From: Curvibacter sp. GWA2_64_110
Lineage (GTDB): Bacteria > Pseudomonadota > Gammaproteobacteria > Burkholderiales > Burkholderiaceae_C
Direction of reading: 5' to 3'
Assembly: GCA_001797315.1 (NCBI GenBank)
Contig: MGPC01000014.1
Location: forward strand, 1 to 64,000
DNA: 64,000 nt
Shown here: piece after piece, positions 1 through 64,000 of the stretch
Layout: every line of letters begins with the position of its first letter
Numbering within the stretch: the stretch's first letter is position 1
Program-made: the position numbers and the translations under genes
Notes under the pieces: generated by a model
Told to the model about the DNA's origin: nothing
What the model saw: the letters and a program-made list of their open reading frames with translations, nothing else
The model's database searches: none

Positions 1-1
1 T

Positions 2-103
2 GACCCTAGCGTAGCGCAACATCGAGTGCACATTTTGCAGTTTACGGGAACCAACACGCTTATCAAGCTCGCCTCCACTCAAATCCGTGAAGAACCAAAA
101 TAA
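2..103 (+). CDS. Possible 3' end of a gene entering from the left edge
   Basis: An open frame runs from the left edge to a TAA at 101-103, giving about 33 residues that end in REEPK. The stop is followed at once by a bidirectional terminator hairpin, which is what one expects at the end of a gene converging on the next one. I do not recognise the peptide, and a frame this short could be open by chance. Confidence 0.35.
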   Translation, partial: DPSVAQHRVHILQFTGTNTLIKLASTQIREEPK

Positions 104-126
104 AGGCCTCCGGACGGGAGGCCTTT
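102..126. terminator. Bidirectional intrinsic terminator
   Basis: A perfect 10-bp inverted repeat (AAAGGCCTCC / GGAGGCCTTT) with a 5-base loop GGACG. The stem's own A and T ends provide a short U-tract in both directions. It lies between the possible plus-strand gene ending at 103 and the minus-strand gene ending at 144. Confidence 0.8.
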
Positions 127-143
127 GTACAAGCTGACGGAGC

Positions 144-992
144 TTACAGCTTGAACGGCACCACCAGTTGGCGCTGTTCGCCCAGGCTCTCGATGCCCAG
201 CGTCATGACGTCACCCTTCTTCAGGAAGCGCGGCGGCTTCATGCCCAGCCCCACGCCGGGCGGCGTGCCGGTGGTGATGACGTCACCCGGCATCAGCGTC
301 ATGTACTGGCTCAGGTGGCTGACGATCTTGGCCACACTGAAGATCATGGTTTTGGTGTTGCCGGTCTGCATGCGCTGTCCGTTGAGGTCCAGCCAGATGG
401 CGAGCTTTTGCGGATTGGGGATATCGTCGCGCGTGACGAGCCAAGGGCCGATGGGGCCGAAGGTGTCGCAGCCCTTGCCCTTGTCCCACTGGCCACCGCG
501 CTCGAGCTGGAACTCGCGCTCGCTGACATCGTTGACCACGCAGTAGCCAGCCACATGGTCCAGCGCGGCCTTTTGCGACACATGGCGCGCCGGTTTGCCG
601 ATCACGATGCCAAGTTCGACTTCCCAGTCCCCTTTGACCGATCCCTTGGGCAGCATGACCGGATCGTCCGGCCCCTGGATGCAGCTGATGGCCTTAGTAA
701 ACACCACCGGCTCCTTGGGAATCGGCATGCCGGCCTCTTTCGCGTGGTCGGTGTAGTTCAGGCCGATGGCGATGAACTTGCCAATGCCCTTGACGGGGCA
801 ACCCATGCGCGGCTTGCCACGCACCAGCGGCAGCTTGTCCGTCTTGAGTTTGGCCAGCTTGGCCAGGCTCGCATCACTCAACTGCTCGGGGCCAATGTCC
901 TGGATGACCCCACTGAGGTCGCGCAACTTGCCTGCGGCATCGATCAGACCCGGCTTTTCCTTGCCAGGATTGCCGTAACGAACGAGTTTCAT
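144..992 (-). CDS. Fumarylacetoacetate hydrolase (FAH) family protein
   Basis: This 282-residue protein has the FAH-family fold, whose members hydrolyse or decarboxylate acylpyruvate-type or catechol-derived intermediates, or act as ureidoglycolate lyases, using a divalent metal. Residues 1-70 form the usual small N-terminal domain. The GLNYTDHA signature (about 77-84), the metal-binding EVELG acidic pair (about 124-126), an Asp near 155 and the TGTPPGVG loop (about 241-248) are all present. An AGGAG ribosome site precedes the ATG. The gene is monocistronic-looking, with a terminator behind it. The exact substrate cannot be read from sequence. Confidence 0.88.
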   Translation of the reverse strand: MKLVRYGNPGKEKPGLIDAAGKLRDLSGVIQDIGPEQLSDASLAKLAKLKTDKLPLVRGKPRMGCPVKGIGKFIAIGLNYTDHAKEAGMPIPKEPVVFTKAISCIQGPDDPVMLPKGSVKGDWEVELGIVIGKPARHVSQKAALDHVAGYCVVNDVSEREFQLERGGQWDKGKGCDTFGPIGPWLVTRDDIPNPQKLAIWLDLNGQRMQTGNTKTMIFSVAKIVSHLSQYMTLMPGDVITTGTPPGVGLGMKPPRFLKKGDVMTLGIESLGEQRQLVVPFKL

Positions 993-1067
993 GGAGTCTC
1001 CTGGACTGCAACGAGATTGAAATTACGAATGAAATCGGGCCTCAGCCTCGTCGAATCTGCGCAACAA

Positions 1068-1084
1068 GCTATTAAATTAATAGC
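1068..1084. repeat. GCTA-TAGC palindromic intergenic motif, copy 1
   Basis: A perfect 17-base palindrome (GCTATTAA-A-TTAATAGC) preceded by GCGCAACAA. It lies just past the slmA stop codon. The same leader GCGCAACAAGCTA recurs at 54491-54503 before a related motif, so this is a dispersed short repeat and not chance. Confidence 0.6.
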
Positions 1085-1089
1085 AAGAA

Positions 1090-1749
1090 TCAGAGCATCT
1101 GCGCCAGGCTGGCTTCCAGATGCTCCGACGGCAGGCGCCGGAAACCCGAGCGGGCAAAGCGCTGCAACCGGCCGACGACGAAAGCCGTCAAGACCGATGC
1201 CGCCACCTGCACGTCGACGCTGGGCGTGGCCGAGCCGACGACCTGTGCGCCATCACGCAGGCACTGCTTGAGGGTCGATTCGATCTTGTCGAAGAACTGG
1301 TTCATGCGTTGCTGCAGGCGCTCGTTTTCGAACACCAGCGCATCGCCCACCATCACGCGCGTCATGCCGGGGTTCTTCTCGGCAAACTGCACCAGCATGG
1401 TCACCACCTTGCCGGCATGTCGCACACCGGCCCCGGCATCGCTGGCACCGGCCTCGCGCTCGGCGATCTGGTTGATGAGGGAAAACACGGTTTGTTCGAT
1501 GAACTCGATCAGCCCCTCGAACATCTGCGCCTTGCTGGCAAAGTGCCGGTACAGCGCCGCTTCACTCACCTCCAGCCTGGCCGCCAGTGCCGCGGTGGTA
1601 ATGCGCTCAGCCCCCGGCTGCTCCAGCATGGTAGCCAGCGCCTGCAGGATCTGCACACGGCGTTCGCCCGGCTTGGGACGCTTGCGTACCGGGGCCGCAG
1701 CCTCATCGTCTGCGGGGGTAGAGGAGGTGGTGTTTTCGACGTCAGACAT
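1090..1749 (-). CDS. slmA: Nucleoid occlusion factor SlmA (TetR family)
   Basis: This 219-residue TetR-family protein matches SlmA, which binds chromosomal SBS sites and blocks FtsZ ring assembly over unsegregated DNA. A basic, proline-rich N-terminal tail leads into the helix-turn-helix (ITTAALAARLEVSEAALYRHFASK, here quoted by its parts ITTAALAARL and SEAALYRHF, about residues 50-72), followed by the all-helical ligand/FtsZ-interaction domain. I chose the ATG at 1749 (MSDVENT), not the upstream frame start at 1794, because SlmA proteins begin close to this point. It lies directly downstream of argB, an arrangement I know from other Burkholderiales. Confidence 0.85.
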   Translation of the reverse strand: MSDVENTTSSTPADDEAAAPVRKRPKPGERRVQILQALATMLEQPGAERITTAALAARLEVSEAALYRHFASKAQMFEGLIEFIEQTVFSLINQIAEREAGASDAGAGVRHAGKVVTMLVQFAEKNPGMTRVMVGDALVFENERLQQRMNQFFDKIESTLKQCLRDGAQVVGSATPSVDVQVAASVLTAFVVGRLQRFARSGFRRLPSEHLEASLAQML

Positions 1750-1832
1750 GGTGCTTGGCAATCCCTTTTTTTGATTTTCGCACAGTGGCGGCAAGGGTTT
1801 TTCCTCCCCCTGGCGCCGCCCCCCGCACTCGC

Positions 1833-2723
1833 TTAATGCGAACGGATCATGGTGCCGTAGGCCTGGTCGGTCAGGATCTCCAGCAGCATGGCGTGCGGCA
1901 CGCGGCCGTCAATGATGTGCACCGCATTGACGCCGCTCTTGGCCGCATCCAGCGCGCCGGCAATCTTGGGCAGCATGCCGCCGGAAATCGTCCCGTCGGC
2001 CACCAGCTCATCGATGCGCCTCATGGTCAGTTCGGTCAGCAACTGGCCCTGCTTGTCCAACACACCCGGGATATTGGTCAGCATCAGCAGCTTCTCCGCC
2101 TTCAACACGGTGGCCAGCTTGGCCGCCACCACGTCGGCATTGATGTTGTAGCTCTCGTTGTGCTCGCCAAAACCGATCGGACTGACCACGGGGATGAACT
2201 GATCATCCTGCAGGGCCTTCACCACGCTCGGGTCGATCGCCACGATGTCGCCCACCTGGCCAACGTCGTACTCCTTGCTGGGGTCATTGTTGTCCACCAT
2301 CTTGAGTTTCTGGGCACGGATCAGGCCGCCGTCGCGCCCGGTCAGGCCCACGGCCTTGCCGCCGACCTGGTTGATCAGGCCCACGATGTCCTGCTGCACC
2401 TCGCCCGCCAGCACCCACTCGACCACTTCCATGGTTTCGGCATCGGTCACGCGCATGCCCTGGATGAACTCGCCCTTCTTGCCCAGGCGCTTGAGCGCCG
2501 TCTCGATCTGCGGTCCGCCGCCGTGCACCACCACCGGGTTGATACCCACCAGCTTGAGCAGCACCACGTCTTCCGCGAAGTCAGCCTGCAGGGCCGGGTC
2601 GGTCATGGCATTGCCACCGTACTTGATGACCATGGTTTTCCCATGGTACTTGCGGATGTAGGGCAGCGCCTGGGCCAGGATCTCGGCCTTGTCGCGCGGG
2701 CTGATATGGGTGGTATCGGTCAT
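1833..2723 (-). CDS. argB: Acetylglutamate kinase ArgB
   Basis: A 296-residue amino-acid kinase that phosphorylates N-acetyl-L-glutamate with ATP, the second step of arginine synthesis, in the cytoplasm. The N-terminal VIKYGGNAM (about 32-40) carries the phosphate-binding Lys. VVHGGGPQ (about 64-71) is the second glycine-rich loop, and [12 protein letters not shown] lies in the ATP-binding half. Its length is normal for the family. The N-terminal extension before the first strand is about 28 residues, as in arginine-regulated hexameric ArgB proteins, but feedback inhibition is only inferred. Confidence 0.95.
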
Positions 2724-2842
2724 GGTGAGACGGTTAACTTGTCAATGGCCAAATTGTGCCGCATCCCTCAAACGTCTTCACCAGACGTTCGCATCTTTGC
2801 CACGCCCGCGCGCGCCACCACCATCTACCGAAGAACAAGCAA

Positions 2843-2858
2843 GCCCACAGAAGTGGGC
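2843..2858 (-). terminator. Intrinsic terminator behind the H-NS-like gene
   Basis: On the minus strand GCCCAC-TTCT-GTGGGC forms a 6-bp stem and is followed by a T-rich stretch (TTGCTTGTTCTT). It lies 28 bases after the stop of the H-NS-like gene and before argB, so it should separate the two minus-strand genes. Confidence 0.6.
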
Positions 2859-2885
2859 ATGACTCTGCCCTAAGCCAAACCGGCC

Positions 2886-3239
2886 TTAAACAGCAAAATC
2901 CTCCTTGGAACGCCCCTGCGCCACCAAGGCCGCGAGCCAACGCGGCGTCAAGCCCCTGCCGCTCCATGTCTCACCGTTCGGGCCACGGTATTTGGCCGCC
3001 ACGGTTGACGTGCTTTTTGCTTTCGCCGCACCTTTTGCGCGCTTTTTCAAACCGGTGCTTTTGGCCGCCTTGCTCTTGCCCCGGCCCTTCGCAAACTGCA
3101 AATCTTTCAAGGTAATGCCAAAAGCATCCATCTTCGCCCGGATTTCCTGCACGGTTTTGTCGAATTCGCGCGCCTTGATTTCAACTGCCTGTTTTTGCAG
3201 TTTCTCAATTTGGTTTTGAATATCCATCAAATTGCTCAT
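2886..3239 (-). CDS. H-NS family histone-like DNA-binding protein
   Basis: This 117-residue nucleoid protein has a charged N-terminal coiled coil (residues 1-45) for oligomerisation, an alanine/lysine-rich linker (about 55-85) and the conserved H-NS C-terminal DNA-binding motif ETWSGRGLTPRWL (about 89-101). Such proteins coat AT-rich DNA and silence acquired genes. A strong GAGGAG ribosome site lies 8 bases before the ATG. The gene is divergent from rfaH and lies beside the glycan locus, whose distal genes look more AT-rich than the flanks. This suggests, but does not prove, that the locus is one of its targets. Confidence 0.9.
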   Translation of the reverse strand: MSNLMDIQNQIEKLQKQAVEIKAREFDKTVQEIRAKMDAFGITLKDLQFAKGRGKSKAAKSTGLKKRAKGAAKAKSTSTVAAKYRGPNGETWSGRGLTPRWLAALVAQGRSKEDFAV

Positions 3240-3410
3240 TGAATACTCCTCACAAAAATTTAAAACCCGACATAATTCATCATTTTGATGATCCTATCAT
3301 CCGGTAGCCGCCCCACAGCCAGGACGATATCCGGCGAAATGGCCTCGGCAGGCCCCGCCAGCGGGAGGCTGTAAAATTTTCCTGACAGCAATATCCATCG
3401 GGGGATGGCG
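3240..3410. promoter_or_regulatory. Divergent hns-like / rfaH intergenic region
   Basis: These 171 bases separate two divergent regulator genes and should hold both promoters. The hns-proximal part is AT-rich. A TAAAAT -10-like hexamer for rfaH lies at 3372-3377, but no convincing -35 was found. GCCTC/GAGGC arms at about 3342-3369 could form a leader hairpin. Promoter assignments are weak. Confidence 0.4.
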
Positions 3411-3908
3411 ATGAACTGGTATCTCATTCACACCAAGCCACGGCAAGAAAATATCGCCCTGCAGAATCTCGAGCAGCAGGGCTATGAGTGCTACCTCCCC
3501 AGGCTCCCCGCTGAAAGGCTCCGTCAGGGGGTCCTGAGTGTCATCGAGGAGCCCCTGTTTCCACGCTACCTCTTCATTCGCCTCGACCCGTCGGGAGGCT
3601 CCCAGGGTTGGGGCCCCATCCGCTCGACCAAGGGGGTCAATCGTCTCGTCAGCTTTGGCTCGGAGCCCGCCAAAGTGGGAAGCGGACTGGTCGAGATGCT
3701 TCGTGTCCAGGACGGCGCCTTGGGCAGACAGCCGCAGCGCCACTTCATACCGGGCGAACGCGTTGAACTCAGGAGTGGCGCCTTCGCCGGCATGGAAGCC
3801 ATTTACCAGATTAACGACGGAGAAAGGCGGGTCCTGGTCCTGATTGAGCTGCTCAACAGGCCGGTCCAGATGAGCGTTGCGCTGGCCTCTCTGCGCAAGG
3901 TCGGCTGA
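3411..3908 (+). CDS. rfaH: Transcription antitermination factor RfaH
   Basis: A 165-residue NusG paralogue. The NGN domain starts NWYLIHTKPRQE and contains the EPLFPRYLF segment (about 47-55) typical of RfaH. It is followed by a KOW domain (FIPGERVELRSGAFAGMEA, here identified by PGERV and GAFAGMEA). RfaH binds RNA polymerase paused at ops elements and suppresses termination in long operons for surface polysaccharides. I prefer the ATG at 3411 over the in-frame ATG at 3405 because GGGGG then sits at a good distance. The gene points toward the end of the glycan locus on the opposite strand, whose leader at 32007-32018 contains a perfect ops element. Confidence 0.88.
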   Translation: MNWYLIHTKPRQENIALQNLEQQGYECYLPRLPAERLRQGVLSVIEEPLFPRYLFIRLDPSGGSQGWGPIRSTKGVNRLVSFGSEPAKVGSGLVEMLRVQDGALGRQPQRHFIPGERVELRSGAFAGMEAIYQINDGERRVLVLIELLNRPVQMSVALASLRKVG

Positions 3909-3935
3909 TCCCGCCGGCACGGACGCCTCGCCCGC

Positions 3936-4658
3936 CTAGGGCTTCACAAGATAGATTCCAAGAAGGCGCCTCATGATTTGAAAAATCAGAATCGCTCGCT
4001 CGGGGATGATCTGAAATAGGCTTCGCCTTTTCATGGTCGACACGTTCTCGCCATGCCTGCGGTAATCAATCAGCGGTTCAGTCAGAAATATTTTCTTATA
4101 TCCCAGACATCCCGTCATGATGCCAATCCAGGAATCGTGAAATATGCCTCTTCCCACAGGTATCGGCAGCACGCTATCAAGCACCTTCTTCTTCAAAACC
4201 ATGCAACAGCCAGTGTGGGTGCTGCTGACAATATTTCGGATGACACCTGGAGAACTGTTGCACATATGAAATAGCGACTCATCGATGATTCGCTCGCCAT
4301 CGGTTACCCGCGCGTCATGCACGACCAGATCCACATCGTGCGATGTGAACAGCGCCTTGATCCTTGCGACTTTGTTGTCGTACCAGCGGTCATCCTGATC
4401 GCTCAAAAATATCAAATCCCCCTGGACCAGGTGAAGTGCACGATCAAAGGTCCGTACCGCACCGAGATTGACCTGATTCAGATACAGACGGATTCTTGGG
4501 TCATTGAAACCCCGGATGATGTCAACCGTGTCGTCGGTCGATGCATCATCCACGATGACCAGTTCATCGTCCGGTCCGAGCTGTCTCAGAATTGACGTCA
4601 ATTGAGTCTGTATGTACCTGGAACCGTTATAGGTTGCCATGCAAACGGATATTTTCAT
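3936..4658 (-). CDS. Glycosyltransferase family 2 (last gene of the glycan locus)
   Basis: A 240-residue GT-A fold enzyme that should transfer a nucleotide-activated sugar to a glycan acceptor at the cytoplasmic face. The N-terminal MKISVCMATYNG strand, the VDDASTD donor-binding motif (about 36-42) and the DQDD metal-binding motif (about 86-89) are visible. The acceptor region resembles rhamnosyltransferase-type GT2 proteins, which fits the rfb genes at the other end of the locus, but the donor is not provable. It is convergent with rfaH, with 27 bases between the two stops and no clear terminator. Confidence 0.85.
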   Translation of the reverse strand: MKISVCMATYNGSRYIQTQLTSILRQLGPDDELVIVDDASTDDTVDIIRGFNDPRIRLYLNQVNLGAVRTFDRALHLVQGDLIFLSDQDDRWYDNKVARIKALFTSHDVDLVVHDARVTDGERIIDESLFHMCNSSPGVIRNIVSSTHTGCCMVLKKKVLDSVLPIPVGRGIFHDSWIGIMTGCLGYKKIFLTEPLIDYRRHGENVSTMKRRSLFQIIPERAILIFQIMRRLLGIYLVKP

Positions 4659-4811
4659 AAATCAATTACAGCGGAGCGCATTAATGCATCGTCACTTTGA
4701 TTCTCCAGCTATCCGTGCCGAAGATAATCTCAGAAAGGCAGAACTCAACTCCAGGAGATCACCATGTCGAAATCGACTCTCGAATAGCGCGACTCCGGCT
4801 CACCTTGACTG

Positions 4812-5834
4812 TCATTTCAATATTTTTTTGTAATGGAACGTGCTTGATCGCAAATCAAGCAACTGTATCTCGGCGTTCTCATGGAGTCGGCGGAAAACAG
4901 AAAAATAGATACACAGGGCCAGGTTAACCAACGTGCCAGGCAAACGCGCGATCATTTGCGCCACCAGACGCGACTGGCGGGAGTGCATTCGTGGCGCCAG
5001 GAACTGCTCGTACTCCTTGGGGCCGTATGCCCCTCGCGCACGGAAGATCAGCAATTTCGCCGCACTCCGCCATGGCTCGCGCACACTCACCGCCTGCTTG
5101 GCCCTGTCACTGTATGCCGAGAAAGACCAGATCAGATCCGGCCATTTGAAAAGGGAGATGCCAAAACTGTTCCCGGACCACATGGCATTGCCGTACCTGA
5201 TGGCAATGAACGGCTTGGCCAGCACCAGTGTCTCGCAAGCGAGCGGCGCCTGGAAAATAACGCCCATGTGAACAAACAAAGTGCCGAAGTAGGACTCCTT
5301 GTCTCTCGCGTCCCAAAGTGATTTCTGTATGACCACACAACCGATGAATGACAGGTAACTGGCAACATCCGTGAACAACGCCTCGGCGTCTTCTGCCCGG
5401 TATACCCGGTCCTCCCTTTGGTCCAGGGCGCACCGCTTTAAAACCTTCGACAAGTCGACGGACCTTATCTCCGAGTTGACAAGAATAAGACCGTAATTGC
5501 TCTCAATGCTGCCCAGCACAGCATGGATGGCTCCGGGCAGCAAAATGTCATCGTCTGAGAACAGCCAGCAATACCGCCCCCTTGCCCACTCCACGGCACG
5601 AGAATAATCACGATCCACCCCGCCCTTGGCAGCAAGCCGGAAATAGCGAATGCAGGCATGCTTCTTTTGATAGCCCCTGACGACCTCCTCCGTGTTGTCA
5701 GTCGACGCGCCATCAACAATGACAACCTCGACTTCATCTGTCACTTGAGAAACGATGCTGTCCAGCGTCTCCCCGATGAACGCCGCCCGGTTCAATGTTG
5801 CGATACAGATCGATAGCTTGATGTTTTCGCTCAT
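4812..5834 (-). CDS. Glycosyltransferase family 2
   Basis: A 340-residue GT-A enzyme with SICIATLNR at the N-terminus, VDGASTDNT (about 40-48) and the FSDDD metal motif (about 92-96), followed by a long C-terminal acceptor region. It resembles abequosyl/deoxyhexosyl-type GT2 proteins of O-antigen clusters. Its start overlaps the stop of the preceding 537-residue gene by four bases (ATGA type), so the two are translationally coupled. The roughly 150 bases between it and the next gene (4659-4811) show no further gene. Confidence 0.85.
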   Translation of the reverse strand: MSENIKLSICIATLNRAAFIGETLDSIVSQVTDEVEVVIVDGASTDNTEEVVRGYQKKHACIRYFRLAAKGGVDRDYSRAVEWARGRYCWLFSDDDILLPGAIHAVLGSIESNYGLILVNSEIRSVDLSKVLKRCALDQREDRVYRAEDAEALFTDVASYLSFIGCVVIQKSLWDARDKESYFGTLFVHMGVIFQAPLACETLVLAKPFIAIRYGNAMWSGNSFGISLFKWPDLIWSFSAYSDRAKQAVSVREPWRSAAKLLIFRARGAYGPKEYEQFLAPRMHSRQSRLVAQMIARLPGTLVNLALCIYFSVFRRLHENAEIQLLDLRSSTFHYKKILK

Positions 5835-7444
5835 TTGGTATTTGTGATCCCGGCCATGATGCGCGCCTGCTCCCCGATGCGTGTCGTGGCCAAGCCGTCT
5901 GCCTTGTAGGCAATACGCGTCAAGTAGCTCTGGCGAGCTGATTGCAGCACGTCAATCTTGCGCGCCTGCTCCCCTTGGGCGATCCGGCGGAAAATGGTCA
6001 TGATCTGGTCGAACGTCTCGGGCACCAGCACGGCCCCGGAACGCTTGAATTCCTCACTGAACGGCCAGCCAGGGAATATGGGGCAGATGGAGAGCTTGTT
6101 CGCGATGAGCGCATCTATTGTGGCCGTCGAACCGAACGAGACAAAGGCATCACAGACGGCAATCAGGTCCCGGATATCGGAGGTCTTATCGGCAAAGACG
6201 ATATTCTTCGCGCCGCCAGCCAAAGCCTGCGTCTCCCTGACATCCTCATGCGGATGCGGCTTGACGACAAGAGTTATTTCCGGAATCTTCTCTGCCGCCT
6301 CAAATATTGCGCATTTCATTTTTCGCAACGTCTCCGGTCTCGAATATTCCGTGTGCGTGCTGTCGGTATAAGTGGAGGCCAGCAGGACGACTTTTCGGCC
6401 GGCGACGAGATTCAGCGTCCTTCGCGACTCCCTGATTTTTGACTCCGCCGGGTGAACAAGCGCATCGTGCCTGGGCGATCCTGTCAGCAGAATTCTGCTC
6501 TCCGGCACTCCTTGTTTGAGCAAAGCCTCTTTTGAAGCCTCGCCCCAAACGGCGACACAATCAGCCGCAAAAAAACGCCATTCGACAGCTTCATCACCGG
6601 CCAGTCCGAACTGAATATCCATGCAAGGGATATTCAGTCTTTTGCTGAGAAGCGTATAAATTCTCGTTCGGGCGTCGGATGTATCCGGCGAAAGAACCAA
6701 TGCAGGACGATGCCTGGTCAGAATGTGTTTTGCGATCGCCGCCTGAGGCAGGATTAATGGCAGATAGCACTTGAACAACAGATAAAAAACTTTATCCAGC
6801 GCCGCCGACATAGGCCGATCCGCTGCCTGAGGTAAATCGAGCAGCGCTTTCGAGCGCGTGAACTCGGACTCGACCTGCCTTACGGATTCGCGAAGTTGTT
6901 GCGTCTGTTGACGAACCACGCTGTCCCAGTGCTGCCATAGCATTTGATAGGAGATGCCGCTGCCACACGCCGGACTGCTGTCAGGGTAGGGTTTGTCAGT
7001 TAACACCACCGCCCGGCACGAATCATCCGATGTCAAGTACGCCATCACGGGCTCCAGCACATCGCGATACATGCGAGGGGTCAGCCCAAGCGCCAGAAAT
7101 GTCGGGCCTGCCGGCCAACCGGAACAGCCAGATGCATCCTGATGACGCACGATGGCGCCGTGCATACCCTCTTTCAACCTCAGCGCAAAGGGTTTTACCA
7201 ACAGCTTTGCCTTCGCCCAAGGGGTCGTCGCCGCCACCGCCGTCGTCAGATGCCGCCAAGCCAACTCAGCGGAAAATATTTCCCAAAAAGGGATATCTTC
7301 AACCGTAAGCGTCTCGGATACCGTCTTGCCGGTTGGCAGTCTTGATCGGCCAAGGTTCTCAATCAAGGTCGCATAGCGATTTTGCACCTCAGCAAAACTC
7401 AAGTCAGGCTCCTTGTTACGCATGTCTTGCCCATCTATGGGCAT
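5831..7444 (-). CDS. Large GT-B-like protein, capsule/CDP-glycerol-transferase-like
   Basis: A 537-residue protein that I cannot name precisely. The C-terminal half looks like a GT-B nucleotide-sugar transferase of the capsule or CDP-glycerol transferase kind: LLTGSPRHDAL (about 315-325), VVKPHPHED (about 385-393) and VSFGSTATIDAL (about 425-436) are the usual donor-site landmarks. The N-terminal 200 residues have no motif I recognise. Candidate roles are transfer of the CMP-linked nonulosonate or of another unusual residue made by this locus. An alternative start is the Met at 7423. Neither start has a clear ribosome site. Confidence 0.6.
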   Translation of the reverse strand: MPIDGQDMRNKEPDLSFAEVQNRYATLIENLGRSRLPTGKTVSETLTVEDIPFWEIFSAELAWRHLTTAVAATTPWAKAKLLVKPFALRLKEGMHGAIVRHQDASGCSGWPAGPTFLALGLTPRMYRDVLEPVMAYLTSDDSCRAVVLTDKPYPDSSPACGSGISYQMLWQHWDSVVRQQTQQLRESVRQVESEFTRSKALLDLPQAADRPMSAALDKVFYLLFKCYLPLILPQAAIAKHILTRHRPALVLSPDTSDARTRIYTLLSKRLNIPCMDIQFGLAGDEAVEWRFFAADCVAVWGEASKEALLKQGVPESRILLTGSPRHDALVHPAESKIRESRRTLNLVAGRKVVLLASTYTDSTHTEYSRPETLRKMKCAIFEAAEKIPEITLVVKPHPHEDVRETQALAGGAKNIVFADKTSDIRDLIAVCDAFVSFGSTATIDALIANKLSICPIFPGWPFSEEFKRSGAVLVPETFDQIMTIFRRIAQGEQARKIDVLQSARQSYLTRIAYKADGLATTRIGEQARIMAGITNTK

Positions 7445-7504
7445 TGTCCGGCCAAGCCCTTTTCGCGTCGAAACAAATACTGTCGAAGCGAATGTACCGG
7501 CCTC

Positions 7505-8491
7505 TTACCGCAGCCCCGGCACCCGCGCTCCTTCTTGCCGGAGCAATGCCAAATCATGATCAACCATCTGGCATATCATGTCCCTGAAACCCAGTTTCGG
7601 CGACCAGTGGAGATGCTCCCTTGCCTTCGTTGCGTCCCCGACCAAGGGCAAGGGTTCACTGGGCCGGAACATCGCCGAGTCCTCGCGAACGTAATTCCGG
7701 TAGTCAAGGCCTACACGCTCAAAGGCAATCTGGCAGACATCACGGACTGAATGAGAAACCCCGGTGGCAATCACATAATCATCCGCCTGCCCCTGTTGAA
7801 GCATGAGCCACATGGCTTCCACATAATCACCCGCAAAGCCCCAATCCCTTAGAGTGTCCAGATTCCCGAGTTTCAACTCGCCCTCGACGCCAAGCTTGAT
7901 CCGAACTGCAGTACGTGCAATTTTTCTCGTGATGAAAGATTCCCCGCGTCGAGGGCTCTCATGATTAAAAAGAATCGCCGAGGCCGCAAACAAATCGTAG
8001 CGCGCGCGATAGATCTTGATCATTGTGTCCGCATAGAGCTTGGCCGCTCCATACGGGCTGCGCGGATTCGGTTCGGTACGCTCCGATTGCGGACTCTCAT
8101 GTGCTTCGCCAAATATCTCGCGACTCGATGCCTGACAGAAGCGCGCCGACGGAGCGACGGCACGCATGGCCTCCAGGATTCTGACCACTGCCAGACCGTT
8201 GACCTCGCCAATGCCAACTGGATCGTCATACATTCCGGAGCCGGTCGAATACCCGGCGAAGTTATAGACCTCGTCAGGCTGGTAGGTCGACAGGAGCTTT
8301 TCCACGCTCGACTGCTCTAAAGGATTCCACTCCACCAGTTCGACGCGATCCAGCAAGCCTGATGGGAGTGAATTCCCGGTCGAGTTTATTTTTCGAGTGA
8401 CCCCAATCACCCGATAGCTCATGCCGAGCAGATACTCCGCCAGATACGAGCCGTCCTGCCCCGTAATTCCGGTTATGAGTGCGGACTTCAT
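7505..8491 (-). CDS. GDP-mannose 4,6-dehydratase-like SDR (second gmd paralogue)
   Basis: A 328-residue extended short-chain dehydrogenase. The GITGQDGSYLAEYLL NAD(P) loop is close to Gmd, QASSREIFGE supplies the Ser/Glu and SPYGAAK the Tyr-x3-Lys of the active site. It is shorter than and clearly different from the canonical gmd at 29431-30537, so it may act on another GDP- or NDP-sugar, for example as a dehydratase or a reductase-like enzyme. I chose the ATG at 8491 rather than the TTG codon just before it. Confidence 0.7.
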   Translation of the reverse strand: MKSALITGITGQDGSYLAEYLLGMSYRVIGVTRKINSTGNSLPSGLLDRVELVEWNPLEQSSVEKLLSTYQPDEVYNFAGYSTGSGMYDDPVGIGEVNGLAVVRILEAMRAVAPSARFCQASSREIFGEAHESPQSERTEPNPRSPYGAAKLYADTMIKIYRARYDLFAASAILFNHESPRRGESFITRKIARTAVRIKLGVEGELKLGNLDTLRDWGFAGDYVEAMWLMLQQGQADDYVIATGVSHSVRDVCQIAFERVGLDYRNYVREDSAMFRPSEPLPLVGDATKAREHLHWSPKLGFRDMICQMVDHDLALLRQEGARVPGLR

Positions 8492-8657
8492 CAATGACTA
8501 GGTAGCAGGAAAACGAATCGATCTGCGCAAGGCGACAAGCAAATTGTCACCGGCGATGCCGCTGGCTTGGCCGTTGACAAGCAGGATGCACGCCACGACG
8601 CCAAGCCATTTTTTCGTTGCTGATTGGGCGTGAGGCCAACCACGAAAGCCCTTCGAG

Positions 8658-9602
8658 TCACGCGCGCTTGCGAGCAACCATGATCCGCTCAAAGCCTTTG
8701 ACGATTCCGAGCTTGCATAGAAGTCGGTCGACCCCGATCACCAACCTGGCCAACGCATAGCGAAGTGCATCCGGGCCAGTAATGCGCATGACCGGCGTAC
8801 CAGCGAATGCGTTATGTCGAATATTTACCAGAATTTCAAACTTTTCCTTGAAGGCAGCGGCGATTTCGTCCACGCTCGAATGCTTAGCCTCTTCCATGGG
8901 GCTGAAGATTTCCTCCCTATATTGCTTTTTCCCAGTCAAAAGCTTGAATACTATCGCGATCTTCTGCCCATAGGTCAAGTTATAGGTCGGCAGAATAAAT
9001 TCAAAAAAATACTCCAGCCCCTGCGCTAGGTGTCCGCGCGGCATGTCGTCCATGGTTGCCACGATGCCGCCAGGCTTGAGCGCGCGCTCAACCTTGTCCA
9101 TGAATGCCGGCACATCCGGCATATGGTGGAACGAAGACCAGCCCGAAACAGCATCGTAGGTTTCCACTCCCAAGTCTATTTCGCTGACATCCTGAACGTG
9201 ATAGGTGACGGAGCCGAAGCCTTCTTTGTAGGGATTCTCTTCAAGCATCTTCTTCGCCAATGCGATGGCCTTAGGCGACAGGTCATAGGCATCGACATGA
9301 CAGCCGTTCCTAGCCAGCTCCAATGCCAACCAACCCGAGCCACAGCCGAGATCCAGAACCCGCGCCCCCGGCTTGTGTGCAACCATCTGGATGTATTGAT
9401 CCCTGCCCCCTCCTTCGAGAAGCGCAGTCATCTTGGGATCGATCAGAAATCGCTTTTCGCCACGTTTGGGGATGTACTTTGTCGCACGACGAATATCCGC
9501 CTCCATTGCGATCTGCTCATCCCTCTCGGTGCGGATATCTGCAATTTGGTCAAAGAATTTCGCTTCCGCGCGCTTGAGGTCTTCAAGATTATCGATTGAC
9601 AT
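8658..9602 (-). CDS. Class I SAM-dependent methyltransferase
   Basis: A 314-residue protein with the SAM-binding motif LDLGCGSGWLA (about 83-93), DAYDLS as motif II and GWSSFHHMPD as the post-II region. The C-terminal third is hydrophobic and basic and could touch the membrane. It probably methylates a sugar or a lipid-linked intermediate. The ATG at 9602 is chosen because AAAGGAAA lies at good distance, whereas the ATG at 9623 has no ribosome site. The 190 bases upstream (9624-9814) hold no gene. Confidence 0.75.
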   Translation of the reverse strand: MSIDNLEDLKRAEAKFFDQIADIRTERDEQIAMEADIRRATKYIPKRGEKRFLIDPKMTALLEGGGRDQYIQMVAHKPGARVLDLGCGSGWLALELARNGCHVDAYDLSPKAIALAKKMLEENPYKEGFGSVTYHVQDVSEIDLGVETYDAVSGWSSFHHMPDVPAFMDKVERALKPGGIVATMDDMPRGHLAQGLEYFFEFILPTYNLTYGQKIAIVFKLLTGKKQYREEIFSPMEEAKHSSVDEIAAAFKEKFEILVNIRHNAFAGTPVMRITGPDALRYALARLVIGVDRLLCKLGIVKGFERIMVARKRA

Positions 9603-9814
9603 GTAAATCTTTCCTTTGCCCATTAATTTTCAGAAATTCATACTCTATTGGAACGACGAGCCGACGGTTTGGCGCCCCCAGGCTGCTGCTTGCTTGAGGG
9701 TTGACAGACAAAAGGCGGTCGCCAGTGTCCTGCCCTGAATAACCACAGCCTCGCCCTGAGCTCACCTCAACAAGCAGCGATGCTGCGCGCCCGCATTGGC
9801 AAAACCGACATCGC

Positions 9815-10924
9815 TTAAGCAGCGAACTTGGCCTTCAACAACTCGCCCACTTCATCCGCCACCCAGATGCTGTGGTCAATCTTCCCTGCGAAGACGGAAA
9901 GGTAGTTTCCATTGTAATTGTTCACAATGGAGGGCCTGGCATCCGAGTCCTCCTTGCGTGCCAGAACCATTCGCGGCCCTTCAAGAAAGCCCACCAGCTC
10001 GGCCTGTTCAAGCGCGGGGACATATTCCGAGCACAACGCAATCATCTTTTTGAAAAATTGGCGTTTGTCCACCTTCGCGAACGGCGCAGTCTCCCGCATT
10101 TGCCAGCTGGCATCCATTAGTTTTGACACCCCGGATGTGACAACGCTTTGAGTGACGTTGTACAAGAGGAAGTTGCCTGTCTTGCCATGCGGCAGAAGCG
10201 TCATGAACGGCCCATCCATGATGGTTATTCCAATTCTAGGGATGTCCATCCTGATGATGGGCACGGCCGTGTACTCGTACAGGTTCTCCGAAACCGGAAA
10301 ACCCAGCTGTTCCGTGAGCCGGTTGATGTCGCCGTAGGAAGCGTTGATCACCACATCGGCCAGAATTCGGCTGCCTTTCTGGCTCTCAACCGAATAGCGA
10401 CCCGCGGCGTCTGCAACCTTGACGACCCTGTCACCCAGAGCGACATCCACGCCTTCGCGCCGCAAGTTCTGCCAGACCAGATCACGCAATATTCGGCAAT
10501 CGTATACAACCTCGTCGCAGAGTACACCTCTGTCCGCGCCCGTCACCTTGACGGGCAAGCTCGACGCCGATATCTCCTGAAATGGCAGTCCGAGTTGCCG
10601 GCAAAAATCGATGTAGGGTCCGATCGGTGTCAACGAGTTGCTGTTGGCGATGAGATAGGCATTGCTGAAATCGGCCTGAATGCATTCCGCATACTTTTGC
10701 CGAAAGGCATTGAACCCACGGATGGACTGCCGGCCGGTCTCCAGATCACGCGGATAGTGGAACCCCAGATGCAGTCGATTCTGGTTGTTCATCGAGGCGC
10801 CGGAGAGAATGTCGTCCTTGGCCTCGTAGACCTTGACCGACAGCCCCAATGCCTTTGCCTTAAGCGCAATTTCCGCCCCGAATATCCCGCACCCAATAAC
10901 TGCAACATTCACCACTTGCGACAT
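9815..10924 (-). CDS. FAD-dependent oxidoreductase (DAO family)
   Basis: A 369-residue flavoprotein. The N-terminal VAVIGCGIFGAEIA is the GxGxxG ADP-binding loop, with an acidic residue ending the second strand (KVYEAKD), and the DAO-type substrate domain follows. Proteins of this kind occur in polysaccharide loci, where they are thought to oxidise a sugar or an amino substituent. The substrate is unknown. GAGAG precedes the ATG at 10924 by 7 bases, so that start is preferred over the Met two codons upstream. Confidence 0.75.
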   Translation of the reverse strand: MSQVVNVAVIGCGIFGAEIALKAKALGLSVKVYEAKDDILSGASMNNQNRLHLGFHYPRDLETGRQSIRGFNAFRQKYAECIQADFSNAYLIANSNSLTPIGPYIDFCRQLGLPFQEISASSLPVKVTGADRGVLCDEVVYDCRILRDLVWQNLRREGVDVALGDRVVKVADAAGRYSVESQKGSRILADVVINASYGDINRLTEQLGFPVSENLYEYTAVPIIRMDIPRIGITIMDGPFMTLLPHGKTGNFLLYNVTQSVVTSGVSKLMDASWQMRETAPFAKVDKRQFFKKMIALCSEYVPALEQAELVGFLEGPRMVLARKEDSDARPSIVNNYNGNYLSVFAGKIDHSIWVADEVGELLKAKFAA

Positions 10925-11036
10925 GATCATGCTCTCACTATTGCGGCACTCCTGTCCGCCGACCGGCCGGGTGGCTGGCGCGACGCCACATGCTGACCTT
11001 CAGGTTCAAGGTTTCGCCCGGCTTCATCCAGGAAGC

Positions 11037-11804
11037 TCAGAGAGTAAACCCATCGTCGACGACCAGATTCTGGCCCGTCATGTATCTGGACCCATCTGAC
11101 AGCAAAAACAGCAGTGCGCCCGTCAGATCGGCCGGCTCCAGCATCCCCTTTGCACTGCAGAATGCTTTGTAGGACGCCAGAAAACTCTCCGGTTGCTTAT
11201 CCAGTATTCCGCCTGGACTCAAGCAGTTAACCCGGATTTGATCCGCCTTGAAATATTGAGCGAAATAGCGGGTCAGCTGAATAACCCCGGACTTTATGGC
11301 CGCGTATTCAACCGGCATCGTCATTGGCGTATCTGCGTAAATTTCAAAACGCGGGGCTAACGTGCCATAAATGGAAGCCATGTTCACGATGTTGCCGTCC
11401 CCCTGCTTCCGGAAAAACAGGCTGAACTGTTGCGCCACGAGAAAGTAACCGCCCAGATGCAGGTTGGTATTTTCACAGAAATCCGCGTACGTCACCTCTT
11501 CCAGTTTGCGGCCGTAGTTGCGGTTGCGCGGGTATGCATTGTTGACCACGGCATCGATACGTCCGTAGCGCGCATTGACTCGATCAATCAGACTGCAGAC
11601 TGAGGCCTTGTCTGTAATATCCAGTGTTTCCGCTTGCGCCTTTCCGGCATGCGCCGAGGTTATATCCTGAGCCACGCTGTTGGCGGCCTGAACATCGATA
11701 TCAGCGATGACAACCACGCTCCCTTGCTTTGCAATGGCGCGGGCAAAGGCACTACCCAACAACCCTGCGCCACCCGTGACGACAATGATCTTGCCAGTGA
11801 GCAT
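11037..11804 (-). CDS. PtmA-like short-chain dehydrogenase
   Basis: A 255-residue classical SDR with TGGAGLLGSAFARA (about 11-24) for NAD(P) and a VEYAAIKSG Tyr-x3-Lys active site. From memory of the family, the NLHLGGYF, SPGGI and KGML segments resemble Campylobacter PtmA, which belongs to the flagellin legionaminic-acid gene set. That fits the nonulosonate genes about 4 kb upstream in the same transcript. It lies six bases after the stop side of the UDP-xylose synthase gene, so the two are co-transcribed. Confidence 0.72.
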   Translation of the reverse strand: MLTGKIIVVTGGAGLLGSAFARAIAKQGSVVVIADIDVQAANSVAQDITSAHAGKAQAETLDITDKASVCSLIDRVNARYGRIDAVVNNAYPRNRNYGRKLEEVTYADFCENTNLHLGGYFLVAQQFSLFFRKQGDGNIVNMASIYGTLAPRFEIYADTPMTMPVEYAAIKSGVIQLTRYFAQYFKADQIRVNCLSPGGILDKQPESFLASYKAFCSAKGMLEPADLTGALLFLLSDGSRYMTGQNLVVDDGFTL

Positions 11805-11809
11805 TTTGG

Positions 11810-12748
11810 TTAACTCAATACTTTTCTGAAATAAGCAATTGTTTCTTTCAATCCATCCTCGAGCCGCACCGACGGCTCCCAGCCCAATTTATTGCGCGCC
11901 AAGGATATATTCGGCCGCCGCACTCGAGGGTCATCTTGCGGCAGCGGCATGAATACTAATTTTGATTTAGAGCGCGTCAGACGCAATACTTTCTCGGCCA
12001 ACTCCAGCATGGTGAATTCACCAGGATTCCCAAGATTCAACGGCCCGGTCAGTTCCGCCGATGAATTCATCATTCGCGAGAATCCTTCGATCAGATCGTC
12101 GACATAGCAGAAGCTGCGGGTTTGCTGCCCATCCCCATAAATGGTGATGTCTTCATTCTTTAGCGCCTGGACAATAAAGTTGCTCACCACGCGTCCGTCT
12201 TGGGGATGCATGTTGGGACCGTATGTATTGAAGATACGCACCACCTTGATTTCGAGATTACATTGCCGGTGGTAGTCAAAAAAGAGAGTCTCTGCACACC
12301 GCTTGCCTTCGTCGTAACAGCTGCGAATTCCCACTGGATTCACCCGCCCCCAATAATCTTCTGGTTGCGGGTGCACTTCTGGATCACCATACACTTCAGA
12401 AGTCGAGGCCTGCAAAATTCTCGCCTTGGCACGCTCGGCCAACTCGAGCATATTGATCGCACCGTACACACAGGTCTTGGTGGTTTGAATAGGGTCGCGC
12501 TGATAGTGCACCGGGCTCGCCGGACATGCCAGGTTGTATATCTGATCTGCCTCCACATCGAGTGGAAAAACAATGTCATGACGCAAGACGCTGAAACGCG
12601 AGTTATTCAGCAGGTGCTCGACATTCCGCAGATTGCCTGACGAATAGTTGTCAACACACAAAACCTCATGGCCGTCATTGAGCATGCGTGCGCATAAGTG
12701 GGAGCCCAGAAATCCGGCGCCGCCCGTGACAAGAATACGTTTACTCAA
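11810..12748 (-). CDS. UDP-glucuronate decarboxylase (UDP-xylose synthase)
   Basis: A 312-residue extended SDR with [11 protein letters not shown] at the N-terminus, [10 protein letters not shown] (about 76-85, a signature of the Uxs family), STSEVYG and the SCYDEGK Tyr-x3-Lys variant that marks UDP-xylose synthases. It converts UDP-glucuronate to UDP-xylose with NAD+. The ugd gene at 30718-31884 of the same locus makes the UDP-glucuronate. Xylose is therefore predicted in the glycan. Confidence 0.85.
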
Positions 12749-12871
12749 TTCGATTTCCTGTTGAAAGCTTGCAAACTATGCCGCATCGGCAGTGGCATGC
12801 ACGACCAGCCCAATAAGCGGCAGCCTCTTTAAACGAAAGCCCGTCTAAAGCCACCGGGGCTCCACGGTTTG

Positions 12872-12890
12872 GCCCATCTAAAACATGGGC
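12872..12890 (-). other. Hairpin downstream of the GT2 terminator
   Basis: GCCCAT-CTAAAAC-ATGGGC forms a 6-bp stem with a 7-base loop in the 186-base gap between the GT2 gene and the UDP-xylose synthase gene. It follows the stronger terminator at 12913-12934 in transcription order. The rest of the gap (12749-12871) shows nothing I can name, though it should contain any restart promoter. Confidence 0.4.
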
Positions 12891-12912
12891 TCAAGTTGCA
12901 GCGCCAAACAAA

Positions 12913-12934
12913 GGGGAGGCTCATGAGCCTCCCC
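12913..12934 (-). terminator. Strong intrinsic terminator inside the glycan locus
   Basis: GGGGAGGCT-CATG-AGCCTCCCC is a perfect 9-bp GC-rich stem followed on the minus strand by TTTGTTT. It begins at the base after the TGA of the GT2 gene. It should end most transcripts here unless an antiterminator such as RfaH is riding on the polymerase. Confidence 0.85.
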
Positions 12935-13834
12935 TCACGCGTCAAACTTGTACTGCTCCAGCTTGTCCTTCTCCGTCAGCTTATATGCCTCGAGGCCAAC
13001 GGAACTCTCCCCCGGCCTGGGTAGCACGAATGACACGACCTCATCCAGAAATCCCATCCGTACGCCCGCACCGTGAATACGCAGGGAGAGGTCGACATCC
13101 CAGACACGGTTCCACTCCTTGCGCCAACAATCGACGTTGTACCGCATGAAGCGTAAATAAGATCGATAAAGCCAGGTCGATACGCCACCGATTTTCGGAC
13201 TGCTGTCATTCGGGTCAGCGGGCCGTCGCGTGTAGTACGGATCCAGCGCTCTCACACCATCCACGACTTTGCGCTCTCCGAAGCGCTCCTCGACATACAG
13301 GCCAGATACGAACTCATAGCGTCCTTGCTGCGCGAATCGAAGCAACTTCTCGAGATGGTCGGGCGTCCACGTATCATCGTCATCCACTCGTGCGATCCAT
13401 TGACCGCGGGCAAGCTCCATCGCTTTATTGGCCGGGGTAGCCCCGCCCACAAACCAATGGTTTTCTACTGTCTGCGTGTATTTCCTGCTGCGACTCGGCA
13501 AATTATAGAAACGCAGCCGAGGATCCCGAATTTCAGCGAGCAACTCCGCCGTGTTGTCGGTGCAATGGTCGCCCACGATCATCAACTCAAGATTTTCATA
13601 GGTCTGTGAGAGCACCGAAGCAACCGCCCTCTCAATCAGCAGAGGGCCACGGTTGTATGTTGGCACGCAGACAGTTATGAGAGGCATCTGATTTGGATCG
13701 CGGTATTCATGCTCGTGCTTCATCCGCGCCAGCCGTAGCTGGATGGGCTCCATGACGGCAAAACGCCAGCTGTTGAACCCCGCGACCAGTCGGTCTTCGA
13801 TCGTACGCACCTTGCCGCCAGTCCTATCGGACAT
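12935..13834 (-). CDS. Glycosyltransferase family 2
   Basis: A 299-residue GT-A enzyme. Its core begins about residue 50 with PLITVCVPTYNRG, then has GDHCTDNT at the donor site and RVDDDDTW as the metal motif. The N-terminal 45 residues are a charged extension. I chose the ATG at 13834 because GGAGGG lies 4 bases before it. The upstream in-frame codons lie within the preceding SDR gene. It overlaps that gene's end by 11 bases. The stop abuts a strong terminator. Donor and acceptor are unknown. Confidence 0.82.
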   Translation of the reverse strand: MSDRTGGKVRTIEDRLVAGFNSWRFAVMEPIQLRLARMKHEHEYRDPNQMPLITVCVPTYNRGPLLIERAVASVLSQTYENLELMIVGDHCTDNTAELLAEIRDPRLRFYNLPSRSRKYTQTVENHWFVGGATPANKAMELARGQWIARVDDDDTWTPDHLEKLLRFAQQGRYEFVSGLYVEERFGERKVVDGVRALDPYYTRRPADPNDSSPKIGGVSTWLYRSYLRFMRYNVDCWRKEWNRVWDVDLSLRIHGAGVRMGFLDEVVSFVLPRPGESSVGLEAYKLTEKDKLEQYKFDA

Positions 13835-14540
13835 ACTGCCCTCCATTGAGATCAATACAGGCACCGTTCAAATGCGCCCAATGATCCTGACAAATATCAA
13901 AGACCACGTTCGCCAGATCCTGCTGGCGAAGCAACTGCCCCGAAGGCACTTGTTGCCGGTGGTATTCCCGTCTCTCCGCCTTCATATCCTCGAACATGGC
14001 ACTGTCTTGTATCAGTCCAGGAGCGATTGCATTGATGCGGGCACCCGGAGGAAGCTGGGTCGACAGGGACTTAACAAACGAGAGCAAGGCACCTTTTGAC
14101 GCTGCGTAAATCGGATCAAAACTGCCGCGCTGGGCTGAAATCGACGAAAACATCAGCAAGCGCGAACGCTCCGTCAAGAGCGGAAACATCTTCGCCAGAA
14201 GTTTTGCCTGCCCATTGAAATTAACCGACATGACTTCGTCGATTTCCGAAAACTCATACCCTCCCAGGCTTTTCCCCGGGAGTATTCCCGACAGGAAGAT
14301 GGCAACGTCAACTCGGGGCGAGATGTTTTTGATCTCTTGCACAAAACCATCAATGCTTGCGTTGTCTCGCAGGTCGAGATGGAGCGCGTTCGTCTGCTCG
14401 GTCGAGGCCGCGGGCTTTCGTGAAGAATAGGTGGTCAGGACACGCGTCATCGGGCTTTGGAAACGCGACGAGATCTCGCGGCCAATGCTCGATGACGCCC
14501 CGATAATGACAACCGTCTCGATATCTCGTTCGGCATTCAC
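13824..14540 (-). CDS. Short-chain dehydrogenase/reductase
   Basis: A 238-residue classical SDR with VVIIGASSSIGREI as the nucleotide loop, FLSGILPG in place of the usual NAG segment, SSISAQRG with the catalytic Ser, and YAASKGA for the Tyr-x3-Lys. It resembles 3-oxoacyl-ACP-reductase-like SDRs that reduce keto-sugars in glycan loci. Its start overlaps the end of the upstream methyltransferase gene by four bases, indicating coupling. The substrate is unknown. Confidence 0.75.
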   Translation of the reverse strand: MNAERDIETVVIIGASSSIGREISSRFQSPMTRVLTTYSSRKPAASTEQTNALHLDLRDNASIDGFVQEIKNISPRVDVAIFLSGILPGKSLGGYEFSEIDEVMSVNFNGQAKLLAKMFPLLTERSRLLMFSSISAQRGSFDPIYAASKGALLSFVKSLSTQLPPGARINAIAPGLIQDSAMFEDMKAERREYHRQQVPSGQLLRQQDLANVVFDICQDHWAHLNGACIDLNGGQYVR

Positions 14541-15757
14541 GTCAGCGTCTCCCCAGAAGGACCGGCACCAAGCACCACAAGCTCATCAGCGAAAAAGGTC
14601 TTTCCCGTTTCGCGTGCCACCCAGTCGAGAATCCCCGATTTGTAACGGGCCGCGCAAATCACCAGCAGCTCGCTTTGTGCAATGTGCTCGATGCAATTCT
14701 TCGGCTCTGACACGAGAACTCCGTCCTGCGCGAGGTGATCCTTGCGCCGGGGGTCAGAGTCCACCACGATGGCCGTTTCAGGCAGCGTGAAATTGGCGAG
14801 CAGGCGACGCATGAGATCCGTGATCGCCCACAACGTGATTTTCTTTCGCTCTGCGCCCATTGTGGCGAGCCGCAGTCTGAGTGCGTCAATCTGCACCTCT
14901 GTGCGCTGGATCTGCTCGATCCCTCCGCGCACACACGCCAAGGCATCGATAAATTCGCATCGTGAATCAACGCTTCTCACAGCCTGAACTGACTCCTTGC
15001 GAAAGACGGAAAGAAACCCATAAGGGCGGCTGCAGGTGTGCCCCAGCTCGACCAGATTGAAACCGACCTGCTGCGCAATAGCATTGAGTGTCGTTGCCGA
15101 AAAATGATTGACGTGTTCAAACTCCAGCAGCAGCAAATTCCTCGGGTACAAACGGAGATCCGGCACCTCGCAGATCATCACCCCTCCCGGCTGCAGTGCT
15201 CGATGACAGGCAGCGAGAAAGTCCTTGACGTCGGCGACGTGCTCAAGCACATCGTAGTGCGCCAGAACATCGACTGAGTTCTCTGCTAGGTCGTGCACGC
15301 TCCGGAGTTCGGCGGGCGTATCCTCCGAGATCTCCACCACCAGTTGTTTCCCGAAGAGCGGGGCACAGCGCCGGTGGAACTCCCCTGGTTGATCGCCGCC
15401 GATTTCTGCAAACACGCCGTGCGGCACGCTATACCTTTCCAGCACGGCCATTCGAGCGTCAACGGAGTAAGGAAGCCCGATTTCTTTATGGCCAGCCAGC
15501 CCTTCGGCATGGTAGCGCGCCAGGTCAGCGCGTCTGGGCCCAGGAGAGGCAAAGCAGAACCCGCAATTTCGGCAAACAGCAACCCGAAACGGGAATCTCC
15601 ATGTGTTCCTGGCTCGCGCGACGATACTCTGGCTAGACCAGACTTGTTCCAGATCGATTCCGCCGCAACATTCGCACGCGCGCGGTTCAAGGGTGATCTC
15701 AAGCACTTTTTTGTCGATGATTGGTTGAAAGAAGGCTAGCGCAGGCTCAAGAGGCAT
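14537..15757 (-). CDS. Zinc-binding class I SAM methyltransferase, sugar C-methyltransferase type
   Basis: A 406-residue protein with three parts. The first is an N-terminal Cys-rich segment (ACECCGG near 28-34 and VCRNCGFCF near 61-69) likely to bind zinc. The second is a central SAM domain containing YDVLEHV. The third is a C-terminal Rossmann-like domain (ITLWAITDLMRRLL region). This order is that of NDP-4-keto-sugar C-methyltransferases, but motif I is degenerate, so it could be a relative with another acceptor. It overlaps the CMP-sugar synthetase gene by 22 bases. Confidence 0.65.
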   Translation of the reverse strand: MPLEPALAFFQPIIDKKVLEITLEPRACECCGGIDLEQVWSSQSIVARARNTWRFPFRVAVCRNCGFCFASPGPRRADLARYHAEGLAGHKEIGLPYSVDARMAVLERYSVPHGVFAEIGGDQPGEFHRRCAPLFGKQLVVEISEDTPAELRSVHDLAENSVDVLAHYDVLEHVADVKDFLAACHRALQPGGVMICEVPDLRLYPRNLLLLEFEHVNHFSATTLNAIAQQVGFNLVELGHTCSRPYGFLSVFRKESVQAVRSVDSRCEFIDALACVRGGIEQIQRTEVQIDALRLRLATMGAERKKITLWAITDLMRRLLANFTLPETAIVVDSDPRRKDHLAQDGVLVSEPKNCIEHIAQSELLVICAARYKSGILDWVARETGKTFFADELVVLGAGPSGETLT

Positions 15758-16428
15758 TCTGCAATTCTGAAATCCAGCAGTGTGTCGATGTCTACTGCCC
15801 GCTCTACTGGGACATGCACATGACGTACCCGCCCCTCAAAGGTTCCGTTATGAGTGAGGACAAATTCTGGCCGGGCAACATAGGCGACCGTTGTCATGTC
15901 AAAGACGGTTGGCACATCCTGGCGACGCGTAACGGCTGACTGTGGGGGTATGACCAACCCGACCGTCCCATCAGCGTTGGCTTTCACCATGTTGAAGTAC
16001 GGGCTGCGGTGCGCATCGGTCACCGTGATGACCATGTCGGCACCGCCTTTTTCATAGACGTCGAGGCAGTTCTCAATGTCGAGAGGCGATCTCAAGGGCG
16101 CGGTGGCGGGCACAGAAACCATTGCATCAGGCAAAATCCCTTCCTCCTCCAGCAGGTAGCTGAGCGCATGCTGCCATGCCTGCCACTCGGAGCTGTCATC
16201 ACGCGCCAGCTCCTCCGGCCTGATGAAGGGCACCTCGGCACCATGTGCGCGAGCTACTGCCGCGATCTCGTGCGAATCGGTCGAAACGATGACACGCGCG
16301 ATGCGGCTAACGGCAAGCGCATGTTCGATCGACCACGCGATCAATGGCTTGCCGCCCAACGGGCGGATATTTTTCCCGGGCAACCCCTTGGAACCGCCAC
16401 GAGCGAAAATGAAAGCGGCAACCTTCAT
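15736..16428 (-). CDS. CMP-nonulosonate cytidylyltransferase (NeuA/LegF/PtmB family)
   Basis: A 230-residue nucleotidyltransferase that activates a sialic-acid-like nine-carbon sugar with CTP. The N-terminal FIFARGGSKGLPGKNI (about 6-21) is the family's nucleotide loop, and VSTDSHEIAAVA and PATAPLRSPLDI are further landmarks. The legionaminic-type synthesis genes upstream in the same transcript make CMP-legionaminate or a derivative the likely product. Its start overlaps the Gfo/Idh/MocA gene by four bases. Confidence 0.82.
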   Translation of the reverse strand: MKVAAFIFARGGSKGLPGKNIRPLGGKPLIAWSIEHALAVSRIARVIVSTDSHEIAAVARAHGAEVPFIRPEELARDDSSEWQAWQHALSYLLEEEGILPDAMVSVPATAPLRSPLDIENCLDVYEKGGADMVITVTDAHRSPYFNMVKANADGTVGLVIPPQSAVTRRQDVPTVFDMTTVAYVARPEFVLTHNGTFEGRVRHVHVPVERAVDIDTLLDFRIAECLLSLR

Positions 16429-17462
16429 GCATCAGTCTCCGTGTTTCCCGGCATCTTTGCGACTTGTACCTGACCGCCCGATTCCGACGCTTGGCGAGCT
16501 GCCTCAATGATCTGCATGACCCTGAATCCATCTTCACCACTGACCAACGGAGCACTTTGCTCCTTGACGCAAGCCAGGAAATGTTGCCATTCCGCCCGAT
16601 AGCTTTCATCGCGTTGGTGCTGATGATGAAAAATTTCACGCCAGTCCTTCGAACCGGCTTCCAAGTGCTCGACCACACCCGTTAATCCGTTCCAGCGCAA
16701 GCTGCCGTCTTCCCCAATCGCCACGCACAGGCGCACGGCATCGTGACGTATGAAATCCATGTTGAGGGTGCCAATGAGCCGGCGACCATCGTCTGCCGGC
16801 ACAAAGCAAAAAATCAAATGGGCGGTATCTTCAACATCAATTTCCAAGCCACTTTGCCGGCTGAGAGTCGCCTTCACCCAGTCAACTTCGCCAAAAATCC
16901 AGCGCAGGTAGTCAAGCTCATGGCTAAGTTCAAGCAGCGCACCGCCACCCAGCTCCCGGCGGGCCGATACGCCCTGTCGATAATCCGCATTAGGACGCCA
17001 AGATGGCAGATACTGCCCGATCTCACAGCGTACGGACAGGACCCTGCCGATCTGATTCTCTTTCAACAGGCTCCGGAATCGTTGAAGCGACGGGAGAAAC
17101 CGAAGGTTGTAGCCAGTCAGCAAAACCAGTCCTTGCGCACGGCAGGCTGCAAGCAGAGGCGGTATGCCATCCTGCGAGGCTGCCAGCGGCTTCTCGACCA
17201 GAAGATGGACCCCCACTCGCGCCAACGACCGGGCCGTATCCAGGTGGAATGTGGCCGGGCTGGCGATAACTGCGATCTGCGGGGCGAAGTCAAGCGCCTG
17301 CTCCAGGCGCGAGAAACAGCCATCCGCATACTCTGGCGTCGAATCGCATTCCTGATGGCGCAAGACTCTTATATCCGCATGGGGCAGCAACTCCCTAGCC
17401 AGGCGCAAATGACGCTGACCGATGCTGCCAAGGCCCACGACGAGGACGCGCTTAATCTGCAC
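16425..17462 (-). CDS. Gfo/Idh/MocA family oxidoreductase
   Basis: A 345-residue NAD(P)-dependent oxidoreductase. VLVVGLGSIGQRHLR at the N-terminus binds the nucleotide, VEKPLAAS (about 92-99) carries the conserved Glu-Lys-Pro, and the C-terminal half has the usual substrate domain. Such enzymes oxidise or reduce sugar hydroxyls. Its position between the amidotransferase trio and the CMP-sugar synthetase points to modification of the nonulosonate or of its precursor. It overlaps hisH by 11 bases. Confidence 0.8.
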   Translation of the reverse strand: MQIKRVLVVGLGSIGQRHLRLARELLPHADIRVLRHQECDSTPEYADGCFSRLEQALDFAPQIAVIASPATFHLDTARSLARVGVHLLVEKPLAASQDGIPPLLAACRAQGLVLLTGYNLRFLPSLQRFRSLLKENQIGRVLSVRCEIGQYLPSWRPNADYRQGVSARRELGGGALLELSHELDYLRWIFGEVDWVKATLSRQSGLEIDVEDTAHLIFCFVPADDGRRLIGTLNMDFIRHDAVRLCVAIGEDGSLRWNGLTGVVEHLEAGSKDWREIFHHQHQRDESYRAEWQHFLACVKEQSAPLVSGEDGFRVMQIIEAARQASESGGQVQVAKMPGNTETDA

Positions 17463-18096
17463 AGAACCTTCTAAGAATTCTCAACCCCACCTCCCCACTT
17501 TTCTCAGGATGGAACTGGCAACCTGTTATCCGGTCCCGGCCAATCACGGCCGGAATCAGGTGACCTCCATACACACAATCGGCGATGCGATGTGCAGGGT
17601 CCGTGGGAACAGCCATGAATGAGTGGACGAAATACGCAGCGTCCCCAGGACGGGTATCCTGCAGCAAAGTTCCGCTCCAACTAGATGCTGCAGATGGCTG
17701 CAATGCACTCCAACCGATATGGGGGATCTTCTGCGCCTGGCCCGATACCGATTGCGCGGGGACAGGTACCACCCGCCCGGGAATCAGACCCAATCCAGCT
17801 GTAATGCCGAACTCCTCACTCTCCTCCAGCAGGAGCTGCATACCAAGGCAGATGCCGAGCAATGGAGTCTGCCGACTGGCAAGACCCCGAATTACCTCCA
17901 CCAAATTCAGCTGCTCCAGCGCTCGCATGGCATTTCCGAAAGCCCCGACCCCAGGAAGAACAACACGCTCGGCAGCAAGAATTCGCTCTGGATCTGCGGT
18001 CAGTGTGACACTTGCCCCGCAATGCTCAAGCCCCCGTTGCACACTAAGCAGGTTGCCCACCCCGTAATCAATAACGGTGACGTCAGGTGCGCTCAT
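17452..18096 (-). CDS. hisH: HisH-type glutamine amidotransferase of a glycan amidation system
   Basis: A 214-residue class I glutaminase. The catalytic Cys lies in GICLGMQLL (about 80-88), and the His/Glu pair in CQFHPEKSGEVG near 192-203. It releases ammonia from glutamine and channels it to HisF. No other histidine genes are here; it sits with hisF and wbpG, as in Pseudomonas O-antigen loci, where the trio supplies ammonia for an acetamidino group on a sugar. It therefore probably does not serve histidine synthesis. Confidence 0.88.
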   Translation of the reverse strand: MSAPDVTVIDYGVGNLLSVQRGLEHCGASVTLTADPERILAAERVVLPGVGAFGNAMRALEQLNLVEVIRGLASRQTPLLGICLGMQLLLEESEEFGITAGLGLIPGRVVPVPAQSVSGQAQKIPHIGWSALQPSAASSWSGTLLQDTRPGDAAYFVHSFMAVPTDPAHRIADCVYGGHLIPAVIGRDRITGCQFHPEKSGEVGLRILRRFCAD

Positions 18097-18853
18097 AGTT
18101 TCTCACTCCCAAGCCCGCGGCTTGCGCCACGGCCCTGATTTCACCAATATCCGCCCGCTTGTAGTGCAAGATGTCGGCCATGGCAACAGCATCTGCCCCA
18201 CCTTCGCAAACGGCCGCCAACAAATCCTCCGGTTTTCCCATGCCGCCACTGGCGATGACTGGAACGGAAACCGCAGACGTCACCGCCTTCACCAGGGGAA
18301 CATCAAAACCTTTTCGGGTCCCCTCCCGATCCACTGACGTGAGCAGCACCTCGCCGGCGCCCTGAGCCACGCCTCGCTTCACCCACTCAACGACGTCCAA
18401 TCCAGTACGCTCGCGGCCATTGTCGGTATAGACCTCCCAGCGTTCTGGGCCGACTTGCTTGGCCTCAATTGAAAGAACCATGCACTGGCTTCCAAAGCGA
18501 CGCGCTATATCGGTAATGAGTTGCGGATTGGCAACCGCCGCGGTATTGACCGCCACCTTATCGGCACCCGCCCGCAGAATCTGCGTTGCATCGTCAACCG
18601 ATCGGATGCCGCCGCCCACCGTCATGGGAACAAAGATATCCCTGGCCGCCGATCTGACGATATCGCCCAGGTGGTTGCGACCATACAGGCTGGCCACGCA
18701 GTCCATGTAGATCAATTCATCTACACCCTGCTGGTAGTAGCGCAAAGCATGCTCGCCCGGAGACCCGATAACGCGCAGGCCTTCCAGATGAATGCCTTTG
18801 ATCAGGTTGGGCCCCTTGATATCCAAGCGGGCGATGAGCCGAATATTTTTCAC
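18083..18853 (-). CDS. hisF: HisF-type cyclase subunit of a glycan amidation system
   Basis: A 256-residue TIM barrel that pairs with HisH. I chose the GTG at 18853 (VKNIRLIARLD); the frame is open further upstream but that stretch lies inside wbpG. The Asp near position 11 (ARLDIKG) and the phosphate-loop GGGIRS are present, as is TSVDREGT. At the place of the second catalytic Asp of canonical HisF there is a Glu (LSIEAK). That would fit an enzyme that only passes ammonia on to WbpG instead of closing the imidazole ring. It overlaps hisH by 14 bases. Confidence 0.85.
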   Translation of the reverse strand: MKNIRLIARLDIKGPNLIKGIHLEGLRVIGSPGEHALRYYQQGVDELIYMDCVASLYGRNHLGDIVRSAARDIFVPMTVGGGIRSVDDATQILRAGADKVAVNTAAVANPQLITDIARRFGSQCMVLSIEAKQVGPERWEVYTDNGRERTGLDVVEWVKRGVAQGAGEVLLTSVDREGTRKGFDVPLVKAVTSAVSVPVIASGGMGKPEDLLAAVCEGGADAVAMADILHYKRADIGEIRAVAQAAGLGVRNYERT

Positions 18854-18863
18854 GGCGCCCCGC

Positions 18864-20186
18864 TCATTGTTTATCGTTTGAAACCGAGTACCGCAATTTC
18901 CACTCTCCATTTTCCTGGTACCACAAATGGGGGGAACGGAACTGATCTGTGAGCAAACGGAAGTATTCGCGATCCATGATCGGTTTTTCAAACATCTTGC
19001 TCGCCTCAGGAAACTCTTTCGCGGGAAGGCTCAAATAGCGGAACATTTCCTCCACGAAGCGCTCCGGGTACTCGTGGTCGAAGCGCCTTACCAGCGCCAC
19101 GCCCTCCTCCCGATTGATGTCTCCAGATCGAATCTCCTGCGCGGCATCGTAGCTGGCCCGACCGATGCCGAACTTGATCCCCGTTGTAAAGTAATGGAGG
19201 TCATCGATCCGGTCGTCGATGCTGTTGTACTTGGAATAAGTGCCGGGAGTCCGCTCCGGCGAGGCCTGGAACCCCCCATGCTCCACCGCATAGTAATAAC
19301 AGGCTTGCGGATGCCATTTCAGGTAATAACCCAGGTAGTGCACCTCGACGTTTTGCTCGGCAATCCGATTGGGATCGGCAGGCAGATAAGGCTGCAGATC
19401 ATTCTGGTCGACCCCGAACTGCGACTTCAGGTCTGCTACCGAGACACCACCGAGATAGATCTTGGATTGATCTTCGGCGGCGAAGTAAGACCAGTCGCGC
19501 TTTGCGCTGTCCGTGTCGCCGATCGGGTTCCCATATTCGGCCTCGTTCTCCCCGTAGAAGACCAGTGGAATATTGAACAGCAGCGACATTTTGGGGGCCA
19601 AGGCCTTCTGCCCGAACATGAACGCCTGGAACGGGTGAAAGAGCAACTCTGTCGACAACCGCGTCAGCAGCCGGTGGATACGACCATTAGGCGTCATCAG
19701 ATAGTTGTCGTGCCCAGCATGGATCCAAGCTTGAAAGTTTTTCCAACCCCACTCTGTGTAGACATGAGGTGCCCACGTCACGGTCAACGGGTGCATCCCG
19801 TACTTCGTCTTCAGGATATGCGAGGCATAAAAACTGTCCTTCCCTCCGGAACCAGGGACAATGCAATCGTAGGAGCCATCACTCTTGCGATGCCGGTCGC
19901 AGAGCTCGCGCAACTGCTTTTCACGCTCAATCCAGTCAATACTATGACGTTTGCGCTCGGCAAAATTACAAGCATCACAAACACCATGCTCATCAAAATG
20001 AATCGTGGCTTTCTTGGTGTCCTTGGTATGTTTGTACTCAACAGCCGAATTCGGGCGTTGATTAGAGATTACGCACTTCTTGCAATAGACGACATCAGAG
20101 GGCAAGCCATAAAACGCCTTGGGGTTCGGAGCGTCTTTGGCATAGAGACTCAGATCAACTGGCTCGGGATACTTAATTTTTTCCAT
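18864..20186 (-). CDS. wbpG: N-acetyl sugar amidotransferase (WbpG/PtmG family)
   Basis: A 440-residue PP-loop ATP pyrophosphatase that uses ATP and HisH/HisF-derived ammonia to convert an acetamido group to acetamidino on a nucleotide-linked sugar. Four cysteines (C35, C38, C70, C73) form a likely zinc site, and SGGKDS (about 113-118) is the PP-loop. It lies directly before hisF in the transcript. With the legionaminic-type genes around it, a 5-acetamidino nonulosonate, as described in Campylobacter flagellin, is the simplest prediction. Pseudomonas-type acetamidino mannuronate is the alternative. Confidence 0.88.
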   Translation of the reverse strand: MEKIKYPEPVDLSLYAKDAPNPKAFYGLPSDVVYCKKCVISNQRPNSAVEYKHTKDTKKATIHFDEHGVCDACNFAERKRHSIDWIEREKQLRELCDRHRKSDGSYDCIVPGSGGKDSFYASHILKTKYGMHPLTVTWAPHVYTEWGWKNFQAWIHAGHDNYLMTPNGRIHRLLTRLSTELLFHPFQAFMFGQKALAPKMSLLFNIPLVFYGENEAEYGNPIGDTDSAKRDWSYFAAEDQSKIYLGGVSVADLKSQFGVDQNDLQPYLPADPNRIAEQNVEVHYLGYYLKWHPQACYYYAVEHGGFQASPERTPGTYSKYNSIDDRIDDLHYFTTGIKFGIGRASYDAAQEIRSGDINREEGVALVRRFDHEYPERFVEEMFRYLSLPAKEFPEASKMFEKPIMDREYFRLLTDQFRSPHLWYQENGEWKLRYSVSNDKQ

Positions 20187-20218
20187 ACTCGTTTCAACTA
20201 AAACTTTTCAGAATCTTC

Positions 20219-21259
20219 TCACGCATTCGCAAGGCTCAAATCATCTGGCCGCCCCACATCCAGCCAAGGCTCGTGCATGGGGTACGCCACTGTTCTTTTC
20301 ATTTTTGCCTGGAGGCGCTCAAACAAAGTCGGCATATCGCAAGGCGCCCCATTTTCCAGGACACTCAGAGCTTCCGGCTCAAGAACGTAGACACCTGCGT
20401 TAATGTGCGTTCGGGCAATGGGTTTTTCTTCAAAGCCAACGATTTCCACGCCTTTTGTCTGCACTACACCAAACGGATGCTGCCATTCATGCAGTCGCAC
20501 AGCCATCGTCGCCGCAGCATTGTGGCGCAGGTGGAAATCCAGCAATTCTCCATAGCGAATGTCCGTCAGGACATCGCCATTCGTCACGACAAACGGAGCC
20601 TCTGGGCGTGGCTTTAGAAGGCCTAGGGCGCCGGCTGTTCCCAGGGGGGATTGTTCGCGCAAGTAGTCAATCCGCACCCCCAGACGATCACCATTCCCAA
20701 AGTAATCCTCAATCATGTGTCCCAGGTAGTGAATGGCGAGCACAAAGTGGCGGAAGCCTTCCAGCTTGCCCCGTTCAATGATGTGCTCCAACATCGGCTT
20801 GCCTGCTACCAAGACCAGAGGCTTTGGACAGTTTTCCGTGAAGGGGCGCAAACGAATGCCCTTGCCACCCGCCATGATCACCATCAGATTGGAGCGGACA
20901 GGAGGGGTAGAGATTTCATCCCAGAGGTGCAGGCCAACAACCTGCTGGCGCTCATCAACCACCGGAATCTGCTGAATCTTGTTGACTCTCATCAACTGCA
21001 TGACCGTCTCACGACCCAAGGCCGGCGGCACCACCAAGGCGTTGCGATGAATGATGCTTTCGATCGGGCTATTGAAATCCAGGCCTTTCAGCAGACCCCG
21101 CCGTATGTCGCCATCCGAGATCGTCCCCTCCAGTTCACCACGCGCATTGACCACGACGACGATCTTCATCGAGGACTCATTCAGATTGCGTATGGCCTGC
21201 TGAATCGTGGAGTCGATCGGCAAAATGACCTGCCGCCAGATATTTTCAGGGGTACTCAT
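20219..21259 (-). CDS. CBS-domain sugar nucleotidyltransferase (PtmE-like)
   Basis: A 346-residue fusion. Residues 1-120 form two CBS repeats (DSTIQQAIRNL and IPVVDERQQVVG), and residues 125-346 form a nucleotidyltransferase with MAGGKGIRLRPFT and the KPL lysine. Campylobacter PtmE, which has this architecture, makes GDP-GlcN-type donors for the legionaminic acid route. Its position here next to neuC/neuB-like genes supports that role, so the pathway probably runs on GDP-linked rather than UDP-linked intermediates. The CBS pair may sense an adenine nucleotide. Confidence 0.8.
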   Translation of the reverse strand: MSTPENIWRQVILPIDSTIQQAIRNLNESSMKIVVVVNARGELEGTISDGDIRRGLLKGLDFNSPIESIIHRNALVVPPALGRETVMQLMRVNKIQQIPVVDERQQVVGLHLWDEISTPPVRSNLMVIMAGGKGIRLRPFTENCPKPLVLVAGKPMLEHIIERGKLEGFRHFVLAIHYLGHMIEDYFGNGDRLGVRIDYLREQSPLGTAGALGLLKPRPEAPFVVTNGDVLTDIRYGELLDFHLRHNAAATMAVRLHEWQHPFGVVQTKGVEIVGFEEKPIARTHINAGVYVLEPEALSVLENGAPCDMPTLFERLQAKMKRTVAYPMHEPWLDVGRPDDLSLANA

Positions 21260-21262
21260 AGG

Positions 21263-22432
21263 TTATTGAGTGGATGCTGACAGATCATGAAACACTTTCT
21301 TGACGATGTGATTCAAATCCTGGTTTTTTAATACGCTTACCACTTTTTCGCTTGCACCGCCCTCGCCATAAGGATTGCTCACCTGGGGCAAACTGGCTTG
21401 AAACGCTTGGGAGTAGAGCTTGTCCAAGGCCGCGGCAATACTGCGCCGATCGGGTTGGCAATTGATCACGCTTGCTGCCTGCACCCGACCCCGTTGGCGA
21501 TCGCCGATATTGATGGTCCCTTTTCTGAAACTGGGCGCTTCGAGCAGGCCGCTGGAAGAATTACCGATCACCCCATCGACATGGGCAATGCATGACAAAT
21601 AACGCAGTTGGCCCAGCGAGCTGTAGGCACGCGCATTGGCGTGCTGCGCGACAAATTGCTCAACCATCTTGATCAGCAGCCTGCCGTCGGCATCCGCATT
21701 GGGCATGGTGAAGACGAGATGTGTGTCCGGCAAGGCGCTCAAGGCCGCCAGCAGCTCTTCCATTTGCCCGGCCGCCGTCGCCGACTCCAGTGTCACCGGG
21801 TGAAAAGTGATGAGCAGGTTTTTGGGTCCGAGCTTGAAATCAAGCGAGGCCTCGAGTTCCGCGCGGTCCAGGAGCTTGAGTCGTTTGATGTTGTCGATGC
21901 CGAGCCCCCCGACCAGAAATACCCGCTCAGGCTGTTCTCCCAACTGGATCACGCGCCGTCGGTATTCCTCCGTTGCAACAAAGTGCAGGTGCGACATCTT
22001 CGTGATCGAATGGCGAAGCGCTTCATCGAAAGCCCCTTCTGTCGTCTCCCCGCCATGCAAATGGGCTACCGGAATACGGGCGACCAGAGCGGCCGAGACT
22101 GCCGAAAAAATCTCGAACCTGTCGCCGAGCACCACCATCAAATCCGGCCTCAGTTCGCTCAAGGCGTCTGCAAACCCGATCAACCCCAGGCCCATGGATT
22201 TGGCAATGCCGACCGTGCTGTCTGAGCTCACCAGCATTTCGAGCTTGCGGTCGATGCTAAAGCCGTCCTTTTCAATTGCTTGGTAGGTGAGGCCGAACTC
22301 CGGCGACAGATGCATGCCGGTGGCGATGACCTGGAGCACCAGCTCGGGATCATCCTTGATGCCTTGCATGACCCAGCGCAACAAGCCATAGTCGGCTCGC
22401 GTGCCGGTGATGACACAAATCCTGCGCTTCAT
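21263..22432 (-). CDS. neuC: Hydrolysing NDP-sugar 2-epimerase (NeuC/LegG)
   Basis: A 389-residue GT-B-fold epimerase that inverts C2 and releases the nucleotide, giving the free 2,4-diacetamido-mannose-type sugar for NeuB. TGTRADYGLL (about 9-18), VLGDRFEIFSA and TFHPVTLE are the hydrolysing-family landmarks, and NSSSGLLEAP holds the nucleotide-binding loop. It overlaps neuB by four bases and lies three bases from the nucleotidyltransferase gene, so the block is one tightly coupled unit. Confidence 0.87.
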   Translation of the reverse strand: MKRRICVITGTRADYGLLRWVMQGIKDDPELVLQVIATGMHLSPEFGLTYQAIEKDGFSIDRKLEMLVSSDSTVGIAKSMGLGLIGFADALSELRPDLMVVLGDRFEIFSAVSAALVARIPVAHLHGGETTEGAFDEALRHSITKMSHLHFVATEEYRRRVIQLGEQPERVFLVGGLGIDNIKRLKLLDRAELEASLDFKLGPKNLLITFHPVTLESATAAGQMEELLAALSALPDTHLVFTMPNADADGRLLIKMVEQFVAQHANARAYSSLGQLRYLSCIAHVDGVIGNSSSGLLEAPSFRKGTINIGDRQRGRVQAASVINCQPDRRSIAAALDKLYSQAFQASLPQVSNPYGEGGASEKVVSVLKNQDLNHIVKKVFHDLSASTQ

Positions 22433-23436
22433 AGTTCGATCAACTCGTCTTCCGCAAAATCACGCGGCGCGGTACGACCGATGACCTCGTTCCAGCGCAT
22501 TGGAGAGATGCCCGTGCCGGGCCGCTTGGCGGTAATGTTCTGCTCCCCGAAAACATCGCCCGCCTTGATCCGCTGCTTCGCCACCAAGGACTTTCGGGCA
22601 ACAGGTTGGTTCTTCGCCTCGCTCGGAGTCAGCCGTTTGATGCCATCGCCCAGGGCGATTTCGATGTTCCGGATGGCGGCAACCATGGCCTTGAGCTCAT
22701 CCGGCTCCAGACTGGCCTTGTGGTCGGGGCCGGGCAAATCACGATCCATCGTGAAGTGCTTTTCAATGACAGAGGCGCCCATAGCGACCGCAGCGATCGC
22801 CACCTCAATACCCGGCGTATGGTCCGAGTAGCCAACGGCCACCCCAAAGGCGGCGTGCATGCTCTGCATGGCACGCAGGTTCACTTCGCTCATAGGCGTG
22901 GGGTATTCGGTCGTGCAATGCAGAACCATCAGCTTGGCACGCGGCGTGCCGGCTTGCTCGAGCACCTCGATTGCCGCCTCGATCTCTCCCAGAGTCGCCA
23001 TGCCAGTTGAGAGGATGACACCACCGCCAAGTCGTCCGATATGACGTAAATATGGCAGATTGGTGATCTCCCCGGATGGAATCTTGAAGAGACTCTGGCC
23101 GAGGCCCCGCAACAGGTCGACACTTTCAACATCAAATCCGGTGGATAGGAAGCCAATGTTGCGCGCCGCACAGTGAGCGATGAGCTCCTGGTGCATCTCG
23201 ACGCTGAGTTCCAGACGGCGAAGCATCTCATGCTGGGACTCCGTGCTGTCCGTGGCCTTGATCTGATAATCAGCTTTATGGGCGATACGTGTAACTTGGC
23301 GGTCGGCCTTGAAAGTCTGGAACTTGACGTAATCTGCCCCCGCCTCGGCTGCCACATCGATCAAGCGCTTGGCGAGCTTCAGGTCCCCGTTATGGTTGAC
23401 GCCGGCTTCGGCAATGATGCGGGTGCGAGTTGTCAT
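22429..23436 (-). CDS. neuB: Nonulosonic acid synthase (NeuB/LegI)
   Basis: A 335-residue synthase that condenses a six-carbon diacetamido sugar with phosphoenolpyruvate. RIIAEAGVNHNGD starts the TIM barrel, KFQTFKAD and YSDHTPGIE line the active site, and EKHFTMDRDLPGPDH carries metal ligands. The C-terminal SAF/antifreeze-like domain (about 280-335) is complete. Neighbouring legB and legC make legionaminic acid a better prediction than N-acetylneuraminic acid. Confidence 0.9.
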   Translation of the reverse strand: MTTRTRIIAEAGVNHNGDLKLAKRLIDVAAEAGADYVKFQTFKADRQVTRIAHKADYQIKATDSTESQHEMLRRLELSVEMHQELIAHCAARNIGFLSTGFDVESVDLLRGLGQSLFKIPSGEITNLPYLRHIGRLGGGVILSTGMATLGEIEAAIEVLEQAGTPRAKLMVLHCTTEYPTPMSEVNLRAMQSMHAAFGVAVGYSDHTPGIEVAIAAVAMGASVIEKHFTMDRDLPGPDHKASLEPDELKAMVAAIRNIEIALGDGIKRLTPSEAKNQPVARKSLVAKQRIKAGDVFGEQNITAKRPGTGISPMRWNEVIGRTAPRDFAEDELIEL

Positions 23437-24062
23437 GTTTTATTTTCACCCACAAATCGGGAACGGTCCACCTGGTCATGACGCACGGAGAGCCCCATCC
23501 CCACAAGACATCCTCGCCCAATGGCAACGCCCTCCTTGATGACAGAGCCGCTCCCCACATAACTGCTTTCGCCAACGCAGACCCCCCCATTCAAGATGGC
23601 CCCGGTGGAGATATGGCAGTGGTCTCCGACGATCGCATCATGCTCGACAAGTGCTCGCGTATTGATGATGCAGTTGTCACCCACCCTGGCGCCAGCATTG
23701 ACAATCGCACCGTGCATCACGATGCTGCCCGCACCAATGGTTGCGTGGCGGGAGACATGAGCGATGGGCGAAACGATCGTTGGCAACTGGAATCCGAGTT
23801 CAAGAAGCTGCCGATGCAGCCTGATCCGGTGATCTGGCGACTGGATCTGACCTACGGCAACGAAAACGTACCGGTAGGTCTTGGCCAGCTCCGGCAAATC
23901 GCTGTCTGTTCCAATGACAGCGTAACCAAGGTGTCGGGCATGCCTCTCTTCCTGCATGCCGATCAACCCCGCAATCTGATATTGACCGCACTGCTCGATG
24001 ACATCGATGCACGCATGGGCATGGCCTCCGGCCCCGATCAGAATCAGATCCGGCTTGCTCAT
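23433..24062 (-). CDS. NeuD/PglD/LegH-type sugar O/N-acetyltransferase
   Basis: A 209-residue left-handed beta-helix acyltransferase. An N-terminal Rossmann-like part (DLILIGAGGHAHAC) binds the nucleotide sugar, and about ten hexapeptide repeats follow from near residue 95 (HVSRHATIGAGSI and after). It should acetylate the 4-amino group made by LegC. I chose the ATG at 24062, which overlaps the legC stop as ATGA. The frame stays open upstream inside legC but those codons do not belong to the family. Confidence 0.85.
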   Translation of the reverse strand: MSKPDLILIGAGGHAHACIDVIEQCGQYQIAGLIGMQEERHARHLGYAVIGTDSDLPELAKTYRYVFVAVGQIQSPDHRIRLHRQLLELGFQLPTIVSPIAHVSRHATIGAGSIVMHGAIVNAGARVGDNCIINTRALVEHDAIVGDHCHISTGAILNGGVCVGESSYVGSGSVIKEGVAIGRGCLVGMGLSVRHDQVDRSRFVGENKT

Positions 24063-25228
24063 GAAGCCAACCCCGCGCTGCTCGGGATATTGATCAGGCA
24101 CTGCGACAACGACTCCGCATTCGTCAGGTCCATGTGCGGACAATCCTTAAATGGCATCAACTGATGCATCAGGATCCAGGCGGGCCGCGTCATGCAACCC
24201 GCTTCATTGCTTGCCCTCAGAATGGCGTCCCGCTGGGAGGACACCGTCGCATCCAGCAAAAGGGTCTGCAGCCAATAATTGCTTTGGCACCGTTCGGGTT
24301 CAGGCACCAGTTTGACACCCGCCACCGAGGCAAATGCCGCCTGGTAATGCTGGAACAATCTTCTTTTTGAAGCCAGCATTGCAGGCAACTGCTCCAGCTG
24401 CGCGCACCCCAAGGCTGCGTTCAGATTGGGCAGGCGATAGTTGTAGCCAATTTCGTCATGCCTGTATTCCCAGGCGTGCGGCAGCTTGGCGGTGGTCGTC
24501 AGGTGCTTGGCGTGACGCGCCAGCTCAGCGTCGTTGGTCAGAATGGCGCCGCCACCGCCGGTGGTGATGGTCTTGTTGCCATTGAAACTCAAGGTTCCCA
24601 TCTGCCCGAAGGTGCCGGTGTGCTGGCCACCGTAGTAGCTTCCCAAGGACTCGGCCGCATCCTCGACCAGCACAAGGTTGAAATCGCGGGCCACGGCCAG
24701 CAGTCGATCCAGATCCACCGGGTGGCCGAAGGTGTGCATGGGCACCATGGCCCGGATGACGCGTCCGGTCACGCGATTGATGCACTGTCCGGCGCGCTGC
24801 TCGGTGTGGCCTGTCAGATAGGCTCGAAGTTTTTCGGCATCCATCCCCATCGTCGGCATGCTGCTGTCAACAAAATGCGGCGTGGCTCCACAATAGGTCA
24901 CGGCATTGGCCGTGGCGACAAAGGTGAGCGCCGGGATCAATACTTCATCGTCGGTCTTGACACCGGCGAGCTTCAGGGCAATGTGCAGTGCCGCCGTCCC
25001 ATTGACGACGGCCACCACGTGCCTGGCACCAGTGAAGGCGGCCAGATCAGTCTCGAAGCGGTCGACAAACTTCCCCACGGAAGAAACAAAAGTCGAATCC
25101 AGGCACTCCTTCAAGTACAGCCATTCGTTGCCGGTGAAACTGGGCTCGTGCAGCGCCACAGGCTCCGGCCCCACAACGGCACGGATGGCGGCAACGATTT
25201 GCTCAGGAAGTGCGGTCACGGTGCTCAT
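24059..25228 (-). CDS. legC: LegC-family PLP-dependent sugar aminotransferase
   Basis: A 389-residue DegT/DnrJ/EryC1-type enzyme that adds an amino group at C4 of the keto-sugar made by LegB. The PLP lysine lies in SFNGNKTITTGGGG (about 205-218), with VLVEDAAES upstream as the cofactor Asp site. The extra N-terminal segment with PVALHEPSFTGNEW is characteristic of the LegC subgroup. It overlaps legB by four bases. Confidence 0.87.
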   Translation of the reverse strand: MSTVTALPEQIVAAIRAVVGPEPVALHEPSFTGNEWLYLKECLDSTFVSSVGKFVDRFETDLAAFTGARHVVAVVNGTAALHIALKLAGVKTDDEVLIPALTFVATANAVTYCGATPHFVDSSMPTMGMDAEKLRAYLTGHTEQRAGQCINRVTGRVIRAMVPMHTFGHPVDLDRLLAVARDFNLVLVEDAAESLGSYYGGQHTGTFGQMGTLSFNGNKTITTGGGGAILTNDAELARHAKHLTTTAKLPHAWEYRHDEIGYNYRLPNLNAALGCAQLEQLPAMLASKRRLFQHYQAAFASVAGVKLVPEPERCQSNYWLQTLLLDATVSSQRDAILRASNEAGCMTRPAWILMHQLMPFKDCPHMDLTNAESLSQCLINIPSSAGLAS

Positions 25229-26220
25229 AGGTTATAGATATCGGCCTTGTAGCCACGCAGATTTTCCGGCAGCGCGAACCATTCGGCGGTCTCTGCCAGC
25301 CCACGCTTGAACCCATCCCGTCCGCCATAGCCGGGTTGCCAGCCGAAAAGTTCCTTGGCTTTGGCATTGCTGGCCCACAAGCGCTCGACCTCCGAATTTT
25401 CCGGGCGCAAACGGGCCTCATCCGTCATGATTTCAATCTCGGCATTCATGGCTTCGGCAATCAACTGCGCCGTATCACCGATGGAAATCTCGAAGTTGCT
25501 GCCCAAATTCACCACCTCGCCCAGGCCTCGATCCGAATTCAGCGCAGCGATGAAACCGGCAACCGTATCCTGCACAAAATTGAAATCACGCGTCGGCGAC
25601 ACCGCGCCGAGCTTGATCTGCCGCCGGCCATTGGCAATCTGGGTAATGATGGTGGGGATCACCGCGCGCGCCGACTGGCGTGGCCCATAGGTGTTGAAGG
25701 GGCGAACGATGACGACGGGCAGGCCAAATGAAGCATAAAAAGAATAGGCCAGCTGATCCGCCGCGATTTTGGTGGCGGAGTAGGGAGATTGCCCCTGCAG
25801 CGGGTGCTCCTCGGTGATCGGCACAAAACGTGCTGTGCCATAGACCTCGCTTGTCGAGGTCTGGATCACCCTCCTGACACCCAGCTCCCGCGCCGCCTGC
25901 AGCACATTCAATGTGCCTTTGACATTGGTATCCACATAGGTGTCCGGCGAATGATATGAATACGGGATCGCAATCAGCGCAGCCAGATGCAACACCGCAT
26001 CACAGCCCCGCATCGCCTCTTTCACACCGTGCGGATCGCGAATATCCCCAGCAAAGACCTCAAAACCGCCTTTTACGTCGGCCCCGCAGTGGTCAAGCCA
26101 TCCCCAGGAATTGAAAGAATTGTAGAGGACGAAAGCCTTGACCTCATGCCCCGCGCGAACGAGCGCCTCGACAAGATGCGAGCCGATGAAGCCATCGGCA
26201 CCTGTGACCAGAATTTTCAT
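25225..26220 (-). CDS. legB: LegB-type NDP-sugar 4,6-dehydratase
   Basis: A 331-residue extended SDR that should remove water from GDP- or UDP-linked N-acetylglucosamine to give the 4-keto-6-deoxy sugar that begins legionaminic acid synthesis. TGADGFIGSHL at residues 6-16 binds NAD, QTSTSEVYG holds the catalytic Thr/Glu and SPYSATK the Tyr-x3-Lys. The ATG at 26220 starts MKILVTG as in the family. It is the first gene of the nonulosonate block, 54 bases after the ABC flippase gene. Confidence 0.88.
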   Translation of the reverse strand: MKILVTGADGFIGSHLVEALVRAGHEVKAFVLYNSFNSWGWLDHCGADVKGGFEVFAGDIRDPHGVKEAMRGCDAVLHLAALIAIPYSYHSPDTYVDTNVKGTLNVLQAARELGVRRVIQTSTSEVYGTARFVPITEEHPLQGQSPYSATKIAADQLAYSFYASFGLPVVIVRPFNTYGPRQSARAVIPTIITQIANGRRQIKLGAVSPTRDFNFVQDTVAGFIAALNSDRGLGEVVNLGSNFEISIGDTAQLIAEAMNAEIEIMTDEARLRPENSEVERLWASNAKAKELFGWQPGYGGRDGFKRGLAETAEWFALPENLRGYKADIYNL

Positions 26221-26274
26221 ATTTTCAATTCCCTGCGCAATTTTGATGCTCCACTGAAACAGGGGCAAACCACT

Positions 26275-28059
26275 TCATGCGGCACCGCCGACGATTTCCT
26301 GATAGGTACCGCTCCGTTTGATGCGCCCATCCGCCAGTTCGATCACCTGCGTGCAATTTTTCAACGTGCTGAGCCGATGGGCAACGATGATGACGGTAAG
26401 CTCCTCACCCAGATTCTCAATCGCCTCCATCACAGCCCGCTCGGTGTCGTTGTCCAGTGCGCTGGTGGCCTCGTCAAATACGATGACATCGGCCTGTTTA
26501 TAGAGTGCGCGAGCGATACCGATGCGCTGACGCTGGCCTCCTGAGAGGCGAATGCCACGTTCACCGACCAAGGTGTCGTATTGATCTTCCCAGGATTCGA
26601 TGGCTTGGGCAATCTGTGCTTTCTGCGCGGCTTGGCGCACGCGGCTGAAGTCGATTTGATCCACCGGGACGCCAAAGGCGATGTTCTCGGCAATGGTCGT
26701 ATCAGCGAGAAAGATGGCCTGTGGCACATGCGCAATATGGGCTTGCCAGGCACGATGATTCTGCGTCGTAATGGCAACGCCATCAATCGCCAAATTACCC
26801 TCGGTCGGGTGAAGAAGGCCCATGATGATGTCCAGCAACGTACTTTTGCCACTTCCGGTGCTCCCCATGAAGCCAATCCGACTCCCTTTGGGCATGGTGA
26901 AGCTCAGCTCTCGCAGAACCCAAGGCGCTTTAGGTGCGTAGCGGAATGCCAGTTGGTTGAGCGTAATACCTTGCTGGAACGGGATGGGCTTGGGCAACGG
27001 CGCATCTGCATAAGCTGGCAGCGGCTGATCAAGTAAGTCCAGTGCATCGCTCAAAGCTTGCTGGCCGCTGCGCATGGCCGCCCAACTGGAGTATGTCTGC
27101 TGCAACACCGGCAGCAAACGTTGTGCGCCAAGCGCCAGTGCACCCAAAACAGGAATGGCGCCGGCGATTCCCGTCGGTCGCCCAGCCAGGGAGTACGCCA
27201 GTGCGGCGATGAGCACCATGCCAAGCGCCTCGATGCCATAGCGCGGACTGTTGCCTATGATCTGGGCATTGGCCTGTGCCCGCCGCAGCGGAAGATCGGC
27301 ACTGCGGTAGTACTCGCAGTAGGCGGCCTGGGTTCCATCAATCAACACATCACGGATGCCACTCAACCCTTCCTGCAAGGCTTTGAAGACCTTATCCTGA
27401 TCCTGGCTGATGCTTTGGCTGTACCGTGCCAAGCGCTTTCTTGTCAAAACAATCACCAGCGCATAGATGCCGCCAAAGCCAGCGAAGGCGGTCACCGCAA
27501 CAACCGGCTCGATCACCACTAGCGCCACCAGAATAGCTGCCAGAATCATGACCGAACTGAGGATGATGAGCAGCGGCCACAAGATTTGATACACAACAAC
27601 AGTCGTCTTGCTGGCAATGGCGGCGATCACTTCGCTGCTATTGCGCGCGACATGCACCGCATAGGGTTGATAGAGCGTGCGGCGAAAGATGTCGATGCTG
27701 AAATCGGCGCCAATGGCATGACTGAGCCGGGTTTGCACCCACAGAAGGATCAGGCGCATGGCGCCGGAAAGAAGCGCGGCCGCGGAAAAGGCGATGGTGA
27801 GCGGCAAGAGCAACTGACGGGGCTCTGTGATATCGAGCGCACGAATGAACGGCTGTGCCAGTGGATGCCCGAATCCCCACTCAGGTGCAGTCAACACCCC
27901 CAAGAACGGCAACACTGCGCCGATGCTCAGAACCTCGGCAAAAGACGCCAGGACCATCAGCAGAAACAGAATGCCGAACTGCATGCGACGCCGCGGGTTG
28001 ATGTGGCCCCACAAGCGGCGCAACAGCTGAGACATGGACTGAGATTGCTGCGAGTTCAA
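26275..28059 (-). CDS. PglK/Wzk-like ABC flippase for lipid-linked glycan
   Basis: A 594-residue half transporter with about six membrane helices in residues 1-330 and a complete ATPase domain: GSTGSGKST Walker A, LSGGQRQRIGIARAL signature, VIVFDEATSALD Walker B and AHRLST switch His. The fused layout matches PglK/Wzk, which flip a finished lipid-linked oligosaccharide across the inner membrane. It is the only glycan exporter in the locus, and no Wzx or Wzm/Wzt pair is seen. Confidence 0.82.
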   Translation of the reverse strand: MNSQQSQSMSQLLRRLWGHINPRRRMQFGILFLLMVLASFAEVLSIGAVLPFLGVLTAPEWGFGHPLAQPFIRALDITEPRQLLLPLTIAFSAAALLSGAMRLILLWVQTRLSHAIGADFSIDIFRRTLYQPYAVHVARNSSEVIAAIASKTTVVVYQILWPLLIILSSVMILAAILVALVVIEPVVAVTAFAGFGGIYALVIVLTRKRLARYSQSISQDQDKVFKALQEGLSGIRDVLIDGTQAAYCEYYRSADLPLRRAQANAQIIGNSPRYGIEALGMVLIAALAYSLAGRPTGIAGAIPVLGALALGAQRLLPVLQQTYSSWAAMRSGQQALSDALDLLDQPLPAYADAPLPKPIPFQQGITLNQLAFRYAPKAPWVLRELSFTMPKGSRIGFMGSTGSGKSTLLDIIMGLLHPTEGNLAIDGVAITTQNHRAWQAHIAHVPQAIFLADTTIAENIAFGVPVDQIDFSRVRQAAQKAQIAQAIESWEDQYDTLVGERGIRLSGGQRQRIGIARALYKQADVIVFDEATSALDNDTERAVMEAIENLGEELTVIIVAHRLSTLKNCTQVIELADGRIKRSGTYQEIVGGAA

Positions 28060-28152
28060 CGTGATGTGATGAAAGTTATCTGATGTAGCTCACGAACGCG
28101 TGTCTTGCGCCAGCAAACCAGCGCTTTCGGGCGACCATGCAATCGACGTTCT

Positions 28153-29391
28153 TCAGATTTGAACAACCTCAAATTCAGGCAAGGGGAAAACCAAATTTCT
28201 ACCCTTCATCGACGGCAAGGACTCAAAGAAAGCTCTGAAATGCCAAGGCAGCACCAGAAGATAGTCGGGATTGGAAGTCAGCAGTTGGTTCTCACGAACC
28301 AGGGGGATCAGCGTCCCCGGGGTGAACGCGCCAAACTTGTCTTCGTTGACTTCACCAATTTCGTGCACCAGTGTGTCATCGATTCCGTAGTACTGCAAAA
28401 GGACGTTTCCTTTGGTGGATGCTCCCAGGCCGCAAACACGTTTGCCGGCCTTCCTGGCTTCCTTCAAGAAGTTCATCAGGGAATTTCGCGCCTCTTCAAT
28501 ACGGATCTTGAAATCATCAAAAACTTTCGTGCCATCAAGTCCGAGCGCCACTTCATCAGCCCGAATCTTGTTCAGCAACTCTGAATTGGGCTTTCTTCGC
28601 GAGTTGATCTTGGCCGCAGTAATCGAAAAGCTGCCTCCATTGATCTCGTTGAACTCGACATCCAGCACCTTCAATCCAGCTTTGGCGGCAATCCAGTCAA
28701 TCTGTTTAAGCGCATAAAACTCAAGATGCTCGTGGCAGATGGTGTCGAACGAATTGGTTCGCAACATGGCCGGCAGATAACTTTGCTCGAATATCCAGAC
28801 CCCCTCGTCATCCAGCACGCCCTCAACTTCACGGGCGAAAGCAACCGGATCCTCCAGGTCGTAAAACATCGAGAACGACGTAATGACCTTGGCCTTTTTC
28901 CCCGGCAGCTTCGTCGTCACGACGCCAGCAGAGAAAAAGTCAGCAATGAGTGCAATTTCAGCCGGGTAATAAGAAGAGAATTTGATGCCTGTCGGGTCGA
29001 CCCCAACAAGCTGATATTGGTTCTGCGGATAGGCGCGCAGGGTTGTGGCGTCATTACTGCCGATATCAATGACCAGATCACCTGGTTTGAGTACATCCAT
29101 GGCCAGGATTTTTGCCACCTTCGAATGCAGATGGCGCACCATGCTGGCATTGAGTCCGGAGCGGTAGCCGTAATTCATCCCGTACATCTCACTGAGCTCA
29201 TAGCTGTGCTTCAGCTGAACGAGGCCACACCCGCCCTCGCCCATGCACTTCACCAGTTCAACCGGGCCCGTCGTGACTTTTTCCGTCTTCGACCGGGGAA
29301 AAACTCCCGTCAACGCCTGCTCACCCAAGTCCACCACTGTCACCAGGTGATCGCTGCCACAGACTCGGCATTTTGTAATTGTCTTGAACAT
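28153..29391 (-). CDS. NDP-sugar C-methyltransferase (TylC3/NovU type)
   Basis: A 412-residue three-domain protein. The N-terminal CRVCGSDHL and a second Cys group near residue 57 form the zinc site. The central SAM domain has VIDIGSNDATTLRAY, and the C-terminal Rossmann-like domain has GLGASTKGNVLLQYYG. Enzymes of this type put a methyl on carbon 3 of an NDP-4-keto-6-deoxyhexose. The gmd gene directly upstream produces such a compound, so a branched-chain sugar is the likely product. The 93 bases before the flippase gene hold nothing recognisable. Confidence 0.82.
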   Translation of the reverse strand: MFKTITKCRVCGSDHLVTVVDLGEQALTGVFPRSKTEKVTTGPVELVKCMGEGGCGLVQLKHSYELSEMYGMNYGYRSGLNASMVRHLHSKVAKILAMDVLKPGDLVIDIGSNDATTLRAYPQNQYQLVGVDPTGIKFSSYYPAEIALIADFFSAGVVTTKLPGKKAKVITSFSMFYDLEDPVAFAREVEGVLDDEGVWIFEQSYLPAMLRTNSFDTICHEHLEFYALKQIDWIAAKAGLKVLDVEFNEINGGSFSITAAKINSRRKPNSELLNKIRADEVALGLDGTKVFDDFKIRIEEARNSLMNFLKEARKAGKRVCGLGASTKGNVLLQYYGIDDTLVHEIGEVNEDKFGAFTPGTLIPLVRENQLLTSNPDYLLVLPWHFRAFFESLPSMKGRNLVFPLPEFEVVQI

Positions 29392-29430
29392 CAGGTCATT
29401 TCCTGCAAATAATCATTGGCGGCCAGTAAC

Positions 29431-30537
29431 TTACTCATGGTAGTCCATGGGCTTGAACCCGTGATGCTTGATGAGTTCGTCGCGCTTTGCCGATTTCAAG
29501 TCTTCGCGAACCATTTCAACAACCAGCTCATTGAACGTGGTACGCGGCTTCCAGCCCAGCTTCTCCTGGGCCTTGGACGGGTCCCCCAGAAGTGTTTCGA
29601 CCTCTGTCGGCCTGAAATATCTCGGATCAACAGCAACAATGGCCTTGTCGGCCCGGTGCCGACTGCCCTTGGGATTCGTCCAATAGCCTTTCTCTTCGAC
29701 TCCCTGCCCCTCCCAACGGATATCCATGCCAAGTTCCTTGGCTGCCGCGTCAACGAAATCGCGCACACTGTATTGCACACCGGTCGCAATCACGAAATCT
29801 TCTGGTTTATCTTGTTGCAGCATTAACCATTGCATTTCGACATAGTCGCGGGCGTGGCCCCAGTCGCGCTTGGAATCCAGATTGCCCAGATACAAGCAAT
29901 CCTGCAGGCCGAGCGCAATGCGCGCCAGGGCGCGGGTCACTTTACGGGTGACGAAAGTTTCACCCCGGACGGGGCTTTCGTGGTTAAAGAGGATGCCATT
30001 GCAAGCGTAAATGCCGTACGCTTCGCGGTAATTGATGGTTATCCAGTAGGCGTAAAGCTTGGCTACCGCATAAGGACTACGCGGATAGAAGGGTGTCGTT
30101 TCCTTCTGCGGGATTTCCTGTACGAGACCATACATCTCTGACGTGCTCGCCTGGTAAAAACGCGTCTTCTTCTCGAAACCAAGCAGCCGTATCGCCTCCA
30201 AAATCCTCAGGGCGCCGAGCGCATCGGAATTGGCCGTGTATTCGGGCTCTTCGAAACTGACCATGACATGCGACTGCGCCGCAAGGTTATAAATTTCATC
30301 CGGCTCAATCTGCTGAATGATGCGAATGAGGCTGGATGAGTCCGTCATGTCCCCATAGTGCAAGAACAACCTCGTATCGGGCTCATGAATGTCTCGATAG
30401 AGGTGATCAATACGTGCCGTATTGAACATGGAGGCACGGCGGCGAATACCGTGGACCTCATACCCCTTCTCCAGAAGCAACTCAGCCAGGTAAGCACCGT
30501 CTTGGCCAGTAATTCCGGTAATAAGCGCTTTTTTCAT
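29431..30537 (-). CDS. gmd: GDP-mannose 4,6-dehydratase
   Basis: A 368-residue extended SDR that converts GDP-mannose to GDP-4-keto-6-deoxymannose. [20 protein letters not shown] is the NADP loop (quoted by GITGQDGAY), QASTSEMYG gives the Thr/Glu, and SPYAVAK the Tyr-x3-Lys. GGGGAA-like bases (CGGGGAACC) precede the ATG at 30537. No Rmd or Fcl reductase of clear identity lies beside it; the next gene is a C-methyltransferase, so the keto intermediate may be methylated first. The 180 bases upstream to ugd hold no gene. Confidence 0.92.
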
Positions 30538-30717
30538 TGGTTCCCCGTAGTTTTCATCCATTCCGGCGGCGCCGCTCGAATTCTGGCATCAACCAGCCAC
30601 CCGGAATGCTTCGGCACTTTTGTCCATCCAAACGAGCTATCGGCGACATGCTTGCCCAGCCCCGATGAACATCGTTCAAAATCAAGAGCTGCCGCCAAGA
30701 CCGGTCAACACGCCGGC

Positions 30718-31884
30718 TTAATCGCTTCCAAACTGGTCTCTTGTGAACACCTTCGCTTCGATATCGGCAAGCGCCGATTCCATGCGATTCGTGATGACCA
30801 CATCCGCCTCCCGCTTGAAGACCTCCAGGTCATTCACCACGCGCGCATCAAGGAACTCACGCTCCTGAAGTCCAGGCTCATGCACGATGACCTCAATACC
30901 TTTGGCCTTGATCCGCCGCATCACGCCCTGAATGCTGGAGGCGCGGAAGTTGTCTGAGCCGGCCTTCATGATCAGGCGGTAAACACCCACGACTTTGGGG
31001 TTTCGCTTCACGATGGCGTCAGCAATGAAGTCCTTGCGTGTCGCGTTGGAGTCAACGATGGCACCGATGAGATTCTGCGGTACCCCATGGTAGTTCGCAA
31101 GGAGTTGTTTGGTGTCCTTGGGCAGGCAATAGCCCCCGTAACCGAACGATGGATTGTTGTAGTGACTGCCAATACGCGGATCCAGCCCGACCCCCTCAAT
31201 GATCTGACGTGAATCCAGCCCGTTCATGACAGCATAGGTGTCCAGTTCATTGAAATAGGCCACGCGCATTGCAAGGTAGGTATTGGAAAAGAGCTTGACT
31301 GCCTCTGCCTCGGTCGACCCGGTGAACAATACCGGGATGCCGTCCTTGATCGCGCCCTCCTTGAGCAGATTTGCAAAGACCTCGGCCCGCGCGGAGCGCT
31401 CGCCGATGATGATGCGCGAGGGATAGAGGTTGTCGTAGAGCGCCTTCCCTTCACGCAGAAACTCTGGCGAAAAAATGAGGTTGCTGCACCCCATCTCTTT
31501 TCCTGTCTTGGCGGTATAGCCCACGGGTACGGTGGACTTGATGACCATCACGGCCTTCGGGTTGATGGCCATGACATCGCGAATCACGGATTCCACGGAT
31601 CGGGTATCAAATTGATTGGCATCCGTATCGTAGTCGGTCGGCGTAGCGATGACGACATAGTCCGCCCCCGAATAAGCCTCTTTCTTGTCCAGCACAGCAC
31701 GCAAGTTCAGCGCCTTATTCGCCAGAAAGTCCTCGATCTCAGGATCGGCGATGGGGCTCTTTTTCGCATTGATCATCGCCACCTTCTCGGGGACGATGTC
31801 AAGTGCCACCACCTCATGGTGCTGCGCAAGAAGGATGGCGTTAGAAAGCCCGACGTAGCCGGTGCCGGCAATAGCGATTTTCAT
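30718..31884 (-). CDS. ugd: UDP-glucose 6-dehydrogenase
   Basis: A 388-residue enzyme that oxidises UDP-glucose to UDP-glucuronate with two NAD+. [15 protein letters not shown] is the N-terminal Rossmann loop, [11 protein letters not shown] lies in the middle, and [10 protein letters not shown] (about 249-258) carries the catalytic Cys. It is of the compact enterobacterial Ugd type. It is the first gene after the ops-bearing leader, so everything from here to 3936 would be RfaH-controlled. The product feeds the UDP-xylose synthase at 11810-12748. Confidence 0.92.
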
Positions 31885-32235
31885 AAGACAGCCTTTGCCT
31901 CAGCCTGTCTTTTGACATGGCGCTTTTCGAGCTTGGCCCTGAAGCGCACGGCTTCCTGAAATTGAGTTCGTCGGTTTGTCATCTCGGGGATTAAGAAGCG
32001 TTTTGGCACGCTACCGCCATGCCGTTTCACGATCAGCAAGCGCGGTCAGGTGGGTATGTGAGAGCCTCAAACAGCCAAAGAGCCATTGCCACTCAAGGAA
32101 TGAAGAATTGTGCCATAACCAGTATGGTTTTTGTCGCTACGGCAAGACCGAACTTTGCCGTGGAAGCGCCATGCCCCATGACCTTCAACTGACCTGCACT
32201 AGAGAAGAATCCCAACCGGTACACAACGGGTCAGT
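31885..32235 (-). promoter_or_regulatory. Long leader / intercistronic region before ugd
   Basis: These 351 bases between the capD-like gene and ugd are the largest gap in the glycan locus. It contains a perfect ops element (32007-32018). It also has an 8-bp inverted repeat AACTGACC / GGTCAGTT (32187-32194 and 32229-32236) starting in the upstream stop codon. I found no promoter with good -35 and -10 boxes. The length and the ops element nonetheless argue for a transcription start between 32019 and 32200. Confidence 0.6.
32007..32018 (-). promoter_or_regulatory. ops element (RfaH recruitment site)
   Basis: On the minus strand the 12 bases read GGCGGTAGCGTG, identical to the enterobacterial ops consensus. 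GGCA and TGCC flank it as a short inverted repeat. It lies 123 bases upstream of the ugd start and in the transcribed orientation. The rest of the JUMPstart consensus is not recognisable. Confidence 0.88.
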
Positions 32236-34188
32236 TCACCGTTCGCCGCAAACCTCCGCCTCCTGCTCCATATAGACCCAATCCACAATTTGACTGTCCG
32301 GCTTGTAGCCCGAGACCAGATCTTCAAGTATCGTCCGCAAAACGCGAACATCGTTCAAATCCAATGCAATCCGCAGAGCGTTGAGCTTGTCTTCCAAGAT
32401 CGGCCAGAGAAGAAAACTCTCATGCGCCTTCATGATCTGCGCATGGGATGTGGGCTTGGGATTGTCCCCGATGAGCAGCTCCTCATAAAGCTTCTCCCCC
32501 GGGCGCAACCCAGTGATTTCGATCTCGATATCACCATCCGGATTGGCCTCATCGCGAATCGTCAGTCCTGACAACTCCACCATGCGTCTTGCCAGATCCA
32601 TGATCCGAACCGACTGCCCCATGTCCAGTACAAACACATCACCGCCCTTGGCCATCGCCCCAGCCTGGATCACCAGCTGAGCAGCCTCGGGGATGGTCAT
32701 GAAGTAGCGTGTGATTTCCGGATGGGTCAGGGTGATCGGGCCGCCATCACGGATCTGTTGGCGGAATTTGGGCACCACGGAACCAGATGAGCCCAACACG
32801 TTGCCAAAGCGCACCATGGAGAATCTGGTCCCGGGCGAAATCGCTACCAACGCCTGCAACACCATTTCAGCGAGTCGCTTGCTCGCCCCCATGATGTTGG
32901 TCGGACGCACCGCCTTGTCGGTGCTGATCAGGACAAAGTCCGCCACGCCCTGCTCAGCCGCCACCCGGGCGGCTGTCAGTGTCCCAAACACATTGTTTTT
33001 AATGCCTTCAGCCGGGTTGTGCTCGACCAAGGGCACATGCTTGTAAGCTGCCGCGTGGTAAACCGTCTCAGGCTTCCAGGTGGTCATGATTTCGCGCATG
33101 CGCTCTTCATCACGAACCGAAGCGAGCAACGGAACGACCCGGATCGCCTGGCTTTGCTGACCTGTCAACTTTGCATGGAGTTCCTGATGGATGTTGTACA
33201 GAGCAAACTCGCTCTGCTCCACCAATAGCAGGGTCACGGGACCCATCTTCACGATTTGCCGGCATAGCTCACTGCCGATCGACCCCCCCGCTCCGGTCAC
33301 CAGAACGACCTTGTCGGCAACATTCCTGCCTAACAGAATGTGATTCGGGGCAACGGGCTCGCGCCCTAACAGATCATCGATATCCAGCTCCCTCAGATCC
33401 GAGGTGCTGACCTTCCCCTGCGCCAGTTCCGTAACGCTCGGCAGGGTGCGCACCGAGACCTTGGCCTGCCGGATCTGGGCCAGGATTTCATTCCGGCGCT
33501 TGCGGCTGACGGAAGGCAAGGCCAACAAGACATCGCTGACCTTGAGCGACACCACCAAGCCCGGCAGATCGACGGGACTGTAAATCGGCAGGCCATTCAA
33601 GACGTGTCCGTGCAAGCGGTCGTCATCGTCCAGAAAACCCACCACCCGCATTTCCAGGCTGTTGGCCATCGCGGCAGCAAGCTGCCGCCCCGCAGTCCCC
33701 GCACCGTAGATCAGCACCTTGGGAAGAGCCGCCAGCTTGAGTTGACTCTGATACAAACCACCCAGCCAGAACCGCGCCAGCGCCCGCGATGCGCCGACGG
33801 CCAAGAGCAGCAGCATCGGCTGGATCAACCCGATGGTCCGGGGGACACCCTGGACACCGACGGCAGTGAAAACGGCTGCAAACAGCAAGCCATAGACCGC
33901 CGTGGCTTTTGTGACGGTCAGAAGGGCGGGCCAGCCCGAATAGCGAAAAATCGCGCGGTAGAGGCCAGAAATAAGAAAGATCGGCAAGGCAAAAGCCATT
34001 GAGACAAGCGCCGCCCATAAGGCGGGGCCGGACAAGGCAACGAACTCGCCCAAACGCAAATAGAAAGCCAGCCAGACCGTCAGCACACACAGACTGGCAT
34101 CCACAGCCAGCACGACCAGTCGCTTGGCAAAACGAGGCAGGGCCAGTATGGGTAAGGCGGCACTACTCAGTAGCAGAGGCATTGACAC
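32236..34188 (-). CDS. WbpM/PglF/CapD-like membrane NDP-sugar 4,6-dehydratase
   Basis: A 650-residue membrane protein. Four hydrophobic segments lie within residues 1-130, then a first Rossmann domain (VLIYGAGTAGRQLA), then the catalytic SDR domain (VTGAGGSIGSEL near 297-308) with STDKAVRPTNIMGASK near 420-435. The Met-x3-Lys pair instead of Tyr-x3-Lys is typical of this family. It dehydrates UDP-GlcNAc to the 4-keto-6-deoxy sugar used for the first residue on the lipid carrier. It precedes ugd but lies upstream of the ops element. Confidence 0.88.
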   Translation of the reverse strand: MSMPLLLSSAALPILALPRFAKRLVVLAVDASLCVLTVWLAFYLRLGEFVALSGPALWAALVSMAFALPIFLISGLYRAIFRYSGWPALLTVTKATAVYGLLFAAVFTAVGVQGVPRTIGLIQPMLLLLAVGASRALARFWLGGLYQSQLKLAALPKVLIYGAGTAGRQLAAAMANSLEMRVVGFLDDDDRLHGHVLNGLPIYSPVDLPGLVVSLKVSDVLLALPSVSRKRRNEILAQIRQAKVSVRTLPSVTELAQGKVSTSDLRELDIDDLLGREPVAPNHILLGRNVADKVVLVTGAGGSIGSELCRQIVKMGPVTLLLVEQSEFALYNIHQELHAKLTGQQSQAIRVVPLLASVRDEERMREIMTTWKPETVYHAAAYKHVPLVEHNPAEGIKNNVFGTLTAARVAAEQGVADFVLISTDKAVRPTNIMGASKRLAEMVLQALVAISPGTRFSMVRFGNVLGSSGSVVPKFRQQIRDGGPITLTHPEITRYFMTIPEAAQLVIQAGAMAKGGDVFVLDMGQSVRIMDLARRMVELSGLTIRDEANPDGDIEIEITGLRPGEKLYEELLIGDNPKPTSHAQIMKAHESFLLWPILEDKLNALRIALDLNDVRVLRTILEDLVSGYKPDSQIVDWVYMEQEAEVCGER

Positions 34189-34197
34189 ACCTTCGAA

Positions 34198-34761
34198 TCA
34201 ATGGGAAACACCATCTCGGCGAAGAACCTTCATCAAGGTCAGCCAGAGGATCCGGAGATCGAACCAGAAAGACTGACGGTGCAGGTACTCCACGTCCAAC
34301 TTAACCTTCTCCGCAATCGACAGCTCGTCACGGCCGTTGACCTGCGCCCACCCCGTGAGGCCCGGGACCAATTCATGCACGCCTTGCGCCGTCCGCAAAG
34401 CAATCAAATCATCTTGATTGAACAAGGCCGGCCGCGGACCGACAAAACTCATATCGCCCTTGAAAATACTCCAAAGCTGCGGCAGCTCATCCAGACTCGT
34501 TTTCCGGAGGAAAGACCCGACAGGCGTCAAGTATGCCGCAGGGTCAGCCAGCAGGTGCGTCGCCATTGCCGGCGTATTCGTGCGCATGCTGCGAAATTTG
34601 GGCATGCTGAAAATCCGATTGCACCGACCGACTCTATCGCTCCAGTACAAGGCAGGACCATGCGATGACACACGAATCAACAGGGCAATCAATCCGGCTG
34701 GGATGGCCATAAGCGGGATCAGAGCCACCGCCAGCAACAAATCAAATAGCCGCTTACTCAT
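34198..34761 (-). CDS. Initiating phosphosugar transferase (PglC/WcaJ family)
   Basis: A 187-residue polyprenol-phosphate sugar-1-phosphate transferase. One hydrophobic segment (about residues 4-30) anchors the catalytic domain, which contains MPKFRSMR, the TSLDELPQL acidic pair and GDMSFVGPRP. The short length without extra membrane helices is that of PglC-type monotopic enzymes. It loads the first sugar on undecaprenyl phosphate. I chose the ATG at 34761 with GGGGAA in front; a GTG start at 34776 is possible. Confidence 0.85.
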   Translation of the reverse strand: MSKRLFDLLLAVALIPLMAIPAGLIALLIRVSSHGPALYWSDRVGRCNRIFSMPKFRSMRTNTPAMATHLLADPAAYLTPVGSFLRKTSLDELPQLWSIFKGDMSFVGPRPALFNQDDLIALRTAQGVHELVPGLTGWAQVNGRDELSIAEKVKLDVEYLHRQSFWFDLRILWLTLMKVLRRDGVSH

Positions 34762-34783
34762 GAAATTCCCCGACACACACGAC

Positions 34784-35914
34784 TCATATAAATTGATTGT
34801 AGAAACTCAGCCAAGCGTTACCGACTGCTGTCGCCGTGAATTTCTCGACGACCCGCTGCCGGGCGGTAAGGCCCAGTCTTTTGACGTAGTCGGAATGGCC
34901 TGCCATGAATTCCATTTGCCGAGTCAGCGCATCAACATCTCGAAGCGGAACCAGCACGCCAGTGGCGTTGCTCTCAACAGCATCCACGACCCCATCGATT
35001 TCGTATGCCAGCGTTGGAAGCCCGCATCCGGCCGCCTCCACCACCACCAGTCCAAAGCCCTCTCGGTAGCTGGGGAGCACGAGCAAATCGGCTCCCGCCA
35101 TGTATGCCTCCGGTTCGGTTGATGGCCCGACCCAGCGAATAGATGCGCCGGCCTCTCCCGCCAAGGACTGGAGCTCTGTCACCAGTTTTTCCTCATCCGG
35201 CCCGACCATCCACAAGGAAAGGCCGGCACGACTTCGACTGAGCTGTCGAAAGGCTTTCACCAAATCAAATACGCCCTTGTCTCGCGCAATGCGCCCAACG
35301 AACAAAAACACGAATGCATCATGCCCAACGTTCAATCGTTGGCGGATGTTCCTGCGCCGCTCCTCGTTGGGGCGGAATCGTTCGACATCCACTCCGGCAA
35401 TCGAACCATCACCCAACATCCCAACCCGGCCAGCCGCCAGACCCAACTCCCTCTCAAGAAACCTGCTTTGCGAAGCGCTGTCGGAAAAAACCGTGGTGGC
35501 CCAGCCGACGATGAGACGATCAATAAATTTCAGCAAACTCCTAATGACACCGGATCGAGTCACCCACACCTGACCCGTGAAAGTATGAATCCGATTCGGA
35601 ACGCGGCATAAAAAACCCGCCAGCATCGCTAGCGCCCCCCCTTTAGGAGTAATGCTGTGTATGACGTCAAAATCGGATTCGCGAAAGATCGAAATCAGTC
35701 GTAGCAATGCCAAGAAATCATGAAAGGGGGATATTTTTCTTTCGATCGGGACATGAAGCACATGAACTCGCTCATCGATGCTTCGAGACAAAGGGTATTC
35801 GTTTTTATTGACGCAAAGCGTCACCTGAAAATACTGCGAGAGCAGTTGGAGATGCCCAAGCAAAAAGGCGTTGACGGCGAAAGGGCTCGTTGCGACAAAG
35901 CAAATGGACTTCAC
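34784..35914 (-). CDS. Glycosyltransferase family 4 (PglA-like)
   Basis: A 376-residue GT-B enzyme with the retaining-GT signature EGFGLVVVEAAGCGLP (about 285-300) and FVGRIARDKGV starting the C-terminal domain. Its position after a PglF-like and before a PglC-like gene product suggests that it adds the second sugar to the lipid-linked first residue, as PglA does. The donor is not determined. It is separated by 62 bases from manC upstream. Confidence 0.85.
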   Translation of the reverse strand: MKSICFVATSPFAVNAFLLGHLQLLSQYFQVTLCVNKNEYPLSRSIDERVHVLHVPIERKISPFHDFLALLRLISIFRESDFDVIHSITPKGGALAMLAGFLCRVPNRIHTFTGQVWVTRSGVIRSLLKFIDRLIVGWATTVFSDSASQSRFLERELGLAAGRVGMLGDGSIAGVDVERFRPNEERRRNIRQRLNVGHDAFVFLFVGRIARDKGVFDLVKAFRQLSRSRAGLSLWMVGPDEEKLVTELQSLAGEAGASIRWVGPSTEPEAYMAGADLLVLPSYREGFGLVVVEAAGCGLPTLAYEIDGVVDAVESNATGVLVPLRDVDALTRQMEFMAGHSDYVKRLGLTARQRVVEKFTATAVGNAWLSFYNQFI

Positions 35915-35976
35915 CCTAACTCCTCAAGAGCCGAGTTCGCGAAGAAAGCGACGGTACAGACGCCTTGCCGCAGTCA

Positions 35977-37407
35977 TCAGCTTCTACCGTAGCTATCTTC
36001 AAACCGAACAATGTCATCCTCCCCGAGATAGTTTCCGCTTTGCACTTCGACGATTTCGAGTGGCACCTTGCCCGGATTGGACAGACGATGTACCTGCCCC
36101 TGAGGGATATAGGTACTCTGGTTCTCGGCCAGCACCATGACCTTGTCCCCATTCGTCACTTCTGCCATTCCGCTGACCACCACCCAGTGTTCGGCGCGAT
36201 GGTGATGCATCTGCAACGACAGGGAAGCTCCCGGTTTGACGGTGATGCGCTTGACCTGATGGCGCGCCCCCAGATCGACGCTGTCGTACCACCCCCAGGG
36301 ACGCGCCACGCGGCGGTGCTGCACGGCCTGCGAGGCATCCAGCGCCTCCAGCTTGGCCACCACCTCCTTCACCGCTTCGGCATGCGCCACATCCGCCACC
36401 AGCAGTGCATCCGGCGTATCAATGACCAACAACCTGCTTGTTCCAAGCACGACCACTGGACGTTTGCCTGCCGCATGGATATAGGTATCGCGTGCATTCA
36501 GATGGTGGGCGTACTGGACCTCTCCGCCGCTGCGGTTGCCCGAAGCATCCGATTCGGCCAGCGCGGCAACGGCATTCCAACTGCCCACATCGCTCCAGAT
36601 GCCGGCAAAAGGAAATACGCAAACGTTGGCGGCCCGCTCCATCACGGCATAGTCAATCGATTGGCTGCGGCAGCCGGCAAATGCCTGTGCATCCGGTCGG
36701 ATGAAATGACCGTCGTACTGGGGCTGTCGCATGGACAGGCGGCAGGCATCCAGGATGTCGGGTGCGTGCACCTGCAAGGCATCGAGCCAAGCCTGGGCCT
36801 GCCCCATGAAAATCCCTGCATTCCACAAATACTGCCCACTGGCCAGAAACTCCACCGCCTTGTCCTGCGCGGGTTTCTCCACGAAGCGCTCGACCCGGTA
36901 GCCACCTTCCCGTGCCGGCTCACCTTTCTGAATGTAGCCGTACGCCGTGCTCGGGAAACTGGGCAGGACACCGAAAGTCACCAGATGGCCGGCCAATGCG
37001 GACGGAACCGCTTGCCGCACCATGTCGGCAAATGCCGCCTCATCAGGAATATGGTGGTCAGCCGGACAAAAGAGCAACAACGCATCCGCCGGCGCCACCA
37101 ACGCGGCCAGCGCCATGGCTGCGGCCGTGTTCCGCGCCTGCGGCTCAAGGATCTGGCGAACCTGCAGGTCCGCCTGTGCAGCCACATCGGCCACCAGGAA
37201 ACGGTGCTCCTCCGCCGCCACACAAGTGATACCAGCCTCCTTTGCCAGTGGCGCCACGCGCTCCAACGTGAGCTGCAACAGCGACTTGTCTCCCAACAAA
37301 GGGATGAACTGCTTGGGAAATGCCTTGCGTGACAACGGCCAGAGACGGGTACCGCTTCCGCCACAGAGAATGACGGGATGGACCGCAGGAAGCGAGACGT
37401 GATTCAC
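35977..37407 (-). CDS. manC: Mannose-1-phosphate guanylyltransferase / mannose-6-phosphate isomerase
   Basis: A 476-residue bifunctional type II enzyme. VILCGGSGTRLWPLSR near residue 12 begins the guanylyltransferase domain. The C-terminal cupin domain (RPWGWYDSVD, HHHRAEHWVVVSG) is the isomerase part. It supplies GDP-mannose to the gmd enzyme. No phosphomannomutase gene is in the window, so that step must come from elsewhere in the genome. It overlaps rfbC by four bases. Confidence 0.92.
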   Translation of the reverse strand: MNHVSLPAVHPVILCGGSGTRLWPLSRKAFPKQFIPLLGDKSLLQLTLERVAPLAKEAGITCVAAEEHRFLVADVAAQADLQVRQILEPQARNTAAAMALAALVAPADALLLFCPADHHIPDEAAFADMVRQAVPSALAGHLVTFGVLPSFPSTAYGYIQKGEPAREGGYRVERFVEKPAQDKAVEFLASGQYLWNAGIFMGQAQAWLDALQVHAPDILDACRLSMRQPQYDGHFIRPDAQAFAGCRSQSIDYAVMERAANVCVFPFAGIWSDVGSWNAVAALAESDASGNRSGGEVQYAHHLNARDTYIHAAGKRPVVVLGTSRLLVIDTPDALLVADVAHAEAVKEVVAKLEALDASQAVQHRRVARPWGWYDSVDLGARHQVKRITVKPGASLSLQMHHHRAEHWVVVSGMAEVTNGDKVMVLAENQSTYIPQGQVHRLSNPGKVPLEIVEVQSGNYLGEDDIVRFEDSYGRS

Positions 37408-37949
37408 GCAAACACCTCAGCGGTAGCCAACGGCTGCCCCATTTGGTCCTTGGCCGAAAGCTGAGGTGCGGCATCCAGCGGCCACTCGATACCGATCGTC
37501 TCGTCGTTCCAGACGATACAGCGCTCATGCTCCGGTGCATAGTAGTCCGTGGTTTTGTAAAGAAAGTCGGCCGACTCGCTTGTAACGACAAAACCATGCG
37601 CAAACCCGGGCGGCACCCACAACTGGCGGTGGTTGTCTTCCGTCAGCGCCACCCCGACCCAGCGACCGAAAGTGGGAGATGATTTGCGCACATCCACCGC
37701 CACGTCGAAGACGGCCCCGCGCACCACGCGGACCAGCTTGCCCTGCGGCTGGCGGATCTGGTAGTGCAACCCGCGCAGCACGCCACGGCCAGAGCGGCTG
37801 TGATTGTCCTGCACGAACTCGACCTCCTGCCCTGCGGCCTGGTTGAAGGCGCGCTGATTGAAGCTCTCGAAAAAAAATCCACGCGCATCGCCGAACACCT
37901 TGGGCTCGATGATGAGGACGTCCGGGATGGCTGTCGAAATAACGTTCAC
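37404..37949 (-). CDS. rfbC: dTDP-4-dehydrorhamnose 3,5-epimerase
   Basis: A 181-residue cupin enzyme, third step of dTDP-L-rhamnose synthesis. VFGDARGFFFESF, QDNHSRSGRGVLRGLHYQ (quoted by its ends QDNHS and LRGLHYQ, with the catalytic His) and PPGFAHGF are the family landmarks. Its length is normal. It lies 16 bases after rfbA and overlaps manC, as a linked rfbBDAC-manC set. Confidence 0.93.
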   Translation of the reverse strand: MNVISTAIPDVLIIEPKVFGDARGFFFESFNQRAFNQAAGQEVEFVQDNHSRSGRGVLRGLHYQIRQPQGKLVRVVRGAVFDVAVDVRKSSPTFGRWVGVALTEDNHRQLWVPPGFAHGFVVTSESADFLYKTTDYYAPEHERCIVWNDETIGIEWPLDAAPQLSAKDQMGQPLATAEVFA

Positions 37950-37965
37950 AGGTAGTCCCTTGCTC

Positions 37966-38853
37966 TTAAACCACGACCCTGTCCGTCAGCAGATGCAGCA
38001 GGTATTGGCCATACCCGTTCTTGGCCAGCGGCTGCGCCAGTTTCTGCAACTGCTCACTGGTGACCCAGCCATTGCGCCAGGCAACCTCCTCCGGGCACGC
38101 GATTTTCAGACCCTGGCGGTGCTCCAGGGTCGCAATGAACTGGCTGGCCTCCAGTAGACTCTCATGCGTCCCGGTATCCAGCCAGGCATACCCACGTTTC
38201 ATGATCTGCACGCTGAGTTCGCCCAGCTCCAGGTACCGTTGGTTGACGGCGGTGATCTCCAGCTCGCCGCGGGCACTCGGCTTGACCGACTTGGCAATGT
38301 CCACCACCTGGTTGTCGTAAAAATACAGGCCGGTGACAGCGTAGTTGCTCTTGGGCTGGACGGGCTTTTCCTCGATGCTGCTGGCCTTGCCCTGCGCATC
38401 AAAGGCCACCACGCCGTAGCGCTCGGGGTCCTGCACATGGTAGGCAAACACCGTGGCGCCCTGGGTTCTTGCATCCGCCTCGGCCAGCAAGCCCTGGAAA
38501 TCATGGCCATGAAAAATATTGTCACCGAGCACCAGCGCGCTGGTGCTGTTACCGACAAATTTTTCGCCGATGATGAACGCTTGCGCCAGACCGTCCGGGG
38601 AGGGTTGCACGGCGTATTGCAGGTTCACTCCCCACTGACTGCCGTCACCCAGCAACTGCTGGAAACGCGGCGTATCCTGCGGCGTGCTGATGATCAGGAT
38701 GTCGCGCATGCCCGCCAGCATCAGGGTGCTCAGCGGGTAGTAGATCATGGGCTTGTCGTACACCGGCAGCAGTTGCTTGCTCATGGCCAGCGTGGCTGGG
38801 TGCAGGCGCGTACCGGAGCCGCCAGCGAGGATGATGCCTTTGCGTTGTGTCAT
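37966..38853 (-). CDS. rfbA: Glucose-1-phosphate thymidylyltransferase
   Basis: A 295-residue enzyme that makes dTDP-glucose. [17 protein letters not shown] is the nucleotide loop, [15 protein letters not shown] and [20 protein letters not shown] (quoted by EEKP and GLYFYD) follow. I chose the ATG at 38853 (MTQRKGI). The frame is open further upstream, but only inside rfbD. It is the first committed step of the rhamnose pathway. Confidence 0.94.
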
Positions 38854-38864
38854 GGTATGAAAGT

Positions 38865-39773
38865 TCAGAGGATTTCTGTCAGCATGCGCGCCACGCCCTG
38901 CCGCCAGTCGGGCAAGCTTAAACCAAAGGTCGCGCACAACTTGCCGGTGTCAAGCCGCGAGTTGTTCGGCCGACGCGCTGGCGTGGGATAGGCCGAGCCT
39001 GGAATCGGCAACACTTTGTCCGACCCCACCCGTAAATCCTGCCCCGCCTTGCGGGCGGCGTCCAGCACAAAGCAAGCATAACCGTGCCAGGAGGTTTCAC
39101 CACCTGCGGCCAAGTGGTAGATCCCGGGTTGAACCAGGTAGTTATGTCCAACCGGCGGCAGTATCTGTCGCAGGGCATGGGCCGTGACATCGGCCAGCAG
39201 GTCGGCTCCCGTCGGCGCTCCGATCTGGTCATCGATCACCGACAGCTGCTCGCGCTCGCGGGCCAGGCGCAGCATGGTCTTGGCAAAATTTCCACCGCGT
39301 GCGGCATAGATCCAGCTGGTACGGAAAATAAGATGCCGACAGGCACTGGCCAGGATCTGCTGTTCCCCCTCCAGCTTGGTCTGGCCATACACGCTCAGCG
39401 GGTTCGGCCGATCGGTCTCTCGCCACGGCCGGCTGCCACTGCCATCGAACACATAGTCGGTGCTGTAGTGCACCAACCAGGCTCCGAGCTGCTGTGCTTC
39501 GCGCGCCAGCACACCGGGTGCCAGCGCATTCAGGGTGCGCGCCATCTCCGGCTCGCTCTCGGCCTTGTCCACCGCTGTGTGCGCTGCGGCATTGACGATG
39601 ACCTGGGGTTGCACACGCCGCACGGTTTGCGCCAAACCCGGCAAATCACTCAGATCGCCGCACAAACCTTCGGCGCCGTGACGGTCCAGCGCCACCACCT
39701 CGCCCAGCACGCTCAAGGCGCGCTGCAGTTCCCAGCCGACCTGGCCGCTCTTGCCCAGAAGGAGGATTTTCAT
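38865..39773 (-). CDS. rfbD: dTDP-4-dehydrorhamnose reductase
   Basis: A 302-residue SDR that makes dTDP-L-rhamnose with NAD(P)[14 protein letters not shown] is the nucleotide loop, YSTDYVFDG carries Thr/Asp, and [11 protein letters not shown] the Tyr-x3-Lys. It lies 7 bases after rfbB and 11 bases before rfbA, so the genes form one operon. Confidence 0.93.
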
Positions 39774-39780
39774 GTCGATC

Positions 39781-40836
39781 TCAGGCGTAGTGCGTCTCTA
39801 CCCACTGGCGATAGCTGCCACTGGTGACGCCGGCGACCCATGCCTGGTTGTCGAGATACCACTGAACGGTCTTGCGAATCCCGGTGTCGAAGGTTTCCGC
39901 AGGCTTCCAGCCCAGTTCGCGCTCCAGCTTGTGCGCATCGATGGCGTAACGACGGTCGTGGCCGGGCCGGTCTTTCACAAAAGTGATCTGTTCGCGGTAG
40001 GACTGGCCATCCGTCCTCGGCCGCAGTTCATCGAGCAGGGCGCAGACCGTGTCGACGATTTCGATGTTCGGCTTCTCGTTCCAGCCGCCCACGTTGTAGA
40101 CCTCGCCCAAGCGGCCCGCTTCCAGCACCCGGCGAATGGCACTGCAATGATCTTTCACATACAGCCAGTCGCGGATCTGCTGGCCATCGCCATAGATGGG
40201 CAGCGCCTTGCCCCCCAAGGCATTGACGATCATCAGCGGAATCAGCTTTTCCGGGAAATGGTAGGGGCCGTAGTTGTTGGAACAGTTGGTGGTGAGCACC
40301 GGCAGCCCGTAGGTGTGGTGGTAGGCGCGCACCAGGTGGTCGCTCGCCGCCTTGCTGGCCGAATAGGGGCTGTTGGGCTCATACCGGTGCAGCTCCGTGA
40401 AAGCCGGCTCGCCGGACTTGAGCGAACCGTAGACCTCGTCGGTGGAGACGTGCAGAAAGCGGAAAGCGGCCTTGGCCTCATCGTCCAACCCATTCCAGTA
40501 GGCCCGCACCGCCTCCAGCAGGCGAAAAGTACCCACGATATTGGTCTGGATAAAGTCCTCCGGACCGTGGATGGAACGGTCCACATGCGACTCGGCTGCG
40601 AAGTTCAGCACCGCGCGCGGCCGGTGCTCGCTCAGCAGCCGCTCCACCAGCGCCGTATCGCCGATATCGCCGCGCACGAAGACATGACGCGTGTCGCCCT
40701 GCAGGGAAGCCAGGTTTTCCAGATTGCCGGCATAAGTGAGCTTGTCCAGATTCAGCACCGGCTCGTCCGATTGCGCCAGCCAATCCAAAACAAAATTGGC
40801 GCCGATGAAACCGGCCCCGCCCGTCACGAGGATCAT
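39781..40836 (-). CDS. rfbB: dTDP-glucose 4,6-dehydratase
   Basis: A 351-residue extended SDR, first gene of the glycan locus. [15 protein letters not shown] is the NAD loop, HVSTDEVYG carries the catalytic Thr-Asp-Glu and SPYSASKAA the Tyr-x3-Lys. The ATG at 40836 is chosen. The frame is open far upstream, but that part is antisense to the phasin gene and has no family similarity. Confidence 0.94.
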
Positions 40837-40887
40837 GAGATTCCCTGTCAAAAAAGGGGGCCCCTGGCCACCCGTGTTACCTGTCGA

Positions 40888-40917
40888 ATTATTCCACGCC
40901 TTTCCCCCTCTATCCAA
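40888..40917 (-). promoter_or_regulatory. Candidate sigma-70 promoter of the rfb operon
   Basis: On the minus strand TTGGAT and AATAAT are separated by 18 bases, and TGG precedes the -10, giving an extended -10 form. It would start transcription about 45 bases before rfbB. It is the best promoter candidate in the divergent region between rfbB and the phasin gene. Confidence 0.45.
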
Positions 40918-40930
40918 GCCTCCATGCCAG

Positions 40931-40949
40931 GGGTAAAGTCCGTTTACCC
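40931..40949. promoter_or_regulatory. GGGTAAA-N5-TTTACCC inverted repeat
   Basis: A perfect 7-bp inverted repeat with a 5-base spacer lies in the 136-base divergent region, 24 bases before the phasin ATG and just upstream of the candidate rfb promoter. It has the form of a dimeric regulator site. The TetR-type gene behind the phasin is one candidate binder. Confidence 0.45.
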
Positions 40950-40972
40950 GCCACCGCACCAAGGAGCACCCC

Positions 40973-41437
40973 ATGGTCAAGAAATCCGCCAAGCCCGCTC
41001 GCAGCGCAACACCTTTACCGAATGCCATCAAGGATTCAGCCCATGAGATCTGGCTGGCCGGCCTGGCCGCCTTCAGCAAGGCCCAGCACGAAGGCGGCAA
41101 GGTATTCGAGGCCCTGGTGCAGGAGGGCTTGACGATACAGCGCAAGACGCAGGCTGCCGCCGAGGAAAAAGTGAGCACGGCGACGCAGAAAATGAACAGC
41201 ATGGCCAGTGAAATCGGCGCCCGTGCGACCGGCCAATGGGACAAGCTGGAGTCCATTTTCGAGGACCGGGTCGCCCGCGCCCTCAAGGGCCTGGGTGTCC
41301 CCACGGCAAGGGAGGTGGATGCCCTGGCAGCACGCCTGGCGGCGCTCGAAAAGGCAGCGTCACCCCGCTCGGCCCGATCGGCAGCCGCCAAGAAAACGCC
41401 GGCACGCAAACGCCCGACCGCACGCAAGACCTCTTGA
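40973..41437 (+). CDS. Phasin family (PHA granule-associated) protein
   Basis: A 154-residue protein of the poly(hydroxyalkanoate) granule-associated family. A basic N-terminus leads to a helical phasin region ([17 protein letters not shown], about 20-36) followed by a long amphipathic helix. The Ala/Lys/Arg-rich C-terminal tail ([13 protein letters not shown]) resembles histone-like tails of PhaF/PhaI proteins and may touch DNA. AAGGAG lies 6 bases before the ATG. One base separates its stop from the TetR gene. Confidence 0.85.
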
Positions 41438-41438
41438 G

Positions 41439-42101
41439 ATGGCGAAGAAGGCGCCCCGGCGTACGGCGCAGCGCATTCTGGAAACAGCGTTGGCGCTGTT
41501 CAACCGCTTCGGCGAGCCCCACGCATCGACCGCACTGATTGCCAGCGAACTGGGCATCAGCCCGGGCAACCTCTACTACCACTACCCGACCAAGGACCAG
41601 CTGGTCGGCGCCTTGTTCGCGCAGTACGAACAGGCCTTGGCCGAACTGCTGCCGGCGGGCGGTGGCGTACAGGACGTGGAAGATGCCTGGTTCTTCATGC
41701 ACAGCCTGTTCGAACTGGTCTGGCAGTACCGCTTCCTCTATCACGACCTCAACCATCTGCTCAGCCGCAACCGTCAACTGGAGGAGCGCATTCAGATCGG
41801 CATGGCAGACCAGACCCGCGCCTTGCGTGCCATGCTGGAGAACCTGCGCCAGGCCGCCGTGCTCGACATCGACGCACGCGAACTGCCCATCGCCGCCAAC
41901 TGCCTGCTGGTGGTGCTGACCTACTGGCTGAGCTTCGAGTACGTGCGCGATCCACGCCATGCGCTGGAGCCCGAACATGGCCAGGCGGCCTTGCTGCGCG
42001 GCGCACAGCATGCGCTCGGCCTGCTCGCCCCCTATCTGGCACCGCCCCAACGTGCCCATCTGATGGGGCTGCGGGATGCTTACACTACGACCTCTCCCTA
42101 A
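41439..42101 (+). CDS. TetR family transcriptional regulator
   Basis: A 220-residue regulator with an N-terminal helix-turn-helix ([20 protein letters not shown], here by its parts [10 protein letters not shown] and [10 protein letters not shown], about 30-54) and a C-terminal ligand domain of the type found beside polyhydroxyalkanoate or fatty-acid genes in Burkholderiales. It starts one base after the phasin stop, so the two are co-transcribed. It may control the phasin gene and sense an acyl-CoA or hydroxyalkanoate, which is inference from context. Confidence 0.85.
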
Positions 42102-42118
42102 CTTTTGCCGTACGCATC

Positions 42119-42373
42119 ATGAGTGACCTGCAAACCCGTTTCGAAGCCGCTGTCGCCAACTCCAAGAACCTGAGCGAGCGCCCGGACAATCCCACCCTGC
42201 TGAAGATCTATGCGCTGTACAAGCAGGCCACCGCCGGCGACGTCGAGGGCGAGCGCCCGGGCTTTTCCGACTTCGTCGGTCGCGCCAAATGGGACGCCTG
42301 GAACGGCCTCAAGGGCAAATCGGCCGATGAGGCCATGCAGCTCTACATCGACCTGATCGAATCGCTGAGCTGA
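42119..42373 (+). CDS. Acyl-CoA-binding protein
   Basis: An 84-residue four-helix protein with the ACBP landmarks YALYKQATAGD (about 31-41) and KWDAWNGLKGKS (about 57-68), which hold the acyl-CoA site. It buffers and carries acyl-CoA in the cytoplasm. It follows the TetR gene by 17 bases and precedes DUF1840 by 10, suggesting one lipid-related operon with the phasin. Confidence 0.93.
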   Translation: MSDLQTRFEAAVANSKNLSERPDNPTLLKIYALYKQATAGDVEGERPGFSDFVGRAKWDAWNGLKGKSADEAMQLYIDLIESLS

Positions 42374-42383
42374 CACCGCATTC

Positions 42384-42710
42384 ATGCTCTACAAGTTCAA
42401 ATCGCCGGCGGCGGCTGATCTGATCATGCTCGAGCCCCACGGTCGTCGCGTGCTGGGTCTCATCGGCAAGGACATCGATGCTCGCCAGGGCATTCTGCTG
42501 CCAGAGCAGATGCCAGCGGCCATCGCCGCCCTGGAAACGGCCGTCACCCGCGAAGAAGCCGAGCGCCGCGCGGCAGAGGAAGAGGCCGCGGCGCGCGGCG
42601 AAGAGCTGCCGCCGCTCGAAGGCGTCACACTGCGCCAGCGCGCCACCCCCTTCATCGAGATGCTGCGCCGCTGCCAACAAGCCGGCAAGGAAATCGTCTG
42701 GGGCGTCTGA
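42384..42710 (+). CDS. DUF1840 family protein
   Basis: A 108-residue small protein. The N-terminal MLYKFKSPAAADLIML and the C-terminal PFIEMLRRCQQAGKEIVWGV region (quoted by PFIEML and KEIVWGV) match the DUF1840 family of betaproteobacteria. The middle is a charged Glu/Ala helix. Its function is unknown. Confidence 0.85.
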   Translation: MLYKFKSPAAADLIMLEPHGRRVLGLIGKDIDARQGILLPEQMPAAIAALETAVTREEAERRAAEEEAAARGEELPPLEGVTLRQRATPFIEMLRRCQQAGKEIVWGV

Positions 42711-42755
42711 ATTGGCGCACCCCCAGGCTGCGCGCACTGCGTGTCGCTCCGCCAC

Positions 42756-42810
42756 CCCCCTTGCAGGGGGCAACGCCAGCGGCCCGGCGCAGCCGGTTCC
42801 GCGGCGTTCC
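42756..42810 (+). repeat. Comamonadaceae-type intergenic repeat, copy 1
   Basis: A 55-base GC-rich element that begins with the hairpin CCCCC-TTGCA-GGGGG and ends GCGGCGTTCC. A diverged inverted copy lies at 42870-42923. It lies in the 246-base gap between the DUF1840 gene and the TctC gene; the gap has no other gene. Confidence 0.7.
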
Positions 42811-42869
42811 TGGCCTTAGGGGCGCGCGCTAGACTGAAACGGATCCCGCGCACCATAGAAAGCCCATCG

Positions 42870-42923
42870 GGAAACGCCGTGGAACCGGCTTTGCCGGGCC
42901 ACTGGTGTTGTCCCCTTGAGGGG
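42870..42923 (-). repeat. Comamonadaceae-type intergenic repeat, inverted copy 2
   Basis: This 54-base element is the reverse complement of copy 1 with scattered mismatches. It ends with the hairpin CCCC-TTGA-GGGG (42912-42923), and a further hairpin AGCGGC-GTCA-GCCGCT lies just behind (42925-42940). The pair could form a long cruciform and may act as a terminator region between the convergent genes. Confidence 0.7.
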
Positions 42924-42956
42924 AAGCGGCGTCAGCCGCTCAGGGGTGCAACTCGA

Positions 42957-43973
42957 TCAATCTACTTTCGCGCCCGAGTTCTTCACCACCTGGGCCCACT
43001 TCTTGTGTTCGGCGTCGATCAAGCGGGCGAACTCGGCTGGCGTGTTGCCGCTGGGAATGGCCCCTTGCGCCAGCAGCTTCTCCTTGATCGCCGGGCTGTT
43101 GAGCGCCTTGGCGGTTTCGTGCTGAATGCGGTTGACGATATCCGGCGGCGTACCGGCCGGCGCCAGCAGGCCGAACCAGCTGCTGGCCTCGAAGCCTTTG
43201 AGCTTGCCCGCCTCCTCGATCGTCGGGATATCCGGCATCGCCGCCGAGCGCTGGGCGCTGGTCACCGCCAGCGCCTTGAGCTTGCCGGCCTTGATCTGCG
43301 CCATGCTGGAGGGCAGGTTGTCGAACATCACGTCCATATTGCCGGCCACCATGTCCAGCAAGGCCGGGCCGGAGCCGCGGTAGGGAATGTGCGTCATGAA
43401 AATGCTGGTCATGGACTTGAACAGCTCGCCCGCCAGGTGGATCGAGGTGCCGTTGCCGCTGGACGCCATGTTGAGCTTGCCCGGATTGGCACGGGCGTAC
43501 TTGATGAAATCCGCCACGCTGTTGATGCCCAGGTTCTTGGCCTTCTCGGCATTCATCACCATCACATTGGGCACACCGGCCACCAGCGTGATCGGCGCAA
43601 AATCCTTTTGCGGGTCGTAAGGCAGCTTGGCATACAGCGCCTTGTTGATGCCGTGCGTACCCACCGTCCCCATGAGCAGGGTGTAGCCGTCAGCGGGCGA
43701 TTTGGCCACGATATCCGCACCCACATTGCCGCCGGCTCCGGCCCGGTTGTCCACCACGAACTGCTGGCCAAAGGCTTTGGAGAGTTCCGGCGCCACGGCG
43801 CGCGCCAGGATGTCGGTGGTCCCGCCAGGGGCGAAAGGCACCACGATGCGCACCGGCTTGTTCGGCCAGCCGCTTTGCGCCAGGCTCGAAGTTGCCATAA
43901 AAAAGTGAGCAGCCCCCGCAATCAGCAAGAGGGAAAGACGGCGATTTTTCTTGAAACAATCCAGTGCAGGCAT
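42957..43973 (-). CDS. Bug/TctC-type tricarboxylate-family solute-binding protein
   Basis: A 338-residue periplasmic binding protein with a signal peptide ending near SLAQS (about residue 33). [16 protein letters not shown] and [16 protein letters not shown] are the Bug-family landmarks of the ligand loop. TTGGAG lies 6 bases before the ATG at 43973. No membrane partners of a TctAB type lie beside it, which is normal for orphan Bug proteins. The ligand is unknown, probably a carboxylate. Confidence 0.88.
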
Positions 43974-44056
43974 ACACATCTCCAATTGGTTTTCGCCTTC
44001 CAGTGTAGACAGCTTGGCTCTTCTTGTGTCCTAGGGTTTGTCTCCAGTGGGACCAT

Positions 44057-44082
44057 GAAAAAAGCCACCCGAAGGTGGCTTT
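44057..44082 (-). terminator. Strong intrinsic terminator of the ligase/Liv operon
   Basis: On the minus strand AAAGCCACC-TTCG-GGTGGCTTT is a perfect 9-bp stem with a UUCG tetraloop and is followed by a run of T (the stem ends into TTTTTT). It lies about 20 bases after the stop of the TctC gene and ends the long minus-strand operon. Confidence 0.92.
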
Positions 44083-44102
44083 CGCTGCGGGGTTGACGCG
44101 GG

Positions 44103-45080
44103 TCAATCGGCGTAGACGCCGGCCGCCTTGATGACGGGGCCCCACTTGGCGATTTCAGCCGCCACGAACTTCTTGTGCTCGGCCGGCTCGACGCGCTTGT
44201 CGGTCACCACCACGGCCCCCAGGCCCTCCTGCTTCTTGATGAACTCGGGGTCCTTCAGTGCTGCCTTGAGCGCGGTGTTGAGTTTGGCCAGCACGTCGGC
44301 CGGTGTGCCCTTGGGCGCATACAGACCGTGCCAGATGCTGACATCAAAGCCCTTCAGGCCCGATTCCTGCAGCGTCGGAAGATCCTTGAGCGCCGGCGTG
44401 GTGAGGCGCTTGGCCGTGGTCACGGCAAAGGCCTTCACCTTCTTGCCCTCGATCTGGGACGTGGTGTTGGTGGTCTGGTCGCACAGCAGATCAATCTGGC
44501 CGCCGATCAGGTCGGTGATGGCAGGCGCCGTGCCCTTGTAGGGCACCGTGGTCATGTCAATGCCCAGGGCGTTCTGGAACATCAGGCCGCACAGGTGCGA
44601 GGCAGCGCCCAGGCCGGCATTGCCGAGGTTGATCTTGCCCTTGTTGGCATTGATCCAGCTGGCCAGTTCCTTGTAATTGTTGGCTGGCAGGGTGGGCCGG
44701 CCGATCAGGGTCATCGGGACCTCATTGACCATGCCCAGGTATTCGAAGTCGTTCTCGACCGAGTAAGGCAGTTTGCGGTAGAGCGCCGGGCTGGTCGCCA
44801 TGCCGATGTGGTGCAGGAACACCGTATGGCCGTCCGGGCTGGCCTTGGCCACCTTGTTGGCCCCGATGGTGCCCCCGGCACCGGCCGCGTTGTCCACCAG
44901 AATACTCACACCGCCCAGCGGCTTGCGCATGGCTTCGGCCAGGTCGCGTGCAACACGATCCGTCGGGCCACCGGCGGCAAACGGCACCACGATGGTGATG
45001 GGCTTGGCGCCGGGGAAGGCGGTTTGTGCGTTAACCGTCAATGCCGCCGCGGCGGCCACAAGAATCAGCAAGCGTTTCAT
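44103..45080 (-). CDS. Bug/TctC-type solute-binding protein
   Basis: A 325-residue secreted binding protein. MKRLLILVAAAAALTVNAQT is the signal peptide (cleavage near residue 18-20), followed by PITIVVPFAAGGPTDRVA and VDNAAGAGGTIGANKV. I chose the ATG at 45080 with GGAGCAC before it. It is the last gene of the ligase/Liv operon and may bind an aromatic or other carboxylate used by the ligases, which is only context-based. Confidence 0.88.
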   Translation of the reverse strand: MKRLLILVAAAAALTVNAQTAFPGAKPITIVVPFAAGGPTDRVARDLAEAMRKPLGGVSILVDNAAGAGGTIGANKVAKASPDGHTVFLHHIGMATSPALYRKLPYSVENDFEYLGMVNEVPMTLIGRPTLPANNYKELASWINANKGKINLGNAGLGAASHLCGLMFQNALGIDMTTVPYKGTAPAITDLIGGQIDLLCDQTTNTTSQIEGKKVKAFAVTTAKRLTTPALKDLPTLQESGLKGFDVSIWHGLYAPKGTPADVLAKLNTALKAALKDPEFIKKQEGLGAVVVTDKRVEPAEHKKFVAAEIAKWGPVIKAAGVYAD

Positions 45081-45154
45081 GAGTGCTCCTTCAAAGAATG
45101 GCAAAAGTTTAATTCGCCCGCCGACCGTCCCGTCCGTGGGAACTACGTAGACCC

Positions 45155-45168
45155 AGCTATTTATAGCT
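45155..45168. repeat. AGCTATTTATAGCT palindrome
   Basis: This 14-base palindrome overlaps the stop codon of the PaaK-like gene. It resembles the GCTA-TAGC cores at 1068-1084 and 54500-54516 but lacks their GCGCAACAA leader, so membership of that family is uncertain. Confidence 0.35.
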
Positions 45169-46413
45169 GCGTGCGTCTTCAATCACCTTGCCATCATTCG
45201 GCAGACTGCCCGGCAGCACCAGCTCCACTTCGCCGCGCAGCTTGGTCACATCCCGAATGGCCTGGCCGATCCGATCGGCCAGGCCGTCCGGACCGCTACA
45301 GGCCGTCTCCACTTTCAACGTCATGGCGTCGTTGGCCATTTCGCCCGTCACCACCAGCCGCGCCCGCCCCACTTCGGCAAAGCGCTTGACGATCTCCGCT
45401 ACCTGGCCCGGGTGCACGAACATGCCGCGCACCTTGGTGGTCTGGTCGGCGCGCCCCATCCAGCCGCGGATGCGGGTGTTGGTGCGGCCGGTCGGGCAAG
45501 CCCCGGGCAGGATGGCCGAGAGATCGCCGGTACCGAAACGGATCAGCGGGTATGCCGGGTTGAGCGAGGTCACCACCAGCTCGCCCACCTCGCCTTCAGG
45601 CACCGGCTCGCCGGTGCCGGGGCGCACGATCTCGACGATCACCCCCTCATCCAGCACCAGACCCTCGCGCGCCGACGTTTCATAGGCAATCAGCCCCAGG
45701 TCGGCCGTGGCGTAGCACTGGTAGCCGGCGATGCCGTGCGCGGCAAACCAGTCGCGCAGGCTGGGCGGAAAGGCTTCACCGCCAAACATGGCCTTCTTCA
45801 CGCTCGACAGGGCCACCCCCATCTCGGCCGCCTTCTCCACGATGATCTTGAGAAAGCTAGGGGTGCCGATGTAACCGGCGGGCTGAAGTTCGGCCATGGC
45901 CTGCACCTGCTGCTCGGTCTGGCCGGTGCCGCCGGGAAACACTGTACAACCCAGCGCATGGGCGCCGGTTTCCATCATTGAGCCGGCCGGCACGAAGTGG
46001 TAGCTGAAGCAGTTGTGGATCAGCTCACCCGGCCGGAACCCTGCCGCGAAGATGGCTCGCGCCATGCGCCAATAGTCACGGGCCGTCCCTTCAGGCTCGT
46101 AGATCGGGCCAGGGCTGGCGAAGACCCGCGGCATGGCGGCGCCGAAGTCGACGGCACTGAAACCTCCAAAGACACTGCCACCGCCGGAACGCGCCGCTTG
46201 CTGCCGCTCCAGCAACTCGTACTTGCGCGTCACCGGCAGACTGGCCAGTGCGGTCCGGCTGGCGACAGCCATCGGATCGACATCCCGCAGGATGGCGGAA
46301 AACGCTGCAGCGGACTGCTTGGCATGCGCCACCTGCGCCGGCAAGGCGGCCATCAGGGCCGCCTCGCGCGCCAGCGGATCGCGGTTCTCCAGCGTGTCGT
46401 AAAAATGGCTCAT
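45157..46413 (-). CDS. AMP-binding acyl-CoA ligase, PaaK-like
   Basis: A 418-residue adenylate-forming enzyme resembling phenylacetate-CoA ligase. The P-loop is modified (ASPGPIYEPEG near 103-113). YIGTPSFLK, AMFGGEAFP and YATADLGLIAYE form the acceptor/adenylate site, and GRADQTTKVRGMFVHP (about 318-333) is the hinge into the small C-terminal domain. It activates an aromatic acid with ATP and CoA. The gene lies inside a Liv-type importer operon, so substrate import and activation may be linked. Its TAG stop is part of a small AT-rich palindrome. Confidence 0.82.
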   Translation of the reverse strand: MSHFYDTLENRDPLAREAALMAALPAQVAHAKQSAAAFSAILRDVDPMAVASRTALASLPVTRKYELLERQQAARSGGGSVFGGFSAVDFGAAMPRVFASPGPIYEPEGTARDYWRMARAIFAAGFRPGELIHNCFSYHFVPAGSMMETGAHALGCTVFPGGTGQTEQQVQAMAELQPAGYIGTPSFLKIIVEKAAEMGVALSSVKKAMFGGEAFPPSLRDWFAAHGIAGYQCYATADLGLIAYETSAREGLVLDEGVIVEIVRPGTGEPVPEGEVGELVVTSLNPAYPLIRFGTGDLSAILPGACPTGRTNTRIRGWMGRADQTTKVRGMFVHPGQVAEIVKRFAEVGRARLVVTGEMANDAMTLKVETACSGPDGLADRIGQAIRDVTKLRGEVELVLPGSLPNDGKVIEDARSYK

Positions 46414-46423
46414 CTCGTTCCCT

Positions 46424-47233
46424 TCACGCCAGCCAGCGCTTGCGTCGCTTGTAGCTCTTCACATCGCGGAAGCTCTTGCGTTCGCCACCGCCCACACCGA
46501 GGTAGAACTCCTTCACGTCCTCGTTGCTGGCGAGGTCACCGGCGGCACCATCCATCACGATGCGGCCCGACTCCATGATGTAGCCGTAGTCGGCATACTT
46601 GAGCGCCATGTTGGTGTTCTGCTCGGCCAGCAGGAAGGTGACCTTTTCCTTCTGGTTCAGGTCTTTCACGATCTCGAATACCTCTTCCACGATCTGCGGC
46701 GCCAGCCCCATGGACGGCTCGTCGAGCAGCACCATGCTGGGGTTGGCCATGAGCGCGCGACCGATGGCACACATCTGCTGCTCACCACCCGAGGTATAGG
46801 CCGCCTGGGAAGCGCGGCGTGTCTTCAGGCGCGGGAAATAGTTGTAGACCTTCTCCAGATTGGCCGCCACCTCGGCCTTGCTCTTGCGCGTGTAGGCGCC
46901 GGTCAGCAGGTTTTCCTCGATGGTCAGGTGCGCAAAGCAATGGCGTCCCTCCATCACCTGCACCACGCCGCGCTGCACCAGATCGGCGGGCGACAGGTTC
47001 TCGATGCGCTCGCCGCGCAACTCGATCGAGCCCTTGGTGACTTCGCCCCGCTCGCCTTTGAGCAGGTTGGAGATGGCGCGCAGCGTGGTGGTCTTGCCCG
47101 CGCCGTTGCCACCCAGAAGAGCCACGATGCCGCCTTCGGGCACCTGCAGCGAAACACCCTTGAGCACCAGGATGACGTGGTTGTAGATGACCTCGATGCC
47201 GTTGACGTTCAGAACGATGTTTTTTGTGTCCAT
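46424..47233 (-). CDS. livF: Branched-chain-type ABC transporter ATPase (LivF)
   Basis: A 269-residue ATPase with GGNGAGKTTT Walker A (about 40-49), TSGGEQQ signature, VLLDEPSMGLAP Walker B and AEQNT switch region. A basic C-terminal tail (SYKRRKRW) extends beyond the usual end. It energises the importer formed with LivG, LivH, LivM and the binding protein of the same operon. It is separated from the binding-protein gene by a strongly structured 150-base spacer. Confidence 0.9.
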   Translation of the reverse strand: MDTKNIVLNVNGIEVIYNHVILVLKGVSLQVPEGGIVALLGGNGAGKTTTLRAISNLLKGERGEVTKGSIELRGERIENLSPADLVQRGVVQVMEGRHCFAHLTIEENLLTGAYTRKSKAEVAANLEKVYNYFPRLKTRRASQAAYTSGGEQQMCAIGRALMANPSMVLLDEPSMGLAPQIVEEVFEIVKDLNQKEKVTFLLAEQNTNMALKYADYGYIMESGRIVMDGAAGDLASNEDVKEFYLGVGGGERKSFRDVKSYKRRKRWLA

Positions 47234-47249
47234 AGCTTCTTCCTGTGAC

Positions 47250-47356
47250 CAATCGACAGACCTGCGTCAGCAGCCCTGTCGATTGGCGGCTCGCGAGAGC
47301 CGCCACCCCTCCTTCGCGGAGGAAGAGGTTGGGAGAGGGCCGCCTGACAGCGGCCC
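47250..47356 (-). other. Four consecutive stem-loops between binding-protein gene and livF
   Basis: In plus-strand coordinates the stems are: CAATCGACAG/CTGTCGATTG (47250-47259, 47276-47285); GGCGGCTC-GCGA-GAGCCGCC (47285-47304); CCTCC/GGAGG (47308-47322); and GGGCCGC/GCGGCCC (47337-47356). None is followed by a clear T run. The array probably protects the upstream binding-protein mRNA or reduces read-through to livF. Confidence 0.7.
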
Positions 47357-47383
47357 GCCACGCCCCAACGGACGACTCAAGCG

Positions 47384-48700
47384 TCAGCTTTGGCAGTCTG
47401 CAGGGGTACGCGGTGCGATCTTCTTGTCGGCCGCGTACTTGGCGGCGGTGGACTTCACCAGCGGCTTGAGGATCATCTCGTCGGCCTGCAGCCAGTCCGA
47501 ACTGAAGTTCCACTTCTTGCCGTCCCAGGTGTGCACCCGGGCCCAGTTGGAACCCATGTGGTCAACGCAGGAGGTACTGACCGGGCGCATCACGCCGGCA
47601 AAGCCCAGGGCGTCCAGCTTCTTCTGGTCCAGCGCCAGGTTCTCCAGGCCCCAGCGGGTCTGCTCGCCCGTCATCACCTTGCCTTTGCCATAACGCTCCT
47701 GCGCCCGGCGCACGCCCTCGACGCCCAGCATCGCGCTCATGGCGCCGCGCATGTACAGCACCTGGCCGACTTCTTCCTTCGGGCCCGTGCCATGGCCCTT
47801 GCCATGCACCTGGGCCAGGATGTCCTTGACCACCTGGGAGTTCGGCTCGGCGCCGTGCTGCATGGTGACGGCGTTATAGCCTTTGGCACCTTCGCCGACG
47901 TCCTTGACATCGGGCTCGGCCCCGGACCACCACACGCCATACATCTTGTCGCGCGGGTAACCGGTTGCCTGCGCCTCCTTGAGCGCGGTGGAGTTCATCA
48001 CACCCCAGCCCCACAGCAGCACATAGTTCGGATGGCTCTGGCGAACCTGCAGCCAGGTCGCCTTCTGCTCCACGCCGGGCGCGGTCACCGGCAGCAGTTG
48101 CAGATCAAAGCCCAGCATCTTGCTGCGCTCCTGCAGCAGCGCGATGGGCTCTTTGCCGTAGGGGCTGTCGTGGTAGACCAGTGCGATCTTCTTGCCCTTG
48201 AGCTTGTCCAGGCCGCCTTCCTTCTTGCCAATGTGCTGGATCAGCGCGTCAGCAGCCAGCCAGTAGGTGCCGGCCAGGGGGAAGTTCCACTTGAACACGG
48301 TGCCATCCTGGCTTTCGCTGCGGCCATAACCGGCGGTGATCAGCGGAATCTTGTCACCAGGCGCTTTTTCGGTCAGGGCAAACGTGATGCCGGTGGACAG
48401 CGGCTGGAACAGGGTGGCGCCGCCATGCTTGCCCTTGAGCCGCTCATAGCACTCCACACCACGGGCGGTGTCGTAGCCGGTCTCGCATTCTTCAAAAATG
48501 ATCTTCACACCATTGATGCCGCCGCGGGCATTGACCAGCTTGAGGTAGTCCACGTAGCCGTTGGCCCATGGCACACCGTTGGGCGCGTACGGACCGGTGC
48601 GGTAAGGCAGCACGGGAAAGAACTGTTCCTTGGCCTGGGCGAAAGCCGTGATCCCCACGGCAGTCATGCAGGCAGCCAAAGCGAGATTGCGTAGTTTCAT
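47384..48700 (-). CDS. Branched-chain-type ABC transporter substrate-binding protein
   Basis: A 438-residue periplasmic protein with a signal peptide (MKLRNLALAACMTAVGITAFAQA, cleavage near residue 21-23). It is a Peripla_BP_6-type two-lobe receptor, longer than typical LivJ. QPLSTGITFALTEKAP and VYHDSPYGKEP lie at the lobe interface. Relatives in Burkholderiales sit beside acyl-CoA ligases, so its ligand may be an aromatic or fatty acid rather than an amino acid. Confidence 0.87.
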   Translation of the reverse strand: MKLRNLALAACMTAVGITAFAQAKEQFFPVLPYRTGPYAPNGVPWANGYVDYLKLVNARGGINGVKIIFEECETGYDTARGVECYERLKGKHGGATLFQPLSTGITFALTEKAPGDKIPLITAGYGRSESQDGTVFKWNFPLAGTYWLAADALIQHIGKKEGGLDKLKGKKIALVYHDSPYGKEPIALLQERSKMLGFDLQLLPVTAPGVEQKATWLQVRQSHPNYVLLWGWGVMNSTALKEAQATGYPRDKMYGVWWSGAEPDVKDVGEGAKGYNAVTMQHGAEPNSQVVKDILAQVHGKGHGTGPKEEVGQVLYMRGAMSAMLGVEGVRRAQERYGKGKVMTGEQTRWGLENLALDQKKLDALGFAGVMRPVSTSCVDHMGSNWARVHTWDGKKWNFSSDWLQADEMILKPLVKSTAAKYAADKKIAPRTPADCQS

Positions 48701-48754
48701 AACGTCTCCTGGTGTGATGGCACGGAATGTGCCGGTGGGTAAAAAAACTAAACC

Positions 48755-49831
48755 TCAATGCGGGAACGGCCACAACCGCAACTTCTGTTTGCCAATCGAC
48801 CACAACTTGGCCAGACCATGCGGCTCCACGATCAGGAACCACACGATCAGGGCGCCGAAAATCATCAGTTCCGCATGTGAAATGCCGGCAGTGGAGATCT
48901 CCAGCCCGACCGATTCACCGATCAGCGGCAGCAACTGGTTCAGCGCAATGGGCAGGATCACGATGAAGGCGGCCCCGAAGAAACTGCCCATGATGGAGCC
49001 CATGCCGCCGATGATGACCATGAACAGCAGCTTGAAGGACTGATCGACCGAGAAAGCAGCCGGCTCCCACGAACCCAGATAGACAAAGCCCCACAGCGCC
49101 CCTGCCACACCGACGATGAACGAACTGACCGCGAACGCACTGAGCTTGGCGTACATGGGGCGGATACCGATCACCGCCGCTGCCACGTCCATGTCGCGAA
49201 TGGCCATCCACTCGCGGCCGATGGCGCCGCGCACCAGGTTCTTCGCCAGCAAGGCGACCACCACCAGAATGCCCAGGCAGAACAGGTACTTGGACAGCGG
49301 GCTTTCAACTTCCTGGCCGAACACCTGCAGGTTGGACACCGACACCGAACCGGAAGGCGAATCGTTGGTGAACCACTTGATGCGCAGGAACATCCAGTCG
49401 CTGAAGAACTGCGCCGCCAGCGTGGCAACCGCCAAGTAGAGCCCCTTGACACGCAGGCTGGGCAAGCCGAACAGGATGCCGAAGGCCGTGGCGCACAACC
49501 CGCCCACGATCAGCGCCGGGATCAGCGGCATGTCCGGAATGCGGACAAAAGCGTTGTAGGCGCCGTAGGCCCCCACGGCCATGAAGGCGCCCGAACCCAG
49601 CGAGATCTGGCCGCAATAACCCACCAGAATGTTGACCCCGACCGCCGCCAGCGAAAAAATTAGGAAGGGAATCAGGATGGCGCGAAACATGTAATCGCTG
49701 GCCAGCAGCGGCACCCCGGCAAAGGCGAACACGACGAGCGCCATGATGATCCAGCGGTCCTGCGCAATCGGGAAGATCTGCTGATCCGCCTTGTAGGAGG
49801 TTTTGAACTGGCCGTTTTCTCTGTAGAACAT
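48755..49831 (-). CDS. livM: Branched-chain-type ABC permease LivM
   Basis: A 358-residue inner-membrane permease with an N-terminal hydrophilic tail of about 25 residues and then eight to ten hydrophobic segments. GYCGQISLGSGAFMAVGAY (quoted by GYCGQISLG) and the GREWMAIRDMDVAA coupling loop are the landmarks of LivM. It pairs with LivH. Confidence 0.9.
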   Translation of the reverse strand: MFYRENGQFKTSYKADQQIFPIAQDRWIIMALVVFAFAGVPLLASDYMFRAILIPFLIFSLAAVGVNILVGYCGQISLGSGAFMAVGAYGAYNAFVRIPDMPLIPALIVGGLCATAFGILFGLPSLRVKGLYLAVATLAAQFFSDWMFLRIKWFTNDSPSGSVSVSNLQVFGQEVESPLSKYLFCLGILVVVALLAKNLVRGAIGREWMAIRDMDVAAAVIGIRPMYAKLSAFAVSSFIVGVAGALWGFVYLGSWEPAAFSVDQSFKLLFMVIIGGMGSIMGSFFGAAFIVILPIALNQLLPLIGESVGLEISTAGISHAELMIFGALIVWFLIVEPHGLAKLWSIGKQKLRLWPFPH

Positions 49832-49843
49832 AGTTGACTCTCA

Positions 49844-49910
49844 ATGATCTTTTAGTTTTGGCACGCTTCGCTTAACTTGCTGCGCAAGTTAGCCTGCACT
49901 GAAAGATCAT
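49844..49910 (-). other. Nested inverted repeat between livH and livM
   Basis: An outer 9-bp repeat ATGATCTTT / AAAGATCAT (49844-49852, 49902-49910) encloses a perfect inner hairpin TAACTTGC-TGC-GCAAGTTA (49873-49890). The structure fills most of the 91-base gap between the two permease genes. Confidence 0.6.
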
Positions 49911-49922
49911 CGCCCGTGTATT

Positions 49923-50852
49923 TCATACCCGGTCGATGATCTTTTCGCCAAACAGCCCTTGCGGCCGGAACAGCAGGAACACCAGGGCCAGCACATAGGC
50001 GAACCAGATCTCGATACCGCCGCCGACATACGGGCCGAGAAACACCTCGGACAGCTTCTCGCCGACGCCGATGACCAGGCCGCCGATGATGGCGCCCGGA
50101 ACGGACGTCAGCCCCCCGAGGATCACGACCGGCAGCGCGCGCAACGCGACGGTCGCCAGCGAAAACTGCACGCCGAGCTTGGAGCCCCAGATCATCCCCG
50201 CCACCAGCGCCACCACGCCGGCGACGCACCAGACGATCACCCAGATGCGGTTGAGCGGAATACCGATGCTTTGTGCCGCCTGGTGGTCGTCCGCCACCGC
50301 ACGCAAGGCCCGGCCCGTCACCGTCTTCTGGAAGAACACGCTCAGCAAGGCGACCAGGGCGGCCGCAATCACGGCGGCAATCACGTCTTCCTGATTGACA
50401 AGAACGCCCCCCTCGAACACCGACTCCAGCACAAACACCGGCTCCTTGGGCATGCCGACATCGATCTTGTAGATATCGCTGCCGAAAATGGTCTGGCCCA
50501 GGCCTTCGAGAAAATAGGTGATGCCCAGCGTAGCCATCAGCAGCGTGGCGCCCTCCTGGTTGACGAGGTGGCGCAGCACGAGGAACTCGATCAGCCAGGC
50601 CACGACGAACATCACCACGCCGGCCATCACGAAAGCCACCATGTTGGCGACCAGCTGATTGTCAATGCCGGTCCACATCGGGAACCACTCGGCAAAGCGG
50701 GCCATCGTCAGCGCGGCAAACAGCACCATGGCGCCCTGGGCGAAGTTGAACACGCCCGACGCCTTGAAAATCAGCACAAAACCGAGCGCCACCAGCGAAT
50801 ACAGCATGCCAGCCATCAGGCCGCCGAGCAGGGTCTCAAGAAAAAATGCCAT
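49923..50852 (-). CDS. livH: Branched-chain-type ABC permease LivH
   Basis: A 309-residue inner-membrane permease with about eight hydrophobic segments. LVALGFVLIFKASGVFNFAQG (quoted by FVLIFKASG and NFAQG) near residues 22-40 is the LivH signature, and GRALRAVADDHQAAQSIG is the coupling loop. It lies 10 bases after livG. Confidence 0.9.
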   Translation of the reverse strand: MAFFLETLLGGLMAGMLYSLVALGFVLIFKASGVFNFAQGAMVLFAALTMARFAEWFPMWTGIDNQLVANMVAFVMAGVVMFVVAWLIEFLVLRHLVNQEGATLLMATLGITYFLEGLGQTIFGSDIYKIDVGMPKEPVFVLESVFEGGVLVNQEDVIAAVIAAALVALLSVFFQKTVTGRALRAVADDHQAAQSIGIPLNRIWVIVWCVAGVVALVAGMIWGSKLGVQFSLATVALRALPVVILGGLTSVPGAIIGGLVIGVGEKLSEVFLGPYVGGGIEIWFAYVLALVFLLFRPQGLFGEKIIDRV

Positions 50853-50862
50853 GTCCTGTCCT

Positions 50863-51648
50863 TCAGTGAGACGTGCCGAGGTAGGCGCTGATCACCTCGG
50901 GGTTGTTGCGCACTTCGTCCGGGGTGCCGTCCCCGATCTTCTTGCCGTAGTCGAGCACCACGACGCGGTCGGAGATGTCCATCACCACGCCCATGTCGTG
51001 CTCGATCAGAACCACCGTGGTACCGAACTCGTCGTTGATGTCGAGAATGAAGCGGCACATGTCCTGCTTCTCCTCCACGTTCATGCCGGCCATCGGCTCG
51101 TCCAGCAGCAGCACCTGCGGCTCCATCGCCAGGGCGCGCCCGAGGTCGACGCGCTTTTGCAGGCCGTAGGGCAGCTGGCCGACCGGTGTCTTGCGGTGCG
51201 CCTGGATTTCCAGGAAGTCGATGATGCGCTCCACATATTCGCGGTGGCGGATCTCCTCCCGTTCGGCCGGGCCGATGCGCAGCGCCTGCAGCAGCAGGTT
51301 GCTCCGGATCTTCAGATTGCGCCCCGACATGATGTTGTCGAGCACGCTCATGCCCTTGAAAAGCGCCAAGTTCTGGAAGGTGCGCGCCACACCCATCTCG
51401 GCCACCTGGCGGCTGTTCATGTGGTGGAAGGTCTGGCCGCGGAAGGTGATGGTGCCGTGCTGCGGCGTGTAGACGCCGTTGATGCAGTTGAGCATGGAGC
51501 TCTTGCCGGCGCCGTTGGGGCCAATGATGGCGCGGATCTCATGTTCCCGCACATTGAAGGAAATGTCAGTCAGCGCCTTGACGCCGCCGAAAGACAGGGA
51601 AATGTTCTGGACATCCAGGATGACGTCACCGAGGGGGCGTTGTTTCAT
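50863..51648 (-). CDS. livG: Branched-chain-type ABC transporter ATPase LivG
   Basis: A 261-residue ATPase with GPNGAGKSS Walker A (about 41-49), a Liv-type helical insertion, LPYGLQKRVDLGRAL replacing the canonical signature, VLLLDEPMAGMN Walker B and IEHDMGVV switch His. It follows the acyl-CoA ligase gene by 13 bases, so the ligase heads this operon. Confidence 0.9.
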   Translation of the reverse strand: MKQRPLGDVILDVQNISLSFGGVKALTDISFNVREHEIRAIIGPNGAGKSSMLNCINGVYTPQHGTITFRGQTFHHMNSRQVAEMGVARTFQNLALFKGMSVLDNIMSGRNLKIRSNLLLQALRIGPAEREEIRHREYVERIIDFLEIQAHRKTPVGQLPYGLQKRVDLGRALAMEPQVLLLDEPMAGMNVEEKQDMCRFILDINDEFGTTVVLIEHDMGVVMDISDRVVVLDYGKKIGDGTPDEVRNNPEVISAYLGTSH

Positions 51649-51661
51649 TTAGGGTCTGTCC

Positions 51662-53596
51662 TCAGGCCGCTGCGGCCACGGCCGGGTAGCGCTTCGCATC
51701 GCGAATCTGCAGCGTGGCCGAGACGGTGCCGGTACGGCCGTCCTCGAACTTCACCTGCGTTTCAATGAACTGCTCGCCGCGCCCGGCGTAGAGCGCGTCG
51801 ATCAGCACCGCGTATTTGTCGGCAATGAAGCCGCGCCGCACCTTGCGGGTGCGGGTCAACTCGTCGTCGTCCGGGTCCAGCTCCTTGTGCAGGATCAGGA
51901 AGCGGGCAATTTGCGTGTCGCTCATGCCCTCTTCGGCCGCCAGGTCGGCATTGACCCGTTGCACGCAGTCGGTCACCATGTCCAGCACCTGCTGCTTGGC
52001 GGCCAGGTCCACGTAGCCGCCATACGGCAGCGCCTGGCGCTCGGCCCAGTTGCCCACGGCCTCGAAATCGATGTTGATGAAGGCACAGACCTGGTCGCGG
52101 CCGTGGCCGAAACACACCGCCTCCTTGATCTGCGGAAAGAACTTGAGCTTGTTCTCGATGTAGTTGGGCGCGAAGATGGCACCGCTGGACAGCTTGCCGA
52201 CGTCCTTGGCGCGGTCGATGATGTGCAGGTGGCCGTCGTGGTCGATCACGCCGGCGTCGCCAGTGTGGAAATAACCCTGCGCATCCATCACCTCGGCGGT
52301 GGCGTCGGGGCGCTTGTAGTATTCCTTGAGCACCGAGACGCCGCGCACCAGCACTTCGCCGTTGTCTGCAATCTTGATCTCGATGCCCGGCGCCGCCTCG
52401 CCCACGCTGTTGAGCTTGACGCGGCCGTTCTTCTGGATGCAGACATAGGCGCAGGTCTCGGTCTGGCCGTACAGCTGCTTGAGGTTGATGCCGATGGAAC
52501 GGTAGAAACGGAACAGGTCCGGCCCGATGGCCGCGCCCGCCGTGTAGGCCACGCGGATGCGCGACAGGCCCAGCACATTGCGCAGCGGGCCGTAGACCAG
52601 CACATTGCCCAGCGCGTAGAGCAGGCGGTCCGTCAGCGGCACCTGGTGCCCGTCCAGGATCTCGGCGCCACAGCGCCGCGCCAGCGCCATGAACTTCTGG
52701 TACAGCCAGCGCTTCGGGCGCGCCGCATCCTCCATGCGGATCGACACCGAGGTCAGCATGCTCTCGAACACGCGCGGCGGAGCGAAGTAATAGCTGGGCC
52801 CGATCTCGCGCAGGTCGATGGTGACCGTGCCGGCCGATTCGGGGCAGTTGATGGTGAAACCCGCCACCAGCCACTGCGCGATGGAGAACAGGTGGTCGCC
52901 GACCCAGGCCGGCGGCAGGTAGGAGATGATGTTGTCATCCGGGTTGAGGCCGTCGACCTCTACGCCGCCACGCGCCGAGTTGATGAAGCTGGCGTGCGTC
53001 TGACAGACGCCCTTGGGCCGCCCGGTGGTGCCGGAGGTGTAAAGAATGACCGAGACGTCGCTCGGCTGCCCCTGCTCGACCGAGTCCTGGTAGAACGCCG
53101 GGTGCACACGTTCGTATTCGCGCCCCAGTTCGAACAGCCGCTCGACACTGATCAACCCCTCGTGCTTGTAGTTGCGCAGACCACGCGGATCATCGAAGAT
53201 GATGTGCTTCAGATTCGGCACGCTTTCGCGCAGTTCCAGCAGCTTGTCCACCTGCTCCTGGTTCTCGGCAAAAGCGAACTGGATTTCGGCATCCTCCAGC
53301 ACGAAAGCCATTTCGCTGGCCACGGCGTCCTGGTACATCGGCACCGGCACGCCGCGCAGGCTTTGCGCCACCAGAAAGGCCAGGTACAGGTGGGGCCGGT
53401 TGTCGCCGATGATGGCGAGGTTGTGGCCGGGCTGGAAGCCCAATGCGGCCAGGCCGCAACTCATCAGACGAACATCCTCGGCCGCCCGTGCCCAGCTCCA
53501 GGTCTGCCAAATGCCGTACTCCTTTTCACGCAAGGCCGGCGCCTGCGGCCGCTCGGCAGCATGCTTGAGCAGAAGTCGCGGGAAAGTGGTCTGCAT
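51662..53596 (-). CDS. Long-chain-type acyl-CoA ligase (AMP-binding)
   Basis: A 644-residue adenylate-forming enzyme. VILYTSGTTGRPKGV (about 182-196) is the P-loop, YGQTETCAYVC the adenine motif, and HTGDAGVIDHDGHLHIIDRAKD (quoted by HTGDAG and IIDRAKD) the hinge region. The length and layout match FadD/FAA1-like ligases of the branch found with Liv operons. It converts a free acid to its CoA ester after import. It is the first gene of the minus-strand operon and divergent from a Crp-type regulator. Confidence 0.88.
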   Translation of the reverse strand: MQTTFPRLLLKHAAERPQAPALREKEYGIWQTWSWARAAEDVRLMSCGLAALGFQPGHNLAIIGDNRPHLYLAFLVAQSLRGVPVPMYQDAVASEMAFVLEDAEIQFAFAENQEQVDKLLELRESVPNLKHIIFDDPRGLRNYKHEGLISVERLFELGREYERVHPAFYQDSVEQGQPSDVSVILYTSGTTGRPKGVCQTHASFINSARGGVEVDGLNPDDNIISYLPPAWVGDHLFSIAQWLVAGFTINCPESAGTVTIDLREIGPSYYFAPPRVFESMLTSVSIRMEDAARPKRWLYQKFMALARRCGAEILDGHQVPLTDRLLYALGNVLVYGPLRNVLGLSRIRVAYTAGAAIGPDLFRFYRSIGINLKQLYGQTETCAYVCIQKNGRVKLNSVGEAAPGIEIKIADNGEVLVRGVSVLKEYYKRPDATAEVMDAQGYFHTGDAGVIDHDGHLHIIDRAKDVGKLSSGAIFAPNYIENKLKFFPQIKEAVCFGHGRDQVCAFINIDFEAVGNWAERQALPYGGYVDLAAKQQVLDMVTDCVQRVNADLAAEEGMSDTQIARFLILHKELDPDDDELTRTRKVRRGFIADKYAVLIDALYAGRGEQFIETQVKFEDGRTGTVSATLQIRDAKRYPAVAAAA

Positions 53597-53682
53597 CCCA
53601 AGTCCTTATCGATGGTTTCTCAGCCCGGCACACAGCCGTACGCTGGCATGTCGCGAATGGTAGGCTTTGGTTTGACGCCATG

Positions 53683-53700
53683 TTGTCGTTCCGACGACAA
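53683..53700. promoter_or_regulatory. TTGTCGT-N4-ACGACAA operator candidate
   Basis: A perfect 7-bp inverted repeat with a 4-base spacer lies in the 154-base divergent region between the acyl-CoA ligase and the Crp-type gene. TTGACG at 53672-53677 could be a -35 box just upstream. The symmetry and position fit a site for the Crp/Fnr-type protein encoded next door. Confidence 0.5.
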
Positions 53701-53750
53701 TCCAGGGTAGTCCCTAGGTGGTACTTTCCCTTGCCGTCCTGCGCCCTGCC

Positions 53751-54464
53751 ATGAGCTCCGATCAAACACTGCACCAGCGCCGCCGCACCCTCACACCTGC
53801 TGAGCTGGCGGGTATTCCCTGGCTGGCCTTGTTGTCCCCGGCGGAACGGGACATCGCCGTGGCCGATCTGCAAATCAGCGAAGCCCAGCCCGGCGATCTG
53901 GTCTGCCGCATTGGCCGCCCGGTGACCTACTGGTTCGGCGTGGTCGACGGCCTGCTGAAGATGAGCGGCGAAAACGCCGATGGCCAGGCCCTGACCTTTG
54001 CCGGCCTGCCGCCCGGCGGCTGGTTCGGCGAAGGCACCGTCCTCAAGCGCGAGATCTATCGCTACAACGTGCAGACCTTGCGCAAGAGCCTGGTGGCCGG
54101 CCTGCCGGTGGACACCTTTCACCAGCTGCTCGATCACTCCATCGGCTTCAACCGCTTTGTCATGAACCAGCTCAACGAGCGGCTGGCGCAGTTCATCGCC
54201 GCGCGCGAGATCGACCGCATGAACAACCCGGACCTGCGGGTGGCGCGCAGCCTGGCGGCCCTGTTCAACCCGGCGCTCTACCCCGGTGTGGGTGAGGTGC
54301 TGCGCATCACGCAGCAGGAACTGGCCTACCTGGTGGGTCTGTCGCGCCAGCGGGTCAACGAGGCCCTGGCCGCGCTGGCGGCGCAAGGCACGATCCGGGT
54401 CGAGTACGGCGGCCTGCGCGTGCTGGATCTGCCGGCACTGCGTTCGCGCATTTTTTCACAATAA
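53751..54464 (+). CDS. Crp/Fnr family transcriptional regulator
   Basis: A 237-residue regulator with an N-terminal cyclic-nucleotide-type beta-roll (about 25-140), a dimer helix, and a C-terminal winged helix containing LAYLVGLSRQRVNEALAALAAQG (quoted by LAYLVGLSRQRVNEAL). It lacks the N-terminal Cys cluster of Fnr, so it is not an iron-sulfur sensor. I chose the ATG at 53751 (MSSDQTL). Being divergent from the ligase/Liv operon, it may control that operon. Confidence 0.85.
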   Translation: MSSDQTLHQRRRTLTPAELAGIPWLALLSPAERDIAVADLQISEAQPGDLVCRIGRPVTYWFGVVDGLLKMSGENADGQALTFAGLPPGGWFGEGTVLKREIYRYNVQTLRKSLVAGLPVDTFHQLLDHSIGFNRFVMNQLNERLAQFIAAREIDRMNNPDLRVARSLAALFNPALYPGVGEVLRITQQELAYLVGLSRQRVNEALAALAAQGTIRVEYGGLRVLDLPALRSRIFSQ

Positions 54465-54499
54465 ATTCAACTCTAGCCCGCGTAAAATAAGCGCAACAA

Positions 54500-54516
54500 G
54501 CTACTAAAACTATAGC
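54500..54516. repeat. GCTA-TAGC intergenic motif, copy 2
   Basis: GCTACTAAAACTATAGC has 17 bases with matching GCTA/TAGC ends. The preceding GCGCAACAA is identical to that before the copy at 1068-1084. It ends 4 bases before the start codon of the pseudouridine synthase gene, so it replaces the usual ribosome-site region there. Confidence 0.6.
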
Positions 54517-54520
54517 ATCC

Positions 54521-55486
54521 ATGTCCGAACAAAAACCACCCGGCAAGTTCCGCCGCACCGCACCGCCGCCCGCGAAGGCGCCTATTCCCGCCGGGCAAAC
54601 CAACACGGCGGCGCATGGCGCCAATGGCACCGTGCGCCTGAACAAGCGCATGGCGGAGCTCGGCATGGCTTCGCGCCGCGAGGCCGATGACTGGATCGCC
54701 AAGGGCTGGGTCAAGGTCAATGGCAAGGTGGCCGAGATGGGCATGCAGGTCGCCCCGGATGTGGCCATCGAGATCGCCCCCCAAGCCCGGGGCCAGCAGG
54801 CGACCCAGGTCACCATCCTGCTCAACAAGCCGATCGGTTATGTCAGCGGCCAGGCCGAAGACGGGCACGAGCCGGCAGCCGTCCTGATCCAGCCGCAGAA
54901 CCGCTGGCGCGACGACAACGCCCGTTTCTTCTTCCACCCCTCGCAGCTGCGCGGCTTGGCGCCGGCCGGGCGGCTCGACATCGACTCCACCGGCCTGCTG
55001 GTGCTGACGCAGGACGGCCGCGTGGCGCGCCAGCTCATCGGCGAAGACGCGGTGATGGACAAGGAATACCTGGTGCGGGTGGTCTACACCGGCATGGCCA
55101 ACGAGGCGGCCGCCACGTCCGCAGCCGCTACCTATGGCGCACGCCCCGCAGCTCGGCCGGCACCGCCCACCCAGCTCAGCCGCATTGACGACGACGACCC
55201 GGTCAGCGCCGATGTGCAGTCCGTCTTCCCGGCCGAGAAGCTGCGCCTGCTGCGCCATGGCCTGAGCCTGGACGGCCAGCCCCTGAAGCCCGCCAAGGTC
55301 GAGTGGCAGAACCCGGAGCAGTTGCGCTTTGTGCTGACCGAGGGCAAGAAGCGCCAGATCCGGCGCATGTGCGAACTGGTCGGCCTCAAGGTGGTCGGCC
55401 TCAAGCGCGTGCGCATCGGTGGCGTCATGCTCGGCAACCTGCCGGTCGGGCAGTGGCGCTACCTGGCGCCGCACGAGAAGTTCTGA
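54521..55486 (+). CDS. rRNA/tRNA pseudouridine synthase (RsuA/RluF type)
   Basis: A 321-residue RNA-modifying enzyme. A disordered, proline-rich N-terminus (1-40) leads to an S4 domain (VRLNKRMAELGMASRREAD) and then the catalytic domain, with the Asp in GRLDIDSTGLLVLTQDG (about 149-165). GKKRQIRRMCELVG near the C-terminus is a family RNA-contact motif. The RluF branch is most likely by the TGLLVLTQDG context, but RluB or RsuA remain possible. There is no clear ribosome site; a palindromic repeat lies directly before the ATG. Confidence 0.87.
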   Translation: MSEQKPPGKFRRTAPPPAKAPIPAGQTNTAAHGANGTVRLNKRMAELGMASRREADDWIAKGWVKVNGKVAEMGMQVAPDVAIEIAPQARGQQATQVTILLNKPIGYVSGQAEDGHEPAAVLIQPQNRWRDDNARFFFHPSQLRGLAPAGRLDIDSTGLLVLTQDGRVARQLIGEDAVMDKEYLVRVVYTGMANEAAATSAAATYGARPAARPAPPTQLSRIDDDDPVSADVQSVFPAEKLRLLRHGLSLDGQPLKPAKVEWQNPEQLRFVLTEGKKRQIRRMCELVGLKVVGLKRVRIGGVMLGNLPVGQWRYLAPHEKF

Positions 55487-55500
55487 TTTTTCTTCGCTCA

Positions 55501-55573
55501 CACGGAAGAAGGCCATGGGCGGCCGCCTCATAGGGCCTCCCAAATCGTTGGCCGCCCATGGCCTTCCTCCGTG
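55501..55573 (+). repeat. Long hairpin module 1 with 25-base loop
   Basis: Arms 55501-55524 and 55550-55573 pair at 23 of 24 positions. The 25-base loop contains CCTCATAGGGCCTCCCAAAT plus CGT (55526-55548). The same 23 bases recur, perfectly inverted, as the loop of module 2. It starts 14 bases after the pseudouridine synthase stop and has no T run behind it. The 320 bases before htpG contain no gene. Confidence 0.92.
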
Positions 55574-55610
55574 AGTCCGGGGTCGCCGCCGCCGAAAACA
55601 CGTATGCCAC

Positions 55611-55687
55611 GCCCTGCGGGTGGACCGGGGCCGGCTGACGATTTGGGAGGCCCTATGAGGAAGCCGGCCCCGGCCCGCCCGCAGGGC
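55611..55687 (-). repeat. Long hairpin module 2 with complementary loop
   Basis: Arms 55611-55636 and 55662-55687 pair at 24 of 26 positions, one further pair being a possible G-U. Their sequence is unrelated to the arms of module 1. The loop (55637-55661) carries 55638-55660, the exact reverse complement of 55526-55548. The region from 55688 to the htpG start has no further repeat. Confidence 0.92.
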
Positions 55688-55806
55688 TTTCCAGTCAACG
55701 CCAACCCTAAAGCCTTGAAACATCTAGAGGCGCCCATAATTCGAGTTTTTGCGCGCACCGCCATTGGTGCATCACCTTGTTTGAACCCAAGACTGTCTTT
55801 CCTCCC

Positions 55807-57738
55807 ATGAGCAAGAAAACCCATTCCTTCCAGGCCGAAGTCGCCCAGCTGCTGCATCTGGTGACCCACTCGCTGTACTCCAACAAGGAAATCTTCCTGC
55901 GCGAACTGGTGTCCAACGCCTCCGACGCCTGCGACAAGCTGCGCTTCGAGGCGCTGAACAACGCCGCGCTGTACGAGGATGCGCCCGATCTGCAGGTGCG
56001 CATCACTTTCGACAAGGCCGCCAAGACGCTGACCATCACCGACAACGGCATCGGCATGAGCGCGCAGGAGGCCATCGACCACCTCGGCACCATCGCCAAG
56101 AGCGGCACGCGCGACTTCATGAGCCGGCTGGAAGCCGACAAGCAGGCCAACGCCAAGGAGCAGGGCCAGTTGATCGGCCAGTTCGGCGTCGGCTTCTACT
56201 CCGGCTTCATCGTGGCCGACAAGATCACCGTGGAGTCGCGCCGCGCCGGCCTCCAACCCGAAGAAGGTGTGCGCTGGACCAGCGGCGGCAGCGGTGACTT
56301 CGAGGTTGAAGCCATTACCCGGCTCGAGCGCGGCACCAGTGTCATCCTGCACCTGCGCGAGGATGCCGACGACTACCTCAACGGCTGGAAGGTCAAGAGC
56401 ATCATCAACAAGTACTCGGACCACATCTCCCTACCCATCCTGATGCAGAAAGAGGAATGGAAGGAAGGCGAGAACAACGAAGGCGGCGGCATGGTCACCA
56501 CCGACGAGTGGGAAACCGTCAACAAGGCCAGCGCGCTGTGGACACGACCGAAAAAAGACGTCACGGCCGAGCAGTACGAAGAGTTCTACAAACAGATCAG
56601 CCACGACTTCGAGGCCCCGCTGACCTGGAGCCACAACCGCGTCGAAGGCGGCACCGAATACACCCAGTTGCTCTACATCCCGGCCAAGGCGCCAATGGAC
56701 CTGTGGAACCGCGACAAGAAGGGCGGCCTCAAGCTCTATGTGAAGCGCGTCTTCATCATGGACGATGCCGAGGCGCTGCTGCCGAGCTACCTGCGCTTCG
56801 TCAAGGGCGTGGTGGACTCGGCCGACCTGCCGCTCAACGTCAGCCGTGAACTGCTGCAGGAAAGCCGCGACGTGCGCGCCATCCGTGACGGCAACACCCG
56901 CCGCGTGCTCGGCCTGCTGGAAGACCTGGCCAAACATGATGTGCCAGCCGCCGATGCCGACGAGGAAGCCAAGGCACAGGCCGGCAAGTTCTCGAAGTTC
57001 TACGCCGAGTTCGGCAGCGTGCTGAAGGAAGGCCTGGGCGAAGACTTCGCCAACCGCGAGCGCATCGCCAAGCTGCTGCGCTTTGCCTCCACCAGCAGCG
57101 ACACGGCCAGCGTGAGCCTGGCCGACTACAAAGCGCGCATGAAGGAAGGCCAGGAGGCGATCTACTACATCACGGCCGACACCCTGGCCGCCGCCAAGAA
57201 CAGCCCGCAGCTCGAAGTGTTCAAGAAAAAGGGCATCGAGGTGCTGCTGATGACCGACCGCGTCGACGAATGGGCGCTGAACTACCTGCAGGACTTCGAC
57301 GGCACGCCGCTGCAATCGGTCGCCAAGGGCGCGGTCGACTTGGGCAAGCTGCAGGACGAGGCGGAGAAGAAAGCGGCTGAAGAGGCTGCCGAGACCTTCA
57401 AGCCCACGCTGGCCAAACTGAAAGAGGCGCTCAAGGACAAGGCCGAGGACGTGCGCGTCACCAGCCGCTTGGTCGATTCACCGGCCTGCCTGGTGGTGCA
57501 GGACGGCGGCATGAGCACGCAGCTGGCGCGCCTGCTCAAGCAGGCCGGCCAGAAAGCGCCCGAGACCAAGCCCATCCTGGAAGTGAACCCCGAGCACCCG
57601 CTGGTGAAGAAGCTGGAAGGCTCGGTGCACTTCAACGACCTGGCCCACATCCTGTTCGACCAGGCCCTGCTGGCCGAAGGCGGCCTGCCGGAAGACCCGG
57701 CCGCTTATGTGAAGCGCGTCAACGCCTTGCTGGTCTGA
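55807..57738 (+). CDS. htpG: Molecular chaperone HtpG (Hsp90)
   Basis: A 643-residue dimeric ATP-driven chaperone of the cytoplasm. The N-terminal GHKL ATPase has NASDACDKL (about 37-45), DNGIGM (79-84) and [10 protein letters not shown] (124-133). The middle domain includes NVSRELLQ with the catalytic Arg, and the C-terminal dimer domain is complete. I chose the ATG at 55807 (MSKKTHSF) instead of the in-frame one ten codons earlier. No heat-shock promoter with clear boxes was identified. Confidence 0.95.
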
Positions 57739-57743
57739 ACGCC

Positions 57744-57772
57744 GTGCGCCGTGCCCGGCTGGCGCGGCGCAC
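57744..57772 (+). terminator. Possible terminator hairpin behind htpG
   Basis: GTGCGCCG / CGGCGCAC is a perfect 8-bp stem with a 13-base loop, six bases after the htpG stop. A smaller hairpin TACCC/GGGTA follows (57773-57788). No T run follows either, so it may only protect the mRNA end. Confidence 0.4.
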
Positions 57773-57795
57773 TACCCTTGCACGGGTAAAAACTG

Positions 57796-57814
57796 TGTGA
57801 ACCAGCCTGTCACA
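57796..57814. promoter_or_regulatory. TGTGA-N9-TCACA inverted repeat
   Basis: The half sites equal those of Crp, but the 9-base spacer differs from the usual six. It lies about 60 bases before a TATAGA -10-like hexamer (57872-57877) and upstream of the second Liv operon. It is a candidate operator only. Confidence 0.3.
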
Positions 57815-57928
57815 TCCGGGAGAGGGGAAATACTCATGCGCCCCTCCCCCCCTGGCGCTACCATTAATTTGTATAGATACCATCTGGGCGATCTGACCCG
57901 GATGCGAACAATAAATGGAGACGGGCTC

Positions 57929-57942
57929 ATGGGCCCACCCGC

Positions 57943-57946
<4 letters not shown>
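57929..57946 (+). CDS. Possible five-codon leader peptide (MGPPA) before livG
   Basis: GGAG at 57917-57920 lies 8 bases before an ATG at 57929 that opens M-G-P-P-A-stop. Its TGA overlaps the livG ATG as ATGA. The livG ATG itself has that GGAG 22 bases away, which is too far. Translation of livG may therefore depend on reinitiation after this mini-ORF, which contains two consecutive proline codons. Confidence 0.4.
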
Positions 57947-58703
<757 letters not shown>

Positions 58704-58707
<4 letters not shown>

Positions 58708-59414
58708 ACACGGGGAAGACACTCCTCAAGGTCTCCGACCTGCATGCCTGGTACGGCGAATCGCACATCCTGCATGGCGTGAACTTCGAAATCCGCGAGG
58801 GTGAGCTCGTCACCCTGCTCGGCCGCAACGGTGCCGGCCGCAGCACCACGCTCAAGGCCATTCTGGGACTGACCGGCAAGCGTACCGGCTCGATCCAGGT
58901 CGCCGGCAAGGAAACTATCCACCTACCGACCAACAGAATTGCCCGACTCGGCCTGGGCTACTGCCCGGAGGAGCGCGGCATTTTCTCGACGCTGAGCTGT
59001 GAGGAAAACCTGCTGTTGCCCCCCAAGGTCGGCGAAGGCGGCATGTCGCTGGACGAAATCTACGAGATGTTCCCCAACCTCAAGGAGCGGCGCAACAGCC
59101 CCGGCACCCGCCTCTCCGGCGGCGAGCAGCAGATGCTGGCCATGGCGCGCATCCTGCGCTCGGGCGCCAAGGTGCTGCTGCTGGACGAGATCACCGAAGG
59201 CTTGGCGCCGGTGATCGTGCAGACGCTGGGCCGCGTGATCCGCGCCCTCAAGGCCAAGGGTCTGACCATCATCCTGGTGGAACAGAACTTCCGCTTCGCC
59301 GCACCACTGGCCGACCGTCACTATGTGGTGGAGCATGGCCAGATCGTGGCCACGGTCAACAAGGACGAATTGAGCGAGAAGGCAGCCATGCTGCATGAAT
59401 TTTTGGGCGTGTGA
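58704..59414 (+). CDS. livF: Second Liv-type ABC ATPase (LivF) with Arg in Walker A
   Basis: A 236-residue ATPase. The P-loop reads GRNGAGRST, with Arg where the catalytic Lys normally stands; the codon is CGC, so it is not a misread of one base only. The signature RLSGGEQQML and Walker B VLLLDEITEG are otherwise normal, and VEQN is the switch region. I recall similar Arg variants in Liv-type ATPases of Burkholderiales, so it is likely a subfamily trait. LivG may carry the main ATPase activity. Confidence 0.88.
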
Positions 59415-59443
59415 GTTTTAACAACCATTTCTAGGAGACAAAC

Positions 59444-60664
59444 ATGAAACGCAAACTGATCGCCACCGCCGTCGCGGCCACACTCGTCGGCGGTGCCGGC
59501 TTCGCCCAGGCACAGGGCAAGCTCTCGGGCGATGCCGTCAAGATCGGCGTACTGACCGACATGTCGGGCGTCTATGCCGACTACGGCGGCCCGGGAGCTG
59601 TGGCTGCAGCCAAGCTGGCCGTGCAGGACTTCGGCGGCAAGATGTTCGGCAAACCGATCGAGGTACTCAACGCCGACCACCAGAACAAACCCGACATTGC
59701 CAAGAACGTCACTCAACAGTGGTTCGACCGTGACGGCGTCGACATGACGGTGGAAAACCTGAACTCCGCCGTCGCCCTGACCGTGCAGGCCCTGGGCAAG
59801 GAAAAGAACAAGATCACCATCGTCAATGGCGCGGCCTCCTCGCGCCTGACCAATGAAGACTGCGCCCCGGGCACCGGCATCCACTACCTGATGGACACCA
59901 TCGCCCTGAGCAACGTGGTGGGCAAGGCCATCGTGAAGGACGGCGGCAACAGCTGGTATTTCCTGACGGCCGACTACGCCTTCGGTCACTCGCTGGAGAA
60001 AGACACGAGCGAAGTCGTGAAGGCCACCGGCGGCAAGGTGCTGGGCGCCGTGCGCCACCCGCTGTCCACCGGTGACTTCTCCTCCTTCCTGCTGCAGGCC
60101 CAGTCCTCCGGCGCCAAGGTGGTGGGCCTGGCCAACGCCGGCGGCGATACCGTCAACAGCATCAAGGCTGCAGCCGAGTTCGGCCTGACCAAGAAGCAGA
60201 ACCTGGCTGCGCTGCTGATGCTCATCACCGACGTGCACGCCATCGGCCTGAACACGGCACAGGGCCTGTACCTCACTGAAGGCTGGTACTGGGACCTGAA
60301 CCCCGAAACGCGCGCCTGGGCCGACAAGTTCGGCAAGGTGATGAACGGCCGCAAGCCCAACTCCAACCACGCCAGCGTCTACTCGGCCACCCTGCACTAC
60401 CTGAACGCCGTCAAGGCCGCTGGCACCGACGACACTGCTGCCGTGATGAAGAAGATGCGCGAGACACCCATCAACGACATGTTCGCCAAGGGTGGCAAGC
60501 TGCGTGAAGACGGCCGCATGGTACACGACATGTACCTGTTCCAGGTCAAGAAGCCCTCCGAGTCCAAGGGCGCCTGGGACTATTACAACCTCAAGGGCAC
60601 GGTCAAGGGCGAGGACGCCTTCCAGTCCATCGCCGCCGGCAAGTGCGCTGCGGTCAAGAAGTAA
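59444..60664 (+). CDS. Second Liv-type ABC substrate-binding protein
   Basis: A 406-residue periplasmic receptor with a signal peptide (MKRKLIATAVAATLVGGAGF, cleavage near AQA-QG at 23-25). VKIGVLTDMSGVYADYGG is the start of the ligand domain and YFLTADYAFGHSLE the hinge. AGGAGA precedes the ATG at a good distance. The ligand is not shown by the sequence; relatives are annotated for amino acids or for aromatic and short-chain acids. Confidence 0.88.
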   Translation: MKRKLIATAVAATLVGGAGFAQAQGKLSGDAVKIGVLTDMSGVYADYGGPGAVAAAKLAVQDFGGKMFGKPIEVLNADHQNKPDIAKNVTQQWFDRDGVDMTVENLNSAVALTVQALGKEKNKITIVNGAASSRLTNEDCAPGTGIHYLMDTIALSNVVGKAIVKDGGNSWYFLTADYAFGHSLEKDTSEVVKATGGKVLGAVRHPLSTGDFSSFLLQAQSSGAKVVGLANAGGDTVNSIKAAAEFGLTKKQNLAALLMLITDVHAIGLNTAQGLYLTEGWYWDLNPETRAWADKFGKVMNGRKPNSNHASVYSATLHYLNAVKAAGTDDTAAVMKKMRETPINDMFAKGGKLREDGRMVHDMYLFQVKKPSESKGAWDYYNLKGTVKGEDAFQSIAAGKCAAVKK

Positions 60665-60694
60665 TCCAATCAGCGGCTGACATCAGCCGACAAG

Positions 60695-60717
60695 ACGGGC
60701 CGCGATCGGCGGCCCGT
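60695..60717 (+). other. Stem-loop between binding-protein gene and livH
   Basis: ACGGGCCGC-GATCG-GCGGCCCGT is a perfect 9-bp GC-rich stem with a 5-base loop, 31 bases after the stop. No T run follows, so it is more likely an mRNA-stabilising or partial-terminator element that keeps the binding protein in excess over the permeases. Confidence 0.7.
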
Positions 60718-60737
60718 CACCTTTCCTCCGGACTGCA

Positions 60738-61625
60738 ATGACTGAATTTTTTGGTGTCCCGATACAAGCTCTGATGGGCCAGCTCATGCTCGGGCTCGTC
60801 AATGGCTCGTTCTACGCGATGCTCTCCCTGGGCCTGGCCGTGATCTTCGGCATGCTCAATATCGTGAATTTCGCGCACGGCGCGCTTTACATGGTGGGCG
60901 CCTTCTTTGCCTGGATGCTGCTCAACTACGCCGGCGTCAACTACTGGTTCGCCTTGGTGCTGGCCCCACTGGGCGTGGCGCTGATTGGCATCATCATCGA
61001 GAAAACCATGCTGCGCTGGCTGCACCAGCTCGACCATCTGTATGGCCTGCTGCTGACCTTCGGTCTGGCCCTGGTCCTGGAAGGTATCTTCCGCGAGTTC
61101 TACGGCTCCTCCGGCCTCCCCTATGAACTGCCCGAGTTGTTCCGCGGCGTCTTCGACCTCGAATTCATGATGCTGCCCAAGTACCGCGCCTGGGTGGTCC
61201 TGGTCTCCATCGTTGTCTGCCTGTTCACCTGGTATGTGATCGAAAAGACCCGGCTGGGCGCCTACCTGCGCGCCGGCACCGAGAACCCGAACATGGTCAA
61301 GGCCTTCGGCATCAACGTGCCGCTCATGGTCACGCTCACCTACGCCTTCGGCGTCGGTCTGGCGGGCCTGGCCGGCGTGATGGCTGCGCCCATCTACCAG
61401 GTCAGCCCGCTGATGGGCTCCAACATCATCATCGTGGTGTTCGCCGTGGTGGTGATCGGCGGCATGGGCTCCATCCTCGGCTCCATCCTGACCGGCCTGG
61501 CGCTAGGTCTGGTTGAGGGCCTGACCAAGGTGTTCTATGCCGAGATGTCGACCACCGTGGTCTTCATCATCATGGCCATCGTTTTGCTTGTACGCCCCGC
61601 GGGCCTCTTCGGACGCGAAAAATAA
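60738..61625 (+). CDS. livH: Second Liv-type ABC permease LivH
   Basis: A 295-residue permease with about eight hydrophobic segments. SLGLAVIFGMLNIVNFAHGA (quoted by GMLNIVNFAHG, about 37-47) is the LivH signature and LRAGTENPNMVKAFGIN the coupling loop. Its last base is the first base of the next start codon (TAATG), showing tight coupling. Confidence 0.92.
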   Translation: MTEFFGVPIQALMGQLMLGLVNGSFYAMLSLGLAVIFGMLNIVNFAHGALYMVGAFFAWMLLNYAGVNYWFALVLAPLGVALIGIIIEKTMLRWLHQLDHLYGLLLTFGLALVLEGIFREFYGSSGLPYELPELFRGVFDLEFMMLPKYRAWVVLVSIVVCLFTWYVIEKTRLGAYLRAGTENPNMVKAFGINVPLMVTLTYAFGVGLAGLAGVMAAPIYQVSPLMGSNIIIVVFAVVVIGGMGSILGSILTGLALGLVEGLTKVFYAEMSTTVVFIIMAIVLLVRPAGLFGREK

Positions 61626-62545
61626 TGAAGAAGTCAGTCATCCTCTACGGCGTTCTGCTGCTCGCCCTGCTCGCTGCCCCCTTCGTGGGCTACCCCATCT
61701 TCCTGATGACCTGCCTGTGCTTCGCCCTGTTCGCAAGCGCCTTCAACCTGCTGATCGGTTTCACCGGCCTGCTGTCCTTCGGACACGCCATGTTCTTCGG
61801 TTTTGCGGCCTATGTATCAGGGCATGCCGCCAAGGTCTGGGGCCTGACGCCCGAGCTGGCAGTGCTGGCCGGCACGCTGAGCGCCACTGTCATCGGCATC
61901 TTCACCGGCTGGTTGGCCGTGCGGCGCCAGGGCATCTACTTCGCCATGGTGACCCTGGCGCTAGCCCAGATGATCTACTTCGTCTGCGTGCAGGCGCCCT
62001 TCACCTTTGCGGAGGACGGCATCCAGAGCATCCCGCGCGGCAAGCTGTTCGGCGTCATGGACCTGGCCAACGACCGCGCCATGTACTACTTCGTGCTGGT
62101 GGTCGCCGTGGCCGGCTTTGCGCTGATTCACCGCACCATTCACTCGCCGTTTGGCCAGGTGCTCAAGTCGATCCGCGAAAACGAGCCGCGCGCGCTGTCA
62201 CTCGGCTATGACGTCGACAAGTACAAGCTGGTGGCCTTCGTGCTTTCCGCCACGCTGGCCGGTCTGGCCGGCGCCACCAAGTCGCTGGCGCTGGGCCTGG
62301 CCACGCTGACCGACGTGAGTTGGCAGATGTCGGGCGAAGTGGTGCTGATGACGTTGCTGGGCGGCATGGGCACCATCCTCGGCCCGGCGCTGGGTGCCAG
62401 CATCATCATCACGATGCAGAACTACCTGGCCGACCTCGGCTCCTGGGTCACTATCATCATGGGCGCGACCTTCGTGGTCTGCGTGCTGGTGTTCCGTCGC
62501 GGCATCGTGGGCGAGATCGAGCACCGACTGACCTCAAAATCCTGA
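61625..62545 (+). CDS. livM: Second Liv-type ABC permease LivM
   Basis: A 306-residue permease with about eight to nine hydrophobic segments, GFTGLLSFGHAMFFG near residues 41-55 and SIRENEPRALSLGYD as the coupling loop, both typical of LivM. It ends the operon. The next gene converges on it 25 bases away, with no obvious terminator. Confidence 0.92.
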   Translation: MKKSVILYGVLLLALLAAPFVGYPIFLMTCLCFALFASAFNLLIGFTGLLSFGHAMFFGFAAYVSGHAAKVWGLTPELAVLAGTLSATVIGIFTGWLAVRRQGIYFAMVTLALAQMIYFVCVQAPFTFAEDGIQSIPRGKLFGVMDLANDRAMYYFVLVVAVAGFALIHRTIHSPFGQVLKSIRENEPRALSLGYDVDKYKLVAFVLSATLAGLAGATKSLALGLATLTDVSWQMSGEVVLMTLLGGMGTILGPALGASIIITMQNYLADLGSWVTIIMGATFVVCVLVFRRGIVGEIEHRLTSKS

Positions 62546-62570
62546 AACCGGGGCTGCCCGCTTTCCCCTG

Positions 62571-63266
62571 CTATTCGAAACCGCCCACACGCCGCACCTC
62601 AGCGGCTGCCGGGCTGGCCAGCATGTCGATCAGCATGGCAGCCGCCTGCGGCTGCTCTGCCTTGGCCGCCATTGCCGTGACATACACTGTCGCCAACTCG
62701 AACGCCTTGGGCAGCGGCGCCACCAGCTGCACGCCCGGCGTATAGAGAATCTCGGTGACCTGGGTGCAGCCGATCAGGCCGGGCTCCGTGGCCGCGGCCA
62801 TCTCCTTCATGGCCGTGGCGCCGTTCGGGAAAGGCCGCAGGCGCGGCCCGAGTACGGCATCGATGCCCAACTGTTTGAGCACGTTCATGAAGTGAATGCC
62901 GGCCGTGGCCTTGACCGGGTCGGGGAAATAGATGCCGCTGGCCGCCAGCAGGGCCGCTTTCAGCGCCTCGGGGGTGTCGACCTGTGGCTGCGCTTCACCC
63001 GTCTTCACAGCCACGCCGGTGCGCACGGTACCGAGCGGCCGCGCACTGCCGGCCAGCACATGGCCGTTGGCCGTCAATTCGTCGATCAGCGCCTGGGTCA
63101 GGATCAGCACGTCGCACGGCGTACCCGCCAGCAACTGATCGCGCATCAGACCGACGGCGCCGAAGCTGCCCTCGATGCTACGCCCGGTCTCGTTGTAGAA
63201 CTTGCCGCGCAGCTGGTTGACCAGCCCCTGTGCCGCGCCGCCGCTGAGGATGTGCAATGAACTCAT
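62571..63266 (-). CDS. ModA-like (type 2) substrate-binding protein without signal peptide
   Basis: A 231-residue periplasmic-binding-protein-2 fold resembling molybdate-binding ModA. LHILSGGAAQGLVNQL at residues 4-19 is the first strand and helix, followed by FGAVGLMRDQLLAGTPCDVLIL (quoted by GTPCDVLIL) and IYFPDPVKATAGIHF. There is no signal peptide or upstream in-frame space for one, so it may be cytoplasmic and act as a sensor or scavenger, or its start is misplaced. It follows the TctC gene by 21 bases and is probably co-transcribed with it. Confidence 0.75.
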   Translation of the reverse strand: MSSLHILSGGAAQGLVNQLRGKFYNETGRSIEGSFGAVGLMRDQLLAGTPCDVLILTQALIDELTANGHVLAGSARPLGTVRTGVAVKTGEAQPQVDTPEALKAALLAASGIYFPDPVKATAGIHFMNVLKQLGIDAVLGPRLRPFPNGATAMKEMAAATEPGLIGCTQVTEILYTPGVQLVAPLPKAFELATVYVTAMAAKAEQPQAAAMLIDMLASPAAAEVRRVGGFE

Positions 63267-63287
63267 GAATGAAGTCTCGGGTTGGGT

Positions 63288-64000
63288 TCAATCTGCCTTG
63301 ATGCCGGCACTCTGGATCACGCGCGCCCACTTGGCGATGTCCTCGCGCAGGTACTTGTCGAATGCCTCGGGGTTCATCAGCAGGGGGGTTGCGCCCTGCT
63401 TGGCCCACAGCTGCCGCACCTCGGCCTGGCCGACGATTTTCCGGACCTCTTCGTTGAGCTTGTTCACCACCGCGACGGGCGTGCCCCTGGGTGCCATCAG
63501 GCCGAGCCAGATGGTGGCCTCGTAACCCGGCACGCCGGCTTCGTGCAGCGTCGGCACGTCAGGCAAGACCTCCGAACGCTGGCGGCCGCTGGTGGCGATG
63601 GCGCGCACCTTGCCGGCGCGGGCCTGCTCGGCCATGGTGGTCACGGCGTCGAACATCAGGTCGACCTGGCCGCCGATGACGTCGGTGCGTGCGCCTGAGC
63701 TGCCGCGGTAGGGGATGTGCACCAGGTAGATGCCGGCCATGCTCTTGAGCAGTTCGCCGGCCATGTGGTAGGGCGTGCCCGGGCCGCTGGAAGCGTAGTT
63801 GAGCTTGCCCGGCCGCTCCTTCGCCAGTCGCAGCACGTCCTGCAGGTTCTTCACCGGCAGCGAAGGGTGGGCCACCAGCAGCAGGTCCGAGTAGTTGACC
63901 GGTGCCACCGGGGCGAAGTCGCGCATCAGCTGGAACGGCTTGTTGGCGATGAGCGTCTCGTTCACCGTGTGGGTGTTGGACATCATCAGCAGGGTGTAGC
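63288..64000 (-). CDS. Bug/TctC-type solute-binding protein (5' end outside the window)
   Basis: At least 237 residues of a Bug-family protein are present; reading continues to the right edge through YTLLMMSN, so the signal peptide and first lobe strand lie beyond it. KLNYASSGPGTPYHMAGELLKSM (quoted by YASSGPGTPYHM) and PRGTPVAVVNKLNEE match the family. It is the third Bug protein in the window. It is followed by the ModA-like gene. Confidence 0.88.
   Translation of the reverse strand, partial: YTLLMMSNTHTVNETLIANKPFQLMRDFAPVAPVNYSDLLLVAHPSLPVKNLQDVLRLAKERPGKLNYASSGPGTPYHMAGELLKSMAGIYLVHIPYRGSSGARTDVIGGQVDLMFDAVTTMAEQARAGKVRAIATSGRQRSEVLPDVPTLHEAGVPGYEATIWLGLMAPRGTPVAVVNKLNEEVRKIVGQAEVRQLWAKQGATPLLMNPEAFDKYLREDIAKWARVIQSAGIKAD

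Follow-up and report, generated by a model that had tools for sequence, protein, structure and literature searches.

In the window, by which we mean the whole 64,000-nucleotide stretch of DNA that was analysed, two long hairpins lie between an rluB-like gene (stop codon at 55486) and htpG (ATG at 55807), where the first-pass annotation had placed them, just upstream of htpG. The arms of hairpin 1 are 24 nt long and 96% complementary, those of hairpin 2 are 26 nt long and 92% complementary, and each pair of arms encloses a loop of 25 nt. As had been claimed, the two loops share 23 bases that are exact reverse complements of each other (23/23). The 23-mer CCTCATAGGGCCTCCCAAATCGT was found at 55526-55548 on the forward strand and at 55638-55660 on the reverse strand with zero mismatches, and shuffled sequences (n = 100) gave a mean of 0.00 matches. 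RNA folding of 55490-55700 gave -131.8 kcal/mol (z = -8.25), and none of 200 shuffles was equally good; both hairpins are real and far beyond chance. The stems had been called unrelated. When the arms of the two hairpins were compared with the loops in register, 13 of 24 positions agreed (p = 0.015 and 0.020 in shuffles). Random members of the class described below share at least as much, and the description was right in effect. The features of the pair are listed in Table 1.

Table 1. Features of the hairpin pair between the rluB-like gene and htpG.
Feature	Position	Strand	Basis or detail
Hairpin 1, left unit	55501-55573	-	Arms 55501-55524 and 55550-55573; CCTCAT strand is +, probable folding strand (CGATTT...ATGAGG) is -
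Conserved box strand CCTCATA, hairpin 1	55526-55532	+	Loop match and class alignment
Variable part of the loop, hairpin 1: inner stem GGG/CCC closed by a 3-nt tip	55533-55541	+	Fold and covariation
Conserved box strand AAATCGT, hairpin 1	55542-55548	+	Loop match and class alignment
Spacer separating the two units	55574-55610		Sequence; compared with the spacers of other pairs
Hairpin 2, right unit, inverted	55611-55687	+	Arms 55611-55636 and 55662-55687; probable folding strand is +
Conserved loop core, hairpin 2, comprising the tip, the inner stem and the two box strands	55638-55660	-	Exact reverse complement of 55526-55548

Downstream of both hairpins, at 55714-55740, lies a block CTTGAAA-N12-CCCATAAT, which we take to be sigma32-like from its likeness to the promoter consensus; an htpG transcript started there would therefore not contain the hairpins. 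Elsewhere in the window, a GC-rich inverted repeat at 42750-42931, with 59-nt arms (80% complementary) lying 64 nt apart, looked REP-like to the eye.

The same locus was then read in the relatives of the genus. The start of HtpG was matched in 25 of 26 genomes, in one of them (G306) only distantly, which left 24 genomes readable at the locus. An inserted region is common to three of these: the genome of the window (G000), a Hylemonella sp. MAG of the Comamonadaceae that falls within the genus of the window (G317, locus L004), and G014. In G317 only hairpin 1 is present; its 24-bp stem is perfect and its loop identical to that of the window. Between G000 and G317, hairpin 1 differs at 1 of 73 bases and htpG at about 10%. 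In G014 the outer left arm of hairpin 1 is fused to the outer right arm of hairpin 2 with no loop between them, which is best read as a deletion. Both the htpG and the rluB tree unite G014 with G317 (support 0.987 and 0.979) and leave G000 outside, so that the two-hairpin state was most simply ancestral to the three genomes and was followed by separate deletions in G014 and G317. Sixteen other genomes have a short rluB-htpG gap without box hairpins, G309 and G229 have longer insertions there, and in G298, G299 and G300 rluB was not found adjoining htpG. These data bear on whether the pair acts as a local regulator or terminator for rluB and htpG, as its place directly after the rluB-like stop and upstream of the htpG promoter-like block might suggest. 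However, neither hairpin is followed by the T run of a Rho-independent terminator (AGTCC and TTTCCAG follow), the 16 genomes with the short gap keep rluB beside htpG without the element, and the same element stands beside or inside unrelated genes, all of which makes a local role very improbable.

It had been suggested to search relatives for the 23-base loop, and the outcome was divided. The exact loop is not dispersed: with up to 3 mismatches the 23-mer was present nowhere else in its own genome (3.4 Mb, 95.56% complete), and a mobile family bearing the exact loop was rejected when, among 299 family genomes, only the own genome and G182 matched at the same tolerance, the G182 match having no long hairpin around it. 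A 17-mer core (up to 2 mismatches) added only G317 and one 2-mismatch match in G319 within the genus, and an exact 22-mer scan of genome contigs returned one locus, L004. What is shared is a box motif with differing stems. A covariance model built from three known hairpins (R1) matched 13 of 120 relatives, the own genome included, in which the loop motif was common and the stems were different and nearly perfect. A refined model (R2), made from 22 of 25 hairpins after L109, L110 and L120 had been dropped, found the architecture in 61 of the 399 family genomes and in 32 of the 141 genera. The threshold was E <= 0.01 for each genome, at which about four chance genomes would be expected in 399 if the rough E-values hold. 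Among the best 12 candidates per genome, seven genomes have at least 12 and the own genome at least four. Another pair of the own genome lies at about G000:C3:101895-102095, between acyl-CoA-dehydrogenase-like and CoA-transferase-like genes, presumably gcdH and caiB. Over the order, 5 of 399 genomes matched at E <= 0.001, four of them within the family and the fifth (G651) without CCTCAT. The hairpin of G651 (G651:C1:22754-22832, L263), in another family of the order, is long, has a different loop, sits in a linker judged by eye to be uvrA-like, and perhaps represents a sister class.

In each unit of the class, the arms of an outer stem, paired at an offset of one base, enclose CCTCATR, then an inner stem (about 4 bp) capped by a variable tip, then AAATCGK. 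The outer stem is 20-30 bp long and of arbitrary sequence, CCTCATR and AAATCGK form a conserved two-strand internal loop, and the small inner stem covaries. In 97 distinct hairpins, drawn from 102 matches in loci picked by the models, the non-degenerate box positions were each conserved in 88-96 and 88.5% of the outer-stem cells were Watson-Crick. Box conservation was judged on this model-based set only, since the hairpin sets used below for boxB-boxA, for A.C and G.T mismatches and for stability were selected with a search pattern in which the boxes are included. A tag at the foot of the stem gave nothing clear in the 12 nt outside the stems of 152 hairpins, where one orthologous locus dominates the counts. 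Carriage by viruses, plasmids or phages was not found with the patterns and queries used, and the copies examined gave no sign of transposition or target duplication. Several contigs (G245:C78, G245:C141, G440:C25, G440:C93 and G051:C32) end at or near hairpins, and short-read assemblies may thus under-count the copies. A different, MITE-like repeat is also present in the own genome. It measures about 270 bp, ends in 31-bp inverted repeats and contains two hairpins; it occurs at L065:2563-2830 (G000:C7) and in six other near-full copies, seven in all, plus several fragments. The long hairpins of L065 and L077 belong to this repeat and were rejected as class members; they came from a 562-kb sample of the own genome (4 kb counted twice through the overlap of the window with L031), whose crude filter listed hairpin 1 and missed hairpin 2.

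Units of the class are commonly arranged in pairs. Among 31 pairs closer than 300 bp, 30 were convergent, one ran in the same direction and none was divergent, and the spacing between the 19-bp stems was 44-142 nt. The sole same-direction close pair (L131 of G121, in the gap between the presumed gcdH and caiB) has diverged boxes and identical loops. Partner loops were 94% identical in the 29 pairs of equal length, and partner stems agreed at 9.16 of 19 arm positions, with 9.15 of 19 for random distinct hairpins. The variable middles were identical in 16 of 29 partner pairs, whereas loops of the same genome that are not partners had identical middles in 27 of 88 comparisons; the L120 and L131 pairs were left out of this count. 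The loops are therefore homogenised in part within pairs, and complementarity is not obligatory. An RNA kissing complex of the two 23-base loops had been offered as one explanation of the perfect complementarity in the window, but 13 of the 29 pairs have non-identical middles, the partners of L135 match at only 18 of 26 loop positions, and G317 retains hairpin 1 without hairpin 2, which leaves such a complex with hardly any credibility. The other proposal, a mobile hairpin of conserved loop present in two inverted copies, came nearer the mark: the class is dispersed and consists mostly of inverted pairs whose loops are conserved and whose stems are free, while the mobility itself is suggested by presence and absence between relatives.

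Covariation of the stems where the loop is conserved had been set beforehand as a test, and the stems did covary. In 22 hairpins from many loci, 91.5% of the cells paired and 20 of 23 pairs changed on both sides; the covariation score was 0.709 against 0.158 ± 0.019 in a shuffle test, which can be inflated by relatedness, and at most 0.122 in slid controls, which retain the relatedness. The same was seen at an orthologous site between two genes that we take to be boxB and boxA, where 58 of 60 genomes of one genus matched a 1.8-kb query. At hairpin 2 of this site (22 genomes, 21 distinct rows), 12 of 25 pairs changed on both sides, in 35 cells against 8.3 ± 2.0; the alignment kept 22 of 26 rows, one false row, L242, L250 and L258 being dropped. 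Hairpin 1 (28 copies, 22 of them in an unscored alignment) has two main stem alleles, each fully paired, as well as mismatched intermediates. In at least 10 genomes of the genus the two genes are only 26-31 nt apart, so that no element is present between them, and several of the element-free genomes carry copies of the loop core elsewhere. A third hairpin, oriented like hairpin 1, stands between hairpins 1 and 2 in L252, L254-L256 and L258-L261. Hybrid hairpins occur in L253, where the left arm comes from one unit and the right arm from the next, and in L244. In these two loci the left arm is combined with the whole or the outer end of a neighbouring unit's right arm, which are traces of recombination at the loops.

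The hybrid hairpin of L253 indicates that the loops do recombine, and together with the inverted identical loops it would fit the invertible DNA switch, recombining at the 23-bp inverted repeat, that had also been put forward for the window. This switch found no support: in the pairs found, by searches that are biased towards paired arms, the arms pair within their own hairpin, the assemblies read contain the hairpin state only, and the fused outer arms of G014 are without a loop, as a deletion would leave them. We consider it about as implausible as the kissing complex. The hybrid hairpin also has to be weighed in favour of a purely mutational origin, in which template switching or repair copying of one arm onto the other keeps the complementarity, and conversion between neighbours keeps lineage-specific loops, with no function at all. 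Some stems indeed change in blocks, as did that of L247 hairpin 2, and the middles of partners are more often identical than others of the same genome, by the counts given above. Yet such a process does not predict boxes conserved across 32 genera, nor the fixed polarity of the dimers, nor the strand bias described below, and mismatched intermediates of single steps exist, so that an origin without function appears improbable, if less so than the local, kissing and switching readings.

The mismatches of the outer arms are strongly biased between the two strands. Read on the CCTCAT strand, 141 hairpins had 117 A.C and 21 G.T mismatches, and 55 A.C against 16 G.T remained when each was counted once per stem cluster, position and type (p = 3.8e-6). 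A.C exceeded G.T in each group, with counts of 23:2 in left partners, 33:6 in right partners and 53:6 in singles, which are not phylogenetically independent. The two partners of a pair occupy opposite strands of the chromosome, so the bias is a property of the element rather than of the region. On the transcript strand no such bias was seen (G.T:A.C of 18:21 in coding and 20:28 in intergenic copies). Since A.C on one strand is G.T on the other, the bias amounts to a tolerated wobble on the CGATTT...ATGAGG strand, and the hairpin that matters probably forms on this strand, whatever the direction of transcription, as judged from the sequences. By computed stability the CGATTT strand came out ahead in 126 of 140 hairpins under RNA parameters and in 93 of 140 under DNA parameters, in rows that are likewise not phylogenetically independent. 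The inner stem had no clear strand bias (pooled A.C 34 against G.T 20, fourth pair G.T 18 against A.C 6). A mutation bias restricted to one strand (C to T on the strand that folds) could produce this sign just as selection would. Along that strand the boxes can pair as C-G, G.A, A.G, T.T and T-A, and tandem G.A pairs stack.

The main rival to a single-stranded DNA hairpin is a structured RNA. It would carry the CGATTT...ATGAGG sequence, be transcribed by read-through or from a promoter of its own, and bind a protein or a ligand through its tandem G.A loop. The tolerance of G.U and the stacking of G.A, A.G and U.U suit RNA at least as well as DNA, and the larger stability bias with RNA than with DNA parameters and the classic covariation are also in its favour. 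RNA tandem G.A motifs such as the k-turn and the SECIS core have the same G.A, A.G and U.U between C-G and U-A as the folding strand, but unlike the k-turn the loop here is symmetric and without a 3-nt bulge. Against a structured RNA, the pairs carry both orientations, and the folding strand was antisense to the neighbouring gene in 17 of 23 single units, which speaks against a role within the host mRNA; gene strands for the singles were assigned by GC3 periodicity and reading of the loci, and the strand tallies left out L120 (2) and L154:5926 of 102. Moreover, Rfam gave no match at the gathering score in the window and, on 11 relatives together with 55400-55800, only sub-threshold matches, mostly to microRNA hairpins, and copies also stand inside coding sequences. 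A structured RNA is on balance unlikely, although it deserves more weight than the purely mutational origin.

Many copies are intergenic and often follow soon after a stop codon. Others stand in frame within coding sequences: long UvrA proteins have three pairs in L153 and, in L154, two pairs together with a remnant, and there are further copies within a leucyl-tRNA-synthetase-like protein (LeuS), two MmeI-like proteins, a DUF3418 protein, presumably of HrpA type, and a CobB/CbiA-like protein. In the first UvrA linker of L169 the protein sequence suggests an eroded pair, composed of a left arm, the second loop and a right arm. A Y1_Tnp protein was present in 36 of 38 carriers, two being without it, and in 41 of 51 presumed non-carriers, which are genomes without a listed R1 or R2 match, most of them not shown individually to belong to the 399-genome sample. 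No box hairpin was near the Y1_Tnp genes in 29 loci of 1.7-3.4 kb. With Y1_Tnp in carriers and non-carriers alike and no flanking hairpins, a RAYT (TnpA_REP) as proven mobiliser was not supported. The Y1 protein of carriers has about 240 aa, is followed in at least eight loci by a gene that we take to be GltB-like, and is usually single whether in carriers or not; Pfam searches of four such proteins returned only Y1_Tnp. An example is L186 (G000:C36:71138-71464), beside the GltB-like gene. For Y1 proteins of subclass 2.1 (TnpA), a published survey reports that it found no REP (PMC6006769).

Several known systems resemble the element in part. The sites may be compared with the attC sites of integrons, which fold on one specific strand and vary in sequence while the structure is kept; unlike those, the conserved CCTCATR/AAATCGK lies on the side of the tip and not as R boxes at the foot, and no cassette array or integrase was noticed in the reading of the loci. 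The Rickettsia palindromic element RPE-1, compared by description, is not known to have a free-arm architecture. RPE-1 shares with the present element the occurrence of palindromic inserts in frame inside proteins (PMC3733652). GTAG REPs, REP dimers, BIMEs and REPINs with RAYT are closer, being likewise short non-coding palindromes arranged as inverted dimers with spacers of tens of bases. REPs and their dimers are intergenic near gene ends and occur in frame in uvrA, tRNA-synthetase and helicase genes, and compensated stem changes are reported for them (PMC3733652, PMC2817692). The preference of the Comamonadaceae element for its sites is similar to that described for GTAG and CGTC REPs and their dimers, which are 20-40 bp long with an end tag and family-specific stems (PMC3733652). 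In contrast to GTAG REPs, the Comamonadaceae element has no GTAG tetranucleotide at the foot of the stem (152 hairpins), its arms of 20-30 bp differ from copy to copy with no shared stem sequence, its conserved part is an internal loop near the tip, and no RAYT gene is flanked by inverted copies (29 Y1_Tnp loci). The copy number of GTAG REPs is often over 100; for the present element the counts were at least four in the own genome and at least 12 in seven genomes. CGTC REPs, among them RPE-4 and RPE-6 of Rickettsia, are mostly dimers. Their tag is CGTC, TGTC or CCTC, with AT as the first stem pairs, and the variant CCTC followed by AT resembles CCTCAT; by the published description (PMC3733652) they also have an 8-9 bp stem, a 4-5 nt loop and a CCA tail that are absent here, where long locus-specific arms surround the CCTCAT block. 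No description of the element was found in the literature searched, including PMC3733652, PMC2817692, PMC5217627 and PMC6006769, a scope that excluded preprints and most subscription papers. This agrees with the statement in the first-pass annotation that no element of such layout was known, REP dimers being similar in several ways.

The best reading of the pair is a REP-like, non-autonomous dimer of single-stranded DNA hairpins without a REP tag or a conserved stem; that such a dimer works, or formerly worked, as a strand-specific single-stranded DNA hairpin we hold to be an even bet. Observed in its favour are the architecture, covariation, fixed polarity, mismatch strand bias, presence and absence in relatives and in-frame copies, to which the computed stability of the CGATTT strand and the mostly antisense placement of that strand in single units may be added. 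The window pair would be one dimer of a dispersed REP-like palindromic element of the Comamonadaceae, each unit of which would be a hairpin some 75 nt long, relevant only on the strand CGATTT(inner stem)ATGAGG. The box strands would stack between the outer and inner helices, whose sequences would be free so long as they pair, and two units would be laid with fixed polarity around a short spacer. The folded molecule would be single-stranded DNA, a present or past substrate of a strand-specific enzyme, for which an HUH/Y1 protein is the natural candidate. The copy in the window may be a resident that three species inherited from their ancestor, and not a regulator of htpG. Several points stand against the REP-like reading: the Y1_Tnp survey tied no enzyme to the element, the REP tag and the conserved stem are lacking, the inner stem has no clear strand bias, a mutation bias would mimic the outer-arm result, and transposition or target duplication was not seen. 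Moreover, the arms have been kept paired at old orthologous sites, which is not expected of a decaying selfish insert. It is also possible, though we put it clearly below an even chance, that the hairpins are a distinct kind of element, in which the tandem-G.A internal loop of a strand-specific hairpin is fixed while the long arms drift yet stay paired through speciation, and whose fixed-polarity dimers are recognised as single-stranded nucleic acid by dedicated machinery, possibly as the missing partner of chromosomally settled Y1 proteins without a known REP.

REP-type repeats are usually recognised by their look-alike copies, whereas here only the structure, the polarity and a small internal loop are common to the copies; as these differ in sequence, they would tend to escape finders that rely on sequence identity. 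The biased mismatches are a testable sign that selection or repair keeps one chromosomal DNA strand, or an RNA made from it, folded whichever way transcription runs. These findings are also relevant to the in-frame settling of palindromic repeats in genes such as uvrA, and to the possible targets of single-copy Y1 proteins that lack a known REP.
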